NCBI GenBank assembly: GCA_900547395.1
Contig: URGP01000003.1
Coordinates: 1-64,000, forward strand
Length of the DNA: 64,000 nucleotides
Origin: an uncultured Opitutales bacterium
Lineage (GTDB): Bacteria > Verrucomicrobiota > Verrucomicrobiia > Opitutales > Intestinicryptomonadaceae
Direction of reading: 5' to 3'
Shown: piece by piece, positions 1 to 64,000 of the stretch
Numbering within the stretch: the first letter of the stretch is position 1
How the letters are laid out: each line of letters opens with the position of its first letter
The notes under the pieces: model-generated
Told to the model about the DNA's origin: nothing
What the model saw: the letters and a program-made list of their open reading frames with translations, nothing else
The model's database searches: none
Made by a program: the position numbers and the translations under genes

Positions 1-47
1 TTTGCCTGCGACTTGCGGACTTTTGTCCGCCTACGCTTGGCAAAGAA
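1..47. repeat. Partial copy of the nested palindromic repeat (apical hairpin module), cut by the window edge
   Basis: Arms TTTGCC and GGCAAA enclose a second hairpin, ACTTGCGGAC-TTTT-GTCCGC. The same apical hairpin, with loop GTAA, occurs at about 31948-31962 and 58282-58296, where the outer arms are GCTTTTAC and GTAAAAGC instead. It is therefore read as another member of the dispersed repeat family described at 31831-32145. The rest of the copy would lie left of the window. Confidence 0.55.
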
Positions 48-60
48 CAAAGCATATTTT

Positions 61-327
61 AACGAAGAATGAAGAATTAAAAATGAAGAATTGGGGGAGC
101 TTCGTTCCCAATACTCCCACAGGTGTCACTTTTCGTTTTGGTGGCAACGTAAGTGTTCTGCAACATTTGTTAGGAGAATTTTTATTAAAAAAATTTTTCA
201 AAAAACGTTTTCTAAAGCCCTGTTTTGTAATATTTACATAGCAAAAGAAACTAATTTCAACATCAATGAGGGAATAGGAAAGCAAAGTTTTCTCAATTTT
301 TCGTTCTTAATTCTCATTCTTCGTTCT
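61..327. repeat. MITE-like segment with imperfect terminal inverted repeats
   Basis: The first 33 bases (61-93) reappear as an imperfect reverse complement at 294-326. Both contain the core AACGAAGAATGA followed by GAATTAA and end in AATTG. The interior is AT-rich and carries no believable reading frame. The arrangement, short A-rich inverted ends about 270 bp apart and no gene inside, fits a small non-autonomous element or a decayed one. No target-site duplication was recognised. It lies directly upstream of the gene at 408 and could influence its expression. Confidence 0.35.
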
Positions 328-407
328 TCGAGATTTTAGTGAAAAAGAAAGTTGCTTTTTTAAGCGGATACATTAAAAGAATTTGGCATTTAAAAATAAG
401 AATATTT

Positions 408-1130
408 ATGGCGAAAAATTCAGGAAAATTGAAATGGTGCAAAGTAAGGCTCGGCAACGACCTAAACTGGTGGGTCTCGGAAACGAGCGATAAAATAAAC
501 TGGGACATAGACGGGTTAAGCGTCATAGACCCGCGCCAAGCCACCCATATCCTCGAATCGCTTTCCGCGCTCAAAGAATACGGGCTGCAAGAAAGCATTG
601 TGGAAAACGCGTTTTTTACCTTCGCAATCGACAAGAAAACCGACAAAAACACCGTGCGCATAGTCCGCGTGACGGGTTCGGTGTACGACGATGAACAATA
701 CTTTTTACTGCCGAACAATCTCGACGACGAATCTTCCCCTTACGCGGAATTTTTGGATCATATCACTTCCCTTCAAATAAAGATGCTAAACAGCACTTTC
801 AAATTTGAAGAAAAACTCACAATCGAAGACCTCGAAGACGAAATCCGCGAAAAGTACCACAACGACTACATGGAAGGGAAAGCAATCCACGTCTTCCCCG
901 AAATCATGGACATCTTGGAGTACGTTCCCGAAGGCTATTCGCTCGACGACGAAGAGGAAGATTTCGACAAGGAAAAAGAAGACGAAGAAGATTCTTACGA
1001 CGATATAGACGACTTGCCCAGCGAAGACGAAAACATCGAAGAAGACGAAACCATGCACTGGGACGATGACGACTCTTACAGCGACTTCGGCGATGAAGAC
1101 GGCGAAAGTTTCGACAGTGACGAATATTAA
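408..1130 (+). CDS. Unknown protein with very acidic C-terminal tail
   Basis: This is a 240-residue protein of no family I recognise. Residues 1-170 look like an ordinary soluble domain, rich in W, D and K near the start and with no signal peptide or membrane segment. From about residue 178 to the end the chain is almost entirely D/E with some S and Y, including runs such as DDEEEDFDKEKEDEED. The ATG at 408 is preferred over an in-frame start at 339, because the upstream codons lie in AT-rich repeat-like DNA and encode an unlikely basic leader. The mlaE homologue follows after about 50 bp but need not be co-transcribed. Acidic tails of this kind occur in nucleic-acid mimics, chaperones and RNA polymerase partners; no function is assigned. 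Confidence 0.7.
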   Translation: MAKNSGKLKWCKVRLGNDLNWWVSETSDKINWDIDGLSVIDPRQATHILESLSALKEYGLQESIVENAFFTFAIDKKTDKNTVRIVRVTGSVYDDEQYFLLPNNLDDESSPYAEFLDHITSLQIKMLNSTFKFEEKLTIEDLEDEIREKYHNDYMEGKAIHVFPEIMDILEYVPEGYSLDDEEEDFDKEKEDEEDSYDDIDDLPSEDENIEEDETMHWDDDDSYSDFGDEDGESFDSDEY

Positions 1131-1182
1131 AAAAGTTTTCTTTTTTCCGAAAATTCTTTAAGATTTCGTCCGCAATTTTTAC

Positions 1183-2337
1183 ATGGAAGATCTCCCCGCA
1201 AATTCAAAAGAAGTTTTAAGCCCCGCAAACGCTCAAATTGAAATTGCGGACGGCATTGCCATCATAAAAATAAGCGGGGACTGGCTCGTTTCGGACAAAC
1301 GCCCCGACTCGGGCGCAATTATCGGTAAGCTTCCGCCTGATGCAAGGGAAATCAAATTCGACGCTTCCGCCCTCGGCAAGTTCGACTCCGCCTTAATCTG
1401 TTTTTTGCTTAAAATTTACGATGCTTCAATCGAGAGAAAAACAGCTTTAAGCCTCGCATCTTTGCCCGAAAGCGCGGTTTCGCTTTTAAATCTCGCAACC
1501 GCGGTAAACATCAAGACAAACGAAAGTAAAAACTACCACAATAAAAATATCTTCCACGAAGTCGGAACCCACACGATTTCTACTTTGCAAAAAGTAAAGC
1601 AACAGCTTGCTTTTTTGGGCGAATTTACAATGGCTTTTTGCAACATTTTCAGGCTTCGCAGCAGATTTATGGCGTCCGACCTTATGAAAGCGGTACAACG
1701 TTCGGGCCCAAACGCGCTTTTGATTGTGTCGCTCATAAGTTTTTTGGTAGGTCTTATTCTTGCGTTTGTCGGGGCAATCCAGCTTTCAAAATTCGGCTCC
1801 ACGATTTATATTGCGGATCTTGTCGGATTGGCGATGGTGCGCGAAATGGGCGCGATTATGGTCGCAATAGTGATGGCGGGCAGAACGGGAGCCGCGTTTG
1901 CCGCCGAGCTCGGCTCAATGAAGGTAAACGAAGAAATTTCAGCTTACAGGACATTCGGAATTTCCCCGATGGAGTTTTTGGTATTGCCGCGAATGATTGC
2001 CCTTGTATTGATGTTTCCGCTTCTAACGATTTTTGCCGACTTAACGGGCATAATCGGCGGATTTGCGATAGCATGGGGCATGTTCGACATAAACTATGAA
2101 AGCTATCTTGCGCACACCGCAAACTTTTTAGACCTGACCCAATGCCTCGCGGGAATAGGCAAGAGCGTGGTTTTCGGCATAATAGTCGCAATGGTGGGCT
2201 GCATGAAAGGCATGACTTGCGGCGACAGTGCGGAAGATGTCGGGCTTGCCACTACTTCAAGCGTGGTGACAAGCATAACATTAATCGTTGTCGCAGACGC
2301 AATATTCGCGGTGCTGTTTAACATTTTCGGAATATGA
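1183..2337 (+). CDS. mlaE: MlaE-family lipid-transport permease with N-terminal STAS-like domain
   Basis: Inner-membrane permease of an MCE-type ABC system that moves phospholipid between the inner and outer membranes. Length is 384 residues, against about 260 for E. coli MlaE. The extra N-terminus (roughly 15-110) looks like a STAS/MlaB domain fused to the permease. The MlaE hallmark GRTGAAFAAELGSMKVNEEI lies at 233-252, and hydrophobic spans start near residue 177 and continue to the C-terminus. The stop overlaps the start of the ATPase gene (ATGA), and the MCE protein and an auxiliary lipoprotein follow, so the four genes form one tightly packed operon. Family assignment is firm; phospholipid as substrate and direction of transport are inferred from the family. 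Confidence 0.93.
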   Translation: MEDLPANSKEVLSPANAQIEIADGIAIIKISGDWLVSDKRPDSGAIIGKLPPDAREIKFDASALGKFDSALICFLLKIYDASIERKTALSLASLPESAVSLLNLATAVNIKTNESKNYHNKNIFHEVGTHTISTLQKVKQQLAFLGEFTMAFCNIFRLRSRFMASDLMKAVQRSGPNALLIVSLISFLVGLILAFVGAIQLSKFGSTIYIADLVGLAMVREMGAIMVAIVMAGRTGAAFAAELGSMKVNEEISAYRTFGISPMEFLVLPRMIALVLMFPLLTIFADLTGIIGGFAIAWGMFDINYESYLAHTANFLDLTQCLAGIGKSVVFGIIVAMVGCMKGMTCGDSAEDVGLATTSSVVTSITLIVVADAIFAVLFNIFGI

Positions 2338-3104
2338 GTTCGCCAAAAATAACAGTCGAAAACCTCTCGATAGGCTACGAAGACTACGCAGTGATGAACA
2401 ATCTCAATTTTGAGGTAGGAAACGGCGAAATTTTCGTGGTAATGGGCGCAAGCGGCTGCGGCAAAAGCACGCTCCTTCGCACAATGATAGGTCTTCAAGA
2501 CGCGCTAAGCGGCTCAATTTCTTATGGCGGAAAGAATTTTAACAACGCACCCGAAGATGAGAAATCGGAAATGCTGCGCTCTTTCGGCGTTCTCTATCAG
2601 GGGGGCGCGCTATGGTCGGCAATGACGCTCGAAGAGAACATCGCCCTGCCCCTGCGCCGCTTCACCAAGCTTTCCGAAAGCGACATAAAAGAGCTTGTGA
2701 ATTTAAAGCTCGCGCTGGTGGGGTTGAGGGGATTCGGAAATTTCTACCCCTCGGAAATAAGCGGCGGCATGAGAAAGCGCGCGGGACTTGCGCGCGCAAT
2801 CGCGCTCGACCCGCAAATACTTTTCTTCGATGAACCGAGCGCGGGGCTTGACCCCGTGTCGTCAAGAAGGCTCGACGAACTCATACTCCAAATGCGCGAC
2901 TCAACGGGCGCGACGGTTGTCATTGTAACCCACGAGCTTGCAAGCATCTTCACAGTCGCCGACCGCGCGATTTATTTGGACAACAAAACGCGCACGCAAA
3001 CTGCAATCGGCAATCCGAAAGAGCTGTTAAAAAGTGGAAATGCGGACGTGAGAACTTTCTTAAACAGGGGCGTTGACCCGCTTTCAACCCAAGACAAATT
3101 ATGA
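2334..3104 (+). CDS. mlaF: MlaF-family ABC transporter ATP-binding protein
   Basis: Cytoplasmic ATPase (256 residues) that powers the MlaE-type permease. The Walker A motif GASGCGKST is at 38-46, the signature ISGGM at 142-146 and Walker B ILFFDEP at 162-168, followed by a D-loop and the switch His in VTHE. ISGGM in place of LSGGQ is typical of the Mla/MCE branch of ABC ATPases and supports this assignment over a generic importer. It overlaps mlaE by four bases and mlaD by four bases, so translational coupling across the operon is likely. Confidence 0.94.
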   Translation: MSSPKITVENLSIGYEDYAVMNNLNFEVGNGEIFVVMGASGCGKSTLLRTMIGLQDALSGSISYGGKNFNNAPEDEKSEMLRSFGVLYQGGALWSAMTLEENIALPLRRFTKLSESDIKELVNLKLALVGLRGFGNFYPSEISGGMRKRAGLARAIALDPQILFFDEPSAGLDPVSSRRLDELILQMRDSTGATVVIVTHELASIFTVADRAIYLDNKTRTQTAIGNPKELLKSGNADVRTFLNRGVDPLSTQDKL

Positions 3105-4084
3105 CACAAAAGGCAAATCCCATTGTAATAGGCATTTTTGTGGTTAGCGCGCTTTTAATCGCGCTCACCGCGTTAATGGTTTTTGGCGCATCAAAATTTT
3201 TCACGAAGACCGAAAAATTCGTATGCTACTTCAAAAGCGGCATAAACGGTTTGGACATCGGTGCGCCCGTAAAATACAAAGGCGTGGAAATCGGCAAGGT
3301 AGAAGATATAATGATTTTCCCCTCTCCGCGCGATCCGCGCAAATCAATGATTGCCACAAAGCTCTCAATAGATTTGGCAAAAACCAAGAGAAATTCATTC
3401 GGCAACTTTTATGAAAGCGAATCGCAGCTTGAAAAGCAAATAGAAGACGGTTTGCGCGCGAAGCTGAATTTCCAAAGCATCGTTACAGGCATGCTCTACA
3501 TAGAATTGGACTACTTTGAAGAGCCGAACACTCCATTTAGAATGTTCAACATAATGCCGGGAAACATTATGGAAATCCCCGTTGTCGAATCAAACATATC
3601 AGACTCCATAAAGCTTATGGAAAAGACGCTGAAGGAAGTATCTGAGATAGACTTTAACGCCCTTTCTAAGAACATCAACGCGCTCCTTGAAACTTCAAAC
3701 GAGAAGATTGCGCAAATAGACGTCGCAAAAATAAATTCAAACCTTGTCGGCGCGCTCGAAAACATAAACGCAATAACCGAAAAGGCGAATAAAGAAAATC
3801 TCCCCGCAGAAATCAAAACCGCCATTGCCAACGCAAAAACCTTCTTCAAGGGTTCCGACAACAACATAAAAAAACTCGCTTCAAATGCGGAAGAAACCAT
3901 GGCAAACATAAACAGGCTTGCAGAGAACGCAAACGCCCTGATTTCGCCAAATTCGCCATTCTTGTACGACATTTCAATATTCCTGCAAAACATAAGCCAA
4001 ACGGCGTACTCGCTGAAAACCCTCGCGGATTTTCTCGACAGAAACCCAAGCGCGCTTTTGACAGGCAGACCCGAAAACGAATAA
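3101..4084 (+). CDS. mlaD: MCE-domain lipid-binding protein (MlaD family)
   Basis: Periplasmic substrate-binding subunit anchored in the inner membrane. An N-terminal membrane span covers about residues 8-30 with no signal cleavage site. It is followed by one MCE domain (about 38-130), which contains the conserved stretch GLDIGAPVKYKGVEIGKV. The remaining 200 residues are helical, with repeated N-I-N and heptad-like patterns, as in MCE proteins that form a long coiled-coil tube. At 327 residues it is longer than E. coli MlaD (about 183) and more like PqiB/YebT-type or mycobacterial single-MCE proteins. It sits between the ATPase and a PqiC-like lipoprotein. Confidence 0.92.
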   Translation: MTQKANPIVIGIFVVSALLIALTALMVFGASKFFTKTEKFVCYFKSGINGLDIGAPVKYKGVEIGKVEDIMIFPSPRDPRKSMIATKLSIDLAKTKRNSFGNFYESESQLEKQIEDGLRAKLNFQSIVTGMLYIELDYFEEPNTPFRMFNIMPGNIMEIPVVESNISDSIKLMEKTLKEVSEIDFNALSKNINALLETSNEKIAQIDVAKINSNLVGALENINAITEKANKENLPAEIKTAIANAKTFFKGSDNNIKKLASNAEETMANINRLAENANALISPNSPFLYDISIFLQNISQTAYSLKTLADFLDRNPSALLTGRPENE

Positions 4085-4097
4085 CCAACGCAAAAAA

Positions 4098-4700
4098 ATG
4101 AAAAAGAACTTTTTTAAACTGATTTTGCCCGCAATCGCGGCGGCTCTCCTTTCTTCGTGCATAGGGCTTAAAATCGACCGCCCGAAAGACAACACAAACT
4201 ACCACGTTCTCCCGCCCGCGCAAACAAGCGAAAAAGCGGAAGGCTTGAAAGAAGTTTGCGTAAACGTCTTTGAAGTGCGCATTCCAAGCTACATGGCGCG
4301 CAGCCAAATCGTCCATGCAGGCAAAAATTCATCGGTAATTTTCATGGCAGATTCCGATCTCTGGGCTGAACCCGTGCAAAACGCCGCAACCCGCTCCGTG
4401 GTATGCTTCCTGTCGGAGATGACAAATTCAAATAACATACACTCGAACCTCGTTTCAAATTCGGGCAAAAACTCCGTCGCGCTTAAAATAAACATCCTCG
4501 AATGTATCGGAGAGCTTAACGGCAAGCTGAATTTCAAGGCTCAATACTCCATTTCAAATTCGGAAAAAACCGTGTCGGAGTTTTTCGCGTTCTCAACAGA
4601 CGCAGGCGCGGCATACAGCGAATATGTTTGCGCGATTTCAAAGGCGCTTGAAAGTTTAAGTCTTGATATTTGCAAAAAAATGTCGGATTTTAACAAATAA
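4098..4700 (+). CDS. PqiC-like ABC-type transport auxiliary lipoprotein
   Basis: Predicted lipoprotein of 200 residues with signal sequence MKKNFFKLILPAIAAALLSSC. The lipobox LLSS-C puts the lipidated cysteine at 21. The family (PqiC, DUF330/ABC_trans_aux) sits at the outer membrane and docks MCE tunnels of Pqi/Mla-like systems. The mature domain begins with YHVLPPA, typical of this family near the lipid anchor. The gene starts 13 bases after the mlaD homologue, so the system here combines an Mla-type permease and ATPase with a PqiC-type outer-membrane partner rather than MlaC or MlaA. Those two could be elsewhere in the genome. Confidence 0.8.
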   Translation: MKKNFFKLILPAIAAALLSSCIGLKIDRPKDNTNYHVLPPAQTSEKAEGLKEVCVNVFEVRIPSYMARSQIVHAGKNSSVIFMADSDLWAEPVQNAATRSVVCFLSEMTNSNNIHSNLVSNSGKNSVALKINILECIGELNGKLNFKAQYSISNSEKTVSEFFAFSTDAGAAYSEYVCAISKALESLSLDICKKMSDFNK

Positions 4701-4730
4701 CAAACCATTAAAAAAGAAACGGAAAAATAT

Positions 4731-5636
4731 ATGACAACAGCTTTATGGTTTTCTGGACAAGGTGCACAGAGCGTCGGAATGGCAAAAAGCCTGTACGAAG
4801 CCGACGGCGACGTAAGGGAGCTATTTTCGAGAGCCGACGAAACGCTTGGGATGCCCCTTTCAAAACTATGCTTTGAAGGCCCGATGGAAGAGTTGACGAA
4901 AACGAGCGTATGCCAGCCGGCACTCTTCCTGCACGGCATATGCGTTGCGACAATTTTGAAAAAGCGCGGAATGCTCGGCGAATTGAAAGCAGCTCTCGGA
5001 CTTTCCCTTGGGGAACTTACAGCCCACGCACTTGCAGGCACATACTCTTTTGAAGACGGCTTGAAGATTGTCGCCGAAAGAGGAAGGCTCATGCAAGAGG
5101 CATGCGACGCCTCAAAAGGCGCAATGTCGTGCTTCATCGGGGCTTCCATTGATGCGGTAAAGCCCTACTGCGAAGAATTCGACGTTGACATGGCAAACTT
5201 GAACTGCCCGGGGCAAGTCGTGATTTCGGGCGAAGCGGAAAAAATCGAAGCCGCAACCGCGGCGGCAAAAGAGCGCAAGGCATTCAAGCTCGTTGTTCCG
5301 CTAAAAGTCGCGGGAGCATACCACAGCAGGCTCATGGAACCCGCAAGGGCGAAATTTGAAAAATTCTTAGCGGGAATCGAATTTAAGAAACCGAATATTG
5401 CAGTATTTACAAACGTCACGGGCGAGCAGATTTCAGACCCCGCAGAAATCAAAAAGGCTTTGGTCAAGCAGGTCGTATCGCCCGTCAAGTGGGAATTGTG
5501 CGTAAGGAACGCGGCAAAACTCGGCATCGAACAATATTATGAATGCGGCCCCGGCGGAGTATTGGCGGGAATCGCAAAGCGCATCGACAAGGAATTGAAC
5601 GTGAAATCAATCGCTGAATTCGGCGATTTTGAATAA
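4731..5636 (+). CDS. fabD: Malonyl CoA-acyl carrier protein transacylase
   Basis: Transfers malonyl groups from CoA to acyl carrier protein, feeding fatty acid elongation in the cytoplasm. The 301-residue length matches the family. The N-terminal oxyanion motif GQGAQ is at 9-13, the nucleophile Ser92 is in GLSLGE, and His199 in GAYHSRLM completes the catalytic pair. A late NCPGQVVISG segment is also typical. It lies 30 bases after the lipoprotein gene and before rpsP. Other fab genes are not present, so fabD is separated from a classic fab cluster here. Confidence 0.95.
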   Translation: MTTALWFSGQGAQSVGMAKSLYEADGDVRELFSRADETLGMPLSKLCFEGPMEELTKTSVCQPALFLHGICVATILKKRGMLGELKAALGLSLGELTAHALAGTYSFEDGLKIVAERGRLMQEACDASKGAMSCFIGASIDAVKPYCEEFDVDMANLNCPGQVVISGEAEKIEAATAAAKERKAFKLVVPLKVAGAYHSRLMEPARAKFEKFLAGIEFKKPNIAVFTNVTGEQISDPAEIKKALVKQVVSPVKWELCVRNAAKLGIEQYYECGPGGVLAGIAKRIDKELNVKSIAEFGDFE

Positions 5637-5659
5637 ATCTTCAAAAATATGAAATAAAG

Positions 5660-5725
5660 GGGAAAAAAAGAGGTTGACAAAATCTCTTTTTCAACCTTTC
5701 ATTTTACGTTTTAAAAATTTAAGAA
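5660..5725 (+). promoter_or_regulatory. Candidate terminator hairpin overlapping a possible promoter before rpsP
   Basis: A TTGACA hexamer at 5674-5679 lies inside a hairpin formed by AAAAAGAG and CTCTTTTT, which is followed by more pyrimidines. The hairpin could end fabD transcription, while TTGACA with an AT-rich stretch about 17 bases downstream could be a -35/-10 pair for rpsP. The -10 match is weak. Both readings come from inspection only. Confidence 0.3.
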
Positions 5726-5740
5726 AATCAATAAATCAAA

Positions 5741-6001
5741 ATGGCACTCAGAATAAGATTACAAAGACACGGCTCGACACACAACCCGACTTACAGGCTT
5801 GTGGTTGCAGAACAGGCGTCAAGACGCGACGGCAAGTTCGTTGAAAATCTCGGCTATTACAACCCGAAAGCGCGCGGTCAGGAAGCGGAATCGAAACTCG
5901 ACATCGAACGCATAGACTATTGGACAAGCGTCGGCGCACAAATGAGCGACACCGCAAAAGCGCTTGTTAAACGCGCAAAAAAAGAAGCCGCTAACGCATA
6001 A
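5741..6001 (+). CDS. rpsP: 30S ribosomal protein S16
   Basis: Small-subunit ribosomal protein of 86 residues, normal for S16. The N-terminus MALRIRLQRHGSTHNPTYR and the internal GYYNPKA and D-x-x-R-x-x-YW segments are characteristic. It opens the conserved translation operon rpsP-(rimM)-trmD-rplS. In this genome rimM is absent between rpsP and trmD, and a hairpin with a T run separates them instead. Confidence 0.96.
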   Translation: MALRIRLQRHGSTHNPTYRLVVAEQASRRDGKFVENLGYYNPKARGQEAESKLDIERIDYWTSVGAQMSDTAKALVKRAKKEAANA

Positions 6002-6018
6002 TCGCGCAAGCGGCGCAA

Positions 6019-6050
6019 AAATCGCCATATAAAAAAGGCGGTTTTTTATT
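6019..6050 (+). terminator. Hairpin with T run between rpsP and trmD
   Basis: AATCGCC (6020-6026) pairs with GGCGGTT (6037-6043), allowing one G-U pair, across an A-rich loop, and is followed by a T run. It sits where rimM would normally be. It may act as an attenuator that lets ribosomal protein S16 be made in excess over TrmD. Confidence 0.6.
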
Positions 6051-6059
6051 CGACATAGC

Positions 6060-6743
6060 ATGGCAATTTTAAAAGTAGATTTTTTGACGCTGTTCCCCGC
6101 GATGCTCGATGGATTTTTAACGGAGAGCATGCTTGGCAGAGCGCAAAAAAACGGAATTTTGGAATTGCGTGCGCATAACATTCGCGATTGGGCGGAAGGC
6201 AAGCATAAAATCACCGACGACAGACCTTTCGGAGGAGGTCCGGGGATGCTGATGAAGCCGGAACCCGTATTCGCCGCAATCGAAGAGTTGCAAAGTTCGG
6301 AATGCACAAGAATTTACATGTGCCCCGACGGAGAAAAACTCTCGCCGCAAATTGCATCGGAGCTTGCAAAATCAAAGCATCTGATAATACTAAGCGGACA
6401 TTACGAAGGCATTGACGAACGCATACGCGAATGTGTAATCGACAGGGAAATCTCCATCGGAGATTACGTTTTGACAAACGGCACTTTGCCTGCGGCGGTT
6501 TTGGTCGATACCGTTGCAAGATATGTGCCGGGAGTTCTCGGCGAAGAAAATTCCCTTTCGGCAGACTCTTTCAACAACAACCTGCTCTCTTTTCCGCAAT
6601 ACACAAGACCCGCGGAATTCAGAGGAATGAAAGTTCCCGAAGTTTTGATGTCGGGCAACCACGGCGAAATTGAAAGATGGAGGCGCGAGCGTCAAGTTGA
6701 GCGCACAAACAAAAGGCGACCGGATATTTTAAAGCAGAGTTAA
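6060..6743 (+). CDS. trmD: tRNA (guanine-N1-)-methyltransferase
   Basis: Methylates G37 of tRNAs with S-adenosylmethionine, preventing +1 frameshifting. The length of 227 residues is slightly short but normal. Family landmarks include FLTLFP at the start, the GGGPGMLMKPEP segment, LSGHYEGIDERI, the trefoil-knot SAM-binding loop GDYVLTNGTLPA, and NNNLLSFPQYTRP before SGNHGEIERWR. The knot loop reads TNGTLPA where most bacteria have TGGELPA; whether this is lineage-typical or unusual needs an alignment. rplS follows after 9 bases with a good ribosome-binding site (AAGGAG). Confidence 0.95.
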   Translation: MAILKVDFLTLFPAMLDGFLTESMLGRAQKNGILELRAHNIRDWAEGKHKITDDRPFGGGPGMLMKPEPVFAAIEELQSSECTRIYMCPDGEKLSPQIASELAKSKHLIILSGHYEGIDERIRECVIDREISIGDYVLTNGTLPAAVLVDTVARYVPGVLGEENSLSADSFNNNLLSFPQYTRPAEFRGMKVPEVLMSGNHGEIERWRRERQVERTNKRRPDILKQS

Positions 6744-6752
6744 GGAGACAAT

Positions 6753-7115
6753 ATGAATCAGGAATTGCTTAAAGAAATCACAAAAGAGCAAATCAAGGAA
6801 AACGTCACAAGCTTCAAAGTAGGCGACGGCGTTCGCGTCCACACAAAAGTTCGTGAAGGCGACAAGGAACGCATTCAGGTATTTGCAGGCATCGTAATTG
6901 CGCGCAAAGGCAGCGGCATTCACGAAACATTCACGGTACGCCGCATTTCTTACGGCGAAGGCGTGGAACGCGTATTCCCGCTCAACTCGCCGAACATCGA
7001 AAAGATTGAAGTTGAACGCGAATCCGTACCGATGAAGGCACGCCTCTACTACTTGCGCGACAGAGTCGGCAAGGAAGCCACAAAGGTTAAGGAAAAGCGT
7101 TTGCAGCAGGCGTAA
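6753..7115 (+). CDS. rplS: 50S ribosomal protein L19
   Basis: Large-subunit ribosomal protein at the 30S/50S interface, 120 residues. The [20 protein letters not shown] and [14 protein letters not shown] segments are diagnostic. AAGGAG stands 7 bases before the ATG. It is the last gene of the rpsP-trmD-rplS unit and is followed by a strong terminator. Confidence 0.96.
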
Positions 7116-7149
7116 TTGCCTTTTGCGAAAAGTAAAATTTATCGGCGTC

Positions 7150-7180
7150 GAAGTGCGAATGCGCGCTTCGCGCTTTTTTA
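7150..7180 (+). terminator. Rho-independent terminator after rplS
   Basis: GCGCG (7161-7165), loop CTT and CGCGC (7169-7173) are followed directly by a seven-base T run. An alternative longer stem, GAAGTGCG with CGCGCTTC, is also possible just upstream. Confidence 0.85.
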
Positions 7181-7826
7181 TGCCCATTTTAAACGCGAAA
7201 AATCCAAGCATACTTCCCAATAGGATTTTGAAAACAAAATCGCCCTTCACACCTTTGCATTTAGCGATTAAACGCCCGCAATAAACTCTTTTTTTACGCA
7301 CACAATCACTCTTTTTAGCAGGCGGAAATCCCAAAATAAATACGGCACTTTGTATAAATAAACTTTACCGAAATCATGGTATTAAAAGCCCATTGCCTAA
7401 CCAAATAAGCCTCTCCGAAATTTAAACCTACACTCTGCCAATCCGCGTTGAATTTCAGCATAAGCCTCTTCACACGCAAAACGGCAATGTTTGCGAATAA
7501 TCTTTGAGCGCAAATGCTTCTAGAATCTGTGCAAATTTGCAGCTCTTTGCAAGCTACCGCCAAGAGCTTTTGAGCCTAAGTCATTTTGGGCAATTAATGT
7601 TTTAACATTTTAAAATATCTTCAAAAAGGGATATTATTTGCTCTTCATTTGCCTTTTTTCTTCCTTGCTTTTGGAATAAATTAAATATGCAAAAGACGAA
7701 AAATTAAGCAAAACCTACTTTGATGGAAGTACAGGGGAAAAATCCTTTTCCCAAAAAAATTCGCTTAAAACCAAGCGTTTTTTGCCAAGATTTATTTATG
7801 TAAAGTTTTCTCAAAATTTAACATTC
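7181..7826. other. Long intergenic stretch without an intact gene
   Basis: About 650 AT-rich bases separate the rplS and aroE terminators. The longest open stretch (minus strand, about 7315-7563) has no recognisable family, no good start context and unusual composition. Neighbouring minus-strand frames read for tens of codons between in-frame stops, which could be the trace of a decayed gene, but no motif identifies it. No tRNA, repeat or CRISPR was seen. Confidence 0.4.
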
Positions 7827-7856
7827 ACAAAAAAGTCGGCAAACAAGTGCCGACTT
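7827..7856 (-). terminator. Terminator of the aroE operon
   Basis: On the minus strand AAGTCGGCA and TGCCGACTT form a perfect nine-pair stem around a six-base loop, followed by TTTTTT. It lies just after the aroE stop. Confidence 0.88.
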
Positions 7857-7874
7857 AAAAAAACTGCAAAGCCG

Positions 7875-8768
7875 CTAAGCGTTCTTCAAGGCTTCAAGCA
7901 TTGTTTCTATCTGCAAGGGTCTCGATGTCCAAAGAGAAAGCGAAAGCGCGCCCTGAGATGCAAGCATTGCAAGCCCTGACGCCGCCTTGAAACCATATTT
8001 TCGCGCCTCCAAAACAGCGTTAGTCTCGCGCGAACGGATGTATGGCATATCAAAGTACACACAACCATTGGAAACTTTCGCAAAATCCAAGATGGGCTTG
8101 TCGTCGGGCTTTAATCCCACGGAACTTGCGTTTATGATTATGGAATTCGGCGCGATTTCCGAAAAGCACTCCAAAGGTTCTGCGGAAAATCCGCAGGCGG
8201 AAATGTCTGCCAAAAGTTTTTCAAGCCTCGACTTCGTGCGGTTATAAATGCGCAGGCTTTTGCACCCGTCAACGAGTGCCTTAAAAGCGGCGGCTCTTGA
8301 CGCTCCGCCCGCCCCCAAAATCACGACGTCGGAATTTTTAAAAACGCGCCCGCTGAAATTTTCGACAGCCCACGCCACGCCGAATCCGTCGGTGTTGTCG
8401 CCCTTCCAGCCGCCTTTCGTGCGAATCAAGGTGTTTGCCGCCCCGACCATTTGCGCAAATGGCGATATTTCGCACAAAAACGGCATTACAATCTCTTTGT
8501 GCGGGATTGTGAGATTTATCCCCGCAAAATCCGCCTTGTGAAACTCTGAAAGCGTCTTTTCGAGATTTTCGGGGTCTATCTCGAATTTGTAATACTTCCA
8601 AGATGCAAACTGCCCTTCCGACTGCGCCAATTTTCGCAATGCGGCATTTTGCATTGCGGGACTCAAAGAATGCGCTATGGGCTTCCCGAAAACGGCGAGT
8701 GAATTTTCGGCAAAATCCCCGCGCCTTTTCAAGTCTTCAAGATGCAAAACAATGTCGGTATCAAACAT
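7875..8768 (-). CDS. aroE: Shikimate dehydrogenase
   Basis: Reduces 3-dehydroshikimate to shikimate with NADPH in the aromatic amino acid pathway. Length is 297 residues, about 25 longer than E. coli AroE because of an N-terminal extension. The shikimate-binding motif GKPIAHSLSP is at 29-38. Lys91 in LTIPHK and Asp127 in GDNTDGFG are the catalytic pair, and GAGGASRA at 152-159 is the NADP-binding loop. The start overlaps the stop of the upstream YggS-family gene by 8 bases, so the two are co-transcribed. Confidence 0.95.
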   Translation of the reverse strand: MFDTDIVLHLEDLKRRGDFAENSLAVFGKPIAHSLSPAMQNAALRKLAQSEGQFASWKYYKFEIDPENLEKTLSEFHKADFAGINLTIPHKEIVMPFLCEISPFAQMVGAANTLIRTKGGWKGDNTDGFGVAWAVENFSGRVFKNSDVVILGAGGASRAAAFKALVDGCKSLRIYNRTKSRLEKLLADISACGFSAEPLECFSEIAPNSIIINASSVGLKPDDKPILDFAKVSNGCVYFDMPYIRSRETNAVLEARKYGFKAASGLAMLASQGALSLSLWTSRPLQIETMLEALKNA

Positions 8769-9456
8769 AAATTCTCTCTCCGAAAAGGAAAGTCCCCACC
8801 CTTATGAGAGTCGAACCCTCTTTTATGGCGCATTCCAAATCGCCCGACATTCCCATTGAAAGTTCGGGCAAAGCAACATCAAACTCTGAACTCAGCTTGT
8901 CGCGCAAATTGCGCAAGTTTGAAAAAGCCCTGCTTGCCGACGCCAAGTCTTCATCAAGAGGCGCGATTGCCATAAGCCCTTCAACCTTCAAATTTGAAAG
9001 CTTTAAGATTTCTTCCAAAAGCTTGGGAGCTTCCTCGATTTCAGCCCCGAATTTTGCGGGGTCGCGCCCCGAATTTACCTGCATTAAAACGCGCAAAACC
9101 TTGCCCGATTTTTCGGCTTCGGAATTGAGCTTCACGGCAAGATGGACGCTGTCCAAGCTCTGCACTCTGTCAAACAGCATAACTGCCTTTTTCGCCTTGT
9201 TCGACTGCAAATGCCCGATAAGCTCCCACGAAATACCGCTTGAAAGAGGAATTTTTCCCTCGGCTTCCTGTACCCTGTTTTCGCCTACGGAAAGAAGCCC
9301 CGCTTTTTGCGCATGCAAGGCGGCGTCAACGGGATGGTTTTTCGTGACAGGCAAAATACGCACTTCGTCGGGATTTCTACCGCAGGACGCGCATGCAAGC
9401 CCAATTCTATCTCTCAGCCTGCTTAGATTTTGCGAAAATTCGTCAAAGGAAATCAT
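8761..9456 (-). CDS. YggS/PLPBP family pyridoxal phosphate homeostasis protein
   Basis: Single-domain PLP-binding TIM barrel (231 residues) related to the N-terminal domain of alanine racemase. The family regulates free PLP and amino acid pools; no enzyme activity is firmly established for it. Lys39 in LPVTKNHP is the expected Schiff-base lysine. Other family signatures are GENRVQEAEGK, WELIGHLQSNKAK and LSMGMSGDLECAIKEGST. It sits between an aminotransferase gene and aroE on the same strand, overlapping aroE by 8 bases. This PLP-related neighbour makes physiological sense but does not define a pathway. Confidence 0.94.
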   Translation of the reverse strand: MISFDEFSQNLSRLRDRIGLACASCGRNPDEVRILPVTKNHPVDAALHAQKAGLLSVGENRVQEAEGKIPLSSGISWELIGHLQSNKAKKAVMLFDRVQSLDSVHLAVKLNSEAEKSGKVLRVLMQVNSGRDPAKFGAEIEEAPKLLEEILKLSNLKVEGLMAIAPLDEDLASASRAFSNLRNLRDKLSSEFDVALPELSMGMSGDLECAIKEGSTLIRVGTFLFGERIYV

Positions 9457-9465
9457 CTTAAAAAA

Positions 9466-10860
9466 TCACTGCTGTTTTTTGGCTTCTTTTGAAGATTCCA
9501 TCAAACGCTTGCCAAACTTCCACAATGGACCTGTTATGTTGCCCGCATTCGTCAAAACATCGTCCAAGGCGTTTATGAACCTGTCGATTTCCTTGTCGCC
9601 CGAAATGTATGGCGGAAGAATTTTCAAAACGTCGGAGCCATGGTCGGTAACTTGCGTTATGATGCGGTGATTGTCCATAAGGGAAGTTACAATCATCTGG
9701 GTAAACAAGGCGTCGTTTGCCATTTTCAAGGCTTTCCACGCCGCTTTCTTTAATATCGACTTCGGCTCTTGAAATTCGATTGCAATCATAAGCCCCATGC
9801 CGCGGGCTTCTTTTATGTAATCGTGCTTTTCGCGAAGAGCGTTTATTCTTTCGACAATCTTTTTGCCAGCCTCTGCGGAGCGTTCAACCATGTTTTCGTT
9901 GTCCAATACGCTCAAAGTCGCCAAACCCGCAACCATTGCAAGGGCGTTTCTTCCGAAAGTCGTTGAATGAACAACGCACCTTTCCAAATTCGAGAACGCT
10001 GCCTGGTGTATAGCGCGCGTCGTAATGAACGCGCCAACAGGCACATAGCCGCCCGACAAAGTTTTTGCAACAGTCACGATGTCGGGGTCCAAATTCCAGT
10101 GGTTGAAAGCGAACATTTTGCCCGTTCTGCCCAAGCCCGTCTGGACTTCGTCGCAAATAAACAAAGTGCCGTACTTTCTGCAAAGCCCCTGCGCCTTGGG
10201 CAAGTAGTCTTCCCTCGGGATATGCACGCCGTGCCCCTGCACGCATTCAACGATAAACGCCGCTACGTCGCCTTTTTTAAGCTCCGCTTCAAGCGCGTCC
10301 AAGTCGTCATACGGTACGCAACCGAACCCCGGAAGCATTCCGCCAAAGCCGTCTTGAAAATTCTTGCTGACCGTCAAGGAAAGAGAACCGTAAGTCAAAC
10401 CGTGATAGCCGCCCTTTTGCGAAAGCACCCTCGGACGCTTCGTGAAAGCCCTTGCGAACTTTACCGCGCCTTCGTTTGCCTCTGTTCCCGAATTGCAGAA
10501 AAACACCGCTTCAAGACGCCCGCCAAGACGCTTTACAAGCTCCTCCGCCAAAAGCCCGCTTAAAAGCGCGCAGTTCAGCTGAACCATGTTCGAAACTTTC
10601 ATGTCGATGGCGTCTTTTATCGCCTTGCCGACAACCGGATGGTTTCTACCCAAGCCGAACACGCCGTAGCCGCTTATGAAGTCCAAATAATCGTTGCCCT
10701 GACCGTCGTAAAGATAACAGCCGTCGCCCTTCAAAAAGCACTTGTCAAAACCTATTGTACGCAAGACTTTCACGAAAGTTTTATTCATGTACTTTTCGTG
10801 AAGCTCGTAATTTTCGCCGAAACGCGATTTTACCAAAGACTGCAAGTCAAATTCTTTCAT
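9466..10860 (-). CDS. Class III PLP-dependent aminotransferase
   Basis: A 464-residue fold-type I aminotransferase of class III (acetylornithine/ornithine/putrescine transaminase group). NSGTEANE at 123-130 binds the cofactor phosphate, DEVQTGLGRTG at 237-247 contains the conserved Asp, and Lys266 in AKTLSGG is the Schiff-base lysine. About 40 residues before the usual N-terminus and a C-terminal tail ending EAKKQQ make it longer than ArgD. The substrate cannot be read from sequence; diamine or omega-amino acid substrates are possible given the polyamine operon elsewhere in the window, but the genes are 23 kb apart. It leads the aminotransferase-yggS-aroE group. Confidence 0.88.
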   Translation of the reverse strand: MKEFDLQSLVKSRFGENYELHEKYMNKTFVKVLRTIGFDKCFLKGDGCYLYDGQGNDYLDFISGYGVFGLGRNHPVVGKAIKDAIDMKVSNMVQLNCALLSGLLAEELVKRLGGRLEAVFFCNSGTEANEGAVKFARAFTKRPRVLSQKGGYHGLTYGSLSLTVSKNFQDGFGGMLPGFGCVPYDDLDALEAELKKGDVAAFIVECVQGHGVHIPREDYLPKAQGLCRKYGTLFICDEVQTGLGRTGKMFAFNHWNLDPDIVTVAKTLSGGYVPVGAFITTRAIHQAAFSNLERCVVHSTTFGRNALAMVAGLATLSVLDNENMVERSAEAGKKIVERINALREKHDYIKEARGMGLMIAIEFQEPKSILKKAAWKALKMANDALFTQMIVTSLMDNHRIITQVTDHGSDVLKILPPYISGDKEIDRFINALDDVLTNAGNITGPLWKFGKRLMESSKEAKKQQ

Positions 10861-10993
10861 ATCATTAAAAACAATTTGAAAGAAATATTAGCCCCGACAT
10901 CTCCAAGTTCAAACCTTATTTTGAAAAATTCGCCCATAAAAAACTTGCCCTTTACGCGTTTTTATCAAAAGTAAAAACAAGAAGATTTTATAT

Positions 10994-11836
10994 ATGGAAA
11001 CGATTTTTCCCATGGCGCATTACGTCGTGAACCTCGACCCTTTCGCGGTACGCTTTCCCGACGGCTGGTTTTTGGAGGGCATACGCTGGTACGGGCTGGC
11101 ATACCTCGCGGGCTTTTTAATCGGGCTTTGGCTGCTTAATTTGTACTACAAAAAAGGCCGCTCGCCGCTAAACCCCGACGAAACCTCATCGCTTTTGACG
11201 TATCTTGTGTTCGGCATAATAATAGGCGGAAGGCTCGGCTACATGCTATTTTACGACTTCGACAGATTTGTGTCGGACCCCGTAAGCGTATTCAAGATAA
11301 TGAACGGCGGAATGGCAAGCCACGGAGGCTTTATTGGAGTAGCAATAGCACTTGCGCTGTTCTCAAAAATCCACAAAACGCCGTTTTTAAAAATCGCCGA
11401 CTTGGTCGCGCTCGTGTCAACCCCCGGGATATTTTTGGGAAGAATTGCAAACTTCGTAAACGGGGAATTGTGGGGCAAGGTCTCAAATGTGCCGTGGGCT
11501 ATGATTTTCCCAAATAGCGACCCGTCAAAACCGATTTCCGAAATCGCGCCGCGCCATCCGTCGCAGCTTTACGAAGCGTTTGCTGAGGGTTTTTTGATTT
11601 TTGCGATTTTACAATACCGCTTCTGGAAGTCGAAACCGCCCGCAGGACAAATCGCGGGAGAATTTTTCATACTGTACGCAATCGCAAGAATCGTGTGCGA
11701 AATTTTCCGCGAACCCGACGTCGGAGTAAGCCTCATAGTGGGTCTTAGCCGCGGAACGTTTTTTTCAATATTCTGCTTGGTACTGGGAATTGTTTTCATC
11801 GCTATTGCAAAATCAAAAAAGAAAAATGCAAAATAA
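10994..11836 (+). CDS. lgt: Prolipoprotein diacylglyceryl transferase
   Basis: Inner-membrane enzyme that attaches diacylglycerol to the lipobox cysteine of prolipoproteins. The 280 residues include about seven membrane spans. The essential His-containing HGGFIG is at 110-115, and the Lgt signature GRIANFVNGELWG is at 149-161. PRHPSQLYEAF and the late FREPDVG are also typical. The first ATG of two close in-frame candidates is used; the second, six codons later, is possible. It is divergent from the aminotransferase gene and is followed by a terminator. Substrates in this window include the lipoproteins at 4098 and 18224. Confidence 0.95.
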   Translation: METIFPMAHYVVNLDPFAVRFPDGWFLEGIRWYGLAYLAGFLIGLWLLNLYYKKGRSPLNPDETSSLLTYLVFGIIIGGRLGYMLFYDFDRFVSDPVSVFKIMNGGMASHGGFIGVAIALALFSKIHKTPFLKIADLVALVSTPGIFLGRIANFVNGELWGKVSNVPWAMIFPNSDPSKPISEIAPRHPSQLYEAFAEGFLIFAILQYRFWKSKPPAGQIAGEFFILYAIARIVCEIFREPDVGVSLIVGLSRGTFFSIFCLVLGIVFIAIAKSKKKNAK

Positions 11837-11844
11837 AGCAGGAT

Positions 11845-12140
11845 TTATAAAACAAAAAACGCGCGATTTCCTAACCGTGCGTTTTTGCAATAACTTTTAC
11901 TATCCGCTACTTTCTTCTGCGATAAACAGCAAACGCAATCGCCCCGATTACCTCCTATTCCTATAATTTTGGAAACATCATTCCAATTCATAGCTGAAAA
12001 TTTTAACGTTTCTGAATTTAATTCAGACCAATCGAAATCTTCCAAATTTATTACGAGTTTTGCCCCGTCCGCAAATTTAAAGGAAGATCCATCGGCTATC
12101 GTAAAAATTGTTGACGAATTTAAATCTGCTGCGCAGAGCC
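11845..12140 (-). pseudogene. Remnant resembling the tail of a surface/autotransporter-type protein
   Basis: Read on the minus strand, about 90 codons give a peptide with TIFTIADGSSFKFADGAKLV and then DFDWSELNSETLKFSAMNW. The short beta-strand/turn pattern with repeated ADG resembles C-terminal parts of autotransporter or PEP-CTERM-associated surface proteins. There is no upstream start or body of a gene, and the piece runs into the terminator shared with lgt. I read it as the leftover 3' end of a deleted surface-protein gene. The identification rests on pattern only. Confidence 0.28.
11852..11887. terminator. Bidirectional terminator after lgt
   Basis: AAAAACGCGCG pairs with CGTGCGTTTTT (one G-T position) around a ten-base loop. 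T runs are present in both directions, so it can serve lgt and the minus-strand remnant. Confidence 0.7.
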
Positions 12141-12208
12141 CTTGACGAAGATTAGTGTGTATTCTACAAATTAAAGCATGGCAATTTGTTTTATAGACTG
12201 ATGAAATC

Positions 12209-12237
12209 TTGACTTAAATGTAAATTTAAGAAAATAT
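12209..12237 (+). promoter_or_regulatory. Sigma70-like promoter of the GDSL hydrolase gene, close to the start codon
   Basis: TTGACT at 12209-12214 and AAATAT at 12232-12237 are 17 bases apart. Transcription would begin about 7 bases later, essentially at the ATG (12244), and no Shine-Dalgarno sequence is visible. This suggests a leaderless or near-leaderless mRNA. Confidence 0.5.
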
Positions 12238-12243
12238 TTTTCT

Positions 12244-13428
12244 ATGAAAAGGCGTATATTTATTTTGGGGGTATATGTATTACTTTGCGCATTTTGCACG
12301 AGCTTTGCAGCACAAAAAATAACCAGGGTTGCCTGCGTAGGTGATAGCATTACAGCAGGTAATGGTATAAAAAATAAGGAAATGGATACATATCCATCTG
12401 TCCTGCAAGAAATGCTTGGTAGCAAGTTTGAAGTTAAAAACTTCGGTTCAAGTGGCAGAACCTTGCTAAAGAAGGGCGACTATCCTTATTGGGTTGATGG
12501 CAACTACAAAAATGCAATCAACTTCAATCCGGATATCGTAATTATAAAGCTTGGCACGAATGACTCTAAGCCCCAAAATTGGCAGTATAAAGACGAATTT
12601 ATACCCAATATGCGCGAGATGATTTCAAGCTTCAAAAATCTTGAAACCAATCCCAAAATCTATCTATGCACACCAATGTATGTTTCAAGACCTGCTTGGG
12701 GAATTACAGAAGAAGTCGTACATACTGACGTTTGCGATGCCGTAAGAAAAGTGGCAAAACTTGAAAAGTTGAAGCTAATCGACCTTCATAAAATGTTCGA
12801 AGGGCATGGTGAATTGTTATCTGACGGCGTCCACCCAAATGAAGCCGGCGCAATGAGAATGTCAGGTATTCTTTACAAAGTATTGACTGGTAAAAATCCG
12901 CCAAAGTTAGAGCCTATTCGTGGCAAAAAATTTAACGAAAGCGGTTTTGTGCGCCTTGATATGCCTATGCGTCTTGACACTTTGAGCGTTGTTTACCCAA
13001 AGCAAGCAAATGAAACAAAGTCTTGGCTATGGATTGCAAATGACTTTGAAAAACTCACACCTGAATATAAAAAATTGCTTGAAGCGGGCTATCAACTTAT
13101 GTTTTGGAAAACTCCAACAAGGAGCAAGAGAATGCATGAAGCCCTTGATTGGTCTAACGAATTTTATTTTTACGGCGTAGAAAGATTTGGTTTATCTCGC
13201 AAAATTGCCATTGATTTTTCAGGTAAAGACGCAAATTTGGCTCTTGCTTTTGCTGAAAAATATTCAGACAGATTTGAAAGCATTTTGCTGCGCAATCCGG
13301 AACTTGACGCAACTTTAAGCTTTGCAAAAATTGTCGAAGGGAAAATTCCGGTAAAAGTTTTGCCTGCGAATTCACCGGCCGTAAAAATTCTAAAAGACGC
13401 GGGTGTAAATGTAATTTCGGGCAAATAA
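12244..13428 (+). CDS. Secreted SGNH/GDSL hydrolase with extra C-terminal domain
   Basis: A 394-residue protein with a signal peptide (about 1-23). Its SGNH esterase domain has the nucleophile Ser35 in VGDSIT, block III GTND at 104-107, and Asp194/His197 in DGVHPN. The domain resembles sialate O-acetylesterase and carbohydrate esterase-like lipases, so deacetylation of glycans outside the cytoplasm is likely. Residues from about 215 form a second region of unknown role with an alpha/beta-like pattern (RLDTLSVVYP, LWIANDF, IPVKVLPAN) and no catalytic motif I can name. Codon use is AT-richer than the flanks. A second esterase follows on the same strand with its own promoter. Confidence 0.85.
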   Translation: MKRRIFILGVYVLLCAFCTSFAAQKITRVACVGDSITAGNGIKNKEMDTYPSVLQEMLGSKFEVKNFGSSGRTLLKKGDYPYWVDGNYKNAINFNPDIVIIKLGTNDSKPQNWQYKDEFIPNMREMISSFKNLETNPKIYLCTPMYVSRPAWGITEEVVHTDVCDAVRKVAKLEKLKLIDLHKMFEGHGELLSDGVHPNEAGAMRMSGILYKVLTGKNPPKLEPIRGKKFNESGFVRLDMPMRLDTLSVVYPKQANETKSWLWIANDFEKLTPEYKKLLEAGYQLMFWKTPTRSKRMHEALDWSNEFYFYGVERFGLSRKIAIDFSGKDANLALAFAEKYSDRFESILLRNPELDATLSFAKIVEGKIPVKVLPANSPAVKILKDAGVNVISGK

Positions 13429-13500
13429 ATTTGTAAAAATTTTCGTAAAATTGCATAATTTGTAATATTTATAAAAACAAAAGAACAATCTAAATAAAAC

Positions 13501-13527
13501 TTGACTAAAAAATTTGTTTTTTAAGAT
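13501..13527 (+). promoter_or_regulatory. Sigma70-like promoter of the sialate O-acetylesterase gene
   Basis: TTGACT at 13501-13506 is followed by TAAGAT at 13522-13527 (spacer 15) or by AAGATT/AGATTT with spacers of 16-17. The ATG at 13540 would lie within about 6 bases of the transcription start. The arrangement mirrors the one before the GDSL gene at 12244. Confidence 0.45.
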
Positions 13528-13539
13528 TTTAATAACATT

Positions 13540-15021
13540 ATGAAAATTAATAATCTACTTATGGGGGCGTTAGCTTTAATCGGTGCAGGAAGTTCTCTTT
13601 TTGCCGAAGTTAAACCAGCGGGAATTTTTACTGATAATATGGTCTTGCAGGCAAATGTACCAATTAGAGTTTGGGGCACTGCAGATAAGGGCGAAAAGGT
13701 AAGTGTCGAATTTATGGGCACAAATGCCTCGGCCGTTGCCGACGATAACGGCTATTGGCGTGTTGATTTACCCGCTCAAAAATATGTTAAAGAGGGCGTA
13801 GATTTAGTCGTACAAGGCATAAATAAAATTATTTTTAGAGATGTTCTTGTAGGCGAAGTTTGGCTAGGCTCAGGGCAAAGCAATATGGAATTTCAAATGC
13901 GCCACGTCAAAGAACTTGATAATGTCGCAAAAGACCCAAAAATTCCTGCAAATATACGCTACTTCTTAATTAAAGCGCATGGCTCACCGGTTCCTGAAGA
14001 TATGCATAATTTGCCGGAATCTGCGGGTTGGAAAAAATATCATCGCGACAATTACGAAATTACAAGAGATGTTTCAGTTCTTCTAACTTTGTTTGCGCAA
14101 AAAATGTATGCTGAATTAGATGTGCCTATCGGTGTAATTTCCGTAGCTTATGGTGGCGCAAACCTTGAAACTTGGATGAATAAAAAAGCTATCGCGGAAG
14201 CCGGCATGACAGAACACGCAAAAAAGCTTTTGAATACTTGCAGAAGCTGGCATAATGACGACGTAAAGCGTTGGGACGCGCATAAAGACAGGGCAACACT
14301 CCGTTTCCCCCGCTTAAATTATGAAAGTCGCCCATCAAATTCATATAATGCAATGATGAATCCGATTATCCCATATTCAATTCGTGGTGTATTGTGGTAT
14401 CAAGGTGAAATGAATTCCGGTCCGGAAAACTATATCAAGCTTTTCCCATACTACGCAAAGATGATGCGTGAAATTTTTGAAAATCCAAAATTGCCAATAT
14501 ATTCAGTTCAGTTGCCTGACTATAAAGAAAATCACTGGCCAAAAACTCGTGACGTTCAACGCAAGCTTGCCGATATCGTTCCAAACACAGGAGTTGCAAT
14601 TACTATTGACGGCAACGAAATTGACCTGCACCCGCGCGATAAAACCATGGTGGTTGACCGTTTGTCACGTATGGTTTTGGCAGATAATTACGGTAAAAAA
14701 CTTGTTTCTCGTTCACCAATGCCTGATACTTTAAAACTAAAAGGTGACAATGTAGAAGTTAAATTCAAGAACACATACAAGGGCTTGAAACTTAAAGGTG
14801 ACGGCAAAGAAGTAAATTGCTTTGAAGTGGCAGGTAGCGACAAAAAGTTCGTAAAAGCAAGTGCAAAAATCGCTACAAAATCAAGCGTTAAGGTAAAAAT
14901 TCCAAATGGCATTACAGATCCTCAATTTGTAAGATACGCTTGGGAAGCCGACCCTGATGTAAACCTATATAATTCCGGCGACTTACCTGCAAGCCCGTTT
15001 GAAGAACCTATTACAAAGTAA
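13540..15021 (+). CDS. Secreted sialate O-acetylesterase
   Basis: A 493-residue esterase expected to remove O-acetyl groups from sialic acids (9-O-acetyl) or other acetylated sugars, letting glycans be degraded further. A signal peptide covers about 1-22. An N-terminal beta domain (about 25-100, with DNMVLQ and VWGTAD) precedes the SGNH block SGQSNME at 111-117 with Ser114 as nucleophile. GVLWYQGEMN follows about 180 residues later, and a His in EIDLHPRDK completes the triad. SASA-family length and order match. Together with the GDSL protein upstream it forms a small AT-rich glycan-esterase group, probably horizontally acquired or at least under different codon pressure. Confidence 0.92.
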   Translation: MKINNLLMGALALIGAGSSLFAEVKPAGIFTDNMVLQANVPIRVWGTADKGEKVSVEFMGTNASAVADDNGYWRVDLPAQKYVKEGVDLVVQGINKIIFRDVLVGEVWLGSGQSNMEFQMRHVKELDNVAKDPKIPANIRYFLIKAHGSPVPEDMHNLPESAGWKKYHRDNYEITRDVSVLLTLFAQKMYAELDVPIGVISVAYGGANLETWMNKKAIAEAGMTEHAKKLLNTCRSWHNDDVKRWDAHKDRATLRFPRLNYESRPSNSYNAMMNPIIPYSIRGVLWYQGEMNSGPENYIKLFPYYAKMMREIFENPKLPIYSVQLPDYKENHWPKTRDVQRKLADIVPNTGVAITIDGNEIDLHPRDKTMVVDRLSRMVLADNYGKKLVSRSPMPDTLKLKGDNVEVKFKNTYKGLKLKGDGKEVNCFEVAGSDKKFVKASAKIATKSSVKVKIPNGITDPQFVRYAWEADPDVNLYNSGDLPASPFEEPITK

Positions 15022-15036
15022 TAGATAATAAAATTT

Positions 15037-15067
15037 AAAGAGCTTTCAAAAAAAGCTCTTTTTTTTG
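15037..15067 (+). terminator. Terminator after the sialate O-acetylesterase gene
   Basis: AAAGAGCTT and AAGCTCTTT form a stem followed by eight T residues, 15 bases after the stop codon. Confidence 0.88.
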
Positions 15068-15218
15068 TGTACTTAGAAGGAACGATGCTATTATAAACGA
15101 AAAATCCACCTGTTTTGATTTTGACACCATTAATTTACTTCATGGAAACTCTCTATGACTTTAGGTCTATGCACAATTTTCAACAATGTCATCTGCGAGA
15201 AACTACCTTTTTTAGGAA

Positions 15219-15296
15219 GTAATAAATTGGCAAGATATCGATAAAAATTCGTATCTACAAGCAATGGAAAGAAGTCCGATAAATGACTTTGAATTG
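15219..15296 (+). pseudogene. Remnant of a Fic-domain gene (C-terminal part)
   Basis: From 15219 one frame reads [20 protein letters not shown] and then INDFEL. This matches the segment that follows the catalytic HPFxxGNGR loop in Fic/DOC adenylyltransferases of the INWQxID...Y..AM..SP type. The catalytic loop is missing: a stop codon lies just upstream and the preceding sequence does not read through. The piece is directly followed by recombinase-like sequence in another frame, so a deletion joined two decayed genes. Fic proteins are common as toxins or effectors in accessory regions. Confidence 0.5.
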
Positions 15297-15312
15297 GGAG
15301 TGCTTGTGCTCC

Positions 15313-15620
15313 AAGACGGGCGGCATTCGACATGTCGAAATTTGCCCGAAGTTAAAGAATATTTTGCTTGAAAGAGAGACAGATTTCCTCTCTCCACGAA
15401 ATCGGCGAAGTGTAAACCGATTCGGGATAATTCGGGATTTAAGGGCTTGTGGGTACAAGATGTTCTTCGACATACCTACGCAAGCTACTTTACGAAAAGA
15501 TACTCCGACCTCCCACACCTCCGGCTCAATATAGAGCACCGCGACCTCTCCCTTCTCCGCTCCCGATACGTCAACATGCAAAACATCTCAAAAGCCGACG
15601 CCAAAGAGTTCTTCGGCTAA
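15313..15620 (+). pseudogene. Frameshifted remnant of a tyrosine recombinase/integrase
   Basis: The first frame (from 15313) reads [18 protein letters not shown], integrase-like. After a shift near 15430 a second frame gives WVQDVLRHTYASYF, then LNIEHRDLSLLRSRY, and ends at a TAA at 15618. These correspond to the box II LRHT segment, the late His (EHRD) and the catalytic Tyr (SRY) of phage-type tyrosine recombinases. The distance between the arms is shorter than in intact enzymes, and no start is present. The stop overlaps the tsaD stop on the other strand. It indicates a former integrated element next to the glycan-esterase genes. Confidence 0.6.
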
Positions 15621-16663
15621 GCAAGCGGACGCGATGGTTCGAGTTTCAATGTGTTCGCTTCCGATTTAAAGCATGAATCGGGGTCGATATAAGCCGCAAA
15701 GGCAATCATTGCGGCGTTGTCTCCACAATACTTTCTTTCGGCGGGCAAAAATTTTGCGCGGTATTTTTTTGCCGTGCGCTCCAAGGCGTCGCGAAGCGTA
15801 AGATTATTTGCAACTCCACCCGAAAGCCCGAAACTCTTGTAGGATTTTTTCGACAAAAAGTATTCACACCTCTTGCGCAACTGCTCCACAACCGCATACT
15901 GGTAGCTTGCGCAAATATCCTTTAAATCTTCCCCCGCCCCGCCGCGCTTTTCCAAAAAATATCTAAGCGAAGTCTTCAATCCCGAAAAGCTGAAATCGGG
16001 ATCTTCGGATGGCGGACGGTTTGAGCCTTTGGGAAAATCGAACTTTTTTTTGTCTCCACCAAGTGCGGTTTTTTCAAGCATGGGAGCCCCGGGATAAGCC
16101 ATTCCGAGAAGCTTTGCGCCCTTATCCAGAGCCTCGCCCGCCGCGTCGTCCAAAGTCTCGCAAATAAGCGACATTTTTGCGTCTTTGCCGATTTCAAAAA
16201 GAATGGAATTGCCGCCCGAAACCAAAAGCCCGATATGCGGCAAAAGCTCTTCCAAATACCTGCGCCTGAAATCGCGCGGATTTTTGGCGTGCTCGGAAAT
16301 AAACGGAGAATAGGCATGGCCGCGCAGGTGGTTTACGCCGCGCAATTCTTTGCCAAGAGCAATGGAAAGCGCGCTCGCGCAAGAAATCCCGATTGCAAGG
16401 CAGTTTGCAAGCCCGGGGCCCGAAGTCGCGACTATTTTATCTATTTTTTCGATGTCGAAGCCATCGCTATTTAAAGCCGCGCCAATCAAATGCGGAAGTT
16501 TTTTCAGATGCTCCGTGCTTGCCAAGTCGGGAACCACGCCGCCGTAAAGGGCATGGAGGTCAATCTGGGTATGAATCATGTTCGACACAACGCCGATTTC
16601 CGAATTGAAAACGGCAACCGCAGATTCGTCGCAAGAGCTTTCTATTGCAAAAATCGTTTCCAT
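15617..16663 (-). CDS. tsaD: tRNA threonylcarbamoyladenosine synthase subunit TsaD
   Basis: Transfers threonylcarbamoyl to A37 of ANN-decoding tRNAs, acting with TsaB and TsaE, which are not in this window. The 348-residue length is normal. The N-terminus reads AIESSCDESAVAVF. The metal-binding histidines 112 and 116 lie in NHLRGHAYSP, and PHIGLLVSGGNS, SFSGLKTSLRY and LSGGVANN are family signatures. NHLRGH replaces the commoner NHLEGH but keeps both histidines. It is the last gene of a minus-strand series with radC, thiD and a lipoprotein gene. Confidence 0.95.
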   Translation of the reverse strand: METIFAIESSCDESAVAVFNSEIGVVSNMIHTQIDLHALYGGVVPDLASTEHLKKLPHLIGAALNSDGFDIEKIDKIVATSGPGLANCLAIGISCASALSIALGKELRGVNHLRGHAYSPFISEHAKNPRDFRRRYLEELLPHIGLLVSGGNSILFEIGKDAKMSLICETLDDAAGEALDKGAKLLGMAYPGAPMLEKTALGGDKKKFDFPKGSNRPPSEDPDFSFSGLKTSLRYFLEKRGGAGEDLKDICASYQYAVVEQLRKRCEYFLSKKSYKSFGLSGGVANNLTLRDALERTAKKYRAKFLPAERKYCGDNAAMIAFAAYIDPDSCFKSEANTLKLEPSRPLA

Positions 16664-16667
16664 CTTC

Positions 16668-17444
16668 TTAAATTTTTAAACGTTTGACGGGGCTTGCGAC
16701 ATTTGAAATTTCGTCGCCGCAATCTTCAGGAACTGACGTGTCGTACAAAGAATCAAAATAGCCGTCGCGCCTGAAAGAAAACGTCGCGTTTTTGGCGACA
16801 ATCAGATGCTCGATGAAATTGAGAGCGATGGGTCGGCATGCGAGAGAAAGCTTGCGCGTGAACGCGATGTCCTCATACGACGGTCTTGCGTCTCCATTCG
16901 GATGATTGTGCGCAATAACTATTGACGCGGCTCCAAATTTTATCGCAATTTCGATAATCCTGCGGATATCCGCTTTTGCAGTGTTTGAGCTGCCCTCAAA
17001 AAGCCTTATTGCCCCGTTTTCTATCAACCTGAGCTCGCTGTCAAAACACGCCATTTCGAGAACCTCGTTTTTAAGCCCCTCTATTCTCGCCCTGAAAAAT
17101 TCAATCAACTTGTCAACGCTGTCGAGTTCTATTGGCGTTTTTTCCAGAGTCTGCAAATGGTAAAGCGGAATCAAGTCGCGCATAAGCTTTATGAGGCAGA
17201 CGCTATGTTCGCCAAGCCCTTCGATACCCATAAGCTCATTTTTATCCGCGTTAAGTATCTGCTTTAATCCGCCGTATTTTTGAATGAGCTTTTTGGCGAT
17301 TGGCTTTACGTCCTTGCGCGGAATGGCAAACATAAGCACAAGCTCGACAATCTCATATTCCGCAAGCGCCGAAACGCCGCCGTTTAAAAATCTGTCGCGC
17401 AAGCGCAGGCGGTGCCCCAAATTGTCTGAACTTTTGTCGTTCAT
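16668..17444 (-). CDS. radC: RadC/JAB-domain protein
   Basis: A 258-residue member of the RadC family: an N-terminal helix-hairpin-helix-like region (about 25-90, with LMGIEGLGEHS) followed by a JAMM/MPN domain. The JAMM motif is H179-x-H181...D192 in AHNHPNGDARPSYED, preceded by an upstream Glu in the domain. The name reflects an old radiation-repair assignment. The biochemical role is unsettled and may involve DNA repair or mobile-element biology. It overlaps thiD by four bases and precedes tsaD by 4 bases. Confidence 0.92.
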   Translation of the reverse strand: MNDKSSDNLGHRLRLRDRFLNGGVSALAEYEIVELVLMFAIPRKDVKPIAKKLIQKYGGLKQILNADKNELMGIEGLGEHSVCLIKLMRDLIPLYHLQTLEKTPIELDSVDKLIEFFRARIEGLKNEVLEMACFDSELRLIENGAIRLFEGSSNTAKADIRRIIEIAIKFGAASIVIAHNHPNGDARPSYEDIAFTRKLSLACRPIALNFIEHLIVAKNATFSFRRDGYFDSLYDTSVPEDCGDEISNVASPVKRLKI

Positions 17445-18223
17445 TTTTTATTCGGAAAATGATTTATGAAATGCTTGCCCGCAACTGACAATGATTTTTC
17501 CATCGAACGCAGCAGATAATCTCGGGAAGACGCAACAGCATCTTTCAATCCGTCTCCAAGAGCAAGGCGGGCGGCAATGGTCGCGCTCAAAGTGCAGCCG
17601 CTGCCGTGGGTATCGACGCCCAAAACGCGTTTTGATTTAAATAGCGAAACTTCCCCGTTTTCGGCGAGAACGTCAATTATTTCGTCGCCATGCAAATGCC
17701 CCCCTTTTAGCAAAACGGGAGAGCCTAACATCTCGGAAAGGCGGACTGCCGATTTCTCCAAATTTGAAGAATCTATTTTTGCGCAGTTTAAAAGAAAACA
17801 CGCCTCGTCCAAATTGGGAGTCGATAAAACCGCAAGAGGCATGAGGCGGGCGGTAAGCGCGAAAACCGCGCCGTCCGACAATAATTTTGTTCCGCTCGTT
17901 GAAATCATTACGGGATCGACAACCAATTTAATTTCGCGGTGTTTCCCGAAAAAATCAGCCGCGGCGTTTACAAGCTCCGCATTGAACATCATTCCGCATT
18001 TCGCCGCGCACGGTTTGAAATACTCGCAAACGCTCTCCATTTGCGCGGTCAAAAAATTCGCGGAAACAGGAAAAATCGAGCGGACTCCGCTTGGGTTTTG
18101 CGCGGTAAGAGCCGCAACCGCGCTCGTCGCAAAAACCCCCTGGCTTGCAATGGCAAATATGTCGGCTTGAATGCCCGCGCCCGCGCCGGAATCCGAACCT
18201 GCGACTGTCATTGCAGCTTTCAT
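17441..18223 (-). CDS. thiD: Hydroxymethylpyrimidine/phosphomethylpyrimidine kinase
   Basis: Phosphorylates HMP and HMP-phosphate to HMP-pyrophosphate in thiamine biosynthesis. The 260-residue ribokinase-like enzyme has the substrate-binding start TVAGSDSGAGAGIQADI and the ATP/anion-hole motif DTHGSGCTLS with its catalytic Asp. DPVMISTSGTKLL is also typical. No other thi genes or TPP riboswitch are nearby, so it may be a salvage enzyme here. It starts immediately before the lipoprotein gene's stop region and overlaps radC by four bases. Confidence 0.94.
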   Translation of the reverse strand: MKAAMTVAGSDSGAGAGIQADIFAIASQGVFATSAVAALTAQNPSGVRSIFPVSANFLTAQMESVCEYFKPCAAKCGMMFNAELVNAAADFFGKHREIKLVVDPVMISTSGTKLLSDGAVFALTARLMPLAVLSTPNLDEACFLLNCAKIDSSNLEKSAVRLSEMLGSPVLLKGGHLHGDEIIDVLAENGEVSLFKSKRVLGVDTHGSGCTLSATIAARLALGDGLKDAVASSRDYLLRSMEKSLSVAGKHFINHFPNKK

Positions 18224-19939
18224 TTAATTGAATTTGGGCAAATGGGGTTTTAAAGTTTCGATAACCTTGTCTCTTGAAATATTTGAGGTTTGCATTGCAT
18301 AAGCAAGAGATACGGCGTCTTTTGGCTTCAATACCTTAGATGACGCCATTTTGAAAAATTCCAAAGACTCTTCTTTTGCGCCGATTTCCATCGCGGAAAA
18401 GGCAAGGTTTTTTATGTCGTCAAAAGCCAAAATGCCGCGCATTTTTTGCGCATACAAAACAGCGTCTTTGGGATTTATGAAAATCAAGACACCGCAAATT
18501 TCCCCTGCCATTAAAACCGAGTCTTTGCCCTTGGCGTTCGCAGAAAGCGCAACGCCGATGCCAAGCCACTTCAATGCCGCGTCTTTGTTTGACTTCGCCA
18601 AAAGCCTTGCCACTTCAACATATCTTGCGGCAGGCAAATTCGATGCGCCATTCTGAGGAATGTTTGCGGCGTTTCTCAATTTATCCAAGTCGGCAACTGC
18701 CAACCCTTGCGGATTTATCTTTGCCAAAATTTCGAGAGCCTTGCCATTGTCGGCATCCCACAAGCCGACAGCCTGCTCCAACAGAATTTTAGACTCCATC
18801 GCGCCGCTTTTTATTTCATTTGAAATTCGCAAGGCGGAAGCAAAATCTTTTCTTTCAAGAAAAGATTCAGCCAAGCAAGCGTAGAAAATGTTTTTCGTTC
18901 TCGGGTTTTCTATTTTTTTCATCACAGCTTCCGCATCCTTTAAATTGCCCGATAGCATGAGATTTTGCGATATGGCGGCATAGCAGTCCTGCCTCATATC
19001 CGCGCAATCCGAATTTGTTTCGACTTCCATTAAGGCGTCCGCATTAAGCCCTATTTGCGACATCGCCAAAATTATGTTTTTCAATGCGGGAAGGCGCAAT
19101 TTTTTCGAGCTGATTTTTTTTACGTTTGAAAGCGCAACTTTCAAATTTTTTGAAAACGCTTCAAATTCGGCGGAAGTTTTGCCCACGAATTTAGACGCCT
19201 CCAAGAGAGCCTTGGACGCCTCCAAATTGTAGTTTGCCATCGACGCGTTTTTTTCCGCTTCTTTCAAAAACTTTTGCGAATCCTTAATCTGCGGCAATGG
19301 CGCGACAAAAGCGCGGCTTGCCGAAGCCCGCGCATCGCGTTTTTCAGCGGTTTCTTTTTTCGGCGGCAATTCTTTCAAGCATTCTTTTGATTTTAAAATT
19401 ATTGCGCGCGCCTCTGTGTTTTTAGAATCGCCTTGCGGATAAACATCGCTCAAAAGCTTGTCATAAATATTTTCCGCGCGCTCCAGCTTTGCCTTGCTTG
19501 GATTATTTTTAACATCATCATTTATCAAAGAAACCAAGTCCAAACAGCCGCCGTTAAACAAGGCGATTGCAAATGCGATGTCAATTTCCGCAAAATCGGG
19601 ATCTGCCGCGATGCTTAATTTAGGCAAAATACTTTTTTTGAAGTTTGAATATTTTACATCCCCCAAATTCAAATTGTCGTCAGAAACGATTTTAAACGCG
19701 ACATCGCTTTCGGGATGCTTTTTCAAAATTCCCGAAACTTTTTCATCAGCCTCTTTCGCAAGCTTGGCGGCTTCCGCATAATTTCCGCAGTCAAAAAGCG
19801 ACAATGCCTTTTCAAGCGTTTCCGAAGCCTTCACATAGTCCCCGTTTGCGCTCGCCTTGCCGTCCGAGCAAGAGCACAAGAAAACCGCCGCGCTTGCCAA
19901 AGCCGCCCCGAAAAAATTTTTTACCATCATATTAAACAT
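18224..19939 (-). CDS. Large lipoprotein with helical repeats
   Basis: A 571-residue predicted lipoprotein with a signal sequence ending FLCSC, which puts the lipidated Cys at 24 of the longest form. An alternative start four codons downstream is possible. The mature chain is built of helical hairpins resembling TPRs: ALSLFDCGNYAEAAKLAKEA near the start, FASALRISNEIKSG in the middle and NKDAALKWLGIGVALS late. Such proteins scaffold complexes at the outer membrane or in the periplasm. No family name is assigned. It is the first gene of the lipoprotein-thiD-radC-tsaD series; the link with its housekeeping neighbours is positional only. Confidence 0.72.
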   Translation of the reverse strand: MFNMMVKNFFGAALASAAVFLCSCSDGKASANGDYVKASETLEKALSLFDCGNYAEAAKLAKEADEKVSGILKKHPESDVAFKIVSDDNLNLGDVKYSNFKKSILPKLSIAADPDFAEIDIAFAIALFNGGCLDLVSLINDDVKNNPSKAKLERAENIYDKLLSDVYPQGDSKNTEARAIILKSKECLKELPPKKETAEKRDARASASRAFVAPLPQIKDSQKFLKEAEKNASMANYNLEASKALLEASKFVGKTSAEFEAFSKNLKVALSNVKKISSKKLRLPALKNIILAMSQIGLNADALMEVETNSDCADMRQDCYAAISQNLMLSGNLKDAEAVMKKIENPRTKNIFYACLAESFLERKDFASALRISNEIKSGAMESKILLEQAVGLWDADNGKALEILAKINPQGLAVADLDKLRNAANIPQNGASNLPAARYVEVARLLAKSNKDAALKWLGIGVALSANAKGKDSVLMAGEICGVLIFINPKDAVLYAQKMRGILAFDDIKNLAFSAMEIGAKEESLEFFKMASSKVLKPKDAVSLAYAMQTSNISRDKVIETLKPHLPKFN

Positions 19940-20019
19940 ATGCCGCCTTTTTTTTGAAAATCACGATACAATCAAACACTAAACATTGCATTTTACAATC
20001 CAAAAACAAAGGCGCAAGC

Positions 20020-20050
20020 GCATAAAAAAACGGAAGCAGAACTTCCGTTT
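20020..20050 (-). terminator. Terminator of the DegT operon
   Basis: On the minus strand AAACGGAAG and CTTCCGTTT pair across a short loop, followed by a T run. It is placed directly after the DegT-family stop codon. Confidence 0.85.
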
Positions 20051-20058
20051 AAGCGTTC

Positions 20059-21198
20059 TCACATGCCCGAAACAACCGCTTTCAATTCCCGCGCGACTTT
20101 TTCAAGTTCGCTTTTTTCAAGTTCGGGGAAAATCGGAAGCGCCATGCAGTCTGCGGCAACGCGCTCCGCGACCGGGAAATCTCCGTCCTTATAGCCGAGT
20201 TTTGCGAAGCACTCCTGCTTGTGAAGAGGCAGAGGATAATAAATTTCGCAATTAACGCCCCGTGCGCGCAGCTCTTGCAGGCACTTGTCGCGGTTTGGGA
20301 CGCGGACCACATACTGGTTGTAAACAGAATAATTTTCCCGCGCGATTTTCGGCGTTAAAATTTTTGGCTCGCAAGCAAAAGCCGCGTCATAAAAAGCCGC
20401 GTTCGCCCTGCGGGCTTCATGCCAAGAGTCCAAGTGCGGCAGTTTCTTCAAAAGCCCCGCCGCCTGCAAGGCGTCAAGCCTGAAATTTCCGCCAACGCTT
20501 CGGTGGAAGTATTTGGGCTGCATTCCGTGGTTGCGAACCCTCGCAACTTCTTCCGCAAAACTTTCATCGTTTGTGACGACCATACCGCCGTCGCCAAAGC
20601 CTCCCAAATTTTTTGTCGGGAAAAAGCTCAAGCACCCGCAAAGCCCGAAAGCACCCGCCTTCACGCCTTTTCTGGACGCGCCTATCGCCTGAGCACAGTC
20701 TTCGATTACGGGAATGCCATGGCGGTTTGCAACTTCCATAATCGCGTCCATGTTTGCGCATTGCCCGAAGAGGTGGACGGGCATTATCGCCTTTGTTCGC
20801 GGAGTTATGGCTTTTTCAAGGCTTTCGGCTGACATGTTGAAAGAATCTTCCTCTATGTCCGCAAAAACGGGAACTGCGCCCGCACGCCATACGCATCCGG
20901 CAGTAGCAAAGAAAGTAAACGCAGGCACTATTACTTCGCCTGCATTGTCGGCATCGAGAGGGCTGCGGTAAATTCCCTTCGCCATCAATGCCGCCAAGAG
21001 TGCGTCTGTGCCGCTCGACATCGCAACCGCCGCCTTGACATTCAAATATTTTGCGATTTTTTCCTCTATCTCGGCGACTTTCGCGCCGCCAATCATCATT
21101 TGGCTGTCCAAAACTTCGTCAAAAGCCGCGCGGACTTCCTCGCGGATTTTTGAATATTGCCGTTTTAAATCAAAGAGAGGTACGGGATTATCTTGCAT
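20059..21198 (-). CDS. DegT/DnrJ/EryC1/StrS family sugar aminotransferase
   Basis: PLP-dependent aminotransferase of the type that makes amino-deoxy sugars on nucleotide sugars for surface glycans. Of the 379 residues, SGTDALLAAL (62-71) binds the PLP phosphate, the Asp in VIEDCAQAIGA (164-174) contacts the ring nitrogen, and Lys196 in FFPTKNLGGFGDGG forms the Schiff base. VPAFTFFATA and RVRNHGMQPKYFHRSVGGN are standard family segments. No other nucleotide-sugar genes are adjacent, so the specific sugar cannot be named. It is 19 bases after the proline-rich membrane protein gene and precedes a terminator. Confidence 0.93.
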   Translation of the reverse strand: MQDNPVPLFDLKRQYSKIREEVRAAFDEVLDSQMMIGGAKVAEIEEKIAKYLNVKAAVAMSSGTDALLAALMAKGIYRSPLDADNAGEVIVPAFTFFATAGCVWRAGAVPVFADIEEDSFNMSAESLEKAITPRTKAIMPVHLFGQCANMDAIMEVANRHGIPVIEDCAQAIGASRKGVKAGAFGLCGCLSFFPTKNLGGFGDGGMVVTNDESFAEEVARVRNHGMQPKYFHRSVGGNFRLDALQAAGLLKKLPHLDSWHEARRANAAFYDAAFACEPKILTPKIARENYSVYNQYVVRVPNRDKCLQELRARGVNCEIYYPLPLHKQECFAKLGYKDGDFPVAERVAADCMALPIFPELEKSELEKVARELKAVVSGM

Positions 21199-21217
21199 TG
21201 TGTTTGCCTTTTTAAAA

Positions 21218-22609
21218 TTATCTCGGGAAAATTATGTCGCGGTTGAACTTTATCGTGTCGAAAACTGCCGTTCCATAAGATTTGCCGTTTACGAAAACAT
21301 TGCGGACACGCGGAAGCTTTATGCCGCCAAATTCGACATAATCCTGATATTCGACGCGGCTTGACGCGTCTTTCTGCTCCACGAATTTATATGCCGCAAG
21401 CCCTGTTTTCAAATCAAAGTAGTAGTTGATTTTCGCGCCCGACAGAGTTTGAAATTCGATTGCGTCGAAAACTTCGCCATTGTAAGTCATATGCCCCAAA
21501 TCCTTGAAAGGATGGCGGTTTGACATATAGTCCACAAACGCCGCCTTGTGCAGCGGCTCGTCAAAGAATATCAAGCCGTTCAACGCTTCCGTTTCCGCGC
21601 CGCCCATGACTTCGGAATCTCCGGAAACAGACGGGGTCAAAAGCCTCTTTGCCTTGCCTTCGGCATTCAGCAAAAATATGCTTTCATTTGGCGACACACC
21701 GACCTTAACATAAGCAATGCCGCGCTTTTCAATGCAGTAAAACTGCTCTATTCTGATACCGATATGGAAAGAGCCCCATATCATTTTGTCATAAACTGCG
21801 CCGCATTTGTTCACGCCGCCCAAAGCCTCGTAAAAGCGCATAACGACGTTGTTTGCCTTTGAAGGCTCCAAATTCCAATAATTTTTTCCCGCAAGATTTC
21901 GGTTCGGACCGAGATTGTCGGGCAAAATTTCCTGCTGTGGCTTGATTATGTCGATAATAAAATACGCGCCGGCAGTGATTGCGGACATAAATATCAAAAA
22001 GAAAAAGAGACGAACAAAAAACACCCTTCTTTGCTCTTTCTTTTCATGATGCTCAAGCTCGGTCGCCTTTTCCGCGCCCTCGCGCTGTTTTGATAGTAGC
22101 GAAGCATCGTTTAAAGATATGCTCCTGCCTTTAAGAGATTCGCGCACAACTGCGGGTTTTTCAACGGGAATTTCAGGCGCGGGAATATTATTCGGCGGAT
22201 TTTCTTCCGCAGTCTCTTCTACGGTTTCCTCTTCAAATTCGTATTCAACAAGAACGGGATTTCCGTTTTCATCATACTCGATTCCCATATTTTCGGGAAG
22301 AGGCATTCGGGGAGGAGGAGGCGGCGGGGGATAGCCAAAAGCCCCCATCGGCGGCGGGGGCGGCGGATAGCCGTAAAAATTCGGAGGAGGAGGAGGGGGC
22401 GGAGGGGGAGCCCCATAGGGAGGAACTCCGTACTCGTCTCCGCGCACGGAACGCAGTCGCGGATTTACGTCCGACCTGTTTAGCGGAATTCCCGCAGGAC
22501 GCGAAAACTCGTCCAAAACGCCCCTTTTCAGCTCGCGCTCGTCTTCATAAACTTCATCGCCCGAATCTCCGCGAACGGGAGAAGGATTTTTTTCATCTAA
22601 ATCTGACAT
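21218..22609 (-). CDS. Proline-rich single-span membrane protein, unknown function
   Basis: A 463-residue protein with three parts. Residues 1-105 are charged and then extremely proline-rich, with several runs of 7-9 prolines separated by G, F and Y. After an acidic and linker region, one hydrophobic span sits near 198-220 (VRLFFFLIFMSAITAGAYFII). The C-terminal 230 residues form a probable periplasmic beta-rich domain reminiscent of LolA/outer-membrane lipoprotein-sorting folds (FDLKTGLAAYKF, VEYQDYVEFGGIKLPR). The topology places the polyproline segment in the cytoplasm, where it would need EF-P for translation and could bind partner proteins. It lies between the carboxyltransferase gene and the DegT gene. 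Confidence 0.75.
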   Translation of the reverse strand: MSDLDEKNPSPVRGDSGDEVYEDERELKRGVLDEFSRPAGIPLNRSDVNPRLRSVRGDEYGVPPYGAPPPPPPPPPNFYGYPPPPPPMGAFGYPPPPPPPRMPLPENMGIEYDENGNPVLVEYEFEEETVEETAEENPPNNIPAPEIPVEKPAVVRESLKGRSISLNDASLLSKQREGAEKATELEHHEKKEQRRVFFVRLFFFLIFMSAITAGAYFIIDIIKPQQEILPDNLGPNRNLAGKNYWNLEPSKANNVVMRFYEALGGVNKCGAVYDKMIWGSFHIGIRIEQFYCIEKRGIAYVKVGVSPNESIFLLNAEGKAKRLLTPSVSGDSEVMGGAETEALNGLIFFDEPLHKAAFVDYMSNRHPFKDLGHMTYNGEVFDAIEFQTLSGAKINYYFDLKTGLAAYKFVEQKDASSRVEYQDYVEFGGIKLPRVRNVFVNGKSYGTAVFDTIKFNRDIIFPR

Positions 22610-22630
22610 GGTGCGCGAGCCGAAAAAGTG

Positions 22631-24088
22631 TTATGCGATTTCTTCGATTGTGACGTTGTGGCTTACCCCGTCGATGTTGACGGTAAATTCGCCCTTGCCC
22701 TTGCCGCTCAAAGACGAAGAAGACGCGGGCTTTTTGAGTTCGTAGGCCGAGCGCGGTTTCTTGTACATGTCTTCAAGCTGTTGCGGGAACATTGCATAAA
22801 TTACGCAATGCTCGTCGTCGTCTTTCAAACCCTTTTCGCGCAAAGCCTTGCGCAAGTCTTCCATGCCCGGCTTCTGCAAGTCCGCAGGGCGGCATTCAAT
22901 CGGGTCTTTGCCCGACATCTTGGCGGCAAGAGCCTTGATTTCAGGATCAACGGGAGCGGGCGTTCTGCCGTAATAACCCAAGGCGATATCCATTGCCTGC
23001 GGTGTAAACATCTTCCATCTGCCAAACTTCACATTCATCATCGCCTGTGTGCCGACAATTTGCGAAGTCGGTGTAACGAGGGGAATCCAGCCGAGCTTTT
23101 CGCGGACGTACGGAACTTCCGCAAACACTTCCTCAAACTTGTCTTCCATCTTCTGCTCTTTGAGCTGGTTGCGGAAGTTTGAAAGCATGCCGCCCGGAAC
23201 TTGGTAAACCAAGGCGTCGGAATCGATGACTTCGTTTTTCTTTGCAGTGTATGCACCCAAAGATGCATAAATTTTTTCGAGATGCGCGCGAACTTCGGAA
23301 AGAGCCTTTACGTCGTATTTCGGCTGGCGTTCGTGGTCGGTTAACATTGCAATCATTCTGTTGCAGTCGGGCTGTCCCGTTCCGTTTGCGAAAGGAACCA
23401 CCGACACGTCTATTGCATCGACACCTGCGTCAACTGCGGCATAATAAGCGGTCGCGCCCAAGCCCGTCGTATCGTGCGTGTGGAAAATCACGGGGATTTT
23501 CACGTTGTCTTTCAATCCCTTGATGATTTTGTAGGCGACATACGGGGGAACAAGTCCCGCCATGTCTTTCAAAACGATGCCGTCCGCGCCCATATCCTGC
23601 AATTCGCAACCCATTTGCACGAATTTTTCGACAGTATGCACAGGGCTTGAAGTGTAGCAGATGGTGCCGTGCGCTTCCTTGCCCGCTTTCTTTACCGCAT
23701 TTATGGAGCATTCCAAATTGCGGGTGTCGTTCAAAGCGTCGAATATGCGGAAAATATCCATTTCGTGACGCGCGGAAGCGGCTACAAAAGCTTCCACGAC
23801 ATCGTCCGGATAGTGCTTGTAGCCCACCATGTTCTGACCTCTGAAAAGCATCATGTGCTTTGTTTTAGGACATGCCTTCTTGAGCGCGTCAAGACGGTCG
23901 AAAGGGAATTCCCCCAAGAAGCGAAGACCCGAATCGATTGTCGCGCCGCCCCATGTTTCGAGCGCGCCGAAGCCCATATTGTCAAGAATGCCGCATACCG
24001 GCAACATTTGTTCGGTTTTCATTCTGGTTGCGGCGAGGCTTTGATGTCCGTCGCGCAAAACAGTGTTGTTGAATACTACAGCTTTCAT
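22631..24088 (-). CDS. oadA: Oxaloacetate decarboxylase/pyruvate carboxylase-type carboxyltransferase subunit lacking the biotin domain
   Basis: Catalyses carboxyl transfer between oxaloacetate/pyruvate (or a related acid) and biotin. The 485 residues comprise a TIM barrel with RDGHQSLAATRM at 12-23, Lys174 in VLKDMAG (carbamylated in the family) and metal ligands in FHTHD at 202-206, then the PYC_OADA helical domain. The protein ends with FTVNIDGVSHNVTIEE, which is where a biotinyl domain normally begins, and has no AMKM biotinylation site. Biotin must therefore come from a separate carrier protein. The ATG at 24088 is chosen over an upstream start that would add 12 unlikely residues. Beta and gamma subunits of a sodium pump are not nearby. 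Confidence 0.9.
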   Translation of the reverse strand: MKAVVFNNTVLRDGHQSLAATRMKTEQMLPVCGILDNMGFGALETWGGATIDSGLRFLGEFPFDRLDALKKACPKTKHMMLFRGQNMVGYKHYPDDVVEAFVAASARHEMDIFRIFDALNDTRNLECSINAVKKAGKEAHGTICYTSSPVHTVEKFVQMGCELQDMGADGIVLKDMAGLVPPYVAYKIIKGLKDNVKIPVIFHTHDTTGLGATAYYAAVDAGVDAIDVSVVPFANGTGQPDCNRMIAMLTDHERQPKYDVKALSEVRAHLEKIYASLGAYTAKKNEVIDSDALVYQVPGGMLSNFRNQLKEQKMEDKFEEVFAEVPYVREKLGWIPLVTPTSQIVGTQAMMNVKFGRWKMFTPQAMDIALGYYGRTPAPVDPEIKALAAKMSGKDPIECRPADLQKPGMEDLRKALREKGLKDDDEHCVIYAMFPQQLEDMYKKPRSAYELKKPASSSSLSGKGKGEFTVNIDGVSHNVTIEEIA

Positions 24089-24176
24089 AAATTTAAAGTA
24101 TCTGAAATTAAATAAATACTGCACAAACTCAAACTTTGTTTCAACAAAAAAAGATTTTTTGCAAGAAAAAGTTTGC

Positions 24177-25001
24177 CTACAAATCTTCCGCGCGGAAATT
24201 TATGGCAAGCAAAAGCGGCTTTCCGCGCGGAGGGCTTCTGAATGTCAATGATTTAAGAACGTTCTCGACAGACTTGTCAAAAACCCTCTCGCCGCTCGGC
24301 TTTACAATTCTTATGCCAGAAACCCTGCCGTTAGAGCCAATAGTAAAACGGACGCCTACAACCAAATCCATGCCCGCGCATTCTTCGGGCAAAATCCAAT
24401 TTCTGCGAATTAACGCATAAACCTCGCTTTGATAAGAGTCCGTCTCGGCAGTCGAAACTTCTCCCGAATATTCGGAAGAAACTGCGGTTTTGATTTTTGA
24501 ATCCAGATTCGACTTGATTTTATCAATCTTATAATCGGATTTTACGCGGGTGGGTTTAATCCTGCTTTGCGGCTTTCGGTTCTTAAAAAAGTCCGCCGCC
24601 GAAACTTTTTTGGAAACGGGTTTTGCCTTGTTTGAGTCTTTTGCGACAGGCTTGGGCTTTTCGTTCTTGGGTTTTTCGGGCTGCGGAGTTTCAATCTTTG
24701 AAACGGGCTCGGGCAATTCGGCGGGCGGCTCGGGAGGAAGTTCTATTTCGTCCAGCTTCTCAAATTCCTTAACCTTGATTTCTGACGGTTTGGGCGTTTG
24801 AACTGTTTTCTTATTTGAAACATCTGTTTTTTCAGACGGCGGCGGAAGAAGTGTAAATGGCGCAGGTTCAGGTTTTTCCTCCTTAAAAAAACTGCCAAAC
24901 AAGGCGGAAGCGATTATGAAAACAACGCACACGCAATGCCCCGCAAACGAAACCCAAAAGCCCGCCTTGTAATTGCCGCCATTTTCCCCTGAAAACCCCA
25001 T
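24177..25001 (-). CDS. tonB: TonB-family energy transducer
   Basis: Couples ExbB/ExbD proton flow to outer-membrane receptors. Of 274 residues, a membrane anchor occupies about 14-36. A long periplasmic linker rich in P, E and K follows (about 40-140, with EKPEPAP, PPEPPAELPEP and similar). A C-terminal TonB domain spans about 185-274 with YSGEV, LIRRNW and RFTIGSNGRVSGIRIVKPSG. Directly upstream in the same operon are exbD and exbB, which confirms the assignment. No TonB-dependent receptor gene lies in the window. Confidence 0.9.
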   Translation of the reverse strand: MGFSGENGGNYKAGFWVSFAGHCVCVVFIIASALFGSFFKEEKPEPAPFTLLPPPSEKTDVSNKKTVQTPKPSEIKVKEFEKLDEIELPPEPPAELPEPVSKIETPQPEKPKNEKPKPVAKDSNKAKPVSKKVSAADFFKNRKPQSRIKPTRVKSDYKIDKIKSNLDSKIKTAVSSEYSGEVSTAETDSYQSEVYALIRRNWILPEECAGMDLVVGVRFTIGSNGRVSGIRIVKPSGERVFDKSVENVLKSLTFRSPPRGKPLLLAINFRAEDL

Positions 25002-25005
25002 GCAC

Positions 25006-25422
25006 TTATTCCACTATTGTTGAAATGCTTATTTTTGAAAGCTTGTTCAGAGTTATCAAGTCCAAAACGTCAACTAACTTTTGCGCTTTAAGGTCTCTGT
25101 CAATACGCAGGCTTATCGGGTTTGGATCGGGCATTGCCGCCAAAGAGGCAAGCTGGTTTTTAAGCTCTGCAAACGTGATTTCCTGCTTGCCCCAAAATAT
25201 GTTGCCCTCTGCGTCGATATTTATCACCTGAAACTCGACATCGGCTTTTGCAACGCTTTGACGTTTTTCCTGCGTCGGCAAATTCAAGTCGATTGACTGC
25301 TCCAAAAGCGGGGCGGACACCATGAATATGATAAGAAGCGAAAACGCGAGGTCCATAAGCGGAGTAACGTTTAAATCGTTTAACGCGCTAAGCGACTGCT
25401 TCTTATGGAAATTGCGCGCCAT
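25006..25422 (-). CDS. exbD: ExbD/TolR-family biopolymer transport protein
   Basis: A 138-residue inner-membrane protein with one N-terminal span (about 20-42) that starts with the family's NVTPLMDLAFSLLIIFM, including the proton-path Asp (Asp26). The periplasmic part ends with short beta strands. It lies 4 bases from tonB and 3 bases from exbB, so the three subunits are translated from one message. It is one of two ExbD/TolR paralogues in the window; the other is at 54444. Confidence 0.93.
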   Translation of the reverse strand: MARNFHKKQSLSALNDLNVTPLMDLAFSLLIIFMVSAPLLEQSIDLNLPTQEKRQSVAKADVEFQVINIDAEGNIFWGKQEITFAELKNQLASLAAMPDPNPISLRIDRDLKAQKLVDVLDLITLNKLSKISISTIVE

Positions 25423-25425
25423 CTG

Positions 25426-26250
25426 CTATTCCTCTTCGCTTTCCAAATTCAAGTCGAAACGCAGTGCGCCGCCGCGGGAAGACTCGCCCTTTGCGCCGGA
25501 ATCTGCGTTTAGCTTTGCCTTTTCCGGCATTTCAGACTTGTAAACGCGCTTTTGCGAAAGCTTGGTGCGCTCTTCCAATTCTATTTTATCGGCGAGGGAA
25601 CTTGCAAAGTTTTCCAAACTCAAAACCATGCCCCTTGAAATGCTAAGCAAAAAGTTATAGCCGAAAACCGAAGGTATTGCCACGACCAAACCCGCGACAG
25701 TTGTCAAAAGCGCGCCCGAAACGCCGGGGGCGAGAGTCTGCAATGTCGCCGTAGCACCCTCCATTCCCATTGCGCCGAAGCTGTCCATAACGCCCCAGAC
25801 AGTTCCCAAAAGCCCCAAAAACGGCGCGCCGCTTATGATTGAGCCGAGAAGAACCATCTTTGATTCGTATAATTGCGACTGGTTTGCAACCGCCCTGCCT
25901 ATCGCGTTTTCAACATGACCCATTTTTATTGTGAGCATTTCCGCGCTGTCGCCGCCGCCAGAATTAGCCCTTTCAAGAGCCGCCGCCGCCTCTTTGAGAA
26001 CCTTTCCGTAGGGCCCCGCAAGATTTCTGTTGCCATCGGCAAATTCGGCAATGTCAAAAGACTTTGCAATCTTGTGCTCCGTGATTTTATTGAGGCGAGA
26101 AAGCTCCTTTAAATCCGACCACTTGCCAAGCATCACGGTCCAGGCAATGAGGCTGAATACGCAAAGCAAAACCACTATAATCTGCCCCGCCGTATTAGAG
26201 TCGTTAAAATACTGAAATATCCCCGCCGAAAAAAACAAAAAATTTCCCAT
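25426..26250 (-). CDS. exbB: ExbB/TolQ/MotA-family proton channel
   Basis: Proton-channel partner of ExbD, predicted 274 residues and three spans. The first span is near residues 18-38 (GQIIVVLLCVFSLIAWTVML), and the two conserved late spans contain LGSIISGAPFLGLLGTVWGVM and ALLTTVAGLVVAIPSVFGYN. The ATG at 26250 is preferred to an in-frame TTG six codons upstream. A charged C-terminal tail of about 60 residues with ESSRGGALRFD is longer than in E. coli ExbB. It heads exbB-exbD-tonB. Confidence 0.93.
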   Translation of the reverse strand: MGNFLFFSAGIFQYFNDSNTAGQIIVVLLCVFSLIAWTVMLGKWSDLKELSRLNKITEHKIAKSFDIAEFADGNRNLAGPYGKVLKEAAAALERANSGGGDSAEMLTIKMGHVENAIGRAVANQSQLYESKMVLLGSIISGAPFLGLLGTVWGVMDSFGAMGMEGATATLQTLAPGVSGALLTTVAGLVVAIPSVFGYNFLLSISRGMVLSLENFASSLADKIELEERTKLSQKRVYKSEMPEKAKLNADSGAKGESSRGGALRFDLNLESEEE

Positions 26251-26288
26251 ATCCAAAATCCTATGCAACCGATTTCACACTTTTTTAT

Positions 26289-27011
26289 TTATAAAGCCAA
26301 CATATTTTTTTCAGATTTCAACTTATTTTTAAGATAATTTATATGCTCAAAATAAAAATCATAAGAAGGATGGCTCTTGTCGAAAAAATCCGCCCTTTCC
26401 TCCAAAAGCCTAAGTGCCTCCGCGTCCCTGCCGCAGTCTTCCAACGCCCTCGCATAGTCGCGGACAACATAAATCGGAGCGGTTGCGTCGCAAGCCGCCT
26501 TATAACATTCCAAAGCCGCAAGCTTGTCGTTAAAAACTTTCTCGTAAATCAACGCCTTGTCGAGTTTAAGCCTGCGGCTGTGCGGAACTGCCTTCAAACC
26601 CCTGTCCAAAAATTCAAGGGCGAGCCTGCCCTGCCTTTCGCGGACGACTTTTTGAAGCATCGGCGTCGTATTGCGCCCGTCAAAAATCCAATGCGGAGTG
26701 TCGTAGGCGATAATTCCCGCGCCCAAATTCCAAAACGTTATGTTTTCGGGATCGAGGGAAACCGCAAGCTCTATGTTTGAAAGGCACTTCGACAAATCCG
26801 ATTTCTCCCACGCCATATAGGCTTTAAGCCATGCGAAGTCGGCGATAAATCCCCTGTACCCCCCAAACAGCGAAAAAACGGCAGTCCTTGCGTCAAACTT
26901 TTTTTGCGGCGCATTCAAATTTCTGCCGCCCGCAAAAAAAGACGCAAAAAATCCCGCCACAAGCAAAACCGCCGCGACAAACAAGAACTTCAATATACCC
27001 CTATATTTCAC
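26289..27011 (-). CDS. Membrane-anchored TPR-like protein
   Basis: A 240-residue protein with an N-terminal signal-anchor (about 8-28, FLFVAAVLLVAGFFASFFAGG). It is followed by helical hairpins resembling tetratricopeptide repeats, for example LSKCLSNIELAVSLDPENIT, GRLALEFLDRGLKAVPHSRR and ALEDCGRDAEALRLLEERA. The start is GTG, overlapping the ABC permease gene by 11 bases. That overlap suggests the protein functions with the exporter or is at least co-expressed with it. No specific family is recognised. Confidence 0.75.
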   Translation of the reverse strand: MKYRGILKFLFVAAVLLVAGFFASFFAGGRNLNAPQKKFDARTAVFSLFGGYRGFIADFAWLKAYMAWEKSDLSKCLSNIELAVSLDPENITFWNLGAGIIAYDTPHWIFDGRNTTPMLQKVVRERQGRLALEFLDRGLKAVPHSRRLKLDKALIYEKVFNDKLAALECYKAACDATAPIYVVRDYARALEDCGRDAEALRLLEERADFFDKSHPSYDFYFEHINYLKNKLKSEKNMLAL

Positions 27012-27795
27012 GAGACGAAAAAGCCCAAACGCTCAAAAACAAAAACGACAAAACATAAACTGCGCCGTATCCGAAAGCCGCAAAAAACCGATACCAGCAA
27101 ACGCCGTAAAAAGCGAAGTCCAAAGTCGGCTCAAAAATTGTGAAGTTCGGCACAATGTATGTAATTAAATTCAAAACAAACCCGCCGCCTGAAAAGAAGT
27201 CGGAATAAGAAATCAAAGAAGCCGCGACCACCATAAAAGAAACGACAAGCGCAAACATCATCGACCTTGAAACCGCGCACACAAAACACGACATCGCGGC
27301 GATTGCCGAAAGCTTTACAGCCTGCAATAAACCGAAAGCCAAAAAGCCCGCCCAATCAACGCCAAGCCTCGCCCCCGTAAGCATTTCGTCGGGAACGCCC
27401 GCAAGCCGAAGCTCCGCAAGATAAAGAGAAATTCCGCCCGCAAAAAGCACGAGAAAAACGAAAATTAAAATCAAGTAAACTTCGCCCAAGAGCTTGCCCG
27501 CCACAAAGTCGAGCCTGCTGACGGGATGCGCGAGCAAAGTCGCAACCGTCTTGTTTTCGATTTCCGAATAAAAGAGCTGGCAAACGGAAACAACGGCAAT
27601 TAAAGCCCCGAAAAATCCAAGCGCGCCCGACGTGAAATTGCCGACGAATTTGAGCTGCTCATGCCCCAAGTCAAGGCGCATTGCGTAGCTTGAAAACAAT
27701 GTGAGAACCACCGCCATCGGCACAATCAAAAACACGAGCTTCTGCCTGAGCGCGTCTTTTAGCGAATTTTGGGCAATCAGCAAAATCTTTTTCAC
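27001..27795 (-). CDS. ABC-2 type transporter permease
   Basis: A 264-residue integral membrane protein with six predicted spans in the ABC-2/NosY-like arrangement: a first span near 20-40, a long second group with FGALIAVVSVCQLFYSEIENKTVATLL, and a late SFMVVAASLISYSDFF. The segment EIENKTVATLLAHPVSRLDF is typical of ABC-2 permeases involved in export or membrane-protein handling. The start is GTG and overlaps the ATPase gene by four bases. The substrate is unknown; relatives include NosY, gliding-motility GldF and bacteriocin self-protection exporters. Confidence 0.87.
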   Translation of the reverse strand: MKKILLIAQNSLKDALRQKLVFLIVPMAVVLTLFSSYAMRLDLGHEQLKFVGNFTSGALGFFGALIAVVSVCQLFYSEIENKTVATLLAHPVSRLDFVAGKLLGEVYLILIFVFLVLFAGGISLYLAELRLAGVPDEMLTGARLGVDWAGFLAFGLLQAVKLSAIAAMSCFVCAVSRSMMFALVVSFMVVAASLISYSDFFSGGGFVLNLITYIVPNFTIFEPTLDFAFYGVCWYRFFAAFGYGAVYVLSFLFLSVWAFSSREI

Positions 27796-28637
27796 CTGCC
27801 GCTCCTTTCGAGAATTATCCTGTTAAAGAAGTCCGCAAGAGACTCGGAGGAAGTTTCAGTTTCAAGTTTTACCCCGAATTTTTCCGCAGACTTATCCACG
27901 CTTTCCAAAAATTCGAGAGACGGATTTTTCGCCTTAAACGAAACACTTTCACTATCCGACAAAAGCTCGCGCAAATTTCCGCAAGCGGCAACCGAACCTT
28001 TGTACAAAATCGCGACGCTGTCGCACAAACGCTCAACTTCGCGCAACATGTGGGAGCAAATCAAAACTGTCTTGCCTTCGCCTTTGAGGCGCAAAACCAT
28101 ATTTGCCATGTCGTTCATTCCGATAGGGTCCAAACCCGAATTTGGCTCGTCCAAAATCACGAGTTCGGGATTGTGCACTATTGCCTGCGCCAAACCCGCG
28201 CGCTGAAGCATTCCCTTTGAAAATGTCGATAAATTTCGGTTTAGGGCGTCTTTAAGCCCGACAACTTCCAAGCTGTTTTTTGCGGCAACTTCCGCTTCCT
28301 TTGCGCCCATTCCGCTCATTCTCGCGTAAAAGACAACAAGCTCAAGAGCCGTCAAAAATTTATAGAAATTCGGAGCTTCGGGCAAATAGCCGATTTTGGT
28401 TTTGGTGCGCGAAGAAATTTTTTCGCCGAAAACAAGGCACTGCCCCGAATTTTGCCTCAAAAGCCCCAGAATAATTTTTATGGCAGTGCTCTTGCCCGCC
28501 CCGTTTGGACCGAGCAAGCCGAAAACTTCCCCGCGCTTTACGGAAAATGAAATACCGTCAAGAGCGTTTACCAAAACCCCGCGCAAACCGCTGTGGTAAT
28601 ATTTCTTTAAATTTGAAATTTCGACGACGCTCTCCAT
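27792..28637 (-). CDS. ABC transporter ATP-binding protein (ABC-2 exporter)
   Basis: A 281-residue ATPase of the CcmA/NatA/DRI family that pairs with the ABC-2 permease just downstream. Walker A GPNGAGKS is at 43-50, the signature appears as LSTFSKGMLQRAGLAQA, and Walker B is LVILDEPNSGLDP. FSKGM in place of LSGGQ is common in this export subgroup. A C-terminal extension after the nucleotide-binding core (about 215-281) is also typical. It overlaps the permease gene by 4 bases and abuts the acylphosphatase stop. Confidence 0.92.
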   Translation of the reverse strand: MESVVEISNLKKYYHSGLRGVLVNALDGISFSVKRGEVFGLLGPNGAGKSTAIKIILGLLRQNSGQCLVFGEKISSRTKTKIGYLPEAPNFYKFLTALELVVFYARMSGMGAKEAEVAAKNSLEVVGLKDALNRNLSTFSKGMLQRAGLAQAIVHNPELVILDEPNSGLDPIGMNDMANMVLRLKGEGKTVLICSHMLREVERLCDSVAILYKGSVAACGNLRELLSDSESVSFKAKNPSLEFLESVDKSAEKFGVKLETETSSESLADFFNRIILERSGR

Positions 28638-28918
28638 TACAGTTCGATTTTAAACCCCTTGTATTTCAAATCGGTAGTATCCGTTCTTTCGTAAGAATCT
28701 TTGATGAAGTCCGCCATGCTCTCTTTTAAAGCCTCGACATACTCGTCAACTTCGCGCTCGTCGCCAACCGCGCACAAATGCACCCTGCCGTCGTCCAAGT
28801 TCTTCACAAAGCCTGCAACGTCGTATGCGGTTGCAATTTGATGCGCCTTGTATCTGAAACCGACGCCCTGCACCCTGCCCTCAAACCAAACCTGTTTCCT
28901 GAATTTTTCCACAGCCAT
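28637..28918 (-). CDS. acyP: Acylphosphatase
   Basis: Small hydrolase (93 residues) of carboxyl-phosphate bonds in acylphosphates. The signature GRVQGVGFR is at 14-22 with the phosphate-binding Arg22, and Asn40 in GFVKNLDDG is the second catalytic residue. The ATG at 28918 is chosen because a longer frame beginning at 29074 lies inside mpl and adds non-family residues. It sits one base after the mpl stop and overlaps the ATPase start, so it is the middle gene of a compact operon. Confidence 0.93.
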   Translation of the reverse strand: MAVEKFRKQVWFEGRVQGVGFRYKAHQIATAYDVAGFVKNLDDGRVHLCAVGDEREVDEYVEALKESMADFIKDSYERTDTTDLKYKGFKIEL

Positions 28919-28919
28919 G

Positions 28920-30344
28920 CTAACGCCTTTCTTCCGAAAATAACGATGCGAATTTTTTATGCACTCCGTCAAAAGAGCCGTTTGAAAAGAATGCGCAAAG
29001 AACTTTTTTGCCCGATTTAACCGCGCAATCCACATCGCAGGAGAGAGTTTCCAAAAGCTTTTCGTTCGATGCAAACGCAGCGAATTTTTCGCCGCCCTTT
29101 TGCGCGAGGCGGGAAGTTTCCATGCGCTTTTTTTCGTCCATCTTTTCTACATTGTGAATATGTGCGATGTAAACTTTGTCGGCTCCGCTCAAACTGCGCG
29201 CAAATTCGTCCTCAAAGATGTTCATCTTGGCGGTGTTTGAACGCGGCTCAAAGGCGGCGTATATTTCAAAGCCCGCAAACCTTTCGCGAAGGGACTTTAT
29301 TGTGCCTGCTATCGCCGTTGGATGATGCCCGAAGTCTTCAACCGCCACAACATCTTGCGTATCCAAAATGACTTCCTGCCTGCGCTTTACCCCTCCGAAA
29401 GATTTTAACGCCTCCAAATCCAAGTCGAGCGGATTTTCAAATCCCGAAATCGCCGCAACTCCCATTATCGCCATCGCGGCGTTGCGCGCGTTAAATTCCC
29501 CCTGCAAAGACCATTCGATTATTTTCGATTTCCCGCCAAAAGAAAGCTTAAACGAAGAGCCGAAACGCTCTTCCTTGAAGTCCGAAATCTTCAAGTCGCA
29601 ACCGTCGCCGAAACCTACCTTAACCCTGCGAACCCACGGAGTTTTTTCAAGGGATGCGATATTTGCGTCGTCGCCGTTTTCCACAATCAAGCCGTCGCCA
29701 GAAACGATGCGCCTTACATGGGTAAAAGTGCGCTTTACATCGGTCAAGTCCCTGAAAATGTCGGCGTGGTCAAATTCTATGTTGTTGATTAAAAGAACGC
29801 GCGGGCGGTAGTGTATGAACTTGCTTCGCTTGTCAAAAAACGCAGTGTCGTACTCGTCGCCCTCTATCGCAAACGGCGCGTTTTCCGAACCCAAATTGGA
29901 GCCGCTTGGCAAGTCTTTGGGAACTCCGCCAATCATCCAGCCCGTTTCGGGATTTTGCCTTGAAAGCAAAAACGCGGAAATGGTAGTAGTCGTTGTCTTG
30001 CCGTGCGTTCCGCTCACAACAAGCGACGCCCGCGAGCCTATCACGCGGGAACCTATCAATTCTGCAAGCGAAGTAAATTCAAACGCCCTCGTTTTTAAAA
30101 GCCATTCGATTTCAACATTCATTCGGCTTATGACGTTGCCGACAACAACCAAGTCGGGCTTGATTTTTTTCAGCCTTTCGACGCTCCAACCCTCGCAAAT
30201 TTCGATGCCCGCATTTTCAAGAACGCTTTTCATAGGCTCATAAACACCCGTATCAGAGCCGCAAATTTCATGCCCCGCGCTTTTCAGCATGACGGCGATG
30301 TTGCCCATTGCCGTTCCGCAAATTCCCATAAAATAAATTTTCAT
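28920..30344 (-). CDS. mpl: UDP-N-acetylmuramate:L-alanyl-gamma-D-glutamyl-meso-diaminopimelate ligase
   Basis: Murein-recycling ligase that joins recovered tripeptide to UDP-MurNAc. The 474 residues follow the Mur ligase order: the N-terminal Rossmann-like domain with MGICGTAMGNIA, the ATP-binding P-loop GTHGKTTT at 112-119, and the C-terminal domain with VEDFGHHPTAIAGT. GICGTAM and the sequence around NIEFDHADIF fit Mpl better than MurC, whose start usually reads GIGGIGMSG. The presence of Mpl supports a Gram-negative wall with meso-diaminopimelate. It overlaps the small membrane-protein gene upstream by four bases. Confidence 0.91.
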   Translation of the reverse strand: MKIYFMGICGTAMGNIAVMLKSAGHEICGSDTGVYEPMKSVLENAGIEICEGWSVERLKKIKPDLVVVGNVISRMNVEIEWLLKTRAFEFTSLAELIGSRVIGSRASLVVSGTHGKTTTTTISAFLLSRQNPETGWMIGGVPKDLPSGSNLGSENAPFAIEGDEYDTAFFDKRSKFIHYRPRVLLINNIEFDHADIFRDLTDVKRTFTHVRRIVSGDGLIVENGDDANIASLEKTPWVRRVKVGFGDGCDLKISDFKEERFGSSFKLSFGGKSKIIEWSLQGEFNARNAAMAIMGVAAISGFENPLDLDLEALKSFGGVKRRQEVILDTQDVVAVEDFGHHPTAIAGTIKSLRERFAGFEIYAAFEPRSNTAKMNIFEDEFARSLSGADKVYIAHIHNVEKMDEKKRMETSRLAQKGGEKFAAFASNEKLLETLSCDVDCAVKSGKKVLCAFFSNGSFDGVHKKFASLFSEERR

Positions 30345-30964
30345 CTTTTTTCCAAATAATCCAAAAGTTTGTCCCTAAACAAGATGTGCGCCGTTGATAA
30401 AATCCAGAATATGACCGTAGCCCACGCAAGAATTGCACTGTTTGGCGAAATTAAGCCTGCCCCTGAAATTAACGCCAAACTGCCGACAATTTGAAACGCC
30501 CTGTAATGCGAATACGGCTTGTAAAAAAGCACAACAACCAAAGCCAAGACTTCTAACACCCACCAAAGAATTGCAAACGCATTTGTTTCAACAGGCAATA
30601 TTTGAAAATCCATGACGTACAGCATATAAACAATTTGAATGAGCGGGAAAATCATAAAAAAAGCGAAAGCTTTTGCAGAATATTTTTTTATGAAATTTCT
30701 AAGCACATAAACCGGCAATGCAAACGAAAGCAGATAATTAAAACACATTGCCATTGCCAATATCAGGTTTTCATTTTCTTTTCTTGGCGGATTTTGCAAA
30801 AGCAAAAAATACGAATAAGCAAACATTGGCAACAATGCAAATATCGGAATTAGCACTATTGATAAAAAAACGCCCGACTTACCCAATTTATCCACAATGC
30901 GCCTATCGACAAAACTATTGAAAGCGTTTGCGAAATATCGGGTAGTCAGGAGCTTTTTTAACAT
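30341..30964 (-). CDS. Six-span integral membrane protein, unknown
   Basis: A 207-residue protein consisting largely of hydrophobic helices: about six spans, beginning near residue 33 (GVFLSIVLIPIFALLPMFAYS) and ending near 190. No catalytic motif or family signature is recognised. The last codons overlap the mpl start by 4 bases, so it is translated with mpl and is probably an envelope protein. Its start lies 4 bases after the stop of the TIM-barrel gene. Confidence 0.7.
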   Translation of the reverse strand: MLKKLLTTRYFANAFNSFVDRRIVDKLGKSGVFLSIVLIPIFALLPMFAYSYFLLLQNPPRKENENLILAMAMCFNYLLSFALPVYVLRNFIKKYSAKAFAFFMIFPLIQIVYMLYVMDFQILPVETNAFAILWWVLEVLALVVVLFYKPYSHYRAFQIVGSLALISGAGLISPNSAILAWATVIFWILSTAHILFRDKLLDYLEKR

Positions 30965-30968
30965 ACAA

Positions 30969-31793
30969 CTAATTGTTGCGCAAAAATTCGATGCACTGCT
31001 TTACTTCTTTTACGGGGTGGCGCGTGCCTTCATACTCAATGACGAAATAGCCGTCGTAGCCCTGCTCGTCCAAATTTTTCAAGACTTCCTTCATATTGGC
31101 AACCCCTTTGCCGAAAGGCACGCAATGTGCGTTAAGCTCCGCCTTGTTCATGTCCTTAAAATGGATTGCCTGCAATTTCCCCTTCAAAATGTTGTGCCCT
31201 TCTATCGTGTCCAACCCTGACCTTATCCAATGCCCGTTATCGGCGCAAGCATATACATTTTTATAGGGGCGGATAAGCATTTCGACCAAGCGCGGATAAA
31301 AATAGGCGTTTTTGTAGCTGTTGTAGGCATGGTTGTGCAGAGCCATTTTTACGCCGTACTGCGGCGCGATTTCATCCCAAAACTTAAACTGTTCGGGCTT
31401 GTCTTCCGTAATGATTACGGGGCAGTCGAATTCTTTTGCGAACTTGCAAAGATTTTCGACATCTTCCCTGGTTTTGGAGCCTACAACTCCGTATGAAACG
31501 ACCTTTATTTTTGCGTCTTTTAGGAGTTTGTGCGCGTACGCCTTTTGTTCGTCTGTCATTGACGGGTTGAAGCGCACGTCGGGATATTTCTTGCTAAGTT
31601 TCAATCCGCCCGAAGCCCCGATGCAATCCGCGCCGACTTCTTTCAGGACGGGAATAAGCTCGTCGAGCGGAAGTTGCGAAAAAGTATAGGTTTGCACTGC
31701 GACTTTTCTTGCCGTTTTTTTGGCGGCGAAGGCGTTAATTGAAGTAGAAAGTGCGATTGCAAGTATTAGAGGGAACAGTAATAATTTTTTCAT
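30969..31793 (-). CDS. Secreted sugar phosphate isomerase/epimerase-like TIM-barrel protein
   Basis: A 274-residue protein of the AP endonuclease 2/xylose isomerase-like TIM-barrel superfamily with a clear signal peptide (about 1-23, LLLFPLILAIALSTSINAFA). Candidate metal ligands occur in the expected order: IITEDKPEQF, ALHNHAYN, ADNGHW, HFKDMN and VIEYEG. Exported members of this family are frequent in Verrucomicrobiota and Bacteroidota glycan-degrading genomes and act on sugars or 3-keto-sugars in the periplasm. A start 13 codons upstream is possible but would remove the signal peptide from the N-terminus. The repeat element at 31831 stands just upstream and may contain or displace its promoter. 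Confidence 0.83.
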   Translation of the reverse strand: MKKLLLFPLILAIALSTSINAFAAKKTARKVAVQTYTFSQLPLDELIPVLKEVGADCIGASGGLKLSKKYPDVRFNPSMTDEQKAYAHKLLKDAKIKVVSYGVVGSKTREDVENLCKFAKEFDCPVIITEDKPEQFKFWDEIAPQYGVKMALHNHAYNSYKNAYFYPRLVEMLIRPYKNVYACADNGHWIRSGLDTIEGHNILKGKLQAIHFKDMNKAELNAHCVPFGKGVANMKEVLKNLDEQGYDGYFVIEYEGTRHPVKEVKQCIEFLRNN

Positions 31794-31830
31794 ACACAAA
31801 AGGTACAAACCCCTTTCCCCCCTTTCAAGC

Positions 31831-32145
31831 AAAAAAACGGAATAAAACGGGCGGAAAAAAGATAAAATCTTTTTGGAATTCTACAGCTACGCTTCCTTAA
31901 AAGGATTTTTTCCGCCCTCGCGCTCCATGTTGGCTTTTACTTCGACTTGCGGACGTAAGTCCGCCGACGCTCGTAAAAGCTCAACAGCATCGCGCGTTTT
32001 ATGAGGCGTAGCGACCTTTCGGTCGTGAGTCCGAAATAAAACCAAGATGGAGGGCAAGGAATGAAAAGGCTTCTTTTACGGTTGCGAAGCTCTATCTCTC
32101 ATTTCTTATGAAATGCCTTTTCATTCCGTTTTATTCCGTTTTTTT
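31831..32145. repeat. Nested palindromic repeat element, complete copy with 20-bp perfect terminal inverted repeats
   Basis: The left end AAAAAAACGGAATAAAACGG (31831-31850) is the exact reverse complement of the right end (32126-32145). Inside are successive palindromic modules. First, GGGCGGAAAAAA with TTTTTTCCGCCC. Second, an arm CGCGCTCCATGTTG with CAACAGCATCGCGCG, enclosing GCTTTTAC/GTAAAAGC and an apical GCGGAC-GTAA-GTCCGC. Third, TTTTAT/ATAAAA enclosing GCGACC/GGTCGT. Fourth, GGAATGAAAAGGC with GCCTTTTCATTCC. No reading frame is credible. The first two modules recur nearly identically at 58165-58345. The right arm supplies the final codons of the CPBP protease gene on the minus strand. 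Confidence 0.85.
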
Positions 32146-33095
32146 GGGTTTGAGAAAGAAAGGAACATAACAACAAACCCCAACATAATGAAAATGGAAA
32201 TGATTCCGTCAGTCATTCTGTTTGTTCCGAAAATCCAAATGAGATTATCATCATGAGCGATACGAAAAAGCTTCTTATACGAAAGCATCATAAAAACAAT
32301 GCCCGAATGGACGGCTACCGACGCCCACAAATTTTTAGTGCGCATATAAACCAGAGTCAACATCGCGCCGAAAACCGTAAGAGATATAAAAATTATGGCG
32401 GAAAATGTCTCAAAAATCCCGACCGAATCATAATAGGCGACCAAAAAGCCGACGTCAAAACCCGTATCGCCGTTTAGAGACTTGAAAACCCTGCTTGGAA
32501 CCTTGAAATGCTTGTACGCAAAAAATAAAGACGTGAAAAGAAGAGCGGCAACAGGCGTAAAAGCAGTGTAAAAGGAGCGGAAAATCAAACTTCTGAAAAC
32601 GACTTCCTCCAAAATTCCCACGACAACCGCGCTGAGCGCCGCACTAAAAAGCACGCTTAGAACTTTTCCCGCGCTTTTATGAGAGTAGGAAACATCGCAA
32701 AAAATAAACTGGAAAGCGAACACAAACCCCGCAAGCAACACTCCGAACAAAAAGTATTTGCAAAATATTTTAAGGGATTCTCTCTCAAATTTAAGCCCCA
32801 AATTTGAAACGGAAAAAAGCCCAAGCTTATTCATCATATATGGAATTCCGATTAAAATCGGCAGATAGCGAAGGCGGTTGAAATAAATATCCAAACGCTT
32901 GCCAAGCAAATATTCCGTAAGACCGCTCGGATGCACCGAATGCAGCCACTGCACAAACCAATAAGAAGGTGATGTCAAGAGCGCGGCAAAAAGCGTCGCG
33001 CCGAAATAAACCAGCAAAAAAAGCATCACTCCCTTGTAAGACTTCTTGTCGGGTTCAAGACCCAAAAGCATCAATTCCTTTTCCCGATTAAACAT
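32121..33095 (-). CDS. CPBP family intramembrane metalloprotease
   Basis: Predicted glutamic-type intramembrane protease of the CAAX-prenyl/bacteriocin-processing (Abi) family, 324 residues with about eight spans. The EExxxR motif is EEVVFR at 163-168. FAYKHF places the second-motif His at 196, and a late VAVHSG gives the third-motif His. Roles in the family include bacteriocin self-immunity and membrane-protein processing; the role here is unknown. The last seven residues, KKRNKTE, and the stop are encoded by the terminal inverted repeat of the repeat element at 31831-32145, so the natural C-terminus has been replaced or extended by the insertion. Confidence 0.88.
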   Translation of the reverse strand: MFNREKELMLLGLEPDKKSYKGVMLFLLVYFGATLFAALLTSPSYWFVQWLHSVHPSGLTEYLLGKRLDIYFNRLRYLPILIGIPYMMNKLGLFSVSNLGLKFERESLKIFCKYFLFGVLLAGFVFAFQFIFCDVSYSHKSAGKVLSVLFSAALSAVVVGILEEVVFRSLIFRSFYTAFTPVAALLFTSLFFAYKHFKVPSRVFKSLNGDTGFDVGFLVAYYDSVGIFETFSAIIFISLTVFGAMLTLVYMRTKNLWASVAVHSGIVFMMLSYKKLFRIAHDDNLIWIFGTNRMTDGIISIFIMLGFVVMFLSFSNPKKRNKTE

Positions 33096-33199
33096 AAAAT
33101 ACAGTTATATTTTTTAAGCCGAAAAAAATTCAACCATTTGGTTAAACGTTGTGAAAATTGTCCCTGCCATGCTCAATACCAAATCCTAAAAAAAATTTA

Positions 33200-33736
33200 T
33201 CAGGAATTTTTGCCAAGCTCATAGGCTTGCCGCATAAACTTAGTGTCTTTCACTTCCGCCGGTTTCCAAACTCCCGTTGCATACAGAACACCTTTTTCGA
33301 CGGGATTATCCAAGCATGCGGTAAATCCGCGCAAGCTTTCGGCAGTGCGTTCAAGCATTGCCTTGTCCTCGTCGGCGGCGGTGAGAATAAAATAAAATTC
33401 TTTGTTTGAAAACTCCTCATAACGAGGGCAGCAACGATCAATCAAAGTTTTAAGCTGCGCGCTCATTGTGTAAAAGTAAACAGGTGTTGCCAAAACTATG
33501 ACGTCGGAAGTTGCAATTTTTTCAAGAATTTCCGAAACATCGTCTTTTTGGACGCATTTTTTTGTGTCATAGCAAACTCCGCATCCGGAGCAGTAATTCA
33601 CTTTTTTATCTTTTAGGAAAATTTTTTCAACATTATGCCTGCTATCCTGCGCGCCTCTCATAAATTCATCGGCAAGCAAATCGGAATTTCCGCCTCTTCT
33701 CGGGCTTGAAGATATGATTAGAATTTTCTTAGGCAT
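33200..33736 (-). CDS. Flavodoxin-fold NAD(P)H-dependent FMN reductase with cysteine cluster
   Basis: A 178-residue flavoprotein of the iron-sulfur-flavoprotein/NADPH-FMN reductase family. The FMN phosphate loop is SSPRRGGNSD near residue 9, and TPVYFYTMSAQLK is the second flavin segment. Cysteines in YCSGCGVCYDTKKC form a pattern that in Isf-type relatives binds a [4Fe-4S] cluster. Such proteins act as electron carriers or detoxifying reductases in anaerobes. This suggests, but does not prove, an anaerobic lifestyle. It stands alone, downstream of the polyamine operon's strand partner and about 60 bases beyond its end. Confidence 0.87.
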   Translation of the reverse strand: MPKKILIISSSPRRGGNSDLLADEFMRGAQDSRHNVEKIFLKDKKVNYCSGCGVCYDTKKCVQKDDVSEILEKIATSDVIVLATPVYFYTMSAQLKTLIDRCCPRYEEFSNKEFYFILTAADEDKAMLERTAESLRGFTACLDNPVEKGVLYATGVWKPAEVKDTKFMRQAYELGKNS

Positions 33737-33799
33737 AACTTTTTATTATTTATGTAAAAATTTTATATATCGACAGCCATTTGCAAGCAAATTTTTAAG

Positions 33800-34927
33800 T
33801 CATGAAAGCCTCGATTTGAAATCGGCGTACGAAAAATTGCGGATTATGGTACAATCCCCGTCTTCTTCCATAACGGCGATTGAAGGAAGCGGCATTCCGT
33901 TAAATGTGTTTGTCTTTACCATGGAATAAATCGCCATGTCCGCGAAAACAATTTCATCTGAAATTTTCAATTTTTCATCAAACGAATAGTCGCCAATGAC
34001 ATCTCCCGCAAGACAAGTCGCGCCCGCAAGCCTGTAAGAAAACGGCTTTTCGCCCAATTTGCCCGAATTCAATACAGGGGGGCGGTAAGGCATTTCAATG
34101 ACGTCAGGCATATGGCATGCCGCCGAAGCGTCCAAAACGGCTGTTTCAATTCCATTTTTTACGATGTCCAAGACCTTAGCTTTCAAAAAGCCCGCATTCA
34201 ATGCCACTGCTTCGCCTGGCTCTAAATAGACTTCCAGATTAAACTCCTCTTTGACTTTTTTAACGCAGTTTACAAGACGGTCAATGTCGTAGCCCGGGCG
34301 CGTTATGTGGTGCCCTCCGCCGAAATTTATCCAGCTGATTTTTTTGAAGTATTTTCCGAATTTTTCAACCACTGCATTTAAAGTAGCCTCCAAATCGTCG
34401 GAATTTTGCTCGCAGAGAGTGTGGAAATGGATGCCGCTAACGCCATCGAAATCCGCTTCGCTCAAATCCGCGCACAAAACACCCAAGCGCGAATATTCCG
34501 CGCAAGGGTCGTAAATCGCATGCCCGCTCTGGGTGGAAAATTCGGGATTTACCCTGATTCCTACTTTTGCGCCCGCTTTCAACGCCCTGACTTTAAATCG
34601 GCGAAGCTGTCCGAGCGAATTAAAAACGACATGCCCGCAAAGAGAGGCGATTTCGTCAAATTCATCGTCTTTGTAGGCGGCGCAAAAAACATGGTTTTCG
34701 CCGCGAAACTCCTCGCTGCCAAGCCTTGCCTCAAACAAGCCGCTTGCTGTTGCCCCGTCCAAATATTCAGAAACAAGAGGATAAACCGCAAACGCGGAAA
34801 ACGCCTTTTGGGCAAGCAAAATCTTGCACCCCGCGCGCTCGCGGACGCTTTTTAATATCCGCAAATTCGCAGTTAATTTTGCCTTGTCTATCACAAAGCA
34901 AGGCGTCGGCAGTTCGGAAAATTTCAT
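33800..34927 (-). CDS. nspC: Carboxynorspermidine/carboxyspermidine decarboxylase
   Basis: Decarboxylates carboxyspermidine (or carboxynorspermidine) to spermidine (norspermidine), the last step of the aspartate-semialdehyde-dependent polyamine route. The 375-residue fold-type III PLP enzyme has its Schiff-base Lys41 in LAQKAFS. INFGGGHHI binds the PLP phosphate, and LEPGEAVA and DASAACHMPDVIEMPYRPP are characteristic of CANSDC and distinguish it from DAP or ornithine decarboxylases. The ATG at 34927 is used instead of a TTG three codons upstream. It is one base after the dehydrogenase stop, at the end of the polyamine operon. Confidence 0.93.
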   Translation of the reverse strand: MKFSELPTPCFVIDKAKLTANLRILKSVRERAGCKILLAQKAFSAFAVYPLVSEYLDGATASGLFEARLGSEEFRGENHVFCAAYKDDEFDEIASLCGHVVFNSLGQLRRFKVRALKAGAKVGIRVNPEFSTQSGHAIYDPCAEYSRLGVLCADLSEADFDGVSGIHFHTLCEQNSDDLEATLNAVVEKFGKYFKKISWINFGGGHHITRPGYDIDRLVNCVKKVKEEFNLEVYLEPGEAVALNAGFLKAKVLDIVKNGIETAVLDASAACHMPDVIEMPYRPPVLNSGKLGEKPFSYRLAGATCLAGDVIGDYSFDEKLKISDEIVFADMAIYSMVKTNTFNGMPLPSIAVMEEDGDCTIIRNFSYADFKSRLS

Positions 34928-34928
34928 A

Positions 34929-36131
34929 TCAGTCAACCAATTCCGGATTGAAGTTTTCCTGCCACGGCAAGCCCCATTTGTTTAGGGCGTCCATAAACGG
35001 ATCCGGGTCAAATTCTTCAATGTTGAACACACCCGCTTTATTCCAAGTTTTGGTTAAAAGCATCATCGCGCCAATCATTGCGGGCACGCCCGTTGTGTAG
35101 GCAACCGCCTGCGATCCGACTTCGGCGAAACATTCCTCATGCGTGCAGACGTTGTAAACATAGTATGTCTTTTCAACTCCGCCCTTTTTGCCTTTGAATA
35201 TGCAGCCTATGTTCGTCTTGCCCTTCGTCCTCGGGCCCAGACTTGCGGGGTCGGGAAGTACGGCTTTCAAGAATTGAAGCGGAACGATTTTTTTGCCCTC
35301 GAAGTCAATCGGAACAATGGACGTCATGCCGACGTTTTCAAGGCACTTCAAATGCGTGAGGTAGCTCTGCCCGAAAGTCATGAAAAATCTGATTCTCTTT
35401 ATCCCCTTCATGTTCAGGGCAAGAGACTCTATTTCTTCGTGGTGCAACAAATACATGTCTTTTTTGCCGACTTCGGGGAAATCGTAAACCCTCTTGATTT
35501 CCATCGGCTCGGTTTCAACCCATTTGCCGTCTTCCCAATAGCTGCCTTTTGCCGAAACTTCGCGGATATTGATTTCCGGATTGAAGTTCGTTGCAAACGG
35601 ATAGCCGTGGTCGCCCGCATTGCAGTCCAAGATGTCTATATATTCGATTTCATCGAAATAGTGCTTCATCGCGTACGCGGAAAAGACGCCTGTCACTCCC
35701 GGGTCGAAGCCGCTGCCCAAAAGCGCGGTTATCCCCGCCTCCTCAAAACGCTTGCGGTACGCCCACTGCCATTTGTACTCGAACTTGGCGGTGTCGAGCG
35801 GCTCGTAGTTCGCGGTGTCCATATAGTTTGTTTTCGTGGCAAGGCACGCGTCCATAATCGTCAAATCCTGATAAGGCAAAGCCAAATTCATCACCAAATC
35901 GGGCTTGAAGTCGTTTATGAGAGAAATCAAATCTTCGACATTGTCGGCATCAACCTGCGCCGTTTTGATTTTTGTTTTTGTCGTATTTTCAAGCTTGGCT
36001 TTAAGCGCGTCGCACTTGCTTTTGGTGCGGCTTGCAATGCATATTTCGTCAAACACCGCGCTATTTTGGCAACACTTGTGAATTGCGACCGACGCCACCG
36101 CGCCGCATCCTATTATCAATGCTTTTCCCAT
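34929..36131 (-). CDS. Carboxynorspermidine/carboxyspermidine dehydrogenase (saccharopine dehydrogenase family)
   Basis: Joins putrescine (or diaminopropane) with aspartate semialdehyde by reductive condensation to give carboxyspermidine (carboxynorspermidine). The 400 residues start with the Rossmann motif LIIGCGAVASVA (5-16). LLGSGFDPGVTGVFSAYAMK and MYLLHHEEIESLA are typical of the CANSDH branch of saccharopine dehydrogenase-like proteins. The ATG at 36131 follows AAGGAAAAG; a longer frame adds 37 residues that lie partly in speB and is rejected. It is paired with the decarboxylase nspC, as in Vibrio and many gut bacteria. Confidence 0.93.
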   Translation of the reverse strand: MGKALIIGCGAVASVAIHKCCQNSAVFDEICIASRTKSKCDALKAKLENTTKTKIKTAQVDADNVEDLISLINDFKPDLVMNLALPYQDLTIMDACLATKTNYMDTANYEPLDTAKFEYKWQWAYRKRFEEAGITALLGSGFDPGVTGVFSAYAMKHYFDEIEYIDILDCNAGDHGYPFATNFNPEINIREVSAKGSYWEDGKWVETEPMEIKRVYDFPEVGKKDMYLLHHEEIESLALNMKGIKRIRFFMTFGQSYLTHLKCLENVGMTSIVPIDFEGKKIVPLQFLKAVLPDPASLGPRTKGKTNIGCIFKGKKGGVEKTYYVYNVCTHEECFAEVGSQAVAYTTGVPAMIGAMMLLTKTWNKAGVFNIEEFDPDPFMDALNKWGLPWQENFNPELVD

Positions 36132-36154
36132 TTCTTTTCCTTTTGTTTTCTTGA

Positions 36155-37003
36155 TTAAATTGAAAGCAACATTTCCCTTGCAACCTTGCACGCGACCGCG
36201 GTTGAAACTCCGCTTGGGTCGTAGTGGGGGGAAAGTTCGCATATATCGCAGGCAACGATGTTTGTGTTTTTCATTGCGAAAAAGAGAGCTTTTCTGAGTT
36301 CCTCAAAACTTGCCCCGCCCGCTTCGGGAGTGCCTGTTCCCGGGAATATCGAAGGATCCAACACGTCCAAATCCACCGTAAGGTAAACGGGATGATTATT
36401 CGCGCCCTCGATGGCAGTTTCAATGTTTTGCAAATCGAATTTTTGCATGAACACATGGGTTTTCGCCCATTCAAATTCGGGTCTGTCGCCTGAGCGTATG
36501 CCGTATTGGAAAATCCTACCGTCGCCCAAAATATCGTGGCACCGCCTTATTACCGAGGCGTGCGAAAGCTCTTCGCCCAAATAGTCGCCCCTTAAATCGG
36601 TGTGGGCATCAAAGTGGATTATCCTGAGGTCGGAATGTTTTTTCGCCGCCGCCCTGACCGCTCCGAGGGTTACCAAATGCTCTCCGCCAATCATAAACGG
36701 AACTTTGCCCGCCGACAAAATTTCGGAAGCGGTTTTTTCGATTTCGTCCAAAACTCTCGGAGTGTTGCCAAAACAAAGCTCCAAATCACCCATGTCGAAG
36801 ACGCGCAAATCGGTCAAATCCCTGTCTTGATAAGGGCTGTAAGTTTCAAGCCCGAAAGACTCCGCGCGGATTGCCTTCGGGGCAAAGCGAGTGCCGGGGC
36901 GGTAGGAAACCGTGCCGTCGAAAGGCGCGCCGAAAAGGACAATGTCGGCATTTTCAAAATCGGAATCGCAACCGATGAAGTTTTCAATATTTTTATTCAA
37001 CAT
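36155..37003 (-). CDS. speB: Agmatinase/ureohydrolase
   Basis: Hydrolyses agmatine to putrescine and urea. The 282-residue ureohydrolase carries all manganese ligands: His109 in GGEHLVTL, Asp132/His134/Asp136 in HFDAHTDLR, and Asp211/Asp213 in TVDLDVLDPS. FGAPFDGTVSYRPGTRFAP is the family N-terminus. Its place between speE and the carboxyspermidine genes, in an operon with a basic amino acid decarboxylase, supports agmatine over arginine or guanidinobutyrate as substrate. The start overlaps speE by 11 bases. Confidence 0.93.
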   Translation of the reverse strand: MLNKNIENFIGCDSDFENADIVLFGAPFDGTVSYRPGTRFAPKAIRAESFGLETYSPYQDRDLTDLRVFDMGDLELCFGNTPRVLDEIEKTASEILSAGKVPFMIGGEHLVTLGAVRAAAKKHSDLRIIHFDAHTDLRGDYLGEELSHASVIRRCHDILGDGRIFQYGIRSGDRPEFEWAKTHVFMQKFDLQNIETAIEGANNHPVYLTVDLDVLDPSIFPGTGTPEAGGASFEELRKALFFAMKNTNIVACDICELSPHYDPSGVSTAVACKVAREMLLSI

Positions 37004-37844
37004 CTTTTAGCATCTCCTCTACATAAGTCGGAAGGGCGAACGCGCCCAAGTGAAGGTTTGTATTGTAGTAGCGCGTTTTGATTTTCAGCGCGTTCCACTT
37101 GTCGGAATTTAAATTTTTTAGCGGATGGTATTTCTTCGACGCAAACCCAAAGAGCCAATGCCCCGACGGATAAGTCGGAATGTGCGCCTGATAAACTTTC
37201 GCAATCGGAAAACGCTTGAAAATATGCTTGTGCGTGCGCGCCATCGCCGCCGCGTCGTCTTTGTAAAACGGGCTTTCGTGCTGGTTTACAAGTATGCCGT
37301 CCTTTTTGAGAGCCTTGTTGCACCCGCCGTAAAACTCCTTTGTGAAAAGCCCCTCGCCGGGTCCGAAAGGGTCGGTGGAATCGACGATTATCAAATCGTA
37401 GCAATCGCTTTTTCGGCGCACAAAGCGCACCCCGTCCTCAAAATGCAGGTCTATGCGAGGATCTTTAAATCCGCATGCAGTCTGGGGCAGAAACTCTTTG
37501 GCGGCTTCCACCACATCCTCGTCGATTTCAACCACATCGATATGCTTGATTGACTTGTAGCGCGCAAGCTCCCTCAAAACGCCGCCGTCGCCCGCGCCGA
37601 TTACAAGAATATCCTTTGCGCGCGGATGCACCGCCATTGCGGGATGCACAATCATTTCGTGATAAATATGCTCGTCCTTTTCGGTAAGCATCATAATTCC
37701 GTCAAGAGCCAAAAACCTGCCGAACTCTTCCGAATCGAAGATTTCGATTTTTTGGAAATCGCTCTTTTTTGAAAATAGCTGGCGGCTGACCTTTATGGAA
37801 AAGCCAACATTTTCCGTCTGTTTTTCAGTAAACCAAAGCGACAT
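36993..37844 (-). CDS. speE: Spermidine synthase (polyamine aminopropyltransferase)
   Basis: Transfers an aminopropyl group from decarboxylated SAM to putrescine. The 283-residue methyltransferase-fold enzyme has the cofactor loop VIGAGDGGVLRE (81-92), the substrate-binding YHEMIVHPAM (61-70) and the catalytic Asp155/Asp158 in VDSTDPFGP. TYPSGHWLFGFAS is also standard. Because the same operon holds the alternative carboxyspermidine route, the enzyme could have another acceptor (cadaverine, diaminopropane or spermidine). The sequence does not decide this. It is 3 bases from the decarboxylase gene upstream. Confidence 0.94.
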   Translation of the reverse strand: MSLWFTEKQTENVGFSIKVSRQLFSKKSDFQKIEIFDSEEFGRFLALDGIMMLTEKDEHIYHEMIVHPAMAVHPRAKDILVIGAGDGGVLRELARYKSIKHIDVVEIDEDVVEAAKEFLPQTACGFKDPRIDLHFEDGVRFVRRKSDCYDLIIVDSTDPFGPGEGLFTKEFYGGCNKALKKDGILVNQHESPFYKDDAAAMARTHKHIFKRFPIAKVYQAHIPTYPSGHWLFGFASKKYHPLKNLNSDKWNALKIKTRYYNTNLHLGAFALPTYVEEMLKDVE

Positions 37845-37847
37845 AAT

Positions 37848-39302
37848 TCAATCCTTTAAAACAGTTAGTTTAGACACGCTCAAATCCTGCGTTCCCGTCA
37901 AGGAACATCCCTTGGACTTTGCGTATTTTATGTATTCGATAATTTCGGGCGTTATTACTTCTCCCGCCGCAAGCACGGGAATGCCCGGCGGATAGCACAT
38001 CACAAATTCACAAGCCACCCTGCCCGCGGATTTTGCGAGAGGCACCTGCTCTTTTTGAGAATAAAAAGCCTCCTGCGGGGAAAGCGCAACCTTAGGCGTA
38101 ATGAATTCCCTTTCAAACATACCCTTCTTCGGCTTTCTGCGCACGCGCCTGATTTCGGCAAGCGCGCTTACAAGGCGTTCAATGTCGCGCTTTCTGTCGC
38201 CGACAGACACATAGGCAAGAACGTTGCCCATGTCGCCAAATTCAATCTGAATGTCGTATTCGTCGCGCAAAATGTCATAGACTTCTATGCCCGCAATGCC
38301 CGCATCGAGAGTGTGAATTGAAAGCTTTGTGATGTCAAAATCGCAGACATTCACGCCGTCTATTATTTCGCGCGAAAAGGCGTAAAAATCCCCTATGTCG
38401 TTTATTTCTTTTCTCGCGTACTCGGCAAGCTCGCAGACCTTTTCAAAAATCTCCCCGCCGTGCAAAGAAAGCTCCCTGCGCGACAAATCCAAACTTGAAA
38501 GCAGGAGATATGACGCGCTCGTAGTCTGCGTCAAATTTATTATCTGGCGCAAATAGCCCTCGTTTATCTTTTTAGAGGCAAGCAAAATCGAGCTTTGCGT
38601 TAAGCTTCCTCCCGACTTGTGCATGCTTGCGCTCGCCAAATCCGCCCCCGCTTTCATTGCAGAGACGGGCATATTCTTTCCGAATGAAAAATGCGCCCCG
38701 TGCGCCTCGTCAACCAAGACGAGCATATTCTTTGAATGGGCGGTTTTGACGATTTTTTTCAAGTCGGAGCAAATGCCGTAATAAGTCGGATTGTTCACGA
38801 GAACCGCCTTTGCGTCGGGATTTTCCCTAATCGCCTTTTTAAGCCCTTCAAGCGGCATCCCAAGCGCGATGCCAAGCCTTGAATCGACCGCAGGATTTAC
38901 ATAGACGGGAACCGCGCCGCAAAGCACGAGGGCATTTATCGCACTTCTGTGGACGTTGCGCGGAAGTATGATTTTCTCGCCGCGCTTTAACGCGTACAAA
39001 ACCATGCTCTGCACCGCACCCGTCGTGCCGTTAACCATGAAAAACGCATGCTCCGCGCCGAAAGCCTTTGCCGCCAAATCCTGCGCCTCCGCGATTACGG
39101 ACGTCGGATGGCAGAGGTTGTCGAGGGGCTTCATCGAATTTACGTCGATTGAAAGACACTTGTCGCCCAAAAACTCCGCAAGCTTGGGATTGCCCCTTCC
39201 GCGCTTATGCCCGGGAACGTCAAACGGGACCACGCGCATGTCCCTGAATTTCAACATCGCCTCAAAGAGAGGCGCGCGCGAAAAATCTGTTTTGACCGCC
39301 AT
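37848..39302 (-). CDS. Orn/Lys/Arg decarboxylase, short fold-type I form (probable arginine decarboxylase)
   Basis: PLP-dependent decarboxylase of 484 residues, the length of the Bacillus SpeA/YaaO group, which lacks the wing domain of the 700-residue inducible enzymes. It has FDVPGHKRGRG near the N-terminus, NGTTGAVQSM (91-100), DEAHGAH (198-204) and the Schiff-base Lys229 in SASMHKSGGSLTQSS. Arginine is the likeliest substrate because an agmatinase gene follows in the operon, making arginine to agmatine to putrescine complete. Lysine or ornithine cannot be excluded from sequence. It lies one base after speD. Confidence 0.91.
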   Translation of the reverse strand: MAVKTDFSRAPLFEAMLKFRDMRVVPFDVPGHKRGRGNPKLAEFLGDKCLSIDVNSMKPLDNLCHPTSVIAEAQDLAAKAFGAEHAFFMVNGTTGAVQSMVLYALKRGEKIILPRNVHRSAINALVLCGAVPVYVNPAVDSRLGIALGMPLEGLKKAIRENPDAKAVLVNNPTYYGICSDLKKIVKTAHSKNMLVLVDEAHGAHFSFGKNMPVSAMKAGADLASASMHKSGGSLTQSSILLASKKINEGYLRQIINLTQTTSASYLLLSSLDLSRRELSLHGGEIFEKVCELAEYARKEINDIGDFYAFSREIIDGVNVCDFDITKLSIHTLDAGIAGIEVYDILRDEYDIQIEFGDMGNVLAYVSVGDRKRDIERLVSALAEIRRVRRKPKKGMFEREFITPKVALSPQEAFYSQKEQVPLAKSAGRVACEFVMCYPPGIPVLAAGEVITPEIIEYIKYAKSKGCSLTGTQDLSVSKLTVLKD

Positions 39303-39303
39303 T

Positions 39304-40074
39304 TTAGTAAATATTTTTGCCGCTGAAAATTTCCAACATCTCGCGCCTGAGGCTCGAGCTTATTTTTGCGCGCTGCTTTTTGGGCAGGTCGTTCGGGTCT
39401 ATCTGGAAGAGATAGTTTTGCAAGTCGATATCCTTTATTAGCATTTTGGTGTGGAAAGTGTTTGCCTGATAGACGTTGATATCCATGGCGTCGTACTTGC
39501 TTAAAGTCCGCTTGTCTATGTAGTCTTGAATTGAAGTTATGCGGTGGTCGATGAATATCTTTTTCCCCGCAACGTTTCGAGTAAATCCGCGCACGCGGTA
39601 GTCCATCGTTATTATGTCGGAACTAAAACTTGCTATGAGATAGTCGAGAGTGGAAAGGGGCGTGATTTCCCCGCAAGTCGCAACATCTATATCAACGCGG
39701 AAGGTTGCAATGCAAGTTTCGGGATGGTATTCGGGATAGGTGTGCACCGTGACGTGGCTTTTGTCGAGATGCGCCACAATGTCCTCCCCTCTTCTGCGGG
39801 TTTGCGCGGCAATCGAGTCGTCGGAAATCAAAAACGTGACAGACGCACCCTGCGGGTCGTAATCCTGCTTTGAAATGCTTATGACTTTTGCGCCAATCTG
39901 CGCGGTAAGCTCCGACATTATCCCCGTTATGCGGTCTGAATTGTACTGGCTGTCAACGTATTCTATGTAGTTTTTCTGCTCTCTTGAAGTCTTTGCGTAG
40001 CAGACGTCATAGAGGTTGAAGCTCAAAGATTTTGTCAAATTGTTAAAACCGTAAAGTTTTAATTTGTTTTCCAT
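39304..40074 (-). CDS. speD: S-adenosylmethionine decarboxylase proenzyme, E. coli type
   Basis: Makes decarboxylated SAM, the aminopropyl donor for SpeE. It is self-processed at Lys105-Ser106 within DKSHVTVHTYPEYHPET, and Ser106 becomes the pyruvoyl cofactor. Cys134 in DVATCGEITPL is the conserved catalytic Cys. The length of 256 residues and these motifs mark the class 1A (E. coli SpeD, 264 residues) rather than the short archaeal/Bacillus SpeH form. It is the first gene of the six-gene polyamine operon and follows a long, structured leader. Confidence 0.94.
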   Translation of the reverse strand: MENKLKLYGFNNLTKSLSFNLYDVCYAKTSREQKNYIEYVDSQYNSDRITGIMSELTAQIGAKVISISKQDYDPQGASVTFLISDDSIAAQTRRRGEDIVAHLDKSHVTVHTYPEYHPETCIATFRVDIDVATCGEITPLSTLDYLIASFSSDIITMDYRVRGFTRNVAGKKIFIDHRITSIQDYIDKRTLSKYDAMDINVYQANTFHTKMLIKDIDLQNYLFQIDPNDLPKKQRAKISSSLRREMLEIFSGKNIY

Positions 40075-40173
40075 TTTTGCGAATAGTAAAAATTTTTACA
40101 GGTTTAAAAAAAGACAGTTTTCGCCCCCCCGCCTAAAAAAGAAGAGACAAAACGCCTAATTTGAAAACTTGAA

Positions 40174-40358
40174 GAACCGCAAACAAAAAAGCGGTTCGGA
40201 CGCGGGAAAATCCATGCGCGCCAAAATTTTTTCAATCAGCCGCGACTTGCGCCGAAAAGGCCGCGCGGCATCTGTTCGCATTGGGAAGTCCAGTAGCGCA
40301 CATGAATTGCCGACGTATCGGCAAACGCTGCCCGTGCAAAAAACTGCATTGAACTTCC
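40174..40358 (-). promoter_or_regulatory. Strongly structured candidate leader RNA upstream of the polyamine operon
   Basis: Read on the minus strand toward speD, three hairpins occur in order. GGAAGTTC pairs with GGACTTCC (one G-U) and encloses a perfect TTGCCGA-TACG-TCGGCAA hairpin. GCCGCG then pairs with CGCGGC across about 19 bases that contain a smaller stem. Finally GAACCGC pairs with GCGGTTC around a T-rich loop. No family motif I know (SAM riboswitches, SRP, tmRNA) is recognised. The position, about 100 bases before speD, fits a regulatory leader sensing a polyamine or SAM-related compound; this is inference. Confidence 0.4.
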
Positions 40359-40481
40359 AACCATCCTTTCCCGTTTGATTTTTGTGTTTCGCAAAAAATT
40401 ATATACTGATTATTTGATTGAAGCTTGGTTGGGTATCAGCATAAGTCAAATTAAAAATTAATCCGCGCAAAAAAATTTTCA

Positions 40482-40508
40482 TAAAAAAGGCGTCTTTTTT
40501 TAGACGCC
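40482..40508 (-). terminator. Terminator after the C_GCAxxG_C_C gene
   Basis: On the minus strand GGCGTCT-type arms AGACGCC/GGCGTCT (40489-40495 with 40502-40508) close on a loop of T/A residues and are followed by TTTTTT. Confidence 0.85.
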
Positions 40509-40515
40509 CCGAATT

Positions 40516-40854
40516 TTATTTTGAAAATTTTAATATCCCCATGCCCGCGAACTTCACGCAGTCCGCGCAAGGAGTTTTAAATTTCGTTTTGATTTCCTTG
40601 CAAGTCAACGCCCCTGTGTTTTCCTCAAAAAACTTGTCAAGCTCTCCGCGCTTTTCTTCGGGAACAAAATTTCTCGCCGCAAACAACGCCCCGCAAAATC
40701 CGCCCTCGCTCCTTCCACCGCTCATCGCTTTGTAATAAGCGAGCTTTTCTTCGTCAATCTTGTCGGCAAACGCGGCATAAATTGTCTGCGCGCAGGAATA
40801 GGGATTGCGGAATGTTGCAATCGCATTTTCTATTTTATCAGTATTTTTCTCCAT
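40516..40854 (-). CDS. C_GCAxxG_C_C family protein
   Basis: A 112-residue protein of the putative redox-active C_GCAxxG_C_C family. Near the start it has NPYSCAQTIYAAF, then GGFCGALFAA and a final CKEIKTKFKTPCADCV, so the spaced cysteines of the family are present, although the second G of GCAxxG varies. The ATG at 40854 is chosen because a longer frame beginning at 40980 overlaps rph and adds an atypical basic leader. It follows rph by 4 bases. The biochemical role of the family is not established; a metal- or redox-linked function is assumed from the cysteines. Confidence 0.78.
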   Translation of the reverse strand: MEKNTDKIENAIATFRNPYSCAQTIYAAFADKIDEEKLAYYKAMSGGRSEGGFCGALFAARNFVPEEKRGELDKFFEENTGALTCKEIKTKFKTPCADCVKFAGMGILKFSK

Positions 40855-40858
40855 AATG

Positions 40859-41590
40859 TTAAGCCAACGCCTCCATTTGCAATTTTGTGATGTTTTCAAT
40901 GCCGATTTTCGCAAACTCAATGAGTTTTGAAAGCTCGTCTGCATTAAAAGTCGCCTCCTCGCCCGTTGACTGCAATTCAACGAACTTGCCCGAACCCGTC
41001 ATTACGATGTTGGAATCGACGCTTGCCGCGCTGTCCTCAACATAGGGCAAATCCAAAACGACATTGCCTTCGTATATCCCGACAGAAACAGCGGCAACAG
41101 AATCCGTAAACGGATCTTCAGCCAACTCTCCCGCCTCAATCAGCTTTCTTACGGCAAGCTTTGCGGCAACATACGCCCCCGAAATGGACGCAGTGCGCGT
41201 TCCGCCGTCCGCCTGCAACACATCGCAGTCGAGCCAAAGAGTGTAGCCCGCAATTTTGGAAAGGTCGGCAACCGCCCTTAGCGACCTGCCAATGAGACGC
41301 TGGATTTCAACACTTCTGCCGTCCTGCTTGCCCATTGAAGGCCTCGGCTTGCGCGTAAGCGTGGAGTAAGGCAACATCGAATACTCCGCACTTATCCAGC
41401 CTTGCGGAGTTTCCAAATTGTTCATCCAAGAGGGCACTTTCTTTTCAAGGCACGCGGCGCAAATCACCTTTGTGTTGCCAAAGCTGACGAGAACCGAGCC
41501 TGTGGCGTGCGGCGCAAAATTAGTCTGAAACGACACTTGGCGCATTTCATCGCACCTTCTGCCATCGGGTCTTGCAAATTGATTTTCCAT
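40859..41590 (-). CDS. rph: Ribonuclease PH
   Basis: Phosphate-dependent 3'-5' exoribonuclease that trims tRNA 3' ends. The 243 residues begin with RPDGRRCDEMR, and SFGNTKVICAACLE, GWISAEYSMLPYST, GRSVEIQRLIGRSLRAV and LDCDVLQADGGTRTASISGA are diagnostic, including the phosphate-binding Arg and the active-site Asp cluster. It lies downstream of the rplU-rpmA terminator, so it probably has its own promoter, and is followed by the small cysteine-rich gene. Confidence 0.95.
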   Translation of the reverse strand: MENQFARPDGRRCDEMRQVSFQTNFAPHATGSVLVSFGNTKVICAACLEKKVPSWMNNLETPQGWISAEYSMLPYSTLTRKPRPSMGKQDGRSVEIQRLIGRSLRAVADLSKIAGYTLWLDCDVLQADGGTRTASISGAYVAAKLAVRKLIEAGELAEDPFTDSVAAVSVGIYEGNVVLDLPYVEDSAASVDSNIVMTGSGKFVELQSTGEEATFNADELSKLIEFAKIGIENITKLQMEALA

Positions 41591-41631
41591 ATTTTTTTAA
41601 TTTATTTGCGAAAATAAAAGCTTCAAGTAAA

Positions 41632-41667
41632 AATAAAAAAAGCCAAAAGCATTCCGCCTTCGGCTTA
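41632..41667 (-). terminator. Terminator after rpmA
   Basis: On the minus strand AAGCC (41662-41666) pairs with GGCTT (41640-41644) around a loop with GAAGGCGG, followed by a T run. It lies within 60 bases of the rpmA stop. Confidence 0.7.
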
Positions 41668-41689
41668 ATGTAAAATTTGCGTGCGCGAT

Positions 41690-41935
41690 TTACGCAACAA
41701 CAACCGAAACTTTGCGATGCGCGCCGTCCCACTTTACGTTGCCGTCAACAAGAGCGTACAAAGTGTAGTCGCGACCCATGCCGACATTTTCGCCCGCGTG
41801 GATTTTTGTGCCGCACTGGCGCAAAATGATGTTGCCCGCAACAACGTATTCACCGCCGAACTTCTTGACGCCGCGACGCTGTGAACGGGAATCTCTGCCG
41901 TTCTTCGCTGCACCCTGACCTTTTTTATGTGCCAT
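41690..41935 (-). CDS. rpmA: 50S ribosomal protein L27
   Basis: An 81-residue large-subunit protein near the peptidyl-transferase centre. It begins [16 protein letters not shown] directly, so it lacks the N-terminal extension cleaved in Firmicutes. [19 protein letters not shown] and the [18 protein letters not shown] stretch are typical. It follows rplU by 19 bases. Confidence 0.96.
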
Positions 41936-41954
41936 ATCCGATTATTCCTTTCGA

Positions 41955-42269
41955 TTACGCCTTGATGGATTCGATTTTCAAAACAGAGAGCTCTTGACGA
42001 TGACCCTGCCTGCGTTCATAACCCTGACGACGCTTTTTCTTGATGATTACAACCTTATCTCCACGCTTGTTTTCAAGAATTTTCGCCTTAACAACCGCGC
42101 CTTCGATTACCGGTGAACCAAATTTTACGTCTGCGCCTTCGCCGGCCATAAGCACGTCTTTGATTTCCACAACGTCGCCTGCGTTTGAACCTTTAAAACG
42201 GTTGACGAAAACAATATCGCCTTCAGCCACTGTAAGCTGCGCACCCTGAACTTTAATTGTCGCTTTCAT
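41955..42269 (-). CDS. rplU: 50S ribosomal protein L21
   Basis: A 104-residue large-subunit protein. [17 protein letters not shown] near the start, the acidic-to-basic switch in the middle and the C-terminal [14 protein letters not shown] are characteristic of L21. It is the first gene of rplU-rpmA and is divergent from the large surface-protein gene at 42500. Confidence 0.95.
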
Positions 42270-42462
42270 TTCTTAAATCTTTAAAAAAACACGTTAATAA
42301 ATAGGATTTTCATGAATGCGCAAGCTTTTTTTCCCATTTTTTTCATTTTTTTGGAAAAAAGCGTTCCCATGCCCCTTTTGGCAAGTATTTTTTCACCCCG
42401 TTTTAATATAAAATTTTTATTTTTCTCCGATGGCGGAATTCCGTTAAATAATGAATTAACTA

Positions 42463-42492
42463 TTGACAGGCAAAAGCCTTGAAATGTAAAAT
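42463..42492 (+). promoter_or_regulatory. Sigma70-like promoter of the large surface-protein gene
   Basis: A perfect TTGACA at 42463-42468 and TAAAAT at 42487-42492 are 18 bases apart. The ATG at 42500 begins 7 bases after the -10 box, so the mRNA is predicted to start at or next to the start codon, with no ribosome-binding site. Confidence 0.55.
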
Positions 42493-42499
42493 ATTTATT

Positions 42500-45400
42500 A
42501 TGAAAGAAATTATACCCTATATAAGCATATTTATGTTTGCCAACGCTCTTTGCGCAAGCAGCATATATGTAAGCCCTTCGGGCAAAGATTCAAATGACGG
42601 CTCTTCCTGGCAATCCTCATTGAAGACTCTCGCCAAAGCAGTGGAAATATCAAAGCCTGACGATGAAATTTTTCTAAAATCAGGCACATACACTCTTTCT
42701 GAACAATTAAACATATCCAAAAAATTGAAAATAACCGGCGGGTTTAACGGAGACGAAACATCATCTTCCCCGTCAAACGCCAAGCCCTCCGTAATACAAG
42801 GCAACAATAAATTTCGCCTCTTATACGTAAACGGAGCGCAGCTAAACGTGTCATATCTTACGTTTGCAAAGGGAAAGGCGACGAGAAGCTTCTTTGTATC
42901 AATAAGACCGATTCCTGATCCCATACCCATAAGACCTTTTGAAGAAAACTCCATTGAAAAGGAATATATCCGCGTGCCGATGGCAACCGAAGACACTCCC
43001 GACTTAAAAGCTTGGGGCGGAGCCATTCTCGCCAACAATGCGCCGCTTTTCATAAAAAATTGCATATTTAAGAACAACTCCGCCGAATCGGGCGGAAGCT
43101 ATTCGGAAGGAGACGGGGTTTTCGGCGGCGCAATCGCGGCTATTGCAACTGAAAGCTCCGCATTGGGCATCAAAAATTCCGAATTTGTTTCAAATTCCGC
43201 AAAAGCAACATCCACACTCCCCGCAAAAGGAGGCGCGGTTTACGCGGAAAATTCAGTGCAACTTTTGGTTTCAATAGAAAACACAAAATTTACGTCAAAC
43301 AAAGCGATTTCAGCGCGCCCCTCAAGCAGCGGAGGCAGATATATCATTGCACTGGAAAGAGATTTTGAATTTATTCCCATCGAAATTCATAACAGGCTCG
43401 CGCAAGGCGGCGCAGTTTTCTCATACGGAGGCTTGATTTCAAATTGCGACTTTGAAAAGAACGAAGCTTCGTCAATACTTAAAGACGATACCGAAGCAAA
43501 AGGCGGCGCGCTTGCCATAATTGCAAAAAATTCCTCCGAAATAATCCAAAATCTGTTCCTTTCAAATTCTGCCAAGGGCGACGACGCTTTCGGCGGCGCT
43601 CTCTACATTGAATGCGAAGATGCAGATGTCTTGGCAGAACAAAACAACTTCATAAAAAATTCGGCTGACGAAGGCGGAGCAATAGCAATAATCGGAAGCC
43701 CGAACATATCGCCCGAGCTAAACGCGAACTATTTTGAGTCGAACCAAGCAGACGAAGGCGCGGGCATTGCGCTGGCTCAAAAAGCAGGCGCAGAAACAAA
43801 GCCTGTTTCCATCACAAACTCGACTTTCTATAAAAACAAGGCGGACGAAGGCGGGGCGATAGCATATTCAGACGACCTCGTAAGCCCCGAAAGCGCAAAT
43901 TCTTCCGCAAAAGTGCTTTTTAACACATTCCGCGAAAATTCGGCAAAAGAAGGCAGTGCGATTTCCCTCGAAGGCTCGCTTTACGCAAGCTCAAACATAT
44001 TTGCCGACTCCGCAAAGCAGGCTGAAATTTACATTGAAAGAGACGACACAACGTCAGTTGCGGTCTTGAAAAATTCAATAGTCCCCGCCCTCTCCGCAAT
44101 TCCCGCGAGAATCTCAATGGAAAACGTAAAAGAAGCAAATCCGATGTTTGCGGGACTGCGCACGGAAGGGGTCATGACATCTTTTAGCGTCGCCCAAAAC
44201 AGCCCGGCAACAACTTTTGCACCGGATGCCCAAATAAACGTTTCAACCGATATTTTCTTAAATGCGAGAAGCGGCACAAACCCCACCATCGGCGCAGTCG
44301 AATACAAGGGGGACTTTGTGGAAGTTTCATCTGAAAACACAAGCGTATCTTTAATAGACGGCGAAAAGCTTGCCCTTAGCGTATCCGCAACCAAATATAC
44401 GGGCAAGCTCTCCTACCAGTGGTTTGTGGATAAAAACGACGGCAAGGGCTTTGTTCCTGCAAGCTCCAAAAAAGACACAATTTCGATAAAGGCGTCGGCA
44501 AAAATCCCGCAAAGCACATACAAGTGCCTCGTAAGCGACGCAACGGGTGCAAGTGCATATTCGGGCGAGCATAAGATATCGGTTTTCCCCAAGCCGAAAA
44601 TTACCGAAAACATTAATTACAAAGGTTCTTTCAGAGGGGAAAACACCGTGTTGTCGGTTGGCGCTTCGGGCGAAAATCTATACTACCAATGGCAGGTGTT
44701 CAAAGACGGCGCATGGAGGGACATCGAGGGCGAAAATTCGCAAAATATCGTCCTTGAAAACCTGCAAAGCGAAAATATGGGCGAACGCTACCGCGCGCAA
44801 GTCGGGGTTAAAGTTGACGGCAAAATAATTGCAAACAGTTTTGTATCTTCTAAAGAAGCAAAAATAAGCCTGTCTGAACCCGCCGGAATTGGCGGCGTAC
44901 GCGCAGTCCAAAAGCAGGCGGAATTTGACCAAAGCTATTCAGCCGACGCCTCAAACATAAAAATAGAAGACCTCGGAGCGGGCTTTGTAACCGAGCTCAG
45001 CGTTCAAAACGCAACAGGCGCAAAGCCCAAATACCAGTGGCAAATTTTGGCTGACGCCGAAAACGGAATCTGGCAAGACATTGAAAAAGCGGTTAAGCCG
45101 ACCTATTCTTTCACAGAAAACAAAGAAGGCTCCGCCTCTTACAGATGCAAAGTATATTGCGAACTCGGCTCCCAGATTTCGGAAAAGTTCACTCCGCAAA
45201 TCGACATTGATTTTGTTATGCCCCCCATTCCCGCAAGCATTGCGGACAACGCGCTGAAATTCGACATCGACGGCGAAAAATTCACGCTCGTATGCCCCGA
45301 CGCAAAAAATGCCATTCTGATAAACAACCCGCTCCAAGAAAGCGGTTCGTGGCTTGAAGGAACAAAAGTTGCATACAAATTCAAAAATGTAAAAGAAGCC

Positions 45401-47707
45401 TCGCTTTCCATAACCGCAAACCAATGCGCCTATGGCGAAAACGGCAAAAAGCAGACCGTAAAAATATCATACAATCTCGCGCTTAAATACGACGGCGTTT
45501 CCCGCGCGGTTGGCGGAACATACACAGAAGGGAAAACAACATCTCAAATAAAATCCGCAAACCTTGAATTTGAAGTATCGGAACGCGCCGCAGTATTGCC
45601 TGATTCGTTGCAGGAAACGAATATGGTTTTCAAGGCAAACGGCGTTTCATACGGCATAATATTTGAAAATGCAAAACTTTACTCAATAGTAAACGAGGAA
45701 GGAAAAGTTCTCGAACAAGGCTCTTACAGAGGGAAAAAGTCGGGCAACACATTTGCCATGAAATTAAAACCCTCTTTGAAAAACGAAGATTTCAGCGTTT
45801 CGGAATTTAATCTCTACGCTGCGGCAAACAAGTTCTGGACAAACGTAAAATATTCGGATTTTGAAGGAGTGAAGTTCTGCGCGGAAGAACTGGACGGCGA
45901 CGTTTCAGACGAATATCTCGCCCCCGAAATTTCGGAAAACCTTCCTGAAACCTTCACGGTTGAAAGCGGGAAAAGCGCGACCCTTGAAGTCGTCGCATAC
46001 GGAACGGATTTGAAATATCAATGGTTCTGCAACTCCGAACCGATTGCCAAGGCGAACACGAACAAACTGACGCAAAAATTCGACAAGGCAAAAGACAACG
46101 GCAAAACCTATTTCGTTGAAGTTTCAAACGAATCCGGAAGCGTCTCGTCGCGAATTTCAACTGTGAGGGTAATAGAACCCCTCGCCTTGAAGTCCATAAC
46201 TGCCGACAAAAAAGCCTGCATTCGCGACGACTCCATAACGCTCACGGCAACCGCAACGGGAGAAAATATTTTCTACGAATGGTTCTATTCGACCGACGGC
46301 AAGGAGTGGAAAGTATTTTCATCGGGAACTCTCAACACCTGCATAGTCTCGCCAAACGACATAGAAAAACTCAAAACTGCGGAAAAAGTATTTTTCAAAG
46401 CAGAAATTTACGACGCATTGGATGCAGAAAAAACAAACGTCAAATCATTTGCGATGAAATCTTCAATCGCAATCGTATCTCCAAGCGAAATTCAGATGCT
46501 TACGATATCCCAACCCGAATTCGAGCTTGACGGAAAAGCGGAGGGAACATCTGAAGAATCTTCTTTAAAATCCGACGCGCAATTTGAAGTATTGCAAGGC
46601 TCAAAACTCACGCTTTCTGCGGTCGCGACAGGACACAAAATAAAATATCAATGGCAGAAACTTGTATTTGAAAACGAAAATGACGAAGGCGCGTGGAAAA
46701 ACATTTCAGGCGCGACTTCCAGAAGCTACACACTCACTCCCGATGTAAACGGAGACTGGAATGATGTGGAAAATTTCTACAATACCTACCGCTGCAAAGT
46801 TTACAGTACGGCAACCCAAACCCAGGTTTACACAAAAGCAGTTGAGCTTAAATGCAACATCGCGGCAATACCTGAAAACCCGGTGGGAACGTCTATCAGA
46901 GTAATATTCGACGCCACGCAGATAAACCCTTCCTACGGTTCATTCATTATATCTCCCGACTATCCGATAAGAAGATACGATTTCACCTTGACTCCTATTT
47001 CAACAACAGAAGCAATGCTATCAAAAGGAGGCACATATTGGATAGGAAATTTTCTTGCGGAATATATAACCAACGTTTCTTACACTTACAAGCGCACATC
47101 ATCCACAACCGCCGAGCTTTCAATCAGCGGGGATCTCTACCAAATTACCAACCCGAATCTTTGGGGAGAGTTTTACTACAAGAGCATTCCGATTGAAATC
47201 ACGCTTAAACTGTCCACAACTTCAAGCATAGTAAATTCCGACAACACATCGGCAATATCGGCAAGGGGAACAATGAGCGCATGCTATAATTATGAGTACG
47301 AAGCCAAGGAAATAACGGCGTTAATCGACAGTAAAATAATCAGATACGACAAAAACTCATTTGAGAAAACGCCAAAATCCCTCGCCAACAAATCAATGAA
47401 ATTTTCAGAGCTTGAAACCTTCAATGAATATGGAGACGACCCGATTGTTTCATTCGGCGAAAAAACAATGAGCATGCAAATTGGCAATATGCCTTATAGC
47501 GGCACATACTCATACAAAGTTTCAAGCGGCAAAATGATTCTAACAGGAGAAATAGATTACCTGAACAACACAAAAATAACAGTTGAGAACCTTACGATAT
47601 ATCCGAATTACGTTCCCGAAAAGGGCTACCCGTTCTCGGTAAAATACACTTACGGAAACAGAAAAGCGGAACAGTCGGGTTTTGTGAAAGAGCTTCCAAA
47701 AGACTGA
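42500..47707 (+). CDS. Giant secreted protein: right-handed beta-helix followed by Ig-like repeats
   Basis: A 1735-residue secreted or surface protein. A signal peptide covers about 1-20. The start of the mature chain, IYVSPSGKDSNDGSSW, is the hallmark of DUF1565-type pectate-lyase-like beta-helices, and the region to about 590 is full of the helix repeat N-x-F-x-x-N-x-A-x-x-G-G-A. From about 600 onward at least six Ig-like modules each carry a YQW or YEW core (near residues 638, 728, 844, 1173, 1258 and 1383), interspersed with beta-sandwich regions. The last 300 residues form another beta domain. There is no sortase signal or clear autotransporter barrel. Adhesion or glycan binding is the likely role. 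An in-frame TTG seven codons upstream is rejected because the promoter -10 box overlaps it. Confidence 0.85.
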   Translation: MKEIIPYISIFMFANALCASSIYVSPSGKDSNDGSSWQSSLKTLAKAVEISKPDDEIFLKSGTYTLSEQLNISKKLKITGGFNGDETSSSPSNAKPSVIQGNNKFRLLYVNGAQLNVSYLTFAKGKATRSFFVSIRPIPDPIPIRPFEENSIEKEYIRVPMATEDTPDLKAWGGAILANNAPLFIKNCIFKNNSAESGGSYSEGDGVFGGAIAAIATESSALGIKNSEFVSNSAKATSTLPAKGGAVYAENSVQLLVSIENTKFTSNKAISARPSSSGGRYIIALERDFEFIPIEIHNRLAQGGAVFSYGGLISNCDFEKNEASSILKDDTEAKGGALAIIAKNSSEIIQNLFLSNSAKGDDAFGGALYIECEDADVLAEQNNFIKNSADEGGAIAIIGSPNISPELNANYFESNQADEGAGIALAQKAGAETKPVSITNSTFYKNKADEGGAIAYSDDLVSPESANSSAKVLFNTFRENSAKEGSAISLEGSLYASSNIFADSAKQAEIYIERDDTTSVAVLKNSIVPALSAIPARISMENVKEANPMFAGLRTEGVMTSFSVAQNSPATTFAPDAQINVSTDIFLNARSGTNPTIGAVEYKGDFVEVSSENTSVSLIDGEKLALSVSATKYTGKLSYQWFVDKNDGKGFVPASSKKDTISIKASAKIPQSTYKCLVSDATGASAYSGEHKISVFPKPKITENINYKGSFRGENTVLSVGASGENLYYQWQVFKDGAWRDIEGENSQNIVLENLQSENMGERYRAQVGVKVDGKIIANSFVSSKEAKISLSEPAGIGGVRAVQKQAEFDQSYSADASNIKIEDLGAGFVTELSVQNATGAKPKYQWQILADAENGIWQDIEKAVKPTYSFTENKEGSASYRCKVYCELGSQISEKFTPQIDIDFVMPPIPASIADNALKFDIDGEKFTLVCPDAKNAILINNPLQESGSWLEGTKVAYKFKNVKEASLSITANQCAYGENGKKQTVKISYNLALKYDGVSRAVGGTYTEGKTTSQIKSANLEFEVSERAAVLPDSLQETNMVFKANGVSYGIIFENAKLYSIVNEEGKVLEQGSYRGKKSGNTFAMKLKPSLKNEDFSVSEFNLYAAANKFWTNVKYSDFEGVKFCAEELDGDVSDEYLAPEISENLPETFTVESGKSATLEVVAYGTDLKYQWFCNSEPIAKANTNKLTQKFDKAKDNGKTYFVEVSNESGSVSSRISTVRVIEPLALKSITADKKACIRDDSITLTATATGENIFYEWFYSTDGKEWKVFSSGTLNTCIVSPNDIEKLKTAEKVFFKAEIYDALDAEKTNVKSFAMKSSIAIVSPSEIQMLTISQPEFELDGKAEGTSEESSLKSDAQFEVLQGSKLTLSAVATGHKIKYQWQKLVFENENDEGAWKNISGATSRSYTLTPDVNGDWNDVENFYNTYRCKVYSTATQTQVYTKAVELKCNIAAIPENPVGTSIRVIFDATQINPSYGSFIISPDYPIRRYDFTLTPISTTEAMLSKGGTYWIGNFLAEYITNVSYTYKRTSSTTAELSISGDLYQITNPNLWGEFYYKSIPIEITLKLSTTSSIVNSDNTSAISARGTMSACYNYEYEAKEITALIDSKIIRYDKNSFEKTPKSLANKSMKFSELETFNEYGDDPIVSFGEKTMSMQIGNMPYSGTYSYKVSSGKMILTGEIDYLNNTKITVENLTIYPNYVPEKGYPFSVKYTYGNRKAEQSGFVKELPKD

Positions 47708-47722
47708 CGCAAATAAATAAAC

Positions 47723-47761
47723 AAAAAAATCCGATTGCTTTTTTGAGAATCGGATTTTTTT
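47723..47761. terminator. Bidirectional terminator between the surface-protein gene and the GH43 gene
   Basis: AAAAAAATCCGATT pairs with AATCGGATTTTTTT around a short loop, with A/T runs on both sides. It serves both convergent genes. Confidence 0.9.
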
Positions 47762-47780
47762 GCATACAAAGATTTAAATG

Positions 47781-49628
47781 TCATTCCGCCTTTAAGACTT
47801 CGCCCTTTGTTATTCCGTTTTCGTTGTAGGAATCAATCCTGAACCAATAATCTTTTGCCATGGAATTGAAGCAAGACAAAGTCAGGCTGTCGGCATCGGG
47901 CTTTTGATACTGGACGTTTAAATGCAAGGCATTAGGGGCAACTCCGTAATTGATTATATAGCCTTTCACGTCCGAATTTTTGCTTTCCCAAACAAATTTC
48001 ATATTGCGCGGGTCTTTTTTATCCCTTAAAGCGCGGGCATTTTTAACTGCCTGCGGACGCGCGTTTACATTGGTCTTGCCGAACACACGCAAATCGCGTA
48101 TCGCAAAGTTGCCCCGTTTTGCGGAATGCACGTTTTCGATTTTTACTGCAGAAAGTTTTACGGGGGGTTTAAGCTCTATGTAATCATGCGCTGCATTCGC
48201 CCTGTTTTGGGATTTATCCGCAAGGATTTTCCATTCGCCATCGGGTGAACTTTTATAAAAAAGCCTGTACGAATGATAATCCTCGTCAACCGCGCTTTGG
48301 TCTATGTTTTCTTCCGCGAAATTTACCTGCAAAGCGTAAACCTCGACAGGCTTTTCCCAATTCAGCTCGAAATAAGCCCCTGCTTGTGCGCTTTTTGCCG
48401 ACCACCAGGTGCGCACGTTTTCGTCGCACGCAAGCTTCTCTTTTTCAAAGTCGCTTGTGCTTGAAGACGGCTTTGCGCACAAAGACAGATTTTCCCAACC
48501 CGCCAAAAGAGACTTTCCGAAAGGAACTTTTTTATTCGGCATAACCATCGGATAATCGCCAAAGCGAGTCTGCGTGAACATTCTGCCCTCATCGTCAAAT
48601 CCAACGGGGAACAAGCCCAATCTGCGCTCAAAGCCCGCCAAAACTCCGACCCACATAGTCGTAATGCGCCACCAATTTCCGTTAAAATCCTTGAACACGC
48701 AACTATGCCCCGTGCTGTTTATAAATCCGCCTGCTTTCATTGAGGCCGTGGCGTAGTCTGCAAGCTTGAAATCTTTGTTCGGGAAATCCGACACATAAAC
48801 GGAATCGCTGTACCACGGGCAGGCGGTGCCGGGGTTTGAATTTTGCAAATAGTATTTGCCGCCATATTTGGTCATCCATGCGCCCTCTTGCATTGAATCG
48901 ACAGAGACTGTTGAAAATTGCGGCTTTTGCGGATTTTCCGTTCTAATCAGGCGCGAAGTGTCGAGAGTTTCGGGCTTGTTCCAGTCGCAAAACGGATTTT
49001 CATATTCGTTTTTGCCTTGATGAAGCCCGTAAGGCGAATTTACAAGCGCATCAACACCCTTTGTCTTGGGCGTTATCCGGCGATTAGTTCCGCCGACAAC
49101 CGAAAAATCAACGGGATTCAACTCCGCCACGTTTGATTCCAATGCGCCGAAGTAATTGTAAATTTTGCCGTCATCGTCCAAGAAAAAGCAAGGGTCAAAA
49201 GAAAGATGCCCTTTTTCGGAAAAAACTTCCCACGAATTTGCGTCTGACGGATTTTTAGAGCGTATGACAACTTTTGAATCAAGGCGCATCCAGTAAACAT
49301 AACCGTCTTTTGCGAATGCGGCGGGCGCGTAAGCTTCGCCTTTTCCGTTCAAAACTTTTTTCAAAATATGATCGGGGAATTTTACAAGCTTCCAATCAAT
49401 AAGATTATCTGAAATTCTATACCCCGACACGCCGCCCGCATAAATTGAACAGAACAAATAATACTTGTTTTCAAATGGGACAATTACGGGATCTGCCGCC
49501 GTTTTCGCGCGTTTGCCGAATGGCTGGTAGTCGATGTTTAACGGATTGCAAAACGTCCGCGGATTTTGCGCAAAAACGCCGCCTGCCAAAGCAAGCAATA
49601 TCGCCATTAAAAATAGTTTCTTTTTCAT
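47781..49628 (-). CDS. Secreted glycoside hydrolase family 43-like enzyme with F5/8-type C and FN3-like domains
   Basis: A 615-residue exported enzyme. After a signal peptide (about 1-21) comes a five-bladed beta-propeller typical of GH43/clan GH-F: TAADPVIVPFENKYYLF holds the catalytic base Asp, SFDPCFFLDDDGKIYNYFGA the second Asp, and MQEGAWMTKYGGKYYL the acid Glu. A galactose-binding-like (F5/8 C) region follows at about 380-500 (YFELNWEKPVEVYALQVNF, NFAIRDLRVFG), then an FN3-like tail. Likely substrates are arabinan, xylan or host-type galactosides. The ATG at 49628 is used because it begins the signal peptide; an upstream frame adds 28 unlikely residues. Confidence 0.88.
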   Translation of the reverse strand: MKKKLFLMAILLALAGGVFAQNPRTFCNPLNIDYQPFGKRAKTAADPVIVPFENKYYLFCSIYAGGVSGYRISDNLIDWKLVKFPDHILKKVLNGKGEAYAPAAFAKDGYVYWMRLDSKVVIRSKNPSDANSWEVFSEKGHLSFDPCFFLDDDGKIYNYFGALESNVAELNPVDFSVVGGTNRRITPKTKGVDALVNSPYGLHQGKNEYENPFCDWNKPETLDTSRLIRTENPQKPQFSTVSVDSMQEGAWMTKYGGKYYLQNSNPGTACPWYSDSVYVSDFPNKDFKLADYATASMKAGGFINSTGHSCVFKDFNGNWWRITTMWVGVLAGFERRLGLFPVGFDDEGRMFTQTRFGDYPMVMPNKKVPFGKSLLAGWENLSLCAKPSSSTSDFEKEKLACDENVRTWWSAKSAQAGAYFELNWEKPVEVYALQVNFAEENIDQSAVDEDYHSYRLFYKSSPDGEWKILADKSQNRANAAHDYIELKPPVKLSAVKIENVHSAKRGNFAIRDLRVFGKTNVNARPQAVKNARALRDKKDPRNMKFVWESKNSDVKGYIINYGVAPNALHLNVQYQKPDADSLTLSCFNSMAKDYWFRIDSYNENGITKGEVLKAE

Positions 49629-49750
49629 ATCGTCAACAAAATCAACAAAATTAAACTTGGTTTTAAAACATAAAAACAAAAAAAGTTTTTTCAATAAAAT
49701 AATTCGCCGCACGAATTTTTATAAAAAGAAAACATTGCCTGCCATTTTCT

Positions 49751-49778
49751 TTGACAGAAAAATGCCGATGTGCATTAT
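49751..49778 (+). promoter_or_regulatory. Promoter of the 6S RNA candidate
   Basis: TTGACA at 49751-49756 and CATTAT at 49773-49778, spacing 16, lie just before the predicted 5' end of the structured RNA at about 49785. Confidence 0.5.
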
Positions 49779-49784
49779 TGAAGG

Positions 49785-49983
49785 CATAAAATCTCTGCGG
49801 TGTGCGTGACCTGCAACTTGGGTTCGCCGCCTTAATGACAAATATATCGGGAGCTTGACCCGCAAAATACGGCCGCCATGCCGCCGAGCGCGGAAGGCGA
49901 AAGTGTTTCGGTAGCACCCACCTGCTGACAAAAAGGCAGTAGGAACCCCAATCGCTTGACGGCATTTGCGGAGATTTTACCTA
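49785..49983 (+). ncRNA. ssrS: 6S RNA candidate
   Basis: An approximately 200-nt structured RNA between a promoter and a terminator. TAAAATCTC (49787-49795) pairs with GAGATTTTA (49971-49979). Beyond this closing stem the two arms remain largely complementary (GGGTTC with GGAACCCC), giving a long interrupted hairpin with a central open region. That is the architecture of 6S RNA, which binds RNA polymerase as a promoter mimic. The ends resemble E. coli 6S: ATCTCTGCGGTGTGCG at the start and GACGGCATTTGCGGAGATT at the end. GCACCCACCT before a small hairpin matches the 3' part of many 6S RNAs. A covariance-model search would confirm it. Confidence 0.72.
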
Positions 49984-50025
49984 AAACTCCCTAAGAATAG
50001 TTTTTCTTCGGGAGTTTTTTATTTT
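49983..50025 (+). terminator. Terminator of the 6S RNA candidate
   Basis: AAAACTCCC (49983-49991) pairs with GGGAGTTTT (50010-50018), followed by a T-rich stretch. Confidence 0.88.
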
Positions 50026-50079
50026 TCCGCTTCAAAATTAGCGAAAACTTCAACAGTACAAAACAAATCAAATCTAATT

Positions 50080-50108
50080 TTGCGCTCCTTTAAAATTGAT
50101 GCTATCGT
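50080..50108 (+). promoter_or_regulatory. Possible promoter of the M35-like zincin gene
   Basis: TTGCGC at 50080-50085 and TATCGT at 50103-50108 have a 17-base spacer, and the ATG is only 9 bases beyond. Both hexamers are imperfect. The layout again suggests a leaderless message. Confidence 0.35.
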
Positions 50109-50117
50109 TTTGCCGCC

Positions 50118-51737
50118 ATGACAAAAAGAAACATCAAAATCGGAAATAAAAACATAAATTACAACTACGAAGGTTCTCTAAACGCAAAGGAAATAGTTGA
50201 GGTTGAATCTTCCATAAAAGGCGCATACCATCTTGCGGAAAAATCCATTGCCTTACTAAAAGACAATGCTTGCAGTCCGCACTTTGAAGAAATTTTCGGC
50301 AAGCCCGACGCATTAAAGCAAAGAAAAATTTCAGACGCCTACCATGCCATAACAAAAAAAATCGAAAGCACATTGAAGATAATAAGAATGCCGAAATTCG
50401 TCAGCAAGGAAAAAGAAACAAAACCCGAAGTTTTGGCAAGCGCAGATGCAGGGAACGGCAAAACCATAAGAATATTCGACGCCTTTTTCAACGAAGCCAT
50501 TGGAGACGATAAAAATCTAAACGACCGCCCGAGCGTGATTATGCACGAAGTCGCCCATCTGGCAGGATTAACGGGCGATTGCGAAGAAAATTCCACTAAT
50601 AGCGCGGAATGCCTGCGCAATTTCACAATTTTGGCGTGCGAAATCGCAAAGCCCGAAAACTTGTTTAGCAATGCTCCTGAAAGCGTTGAAGAAAGTCCCG
50701 CAGAAAACAAAAATTCCCAAATCGGCATTTTTGGCGACTTGCCCTACAACCCCAACCACCAGCCGAAGGGACAGCCCAATGGAGGTCAATTTGCGCCAAA
50801 AGACGGCGCAAATAACGCCCCCGCAAACAACAACCAAACACCAAAACCCGCAAGCAAAGAAAATTCTGCTAATAGCGTAAAAGATTCCTCTTCTGAAAAT
50901 TCATCTGCCGAAAATTCAAACAGCGAAGAAAATGCACTTTCTTCAAACAAGATAGGAGTTGAAGAAATGAAAAGAAATCGCGAAGTAATAAAAACCATAT
51001 TCGACGAAGCTCCCAAAAAAGAATACGCCATTAAAATGAATGAAGATTCTTTTTCAACGGATAGACGCAAGGAAACAAGTGATGAGGAACTAATGACAAA
51101 CGATAATCCTGTTCCGATAGAACGTCAATACATCTGGGCAACCGCTGAAGCGGATTTCCCCACAAATGAGCCAAATACAGATTACACAGTTTGGTTCCAA
51201 GCAAAATATACCTATACCGATCCCCAAACAGGCGAAAGTAAAATAGAAACTGCCGAATGGGCTTATGATAAAACTTCGGATAAAAATGGAAATATAAGCC
51301 TTGATCGCATCGGCATTATAAACCAAGACCCCAAAAACTCAGTACAAAACTATATGGGCGGAGATATGGATATTGAAGTTAATATCGCCGTAATAAAAGG
51401 CAAAGTTAGTGATAATTTTGGAAGCCCCGATATTGTTCATTGGATAGGTTCAAAAGAGAATAAAAAAGATTATATCAATAACAAGAATGATCCCTATTTT
51501 GAGTCTCAAAAAGAATATGGACTTGGTTCTTATGGCGCGGCACATGCCTACCAAGATATCCCAGGTTCGGGCGGTGGTGTAAACGGCAGAGTTCCTAAAA
51601 ACAAGCCTGAAAGCTCAGATAAGATTAGCTTTCATGTTGACGGAGAAAAAGGATCTTTAAAAACCAGTAGAAAATTTGACCATGCAGATACATCTAATAA
51701 ATCTAAAAAATCCGGAAAGACTTTAATTAGAGAATAG
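50118..51737 (+). CDS. M35-like (aspzincin) metallopeptidase-domain protein, possible toxin or effector
   Basis: A 539-residue protein without signal peptide or membrane span. Residues 20-180 match the aspzincin M35 layout: HFEEIFGKPDALKQRKISDA, TIRIFDAFFNEA and the zinc site HEVAHLAGLTGD, with His143, Glu144, His147 and Asp154. The M35 family cleaves next to lysine in fungal and phage-like proteins. Next comes YNPNHQPKGQPNGGQFAPKD (210-229), a linker motif seen in phage-like and polymorphic toxin proteins. Then a low-complexity N/S/E-rich linker (about 230-280) leads to a 260-residue C-terminal region of unknown fold. Base composition falls toward the 3' half, suggesting foreign origin. A convergent Sel1/TPR-like gene follows. 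Toxin or effector function is inference. Confidence 0.7.
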   Translation: MTKRNIKIGNKNINYNYEGSLNAKEIVEVESSIKGAYHLAEKSIALLKDNACSPHFEEIFGKPDALKQRKISDAYHAITKKIESTLKIIRMPKFVSKEKETKPEVLASADAGNGKTIRIFDAFFNEAIGDDKNLNDRPSVIMHEVAHLAGLTGDCEENSTNSAECLRNFTILACEIAKPENLFSNAPESVEESPAENKNSQIGIFGDLPYNPNHQPKGQPNGGQFAPKDGANNAPANNNQTPKPASKENSANSVKDSSSENSSAENSNSEENALSSNKIGVEEMKRNREVIKTIFDEAPKKEYAIKMNEDSFSTDRRKETSDEELMTNDNPVPIERQYIWATAEADFPTNEPNTDYTVWFQAKYTYTDPQTGESKIETAEWAYDKTSDKNGNISLDRIGIINQDPKNSVQNYMGGDMDIEVNIAVIKGKVSDNFGSPDIVHWIGSKENKKDYINNKNDPYFESQKEYGLGSYGAAHAYQDIPGSGGGVNGRVPKNKPESSDKISFHVDGEKGSLKTSRKFDHADTSNKSKKSGKTLIRE

Positions 51738-51754
51738 TTCGACACAAAGAATAA

Positions 51755-52912
51755 TCATTCTTCGAGATTAAAATCGTCTCCATAATATTTTATATATCTG
51801 TCTTCAAGCAAACTTGCTTCCTTGGTTAGCTTTTCTTTGAAATCATCAGAAAGCGCAGGTGAAGACAGTACTTCCTTTAAGTACTTCTTCATCTCGCTTA
51901 AATCTCCCGTTAGAGGATTTGATAGCATTTTAACAAAAATAGTGATAATTGATTCTTCGTCTGCACCACTTTTTTCCAAAAATTTTCTCGCAAGCTCCGG
52001 ATTATAATTCGAGTTTTCTACATATCTACGCCTGTTGTAAATAACTCCTATATATTTACGCTTTCGAAGATAAGCATGTCCGAGACTACGAAAAGCTTTA
52101 CGCCCTTCTTCTGTTTCTACACTTGCCTCTTTTCTTAATTTTTCTATTCTTTCATTCCATCTTTTTATTTCCTGCTCTCTCAGCTCAGATATTATTTTAT
52201 CGTGTATATTTTTCCAATATTTTGCCTTTTCCAAGTCTTTGTCTGCGGGGTCGAACTCGCCGTTATAAATTAAATATAAGACATATGAAGAATATTCTTT
52301 TTTTGGTTTTTCATAAGGAAGATATTCAAAAATATAAATTATGCCATTTTCCAAAAGGCTTATTGCATATTTTTTATCAAGAGGAGCAAACTTGCCAATG
52401 TAATAGTTTCTCCAAGAAAGCAACTTGTTATATCTCATCAAGACTTTTTTCTTTGTTAAATCTTGTTCAACACCAATACCGGATATATAAAGAGAAGCAA
52501 GGTTTGCGACAAACATAGAACCCATATATACCCCGCCCTCACATTCATCAAGACCAGATATAGGAGCTCTTCTTGATAATTCATACGCAATTTTTGCGTA
52601 CTCAAAAGCCTTTTTTGCATCGCGTATCTTTCGAGTGCCAACAAGTTCGCTATTAAACGGAACTGTTGTAAGCACATCATCGTACATTTCATCAAGGTAA
52701 TATAAGTTTTTATCAGGATCAAAACCTTGATAGTATAAAGAAAGCTCCAAGGCGCGAAAGGCGCAACGATCACGCTTGTTTTTTACGTCATCTATCGCCT
52801 TTAAAACTTTTTCGTTAGTCTCAATATCGCCGTTTTGAAGATTGCCATTACTAAACGCACTGCCCCACCCCGCAAGCAGCAAACACAAAAACAGCATTGA
52901 TTTCCTAAACAT
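51755..52912 (-). CDS. Secreted Sel1/TPR-like repeat protein
   Basis: A 385-residue protein with a signal peptide (about 1-21, LFLCLLLAGWGSAFS). The mature part has helical hairpins of the Sel1 type: KKAFEYAKIAYELS, MGSMFVANLASLYISGIGVE, AISLLENGIIYIFEYL and NPELARKFLEKSGADEE. Sel1-like proteins often act as adaptors, and in some secretion loci as immunity proteins of effectors. It is convergent with the zincin gene at 50118 (17 bases between stops) and about as AT-rich, so the two may have arrived together. Its own partner and role are unknown. Confidence 0.7.
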   Translation of the reverse strand: MFRKSMLFLCLLLAGWGSAFSNGNLQNGDIETNEKVLKAIDDVKNKRDRCAFRALELSLYYQGFDPDKNLYYLDEMYDDVLTTVPFNSELVGTRKIRDAKKAFEYAKIAYELSRRAPISGLDECEGGVYMGSMFVANLASLYISGIGVEQDLTKKKVLMRYNKLLSWRNYYIGKFAPLDKKYAISLLENGIIYIFEYLPYEKPKKEYSSYVLYLIYNGEFDPADKDLEKAKYWKNIHDKIISELREQEIKRWNERIEKLRKEASVETEEGRKAFRSLGHAYLRKRKYIGVIYNRRRYVENSNYNPELARKFLEKSGADEESIITIFVKMLSNPLTGDLSEMKKYLKEVLSSPALSDDFKEKLTKEASLLEDRYIKYYGDDFNLEE

Positions 52913-52958
52913 AGAAAATATTATATTCTATGTTTATTGAATTTTTCAAGGCAAAAAT

Positions 52959-54257
52959 TTATAAAATCAAATTCAAAAACTCGGCGTTTGTTTTTGTCTG
53001 CCTCATTCTTTCGATTAAAGTTTCTACGGCGTCTTCGTTCTTTGAATTTGCCATGGCTCTTCTTAAAAATGCGGAAGCTTCCATTTCCTTGTCGGATAAA
53101 AGCAGCTCCTCGCGCCTCGTTCCCGATGCCGCAAGATTTATCGCGGGCCAAATTCTAAGCTCTGCAATTTTTCTGTCCAAAACCATTTCCATATTGCCCG
53201 TACCTTTGAACTCTTGGAAAATAAGCTCGTCCATTCTCGACCCTGTTTCTATCAGGGCGGACGCAACTATTGTAAGGCTCCCTGCCTCTTCCGTATTTCT
53301 TGCGGCTGAAAAAATCTGGCGCGGACGTTCGAGCGCGCGGATATCAAGACCTCCCGACATTGTCCTGCCGCCGCCCGACTTTGCCGAGTTGTGCGCGCGC
53401 GAAAGGCGGGTTAGCGAATCCATGAGCAAGACGACATCCCTGCCGACTTCCACAAGATGCTTCGCCCTTTCCAAAGCCAAATCGGCGATTGAAATATGCG
53501 TATTTATCGTTTCATCGTTTGAAGAAGCGAAAATTTCGGCTTTCGGCAAATCCATTCTGAAATCAGTAACCTCTTCTGGACGCTCATCGACAAGCAAAAT
53601 AATCAAATGGCATTCGGGATGATTTTCCAAAACACCGAAAGCGATGTCTTTCAAAAGCGTTGTCTTGCCCGTGCGCGGAGGGGCGACAATCAAGCCGCGC
53701 GTGCCCTTGCCTATCGGGCAAAAAATATCCATCACGCGGTTTGTCATTCTGCCGTCGGAAGTTTCCAATTTCAGTTTTTCATCAGGCGCGATTGTGGTTA
53801 AATTCTGAAAAGGCTGCACATTTTTGCGTTCAAGACAGTTTACACCGTCAATGGTTTCGATAAAGCGCAGTTTGGGGTTGCGGTGGTTCTGCGCCCTGTG
53901 CGCATTGCCGACAATATACTGCCCCCTTTTCAAGGCAAATCTGCGAACAAGCTCTCTTGAAACATAAGTGTCGGTGGGGCGGGTTTTGCCCCCGTGCTTC
54001 GGGTCGAGCAACACGCCGTTGTTGTTCACCGTGAAATCGAAAATCCCCTCGACTTTTATGATTTCAAGCTCCTGCTCGGGCTGGCGCGGCTCGCCGTTTT
54101 CGGAAAGGTTTTGGGGCCTGTTCCTATTTTGGCGCATGCGGTTGTTTGGATTAAAACCGCGCCTGCGGTTGTTCTGGCGAATGCGGTTAGAGCGGAAATC
54201 GCGCCTGTTCATGCCGTCGCCACTGCCGCCGCTGGAATTGTTTTCAAAATCTTGCAT
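52959..54257 (-). CDS. rho: Transcription termination factor Rho with Asn/Arg-rich N-terminal extension
   Basis: Hexameric RNA helicase that ends transcription. The 432 residues have a short disordered N-terminus (1-60) made of N, R and G (NRRDFRSNRIRQNNRRRGF) in place of the usual helical Rho_N domain. This is followed by the RNA-binding OB fold (EGIFDFTVNNNGVLL, YVSRELVRRFALKRGQYI) and the RecA-like motor. Walker A is APPRTGKT (192-199), and LLVDERPEEVTDF and MDSLTRLSRAHN are diagnostic. GxPPRTGKT carries Arg where E. coli has Lys. The ATG at 54257 is preferred to an upstream frame beginning at 54356. N/R-rich Rho extensions occur in Bacteroidota and Verrucomicrobiota and may promote condensates. 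Confidence 0.94.
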   Translation of the reverse strand: MQDFENNSSGGSGDGMNRRDFRSNRIRQNNRRRGFNPNNRMRQNRNRPQNLSENGEPRQPEQELEIIKVEGIFDFTVNNNGVLLDPKHGGKTRPTDTYVSRELVRRFALKRGQYIVGNAHRAQNHRNPKLRFIETIDGVNCLERKNVQPFQNLTTIAPDEKLKLETSDGRMTNRVMDIFCPIGKGTRGLIVAPPRTGKTTLLKDIAFGVLENHPECHLIILLVDERPEEVTDFRMDLPKAEIFASSNDETINTHISIADLALERAKHLVEVGRDVVLLMDSLTRLSRAHNSAKSGGGRTMSGGLDIRALERPRQIFSAARNTEEAGSLTIVASALIETGSRMDELIFQEFKGTGNMEMVLDRKIAELRIWPAINLAASGTRREELLLSDKEMEASAFLRRAMANSKNEDAVETLIERMRQTKTNAEFLNLIL

Positions 54258-54443
54258 AGAATATCTTGTAATTTTTTTAACGCCAAAAACTCCGAACAAA
54301 TCAAAGCTTAACAAAAAATAAAATTTGCGAGAAATTCGGCAATGCGCCAAACACAATTAAAACGGCGCATTAAAATAAAACAGACACCATTGAAACCATT
54401 GCCGATAATTTCGCAAGCTTTTTTTGCTTTTTATAAAGCAAAT

Positions 54444-54863
54444 TTATTGTTTTTTTTGCAAAGCGCGAATGCGCAATTTCTTTATGTTCGCCGCGCGCAC
54501 GCAGTCAACCGCCTTTGCGATGTCGCCGTATTTCGCAAGCTCGTCGCCCAAAAGCAAAACCGCCGCACCTTTATCAGATTCGGCAGTTTTTTTCAGCGTT
54601 TCCGATATTTCCTCTATCGGCATTTTTTTTTCGTTTAAATAAAATTCTCCATCTTTGCTTACCGCAAGAACAGTCGGCTTGGCGTTTTCGTCGGCTCTTT
54701 CAGTGGTTGACATTGACGGCGGATTTATTTGAACCGACCCGTTTTCCTTAAACTGCATGGTAAGCAGAAAAAAGAAAATCAAAACCGTCATGACATCGAC
54801 CATCGGCACGATGTTTACCTCGAATTTTCTTCGGCGGCGGCGGCTTCTTTCAAGAGAATCCAT
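54444..54863 (-). CDS. ExbD/TolR-family biopolymer transport protein (second set)
   Basis: A 139-residue inner-membrane protein with basic N-terminus RSRRRRRKFEVNIVPMVDVM and one span (about 17-38); the conserved Asp23 in PMVDVM lies at the membrane entrance. The periplasmic part contains a beta-rich fold. It is paired with the ExbB/TolQ-type gene 3 bases upstream. With no tonB, tolA, tolB or pal adjacent, it is unclear whether this set serves a Tol-type or a TonB-type system. Confidence 0.9.
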   Translation of the reverse strand: MDSLERSRRRRRKFEVNIVPMVDVMTVLIFFFLLTMQFKENGSVQINPPSMSTTERADENAKPTVLAVSKDGEFYLNEKKMPIEEISETLKKTAESDKGAAVLLLGDELAKYGDIAKAVDCVRAANIKKLRIRALQKKQ

Positions 54864-54866
54864 AAA

Positions 54867-55424
54867 TTATTTTTTCCCGCACATCTTGACAAGGCGTTCG
54901 GCGCAAACATCCAAGCGCGCGCAAAGAGTGTCGATTTTTCGGTACAAAAACAAGCTTCCGACAATCGCGGGAATTGCAATCAAAAGCCCAAGGACAGTGG
55001 TTGACAAAGCAAGACCCACGCCGCGCGATATTGCCTCTTGCGTGGGCGCGGACTCCGAAGAAAACACAGAAACCAAACCCGCCACAGTGCCGAGCAACCC
55101 CAAAAGCGGAGCCGCCGAAATAGAGGCGTCAAGCAGAAACATTCCCCTTTCAAGACGGGTCATTTCAAGGCGCGCAAAAGACTTTAATTCGTCGCTGTCG
55201 GGATTGTTGTCATAAAAAAACCTGACAATGCGCCCAAGCGAAGAATTGTCGTTTAAATCGCATTTTTTCAAATCTCCCGAAAGCAGGGAAGAGGCAAGCT
55301 CATTCGGAACCACTTTTGAAGTCCGCAAGGAAATCAAACGCTCCAAAATCACATAAAGCGCAATTACCGAGCATAGCCCAAGCGGATAAATGAAAACGCC
55401 CGCCCCCTGTAAGAGAAAATCCAT
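54867..55424 (-). CDS. ExbB/TolQ/MotA-family proton channel (second set)
   Basis: A 185-residue protein with three predicted spans: near 8-28 (FIYPLGLCSVIALYVILERL), 105-125 (APLLGLLGTVAGLVSVF) and 135-160 (GVGLALSTTVLGLLIAIPAI). The conserved Thr-containing channel motifs are present. It is shorter than the paralogue at 25426, with a minimal cytoplasmic loop. It overlaps nothing but lies 1 base after leuD's stop, so it is probably co-transcribed with leuD. Confidence 0.9.
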   Translation of the reverse strand: MDFLLQGAGVFIYPLGLCSVIALYVILERLISLRTSKVVPNELASSLLSGDLKKCDLNDNSSLGRIVRFFYDNNPDSDELKSFARLEMTRLERGMFLLDASISAAPLLGLLGTVAGLVSVFSSESAPTQEAISRGVGLALSTTVLGLLIAIPAIVGSLFLYRKIDTLCARLDVCAERLVKMCGKK

Positions 55425-55425
55425 G

Positions 55426-56025
55426 CTACTTCATGTAAGGGAGAGTTGACGCAAGCTTCGACGTCTGCGCTTCCGCTTCCAAAAGCTCCGCAATCGGATC
55501 CCAAACCCCGTTGCAAAGAGCCTTGCGGGAATTTTCGGGCATAGAGCATTTGCAAGAAAAATCCTTGCAGGAAATTTCGAGATGCTCCAAGTCGATAACG
55601 ATTTCCGCCTTCGGGTCTTCCTCAATCAACGCCGCGATTTTCGCGATGTCGGAAGCACTTGCCATAACGCAAGGAATGCCGATTGTCGTGGAGTTGCCGA
55701 AGAAAATTTCGGCAAAACTTTCGGCTATGATTGCACGGAAGCCGTAATGCCAAAGAGACTGCGGAGCGTGCTCGCGCGACGAGCCGCAACCGAAATTTGC
55801 GCCGCTTAGAAGAATTGAAGCTCCCTTGAAGCGGGCATCGGTAAGCGGATGCTTTTTGTCGCTGCCGTCCGCATTTTTGCGCTCGTCATAAAAAGCATAC
55901 TGCCCCAAGCCTTCAAAAGTCACGCATACCATGAAACGCGCGGGAATAATTCTGTCGGTGTCAATGTCGTTGCCGGGGACAAATACGCCCCTGCCTTCTA
56001 CTTTTTCAATTTTACGCAAAGCCAT
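55426..56025 (-). CDS. leuD: 3-isopropylmalate dehydratase small subunit
   Basis: Small subunit of the leucine-pathway isomerase; the large subunit LeuC carries the [4Fe-4S] cluster and is not in the window. The 199 residues include GNDIDTDRIIPARF near the start and LLSGANFGCGSSREHAPQSL, the diagnostic swivel-domain motif. FAEIFFGNSTTIGIP is also typical. Its separation from leuC and leuB, and coupling to an exbB-like gene one base downstream, is an unusual arrangement. Confidence 0.94.
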   Translation of the reverse strand: MALRKIEKVEGRGVFVPGNDIDTDRIIPARFMVCVTFEGLGQYAFYDERKNADGSDKKHPLTDARFKGASILLSGANFGCGSSREHAPQSLWHYGFRAIIAESFAEIFFGNSTTIGIPCVMASASDIAKIAALIEEDPKAEIVIDLEHLEISCKDFSCKCSMPENSRKALCNGVWDPIAELLEAEAQTSKLASTLPYMK

Positions 56026-56067
56026 AATTGTGTATAAAAGATAGACTCCGCGCTTTCAATGTCCACA

Positions 56068-56100
56068 AAAAAACGCGAATTCCGTTCGGTTTTCGCGCTT
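56068..56100 (-). terminator. Terminator after the EF-hand protein gene
   Basis: On the minus strand CGCGAA and TTCGCG pair across a loop containing CCGAACGG, followed by a seven-base T run. Confidence 0.75.
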
Positions 56101-56119
56101 TTGCTTTCCGTAAATTCAA

Positions 56120-56737
56120 CTATTCCGACTTTGCCTCTGCTTTCGGAAGCGCAAGCTCGTCCAAGTCTTCGGGCATAGGATGGCGGAATCTTGGTCTTTC
56201 CGGACGCATCTGCCTTTTGTCGGGGCGGAGCTGCTTTCCCTGGCGCGGAGCGGCTTCATCTGCATTGGGAGGCGGAGGAGTTTCGCCATCGACATTCGGC
56301 GGCGGCATCATTGCGCCCTTTGCGCGGGGTCTTTCGCCGCGAACCTGCGGAACTCCGTCGGGGCGTCCGCGCCTTGACGACATTTCGGCAAACATTCTGC
56401 GCTGTTTTTCGATTAACGGCACCAGTTCTTCCGCGGAAAGCTTGCCGTCTCCGTCCTTGTCAAACTCCTTCAAGACCCTCTCGGCATGCTTTTTTTGCAT
56501 TTCCTCGAAACGCTTGCGGCGTTCTTTGAGGGAAGCTTTAGCCTCCGCAAGCTCCGCTTCGTTCAAGTACCCGTCGCCGTCCTTGTCAAACTGCTTTAAC
56601 ATTCTGTTTTTGAACGACTCGGGAAGTTTTTGAGAATCCGCATTTGCGGGCTTTTCCTGCTTTGGCGCGCCGTCTTCCGCAAACATCGGCATTGCGGCAA
56701 AAGAAAGAGCGCAAATGATTGATATTATTTTTTTCAT
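56120..56737 (-). CDS. Secreted EF-hand protein
   Basis: A 205-residue exported protein with a signal peptide (about 1-20, ending AAMPMFA). Two calcium-binding EF-hand loops are clear: DKDGDGYLNEAE (about 51-62) and DKDGDGKLSAEE (about 93-104), each after a helix with the pattern MLKQF or VLKEF. The C-terminal third is P, R and G-rich (RGRPDGVPQVRGERPRAKG, PPPPNADEAAPRQG) and probably unstructured. A calcium-dependent structural or scaffold role in the periplasm is plausible. It stands alone between two terminators or promoters. Confidence 0.85.
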   Translation of the reverse strand: MKKIISIICALSFAAMPMFAEDGAPKQEKPANADSQKLPESFKNRMLKQFDKDGDGYLNEAELAEAKASLKERRKRFEEMQKKHAERVLKEFDKDGDGKLSAEELVPLIEKQRRMFAEMSSRRGRPDGVPQVRGERPRAKGAMMPPPNVDGETPPPPNADEAAPRQGKQLRPDKRQMRPERPRFRHPMPEDLDELALPKAEAKSE

Positions 56738-56900
56738 GGTTGTACTAATTTATGGGTTGTGGTTTAAATTGGTTTACGCCCATACAAACAACGGCGCAAA
56801 AAAAAAGTTTCAAATTTTTTCTCGTAATCGGCATTTAAAGGCGGATAATATAACTTGCAATTTGAAACTAACAATATTTTAATTTGGGGGATTTTTTAAT

Positions 56901-57257
56901 ATGTATCAGGTAAATTTCAGCAATCAGGCGATGGGCGAAATCAACAAGCTCTCCAAGCCCGCGCAATTCGAGATTATCGAAAAGCTCAGCTCCATCACTC
57001 CCGAAGACTTGGCGTCAGGCAAGGGAGAATTGGGGTCTTTCCACCGTTTTGGCAGAAATTTTTACAGACTGCGCGTCGGAGACTACCGCATATATTTTGA
57101 AATCAGCGAACAAAACCAAACAATTTCCGCAAACTACGTCCTGCACAAGCACACGCTTGCCGATTTTGTGTTCCGCTTCAAGCTCCCGTTTACGGAAGAA
57201 ACAATGATTGAGCAGGAAGACAATTTCTGGAAATACTTGGAATCATTGAAAAAATAA
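56901..57257 (+). CDS. RelE/ParE-like protein without a visible antitoxin gene
   Basis: A 118-residue protein. Residues 1-85 follow the RelE/ParE toxin fold: YQVNFSNQAMGEINKLSK, then FHRFGRNFYRLRVGDYRIYFEI, where the RxxxGDYRIxF pattern is a strong family match. The remaining 30 residues (FRFKLPFTEETMIEQEDNF) form an extra helix not usual for RelE. The ATG has a GGGGGA element 11 bases upstream, stronger than most in this window. pssA follows 7 bases later, and no short antitoxin gene is adjacent. It could be a toxin with distant antitoxin, a domesticated regulator, or a ribosome-acting factor. Confidence 0.75.
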   Translation: MYQVNFSNQAMGEINKLSKPAQFEIIEKLSSITPEDLASGKGELGSFHRFGRNFYRLRVGDYRIYFEISEQNQTISANYVLHKHTLADFVFRFKLPFTEETMIEQEDNFWKYLESLKK

Positions 57258-57264
57258 TAAATTT

Positions 57265-58179
57265 ATGACACAGGAAAAACCGGCACTTTGGTCAAACGTC
57301 CACCAGGCGAGCAAAATCTACATTCTGCCAAACTTCTTCACGGCGGGAAATTTGTTTTTCGGCTTCTTGTCAATAATCCTTTGCATGCGCGGCAGATTTG
57401 ACGCCCAAACGGAATCGGCAATACATACGATTGCAAATTTCTTCGTAAAGACGGATCCTAAAACAAATCCGAGCGCAAGCTACTACGTCGTTGCGATACT
57501 CGCGATTTTGCTTTCCGTTTTCTGCGACGCCCTTGACGGCAGAGTGGCGCGCGCAAGCGGCAAAACTTCTCTTTTTGGTAAGGAATTCGATTCCATTGCC
57601 GACTCCATTGCATTCGGAGTTGCGCCGAGCCTCTTGACATTCCTATTGACTTTAAATCCGATGCACGAACAGTTTTCAGAGCGCATGCAAAGTTTTATAT
57701 CGCCTATCGGGTGGTTTGTCGCGTTCATATATCTTCTTTGCGGATGCATTCGCCTTGCGCGCTTCAACGTAATCACAAACCCGTACATTGCGGGCCATGA
57801 AAAATACGAAAAAGGGGATTTCAGCGGGCTTCCCGTTCCCGCCGCGGCAGGTGCAATGTCTTCAATCGCGCTTACTATGTTGCATTTGGATCTTTGGAAC
57901 TACACGCTTTGGATTGTGCCTGTAATGCTGCTCATTTCATTTTTGATGATAAGCAACATACCTTATCCGTCATTTAAGCATATAAACTGGAATACCAGTG
58001 CAAGAATTCGCTCTTTTGTCGCGATAATAGCATGCATATTTTTAATTCTTTACATGGGTGTTTACAGTTTCACGATTATATTTTTGTTGTACATATTGAT
58101 TCCGCCGATGATGTATTTGCCCAAGTTATACAGTATTTTGTCATATTTATTCGGCAAAAAATTGAAAAAAACGGAATAA
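57265..58179 (+). CDS. pssA: CDP-diacylglycerol--serine O-phosphatidyltransferase
   Basis: Makes phosphatidylserine, precursor of phosphatidylethanolamine. The 304-residue membrane enzyme has the CDP-alcohol phosphatidyltransferase motif DGx2ARx8Gx3Dx3D at 91-113 (Asp91, Gly92, Ala95, Arg96, Gly105, Asp109, Asp113). YILPNFFTAGNLFFGFLSI precedes it, and about eight spans follow. The final residues KKTE and the TAA lie within the terminal repeat of the palindromic element that begins at 58165. The natural C-terminus may have been altered by insertion. Confidence 0.93.
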   Translation: MTQEKPALWSNVHQASKIYILPNFFTAGNLFFGFLSIILCMRGRFDAQTESAIHTIANFFVKTDPKTNPSASYYVVAILAILLSVFCDALDGRVARASGKTSLFGKEFDSIADSIAFGVAPSLLTFLLTLNPMHEQFSERMQSFISPIGWFVAFIYLLCGCIRLARFNVITNPYIAGHEKYEKGDFSGLPVPAAAGAMSSIALTMLHLDLWNYTLWIVPVMLLISFLMISNIPYPSFKHINWNTSARIRSFVAIIACIFLILYMGVYSFTIIFLLYILIPPMMYLPKLYSILSYLFGKKLKKTE

Positions 58180-58345
58180 AACGGGCGGAAAAAAGATAAA
58201 ATCTTTTTGGAATTCTACAGCTACGCTTCCTTAAAAGGATTTTTTCCGCCCTCGCGCTCCATGTTGGCTTTTACTTCGACTTGCGGACGTAAGTCCGCCG
58301 ACGCTCGTAAAAGCGCAACAGCATCGCGCGTTTATTCCGTTTTTT
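58165..58345. repeat. Nested palindromic repeat, short copy (two modules)
   Basis: The left end AAAAAAACGGAATAAA, then modules 1 and 2 as at 31831 (GGGCGGAAAAAA/TTTTTTCCGCCC and CGCGCTCCATGTTG...CAACAGCATCGCGCG), are almost base-for-base the same. The copy then ends with TTTATTCCGTTTTTT, skipping modules 3 and 4. One difference in the inner arm region (GCGCAACAG against GCTCAACAG) is visible. It overlaps the last codons of pssA. Confidence 0.85.
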
Positions 58346-58963
58346 ACGTACCCAAAGTTTCCACCTATCAAATAACTTGACGCAATCCCGTACCCATTCC
58401 AATTTCGCGTATCAAGTAGCTGAATTTAAATTAGGACTTATTTTTTACACAACCTATCAAGCAACTTCGCAATAAAAGATTTAGGATTCAAACATGTCGA
58501 AATGCAAATGTGAGTACAAATGGATAAAAAATCTATCTACTACGGAAGCGTTAGCTGTAAAATATGTGATATTTTATAGGTGTGAACTTTGGGACGCAAA
58601 ACCAAAAAACAAACAGAGACCCAAGCCCTGATTAAAAAAAATATATTTGATACGCAGTGTTGGAATGGAGACGGAATTTCATTAAGTTGCTTGATAAGTT
58701 GCGAGTGTGTAAAAAACGGAAGAAATGCCCGATGCTCTTGTGTTTTATGAGGCGTAAGCGACCTTTGGTCGTGAGTCCGAAATAAAACCAAGATGGAGGG
58801 CAAGACCACGCTTGCGTGGGTAGCTTTGCGAAAGCAAAGAGCCGAGCGTAGCGAGTGCCGAGACTTGCGAAGCAAGCGAGTACAAATGAAAAGGCTTCTT
58901 TTACGGTTGCGAAGCTGTAAAAGTTGTGATGCTTGATAGGTGTGGGCTTTGATACGTAAAAAA
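58340..58963. repeat. Composite inverted-repeat element of about 620 bp between two palindromic copies
   Basis: The left end TTTTTTACGTACCCAAAG (58340 on) reappears inverted at 58934-58963, with the shared core CACCTATCA. Inside, further copies of ACCTATCAAGCAACTT-like sequence occur in both orientations, for example around 58456 and 58685. Near 58745-58920 there are modules 3 and 4 of the 31831 element, without their full arms, plus added hairpins such as CCACGC-TTGC-GTGG. No protein-coding frame is supported. The structure is that of one inverted-repeat element inserted into, or fused with, another. Confidence 0.7.
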
Positions 58964-59143
58964 CGGAATAAACGCGCGATGCTGTTGCGTTTTGCGAATG
59001 GGGAGCTGTACTTTGTACTGCCCCCTGAGCAAAACCAACATGGAGCGCGAGGAATGGGCAAAAAATCTATCTACTACGGAAGCGTCAGCTCTTTATCTTT
59101 TAGATTTTTTGTTTTTTGCCCATTCCGTTTTATTCCGTTTTTT
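58958..59143. repeat. Nested palindromic repeat, reversed copy with different stem arms
   Basis: AAAAAACGGAATAAA at the left and CCGTTTTATTCCGTTTTTT at the right bound this copy. Module 2 is reversed (CGCGCGATGCTGTTG ... CAACATGGAGCGCG), with inner arms GTTTTGC/GCAAAAC and an apical GGGGAGCTGTAC/GTACTGCCCC. Module 4 arms are GGAATGGGCAAAAAA with TTTTTTGCCCATTCC. Arms differ from those at 31831 but remain fully complementary. The right end abuts the stop of the sugar transferase gene. Confidence 0.8.
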
Positions 59144-59774
59144 ATTTTTTGACGCGAGGGTCATGATCTACCCCGCCAACGTCGTCAAGCCCTTGAACGT
59201 CCGTATATTTCGTGCTGTCATCTGCAAACAACACCGCAAAAACTGTCAGAAATATAATTTTTAAATCGAGCCAAAACGAAATGTTGTCAACATATTCAAT
59301 GTCAAAAGAATACTTTACACTATATTTTAAATTGTTGCGACCGTTGACCTGGGCAAGCCCCGTAATGCCCGGCAAAACACTCGACCTGCGGCGGTACTGC
59401 TTGGGCATACTTTCAACAGTGGAAATCATAAGCGGACGAGGGCCTATCATAGACATGTCGCCCTTCAAGACATTGAAAAGCTGGGGAAGTTCGTCGATTG
59501 AAAAACGCCTCAAAAAAGAGCCGACTTTGCAAATTCTGTATTCGTCGGGAAGAAGATTTCCGTCTTTGTCAAAAGCGTCTTTCATCGTTTTAAGTTTGTA
59601 AACATAGATTTTCTTCTCGTACAAACCTCCGCGTTCTTGAATAAACAACGCATTTTTTGAAACGAAAATTTTTGAGAGCAAATAACCTAACAGCAAGATG
59701 GGAGATAAAGCCACAATCAAAGAAACAGACATAAAAATATCCATCGCTCTTTTAACTTTTAAATACCCCTTCAT
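59142..59774 (-). CDS. Bacterial sugar transferase (polyprenyl-phosphate phosphoglycosyl transferase)
   Basis: Starts surface-glycan assembly by moving a sugar-1-phosphate onto undecaprenyl phosphate. The 210 residues correspond to the short, monotopic catalytic form: a reentrant N-terminal helix (VKRAMDIFMSVSLIVALSPI), then RGGLYEKKIYVYKLKTM, FSIDELPQLFNVLKGDMSMIGPRP with the Asp-Glu pair (DE), and PGITGLAQVNGRN. The sugar (GlcNAc, Gal or another) is not readable. It is isolated from other glycan genes here, although a DegT aminotransferase gene is present at 20059. The stop sits at the edge of the palindromic repeat. Confidence 0.92.
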   Translation of the reverse strand: MKGYLKVKRAMDIFMSVSLIVALSPILLLGYLLSKIFVSKNALFIQERGGLYEKKIYVYKLKTMKDAFDKDGNLLPDEYRICKVGSFLRRFSIDELPQLFNVLKGDMSMIGPRPLMISTVESMPKQYRRRSSVLPGITGLAQVNGRNNLKYSVKYSFDIEYVDNISFWLDLKIIFLTVFAVLFADDSTKYTDVQGLDDVGGVDHDPRVKK

Positions 59775-59862
59775 TCGAGAATCGTATTAATAAAAATATA
59801 AGTGTAAATTATTCCCATTTTTACAAAAAAGTAAATATTTTTTTATCAGCCGGAAATCGGAC

Positions 59863-59898
59863 AAAAAAAGCGGCGGAAGGGATTTCCCTTCTGCCGCC
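59863..59898 (-). terminator. Terminator after gyrA
   Basis: On the minus strand GCGGCAGAAGGG pairs with CCCTTCCGCCGC (one mismatch) around a four-base loop, followed by seven T residues. Confidence 0.92.
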
Positions 59899-59913
59899 CA
59901 AAAGAGCATTGAA

Positions 59914-62409
59914 TTATTCCTGCGCAGGTTCGGAAGACGAAGCCTCTGCATTGCCTTCAACGCCGCCTTCTTCCGCGGAGACATCGTCGCCGTCGCGGGT
60001 ATTGACAACGCGCGATATGCCGACAAGCTTGTCGCCTTCCGCAAGGTTAATCAGGCGAACGCCCTGAGTTGTTCTGCCGATTACCCTGATGTCCTTTACG
60101 GGAGAGCGAACAGCCTGCCCGCCCTGCGTGAACATCATAATTTCATCGTCTTCGCGCACTGACAACGCACCCGCAACACCGTGAGTTTTGATTGCAATAA
60201 CGCCCGAACCGCCGCGGTTTTGAAGCCTATATTCATCGTAATTCGTGCGCTTGCCCTGCCCGAGCTCGCCCGCGATTAGCAGAGTTGAACCGCTGTCAAC
60301 CACCACTACCGCCTTGACGCAGTCGTTTTCCTTTTTGAGGGTTACACCCCTTACGCCGCGGGTCGCCCTGCCCTGCGCGCGCAAGTCGTTTTCGCTAAAT
60401 CTAATCGACATGCCCGCATAGGTTATAAGCACGACTTCGGAATCTTTTTCAGCCAAAACAACGCCAATCAAGTCGTCGCCTTCGTCCAAATTGATGCCGA
60501 TTATGCCGCCTTTTCGGCAGTTTTTGTAGTCGGAAAGAACTGTCTTTTTAACGACGCCGTTTTTGGTTGCCATAATGAGGCTCTTGTCGGCATCGTCCAA
60601 ATTCTTTACGCAAATCATAGCCGCGACTTTTTCATCGGGCTGCAAGTCCAAAACATTCTTGATTGAACGCCCCTTTGAAATTCGGGTGCCTTCGGGGATT
60701 TCGTAAACCTTGTGGACATACACTCTGCCGTTGTTCATAAAGAACATGATATAATCGTGCGTGGATGCGGTAAATAGATGCTCTATGAAGTCTTCGTCGT
60801 ACTGCCCCGAACCGATTACCCCCTTGCCGCCGCGCTTTTGGGAGCGGTACGCGCTTACGCCCGTGCGCTTTATGAAGCCGTTGTGCGAAACCGTAATGAT
60901 GCAGCCTTCGTTTGCGATTACGTCTTCCATGCGGAATTCGCCCTCTTCTGCGACAATCTGCGTGCGGCGGACACCTGCATACTTCTTGCGCATTTCCTGC
61001 AAGTCTTCTTTGATTACCTTCAAAAGCTTATGCTCGTTTTCAAGAATTGAACGGTATTCCTGAATGAGCTTCATAAGCTCCATGTATTCGTTTTCGATTT
61101 TTTCGCGTTCGAGACCCGTGAGCTGGTAGAGCCTCATATCCAAAATTGCGTTTGTCTGGCGTTCCGAAAGCGGATATTTCGCCATCAAAGAAGATTTCGC
61201 CTCGTCGCGGTTTTTGCTTGCGCGGATAATTTTTACAAAATCGTCGAGGTTGTTGAGCGCGATTTTAAAGCCTTCCAAAATGTGCGCCCTGTCTTCCGCC
61301 TTTCGGAGAAGGAACTGCGTGCGGCGGTAAATGACGTCGCGGCGGTGCTCGATGTAGCACTCTATCATTTCCTTGATGTTCATCTGCTTTGGCCTGCGCT
61401 TGTCAAGGGCAAGCAAAATCGCACCGAAAGAAGATTCAAGCGGTGTATGCTTGTAGAGCTTGTTCAAAACGACTCTCGGAGCTTCGCCGCGTTTAAGCTC
61501 GATGACAATGCGGGTGTTCTTGTCGGACTCGTCGCGCAAGTCACTGATTTCTGTAATGACTTTTTCGCTTACCAAATCCGCGATTTTTTCGACCAATGCG
61601 GCGCGGTTTACATTGTAGGGAATTTCAGTGATTACAATCTGTTCCTTGCCGTTTTTAAGGTCCTCGACATGCGCAACGCCGCGCATTTTGACGATGCCCT
61701 TGCCCGTTTTCATATAGCTTTCGATGCCGCTTCTGCCGGTAATTACGCCGCCGGTCGGGAAGTCGGGACCGGGCAAAAGCTTTATGATTTCGTCAATGGA
61801 AATCGAAGGGTTGTCGATAATCGCGCAAGTTGCATCTATAAGTTCGCCAAGATTGTGCGGAGGAATGTTTGTCGTCATGCCGACAGCGATGCCCGTTGAG
61901 CCGTTCATTAGAAGGGCGGGCAAGGCGGATGGCAAAACGGACGGCTCCGTCGTCGATTCCTTGTAGTTCGGCACAAAGTCAACCGTGTCTTCGTCGATGT
62001 CGCGCAAGAGCTCTTCGGCAAGCGCGCTCAATTTACACTCCGTGTATCGGTATGCCGCCGCGCTGTCGCCATCGATTGAGCCGAAGTTGCCCTGGGGCAT
62101 TACGAGCGGATAGCCCATGACCCAATCCTGCGCAAGGCGCACCAATGTGTCGTAAACGGAGCTGTCACCGTGCGGGTGGTAGTTTTTAAGAACTTCGCCG
62201 ACGACGCCCGCGCACTTGTCAAAAGCCCTGTTGTGGAGCAGCCCTTCGCGCAACATTGCGTACAAAATTCTGCGCTGCACAGGCTTCATGCCGTCGCGCA
62301 CATCGGGAAGCGCGCGGGAAATAATGACCGACATCGAATAGTCGATGTATGCGCCCTGCATTATGTCCGTAATGCTGGCAGGCAATACTTTTTCGTTTTC
62401 TGCGTACAT
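59914..62409 (-). CDS. gyrA: DNA gyrase subunit A
   Basis: Breakage-reunion subunit of gyrase, 831 residues, normal length. The catalytic Tyr122 lies in AAAYRYTE. The quinolone-resistance region reads [10 protein letters not shown] at 78-87 with Ser83 and Asp87, the drug-sensitive residues of E. coli numbering. IEYM-type repeats of the C-terminal DNA-wrapping domain are visible, including the GyrA box [10 protein letters not shown] (near 670-680). The tail is acidic. It follows gyrB by 18 bases and has AGAAGGA before the ATG, so the two are co-expressed. Confidence 0.96.
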
Positions 62410-62427
62410 AGTAAATTCCTTCTAAAA

Positions 62428-64000
<1,573 letters not shown>

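Follow-up and report, generated by a model that had tools for sequence, protein, structure and literature searches.

Small palindromic mobile repeats (YPAL, ERIC, RUP, Correia and REP) are known, as are palindromes that shuffle, from the portions of the literature consulted here. YPAL/RU-2 of Yersinia and Erwinia (168 bp) occupies target sites that span or adjoin a dyad symmetry, and both occupied and empty sites are known (PMC2229807, in excerpt). Like the cassettes described here, it is small, gene-free, palindromic and mobile, the last being a probable property of the cassettes. It differs in being listed as without terminal inverted repeats (TIRs) and with target duplications of 3-26 bp (PMC2229807, in excerpt), and stop-codon starts, exchangeable arms and tandem chains, all present in the cassettes, are absent from the excerpted description. 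ERIC, RUP, Correia and other TA-type MITEs share with the cassettes TIRs, a length of 100-200 bp, the lack of genes and a dispersed distribution (PMC2229807, in excerpt). Unlike these MITEs, the cassettes have several TIR sequences, a covarying core and, in the best-assembled carrier genome (G008), starts at stop codons, and no IS630-type DDE transposase was found in the 19 genomes of the family.

REP, BIME and REPIN elements are extragenic palindromes that form composite arrays, and some REPs supply stop codons (PMC3733652, in excerpt), all points of likeness to the cassettes. However, the cassette unit measures ~200 bp as compared with 20-40 bp for a REP, its ends consist of an A-tract plus CG and not of a 20-40 bp stem-loop tagged by GTAG or CGTC, and no Y1 transposase was found in 19 family genomes. 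Integron attC sites lie behind stop codons, and their single-strand shape is conserved more than their sequence. The cassettes resemble attC sites in both respects, but no integrase scored over the cut-off in the family genomes and the genes that precede the cassettes are dispersed housekeeping genes. GC clusters of yeast mitochondria and palindromes of green-algal plastids also merge and shuffle without a named mobiliser (PMC4478555, PMC7043297, both in excerpt). These are far shorter than the cassettes (42 nt for GC42, stems of 8-13 nt in the plastome), and the excerpts describe neither a core arm nor stop anchoring. Within the portions available of the open-access PMC literature on palindromic repeats, Opitutales/Verrucomicrobia, stop-codon repeats and mobile terminators, the cassette family is not described. 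The combination of a ~200-bp unit, exchangeable arms, a covarying shape, an oriented start at a native stop codon and (in G008) a terminator-like hairpin is new to the literature surveyed.

The window analyzed is a 64,000-nucleotide stretch of DNA from an uncultured Opitutales bacterium (contig URGP01000003.1). A preliminary description had reported a 315-bp palindromic element with exactly inverse ends (element 1, Table 1), and this is borne out. The ends are 20-bp perfect inverted repeats, which lengthen to 21 bp with the flanking C/G, and the element folds into an outer stem with three arms. The folding z of the DNA is -8.4 and that of the RNA, for either strand, about -9, and none of 100 shuffles matches the element in fold stability. 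The interior is modular, as had been claimed, but the modules are not four in succession: they comprise a pair of hairpin arms and two core arms, one whole and one partial. The claim that no gene lies inside is nearly right, except that the Rce1-like gene ends inside the right TIR, which holds its last codons, and, in a second copy (element 2), the left TIR contains the stop of a CDP-alcohol phosphatidyltransferase gene. Up to position 31999, element 1 corresponds to one half, the left, of a pair of units placed face to face; it then passes, at a GTTT microhomology, into a different core and on to the right arm. This second core (31996-32058) is 89% like 58742-58804 within element 2. The 315-bp element thus likely arose by deletion between two face-to-face units.

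Table 1. Features of the palindromic elements and adjoining genes in the window
Feature	Position	Strand	Remarks
Third element, piece cut by window edge	1..60	+	core model 32.5 bits, E = 5e-6
Element 1, composite palindrome	31831..32145	.	likely deletion derivative of two face-to-face units
Left TIR of element 1 (A-tract + stem)	31831..31850	+	
Hairpin arm (arm 1a)	31849..31917	+	foot 12 bp, perfect
Core arm a	31918..31995	+	model R1, 94.3 bits
Partial core arm b	31996..32057	-	model match 31979-32057, 51.9 bits; GTTT microhomology at junction with core a
Hairpin arm (arm 1b)	32058..32127	-	foot 13 bp, perfect
Right TIR of element 1	32126..32145	-	includes final codons of Rce1-like gene
Rce1-like (CPBP) gene	32121..33095	-	stop codon within right TIR of element 1
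CDP-alcohol phosphatidyltransferase gene	57265..58179	+	stop codon 12 nt inside left TIR of element 2
Element 2	58165..59143	.	two end units face to face between convergent genes; further unit, spacers and small hairpins between
Left unit of element 2	58165..58345	+	TIR, arm 1, core 58252-58329, inner TIR'
Core arm, middle unit of element 2	58727..58803	-	
Right unit of element 2	58957..59143	-	inner TIR', core 58974-59050, arm 1 59051-59126, TIR
Bacterial sugar transferase gene	59142..59774	-	TAA stop = start of element 2 right TIR

Two further copies in the window that had been proposed earlier are supported. The related copy 26 kb away (element 2) has a left half (58165-58333) that is 99.4% identical to that of element 1 (31831-31999), and the core model matches the piece at the left edge. 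The latter is co-linear with a contig (C266) of a related genome, G001, where the unit begins at the stop codon of a gene whose end is PEP-CTERM-like. With this piece included, six copies in the window match a covariance model of the core arm. The stacking of modules, described as unusual, has a simple origin in element 2: each of the two convergent genes has its own unit, so the two units face each other and form a large palindrome. Neither of the doubts raised in the preliminary description, that the element might have no further copies or that such palindromes might be as frequent in shuffled sequence, proved justified. Copies occur in three genomes, and the window contains 14 exact inverted arms of at least 13 bp within 1.2 kb, where 30 Markov shuffles average 2.9; the longest, in element 2, is 37 bp (16 bp in shuffles). 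Next to the edge copy, positions 61-335 form another palindromic region, an imperfect one (arms 63-82/311-330, 85%, and 73-102/285-314, 77%); the co-linear G001 contig differs there, and no similar copy was seen among the loci examined.

Reading of the copies in the window and in three genomes (G001, G004 and G008) by eye indicates a recurring unit of ~180-200 bp with the order TIR, arm 1, core arm, TIR'. The TIR consists of an A-tract followed by a stem, and TIR' of the matching stem followed by a T-tract. The core arm is 78 nt long and contains two internal loops, of which CTCCAT/AGCATCG is nearly invariant and the second lies further in. TIR' is often followed by a spacer containing CAACCTAT or a related form, and some copies hold small extra hairpins within loops. 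One G008 unit folds according to the proposed anatomy with z = -9.4. The TIR stems vary among subfamilies yet remain complementary (CGTGCGAG, CGTGTGTGG, CAGCGAGG and CGGGCAGGAA, with their inverses), and several TIR sequences coexist in one genome. Tandem arrays with a period of ~196 bp are present. A variant unit with a GC-rich extra hairpin insert occurs in G008 (C18:29802-30081 and C9:76433-76152) after two unrelated genes, one of them the GAPDH gene, with 98.2% identity over 282 bp.

The search of related genomes that the preliminary description had proposed yielded further copies. Among 19 genomes of one Opitutales family of gut bacteria, the core model identified 11 copies in G001, 9 in G004 and 25 in G008, and none in the other 16. 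Several G001 contigs terminate in, or just ahead of, an element, so the copy counts are lower bounds. Stricter filters applied to an order-level sample of 273 genomes gave matches in the same three genomes only. A TIR-pattern scan of the genome collection returned three contigs, two of them from the Opitutales MAG RGIG9512 of yak cecum (G001); one G001 contig is co-linear with window positions 52955-60336 at about 86-89% identity, so the window derives from a relative of this MAG. A Nitrospirae hit was dropped, as only the TIR and about 50 bp are in common. The exact core pattern occurred in 3 of 384 sampled genomes of the class, and the two hits outside G001 (G299 and G546) were read as chance and dropped. 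The 315-bp element had no match at E 1e-5 in the phage and plasmid collections, and six exact core-pattern matches in viral contigs, which represent one conserved stretch lacking the core helices by our reading, were also dismissed as chance.

Within G008, identity between units that follow unrelated genes reaches 99.5% (199 bp), and two loci have in common a composite of two units, 426 bp long and 96.7% identical. Many of the near-identical matches run from the stop codon to TIR' or the spacer; others start or stop inside an arm.

The main feature of these elements is their anchoring to stop codons, which the preliminary description missed; the mapping of copies relative to gene ends that it had proposed brings this out. 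The analysis of G008 covers 1.08 Mb and 39 arm-side TIR ends, of which 22 are at a TAA stop, 11 abut another unit, 1 is at a contig edge and 5 fall elsewhere. Thus, 22 of the 27 free arm-side ends coincide exactly with the TAA of an ORF of 195-880 aa, and in all 22 cases the arm side is towards the gene. Of the TAA triplets in G008 that lie at the stop or within the next 60 nt, 26% are stops (243 against 685), and under this expectation 22 of 27 would have a probability of about 3e-9 (our own arithmetic). The five remaining free ends, including one that is overrun by an ORF reading on into the element and one after the apparent end of another element, count against the reading as stop-codon cassettes. 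In total, 34 gene ends in G008 are covered by repeats: the 22 counted TIR ends and 12 others, including convergent neighbors at the far side of a chain, which stand outside both the count and the set of 308 element-free genes used below. At C21:100958, C5:58051 and C9:66996-67793, convergent neighbor genes reach right up to the distal side of an element chain and lack their own unit at that point.

The genes before the G008 units, named from sequence, presumably include those for GAPDH, triosephosphate isomerase, ClpP, ClpB, FabH and 2-isopropylmalate synthase, and four that we take to have PEP-CTERM-like ends. The GAPDH gene has the element directly at its stop in G008, and the element is absent from 15 readable relatives, including the carrier G001, in which the end of the protein is almost unchanged (the locus is unreadable in G013, and two genomes gave no match). 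Conversely, the CDP-alcohol phosphatidyltransferase gene is followed by an element in the window and in G001, and none was seen within 170 nt after the stop in G008 and 14 others, with no match in three genomes. The stop rule is looser in the window, G001 and G004, and this also counts against the reading as stop-codon cassettes. Among 21 hand-picked ends, 14 adjoin an ORF and 7 adjoin none; 2 of the 14 are G001 counterparts of window ends and are not independent. Seven of the 14 are exactly at the stop (TAA, once TGA), six have the stop 9-22 nt inside the TIR, and one has it 13 nt ahead. One of the 14 (L014) has its core side towards the gene.

A terminator-like hairpin sits in the first arm of the G008 units. 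A simple scan for a hairpin plus T-run in the first 200 nt was positive on the sense strand at 21 of the 22 stops, including one (C18:9318) at which the scan stopped at a different hairpin, and on the antisense strand at 2 of 22. Native G008 terminators begin a median of 20 nt past the stop (126 found among the 308 element-free genes). In the window, the same scan found no classical terminator in element 1 and one in element 2, which is chance level (1.4 in shuffles), and this too counts against the cassette reading. Given the sense-strand hairpin with its T-run and the fixed orientation in G008, we predict that the units act as transcription terminators for the preceding gene.

The helices of the core arm covary. 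In 16 cores (15 distinct) aligned by plain MAFFT, 87% of cells hold the 21 proposed pairs, and double changes number 50 as compared with 16 in shuffles. In an alignment of 37 distinct cores that was fitted to the structure, and is hence biased towards it, the pairs are formed in 90% of cells, with 138 double-changed cells (44 in shuffles) and a covariation score of 0.42 (0.10 in shuffles). Kinship alone can beat such shuffles without any structure; controls in which the partner was slid by 1-3 columns retain the kinship, and these score at most 0.09. The number of pair types is at the shuffled level in both alignments. Among 724 cells of the core pairs, G-T occurs in 10 and A-C in 17 (39 each in shuffles). 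An RNA helix should accept G-U more readily than A-C, and G-T is no commoner than A-C, which points to conservation of the core as a DNA shape and not as RNA.

These observations could be brought together as follows, in a reading to which we give about even weight: element 1 is a deletion-shortened copy of gene-free palindromic cassettes that start at stop codons and that move as TIR-bounded, shape-recognized, predicted terminators. TIR-bounded units would move as folded DNA by means of a putative agent, with the cassette recognized through its folded shape. After insertion at a stop codon the native terminator would be lost, and the cassette would take over as the terminator of the gene ahead. 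If this is so, the cassettes represent portable 3' ends, that is, selfish or domesticated DNA that lands with base precision at stop codons and can rewire transcription termination without damage to genes. The family would serve as a natural test case for the way an element locates gene ends and for the conservation of shape at the DNA level with exchangeable arms.

The agent of movement was sought in four families (PF01797, PF13358, PF00078 and TIGR02249), in genomes that are in pieces. A transposase with matching termini, as envisaged in the preliminary description, did not emerge from these searches, which counts against the favored reading: the Y1/RAYT transposase (PF01797; positive in 5 of 14 known control genomes) and the IS630-type DDE_3 domain (PF13358; 3 of 14) were each found in 0 of the 19 fragmentary family genomes. 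Integron integrase (TIGR02249) scored above the cut-off in 0 of 19, a weak test as the 14 control genomes also gave no positive. Reverse transcriptase (PF00078) was found in none of the three carriers and in 1 of the 19 genomes, the non-carrier G005, which has domains at C86:2472-3104 and C245:7675-8190. Group II introns start with the consensus GUGYG, and some G008 TIRs begin similarly; this reading was rejected, as such starts are missing from other subfamilies and reverse transcriptase gave no match in the carriers.

We favor TIR-bounded movement of folded DNA, and the main rival is copying of the palindromes by host replication and repair. Here template switching and ectopic gene conversion would spread the palindromes without a dedicated enzyme, with one arm serving as template for the other, a route that we find rather doubtful. 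It is consistent with the GTTT microhomology where the two cores of element 1 join, with the shuffled chains of modules and with the lack of a transposase among the families searched in the 19 fragmentary genomes. The replacement of a half-element at a fixed site fits this route and also the favored reading. The left half of element 2 has 99.4% identity to its paralogue in element 1 but 66% to the G001 half at the site of element 2 (measured with the copy of the half in element 1; flanks about 86-89%), so the half-element was replaced after the window and G001 lineages split. An inversion of the element between the window and G001 had also been considered and was dropped, since a palindrome matches itself both ways and the element and its flanks are co-linear. 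A similar proposal has been made for an algal plastome (PMC7043297, in excerpt), and palindromic GC clusters merge and shuffle in yeast mitochondria (PMC4478555, in excerpt). However, template switching alone does not account for free ends that lie so sharply at stop codons (22 of 27), or for their constant orientation at these sites. The base-exact choice of stop codons is accounted for by neither folded-DNA movement nor template switching. A mobile DNA element could, in an extension that we consider unlikely, have the translation stop codon itself as its target, led there by the point at which translation finishes and not by DNA sequence. The guide would be the mRNA, the ribosome on it or the strands that become exposed in its wake, and the element would then always arrive as a ready-made 3' end plus terminator.

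Similarly improbable is an ordinary MITE of a lost TA-inserting transposon (of IS630/Tc1-mariner type, as for RUP, ERIC and Correia), with selection keeping the copies at gene ends. The earlier analogy with MITEs is apt insofar as the cassettes are a repeated palindromic family of near-identical, gene-free, TIR-bounded copies of ~200 bp in dispersed positions; a REP/BIME route is not supported, with PF01797 found in 0 of 19 genomes. Many G008 copies have TA on both sides, where a target-site duplication is indistinguishable from the TIR, a point that also weighs against the favored reading, and RUP is thought to be mobilized by IS630-Spn1 at TA (PMC2229807, in excerpt). The TA-inserting origin is opposed by the lack of a DDE_3 match in the 19 fragmentary genomes, the multiple TIR sequences per genome and the covarying core. 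Selection among TA insertions also fits poorly with the placement of 22 of 27 free ends at stops, when only 26% of TAA triplets near gene ends are stops.

Very unlikely, in our judgment, is a structured RNA of 3' untranslated regions (an ncRNA or mRNA-stability element) spread by conversion. The constant orientation after G008 genes and the core covariation would suit such an RNA, but G-T pairs are no commoner than A-C, and in G008 the core lies downstream of the terminator-like hairpin in arm 1. Rfam gave no match in the element region at gathering and, at a relaxed threshold, only matches below gathering (best E = 0.25), so an RNA-family identity was dropped. The sole Rfam match of the window at gathering is a 6S RNA (RF00013, 73.5 bits) at 49789-49978 on the + strand. 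Least credible of all are REP/BIME elements of a RAYT or integron attC-like sites, despite the GTAG REPs that often provide the stop codon of flanking ORFs (PMC3733652, in excerpt) and the attC-like position and shape discussed above, given the results for PF01797 and integrase in the 19 fragmentary genomes and the dispersed housekeeping genes in front.

TIR-bounded cassettes of this kind may also account for the frequent breaks of contigs at the elements in these genomes. Separate from the cassettes, G008 contains a CRISPR-like array (C26:40422-41447) of direct repeats of ~36 nt with spacers.
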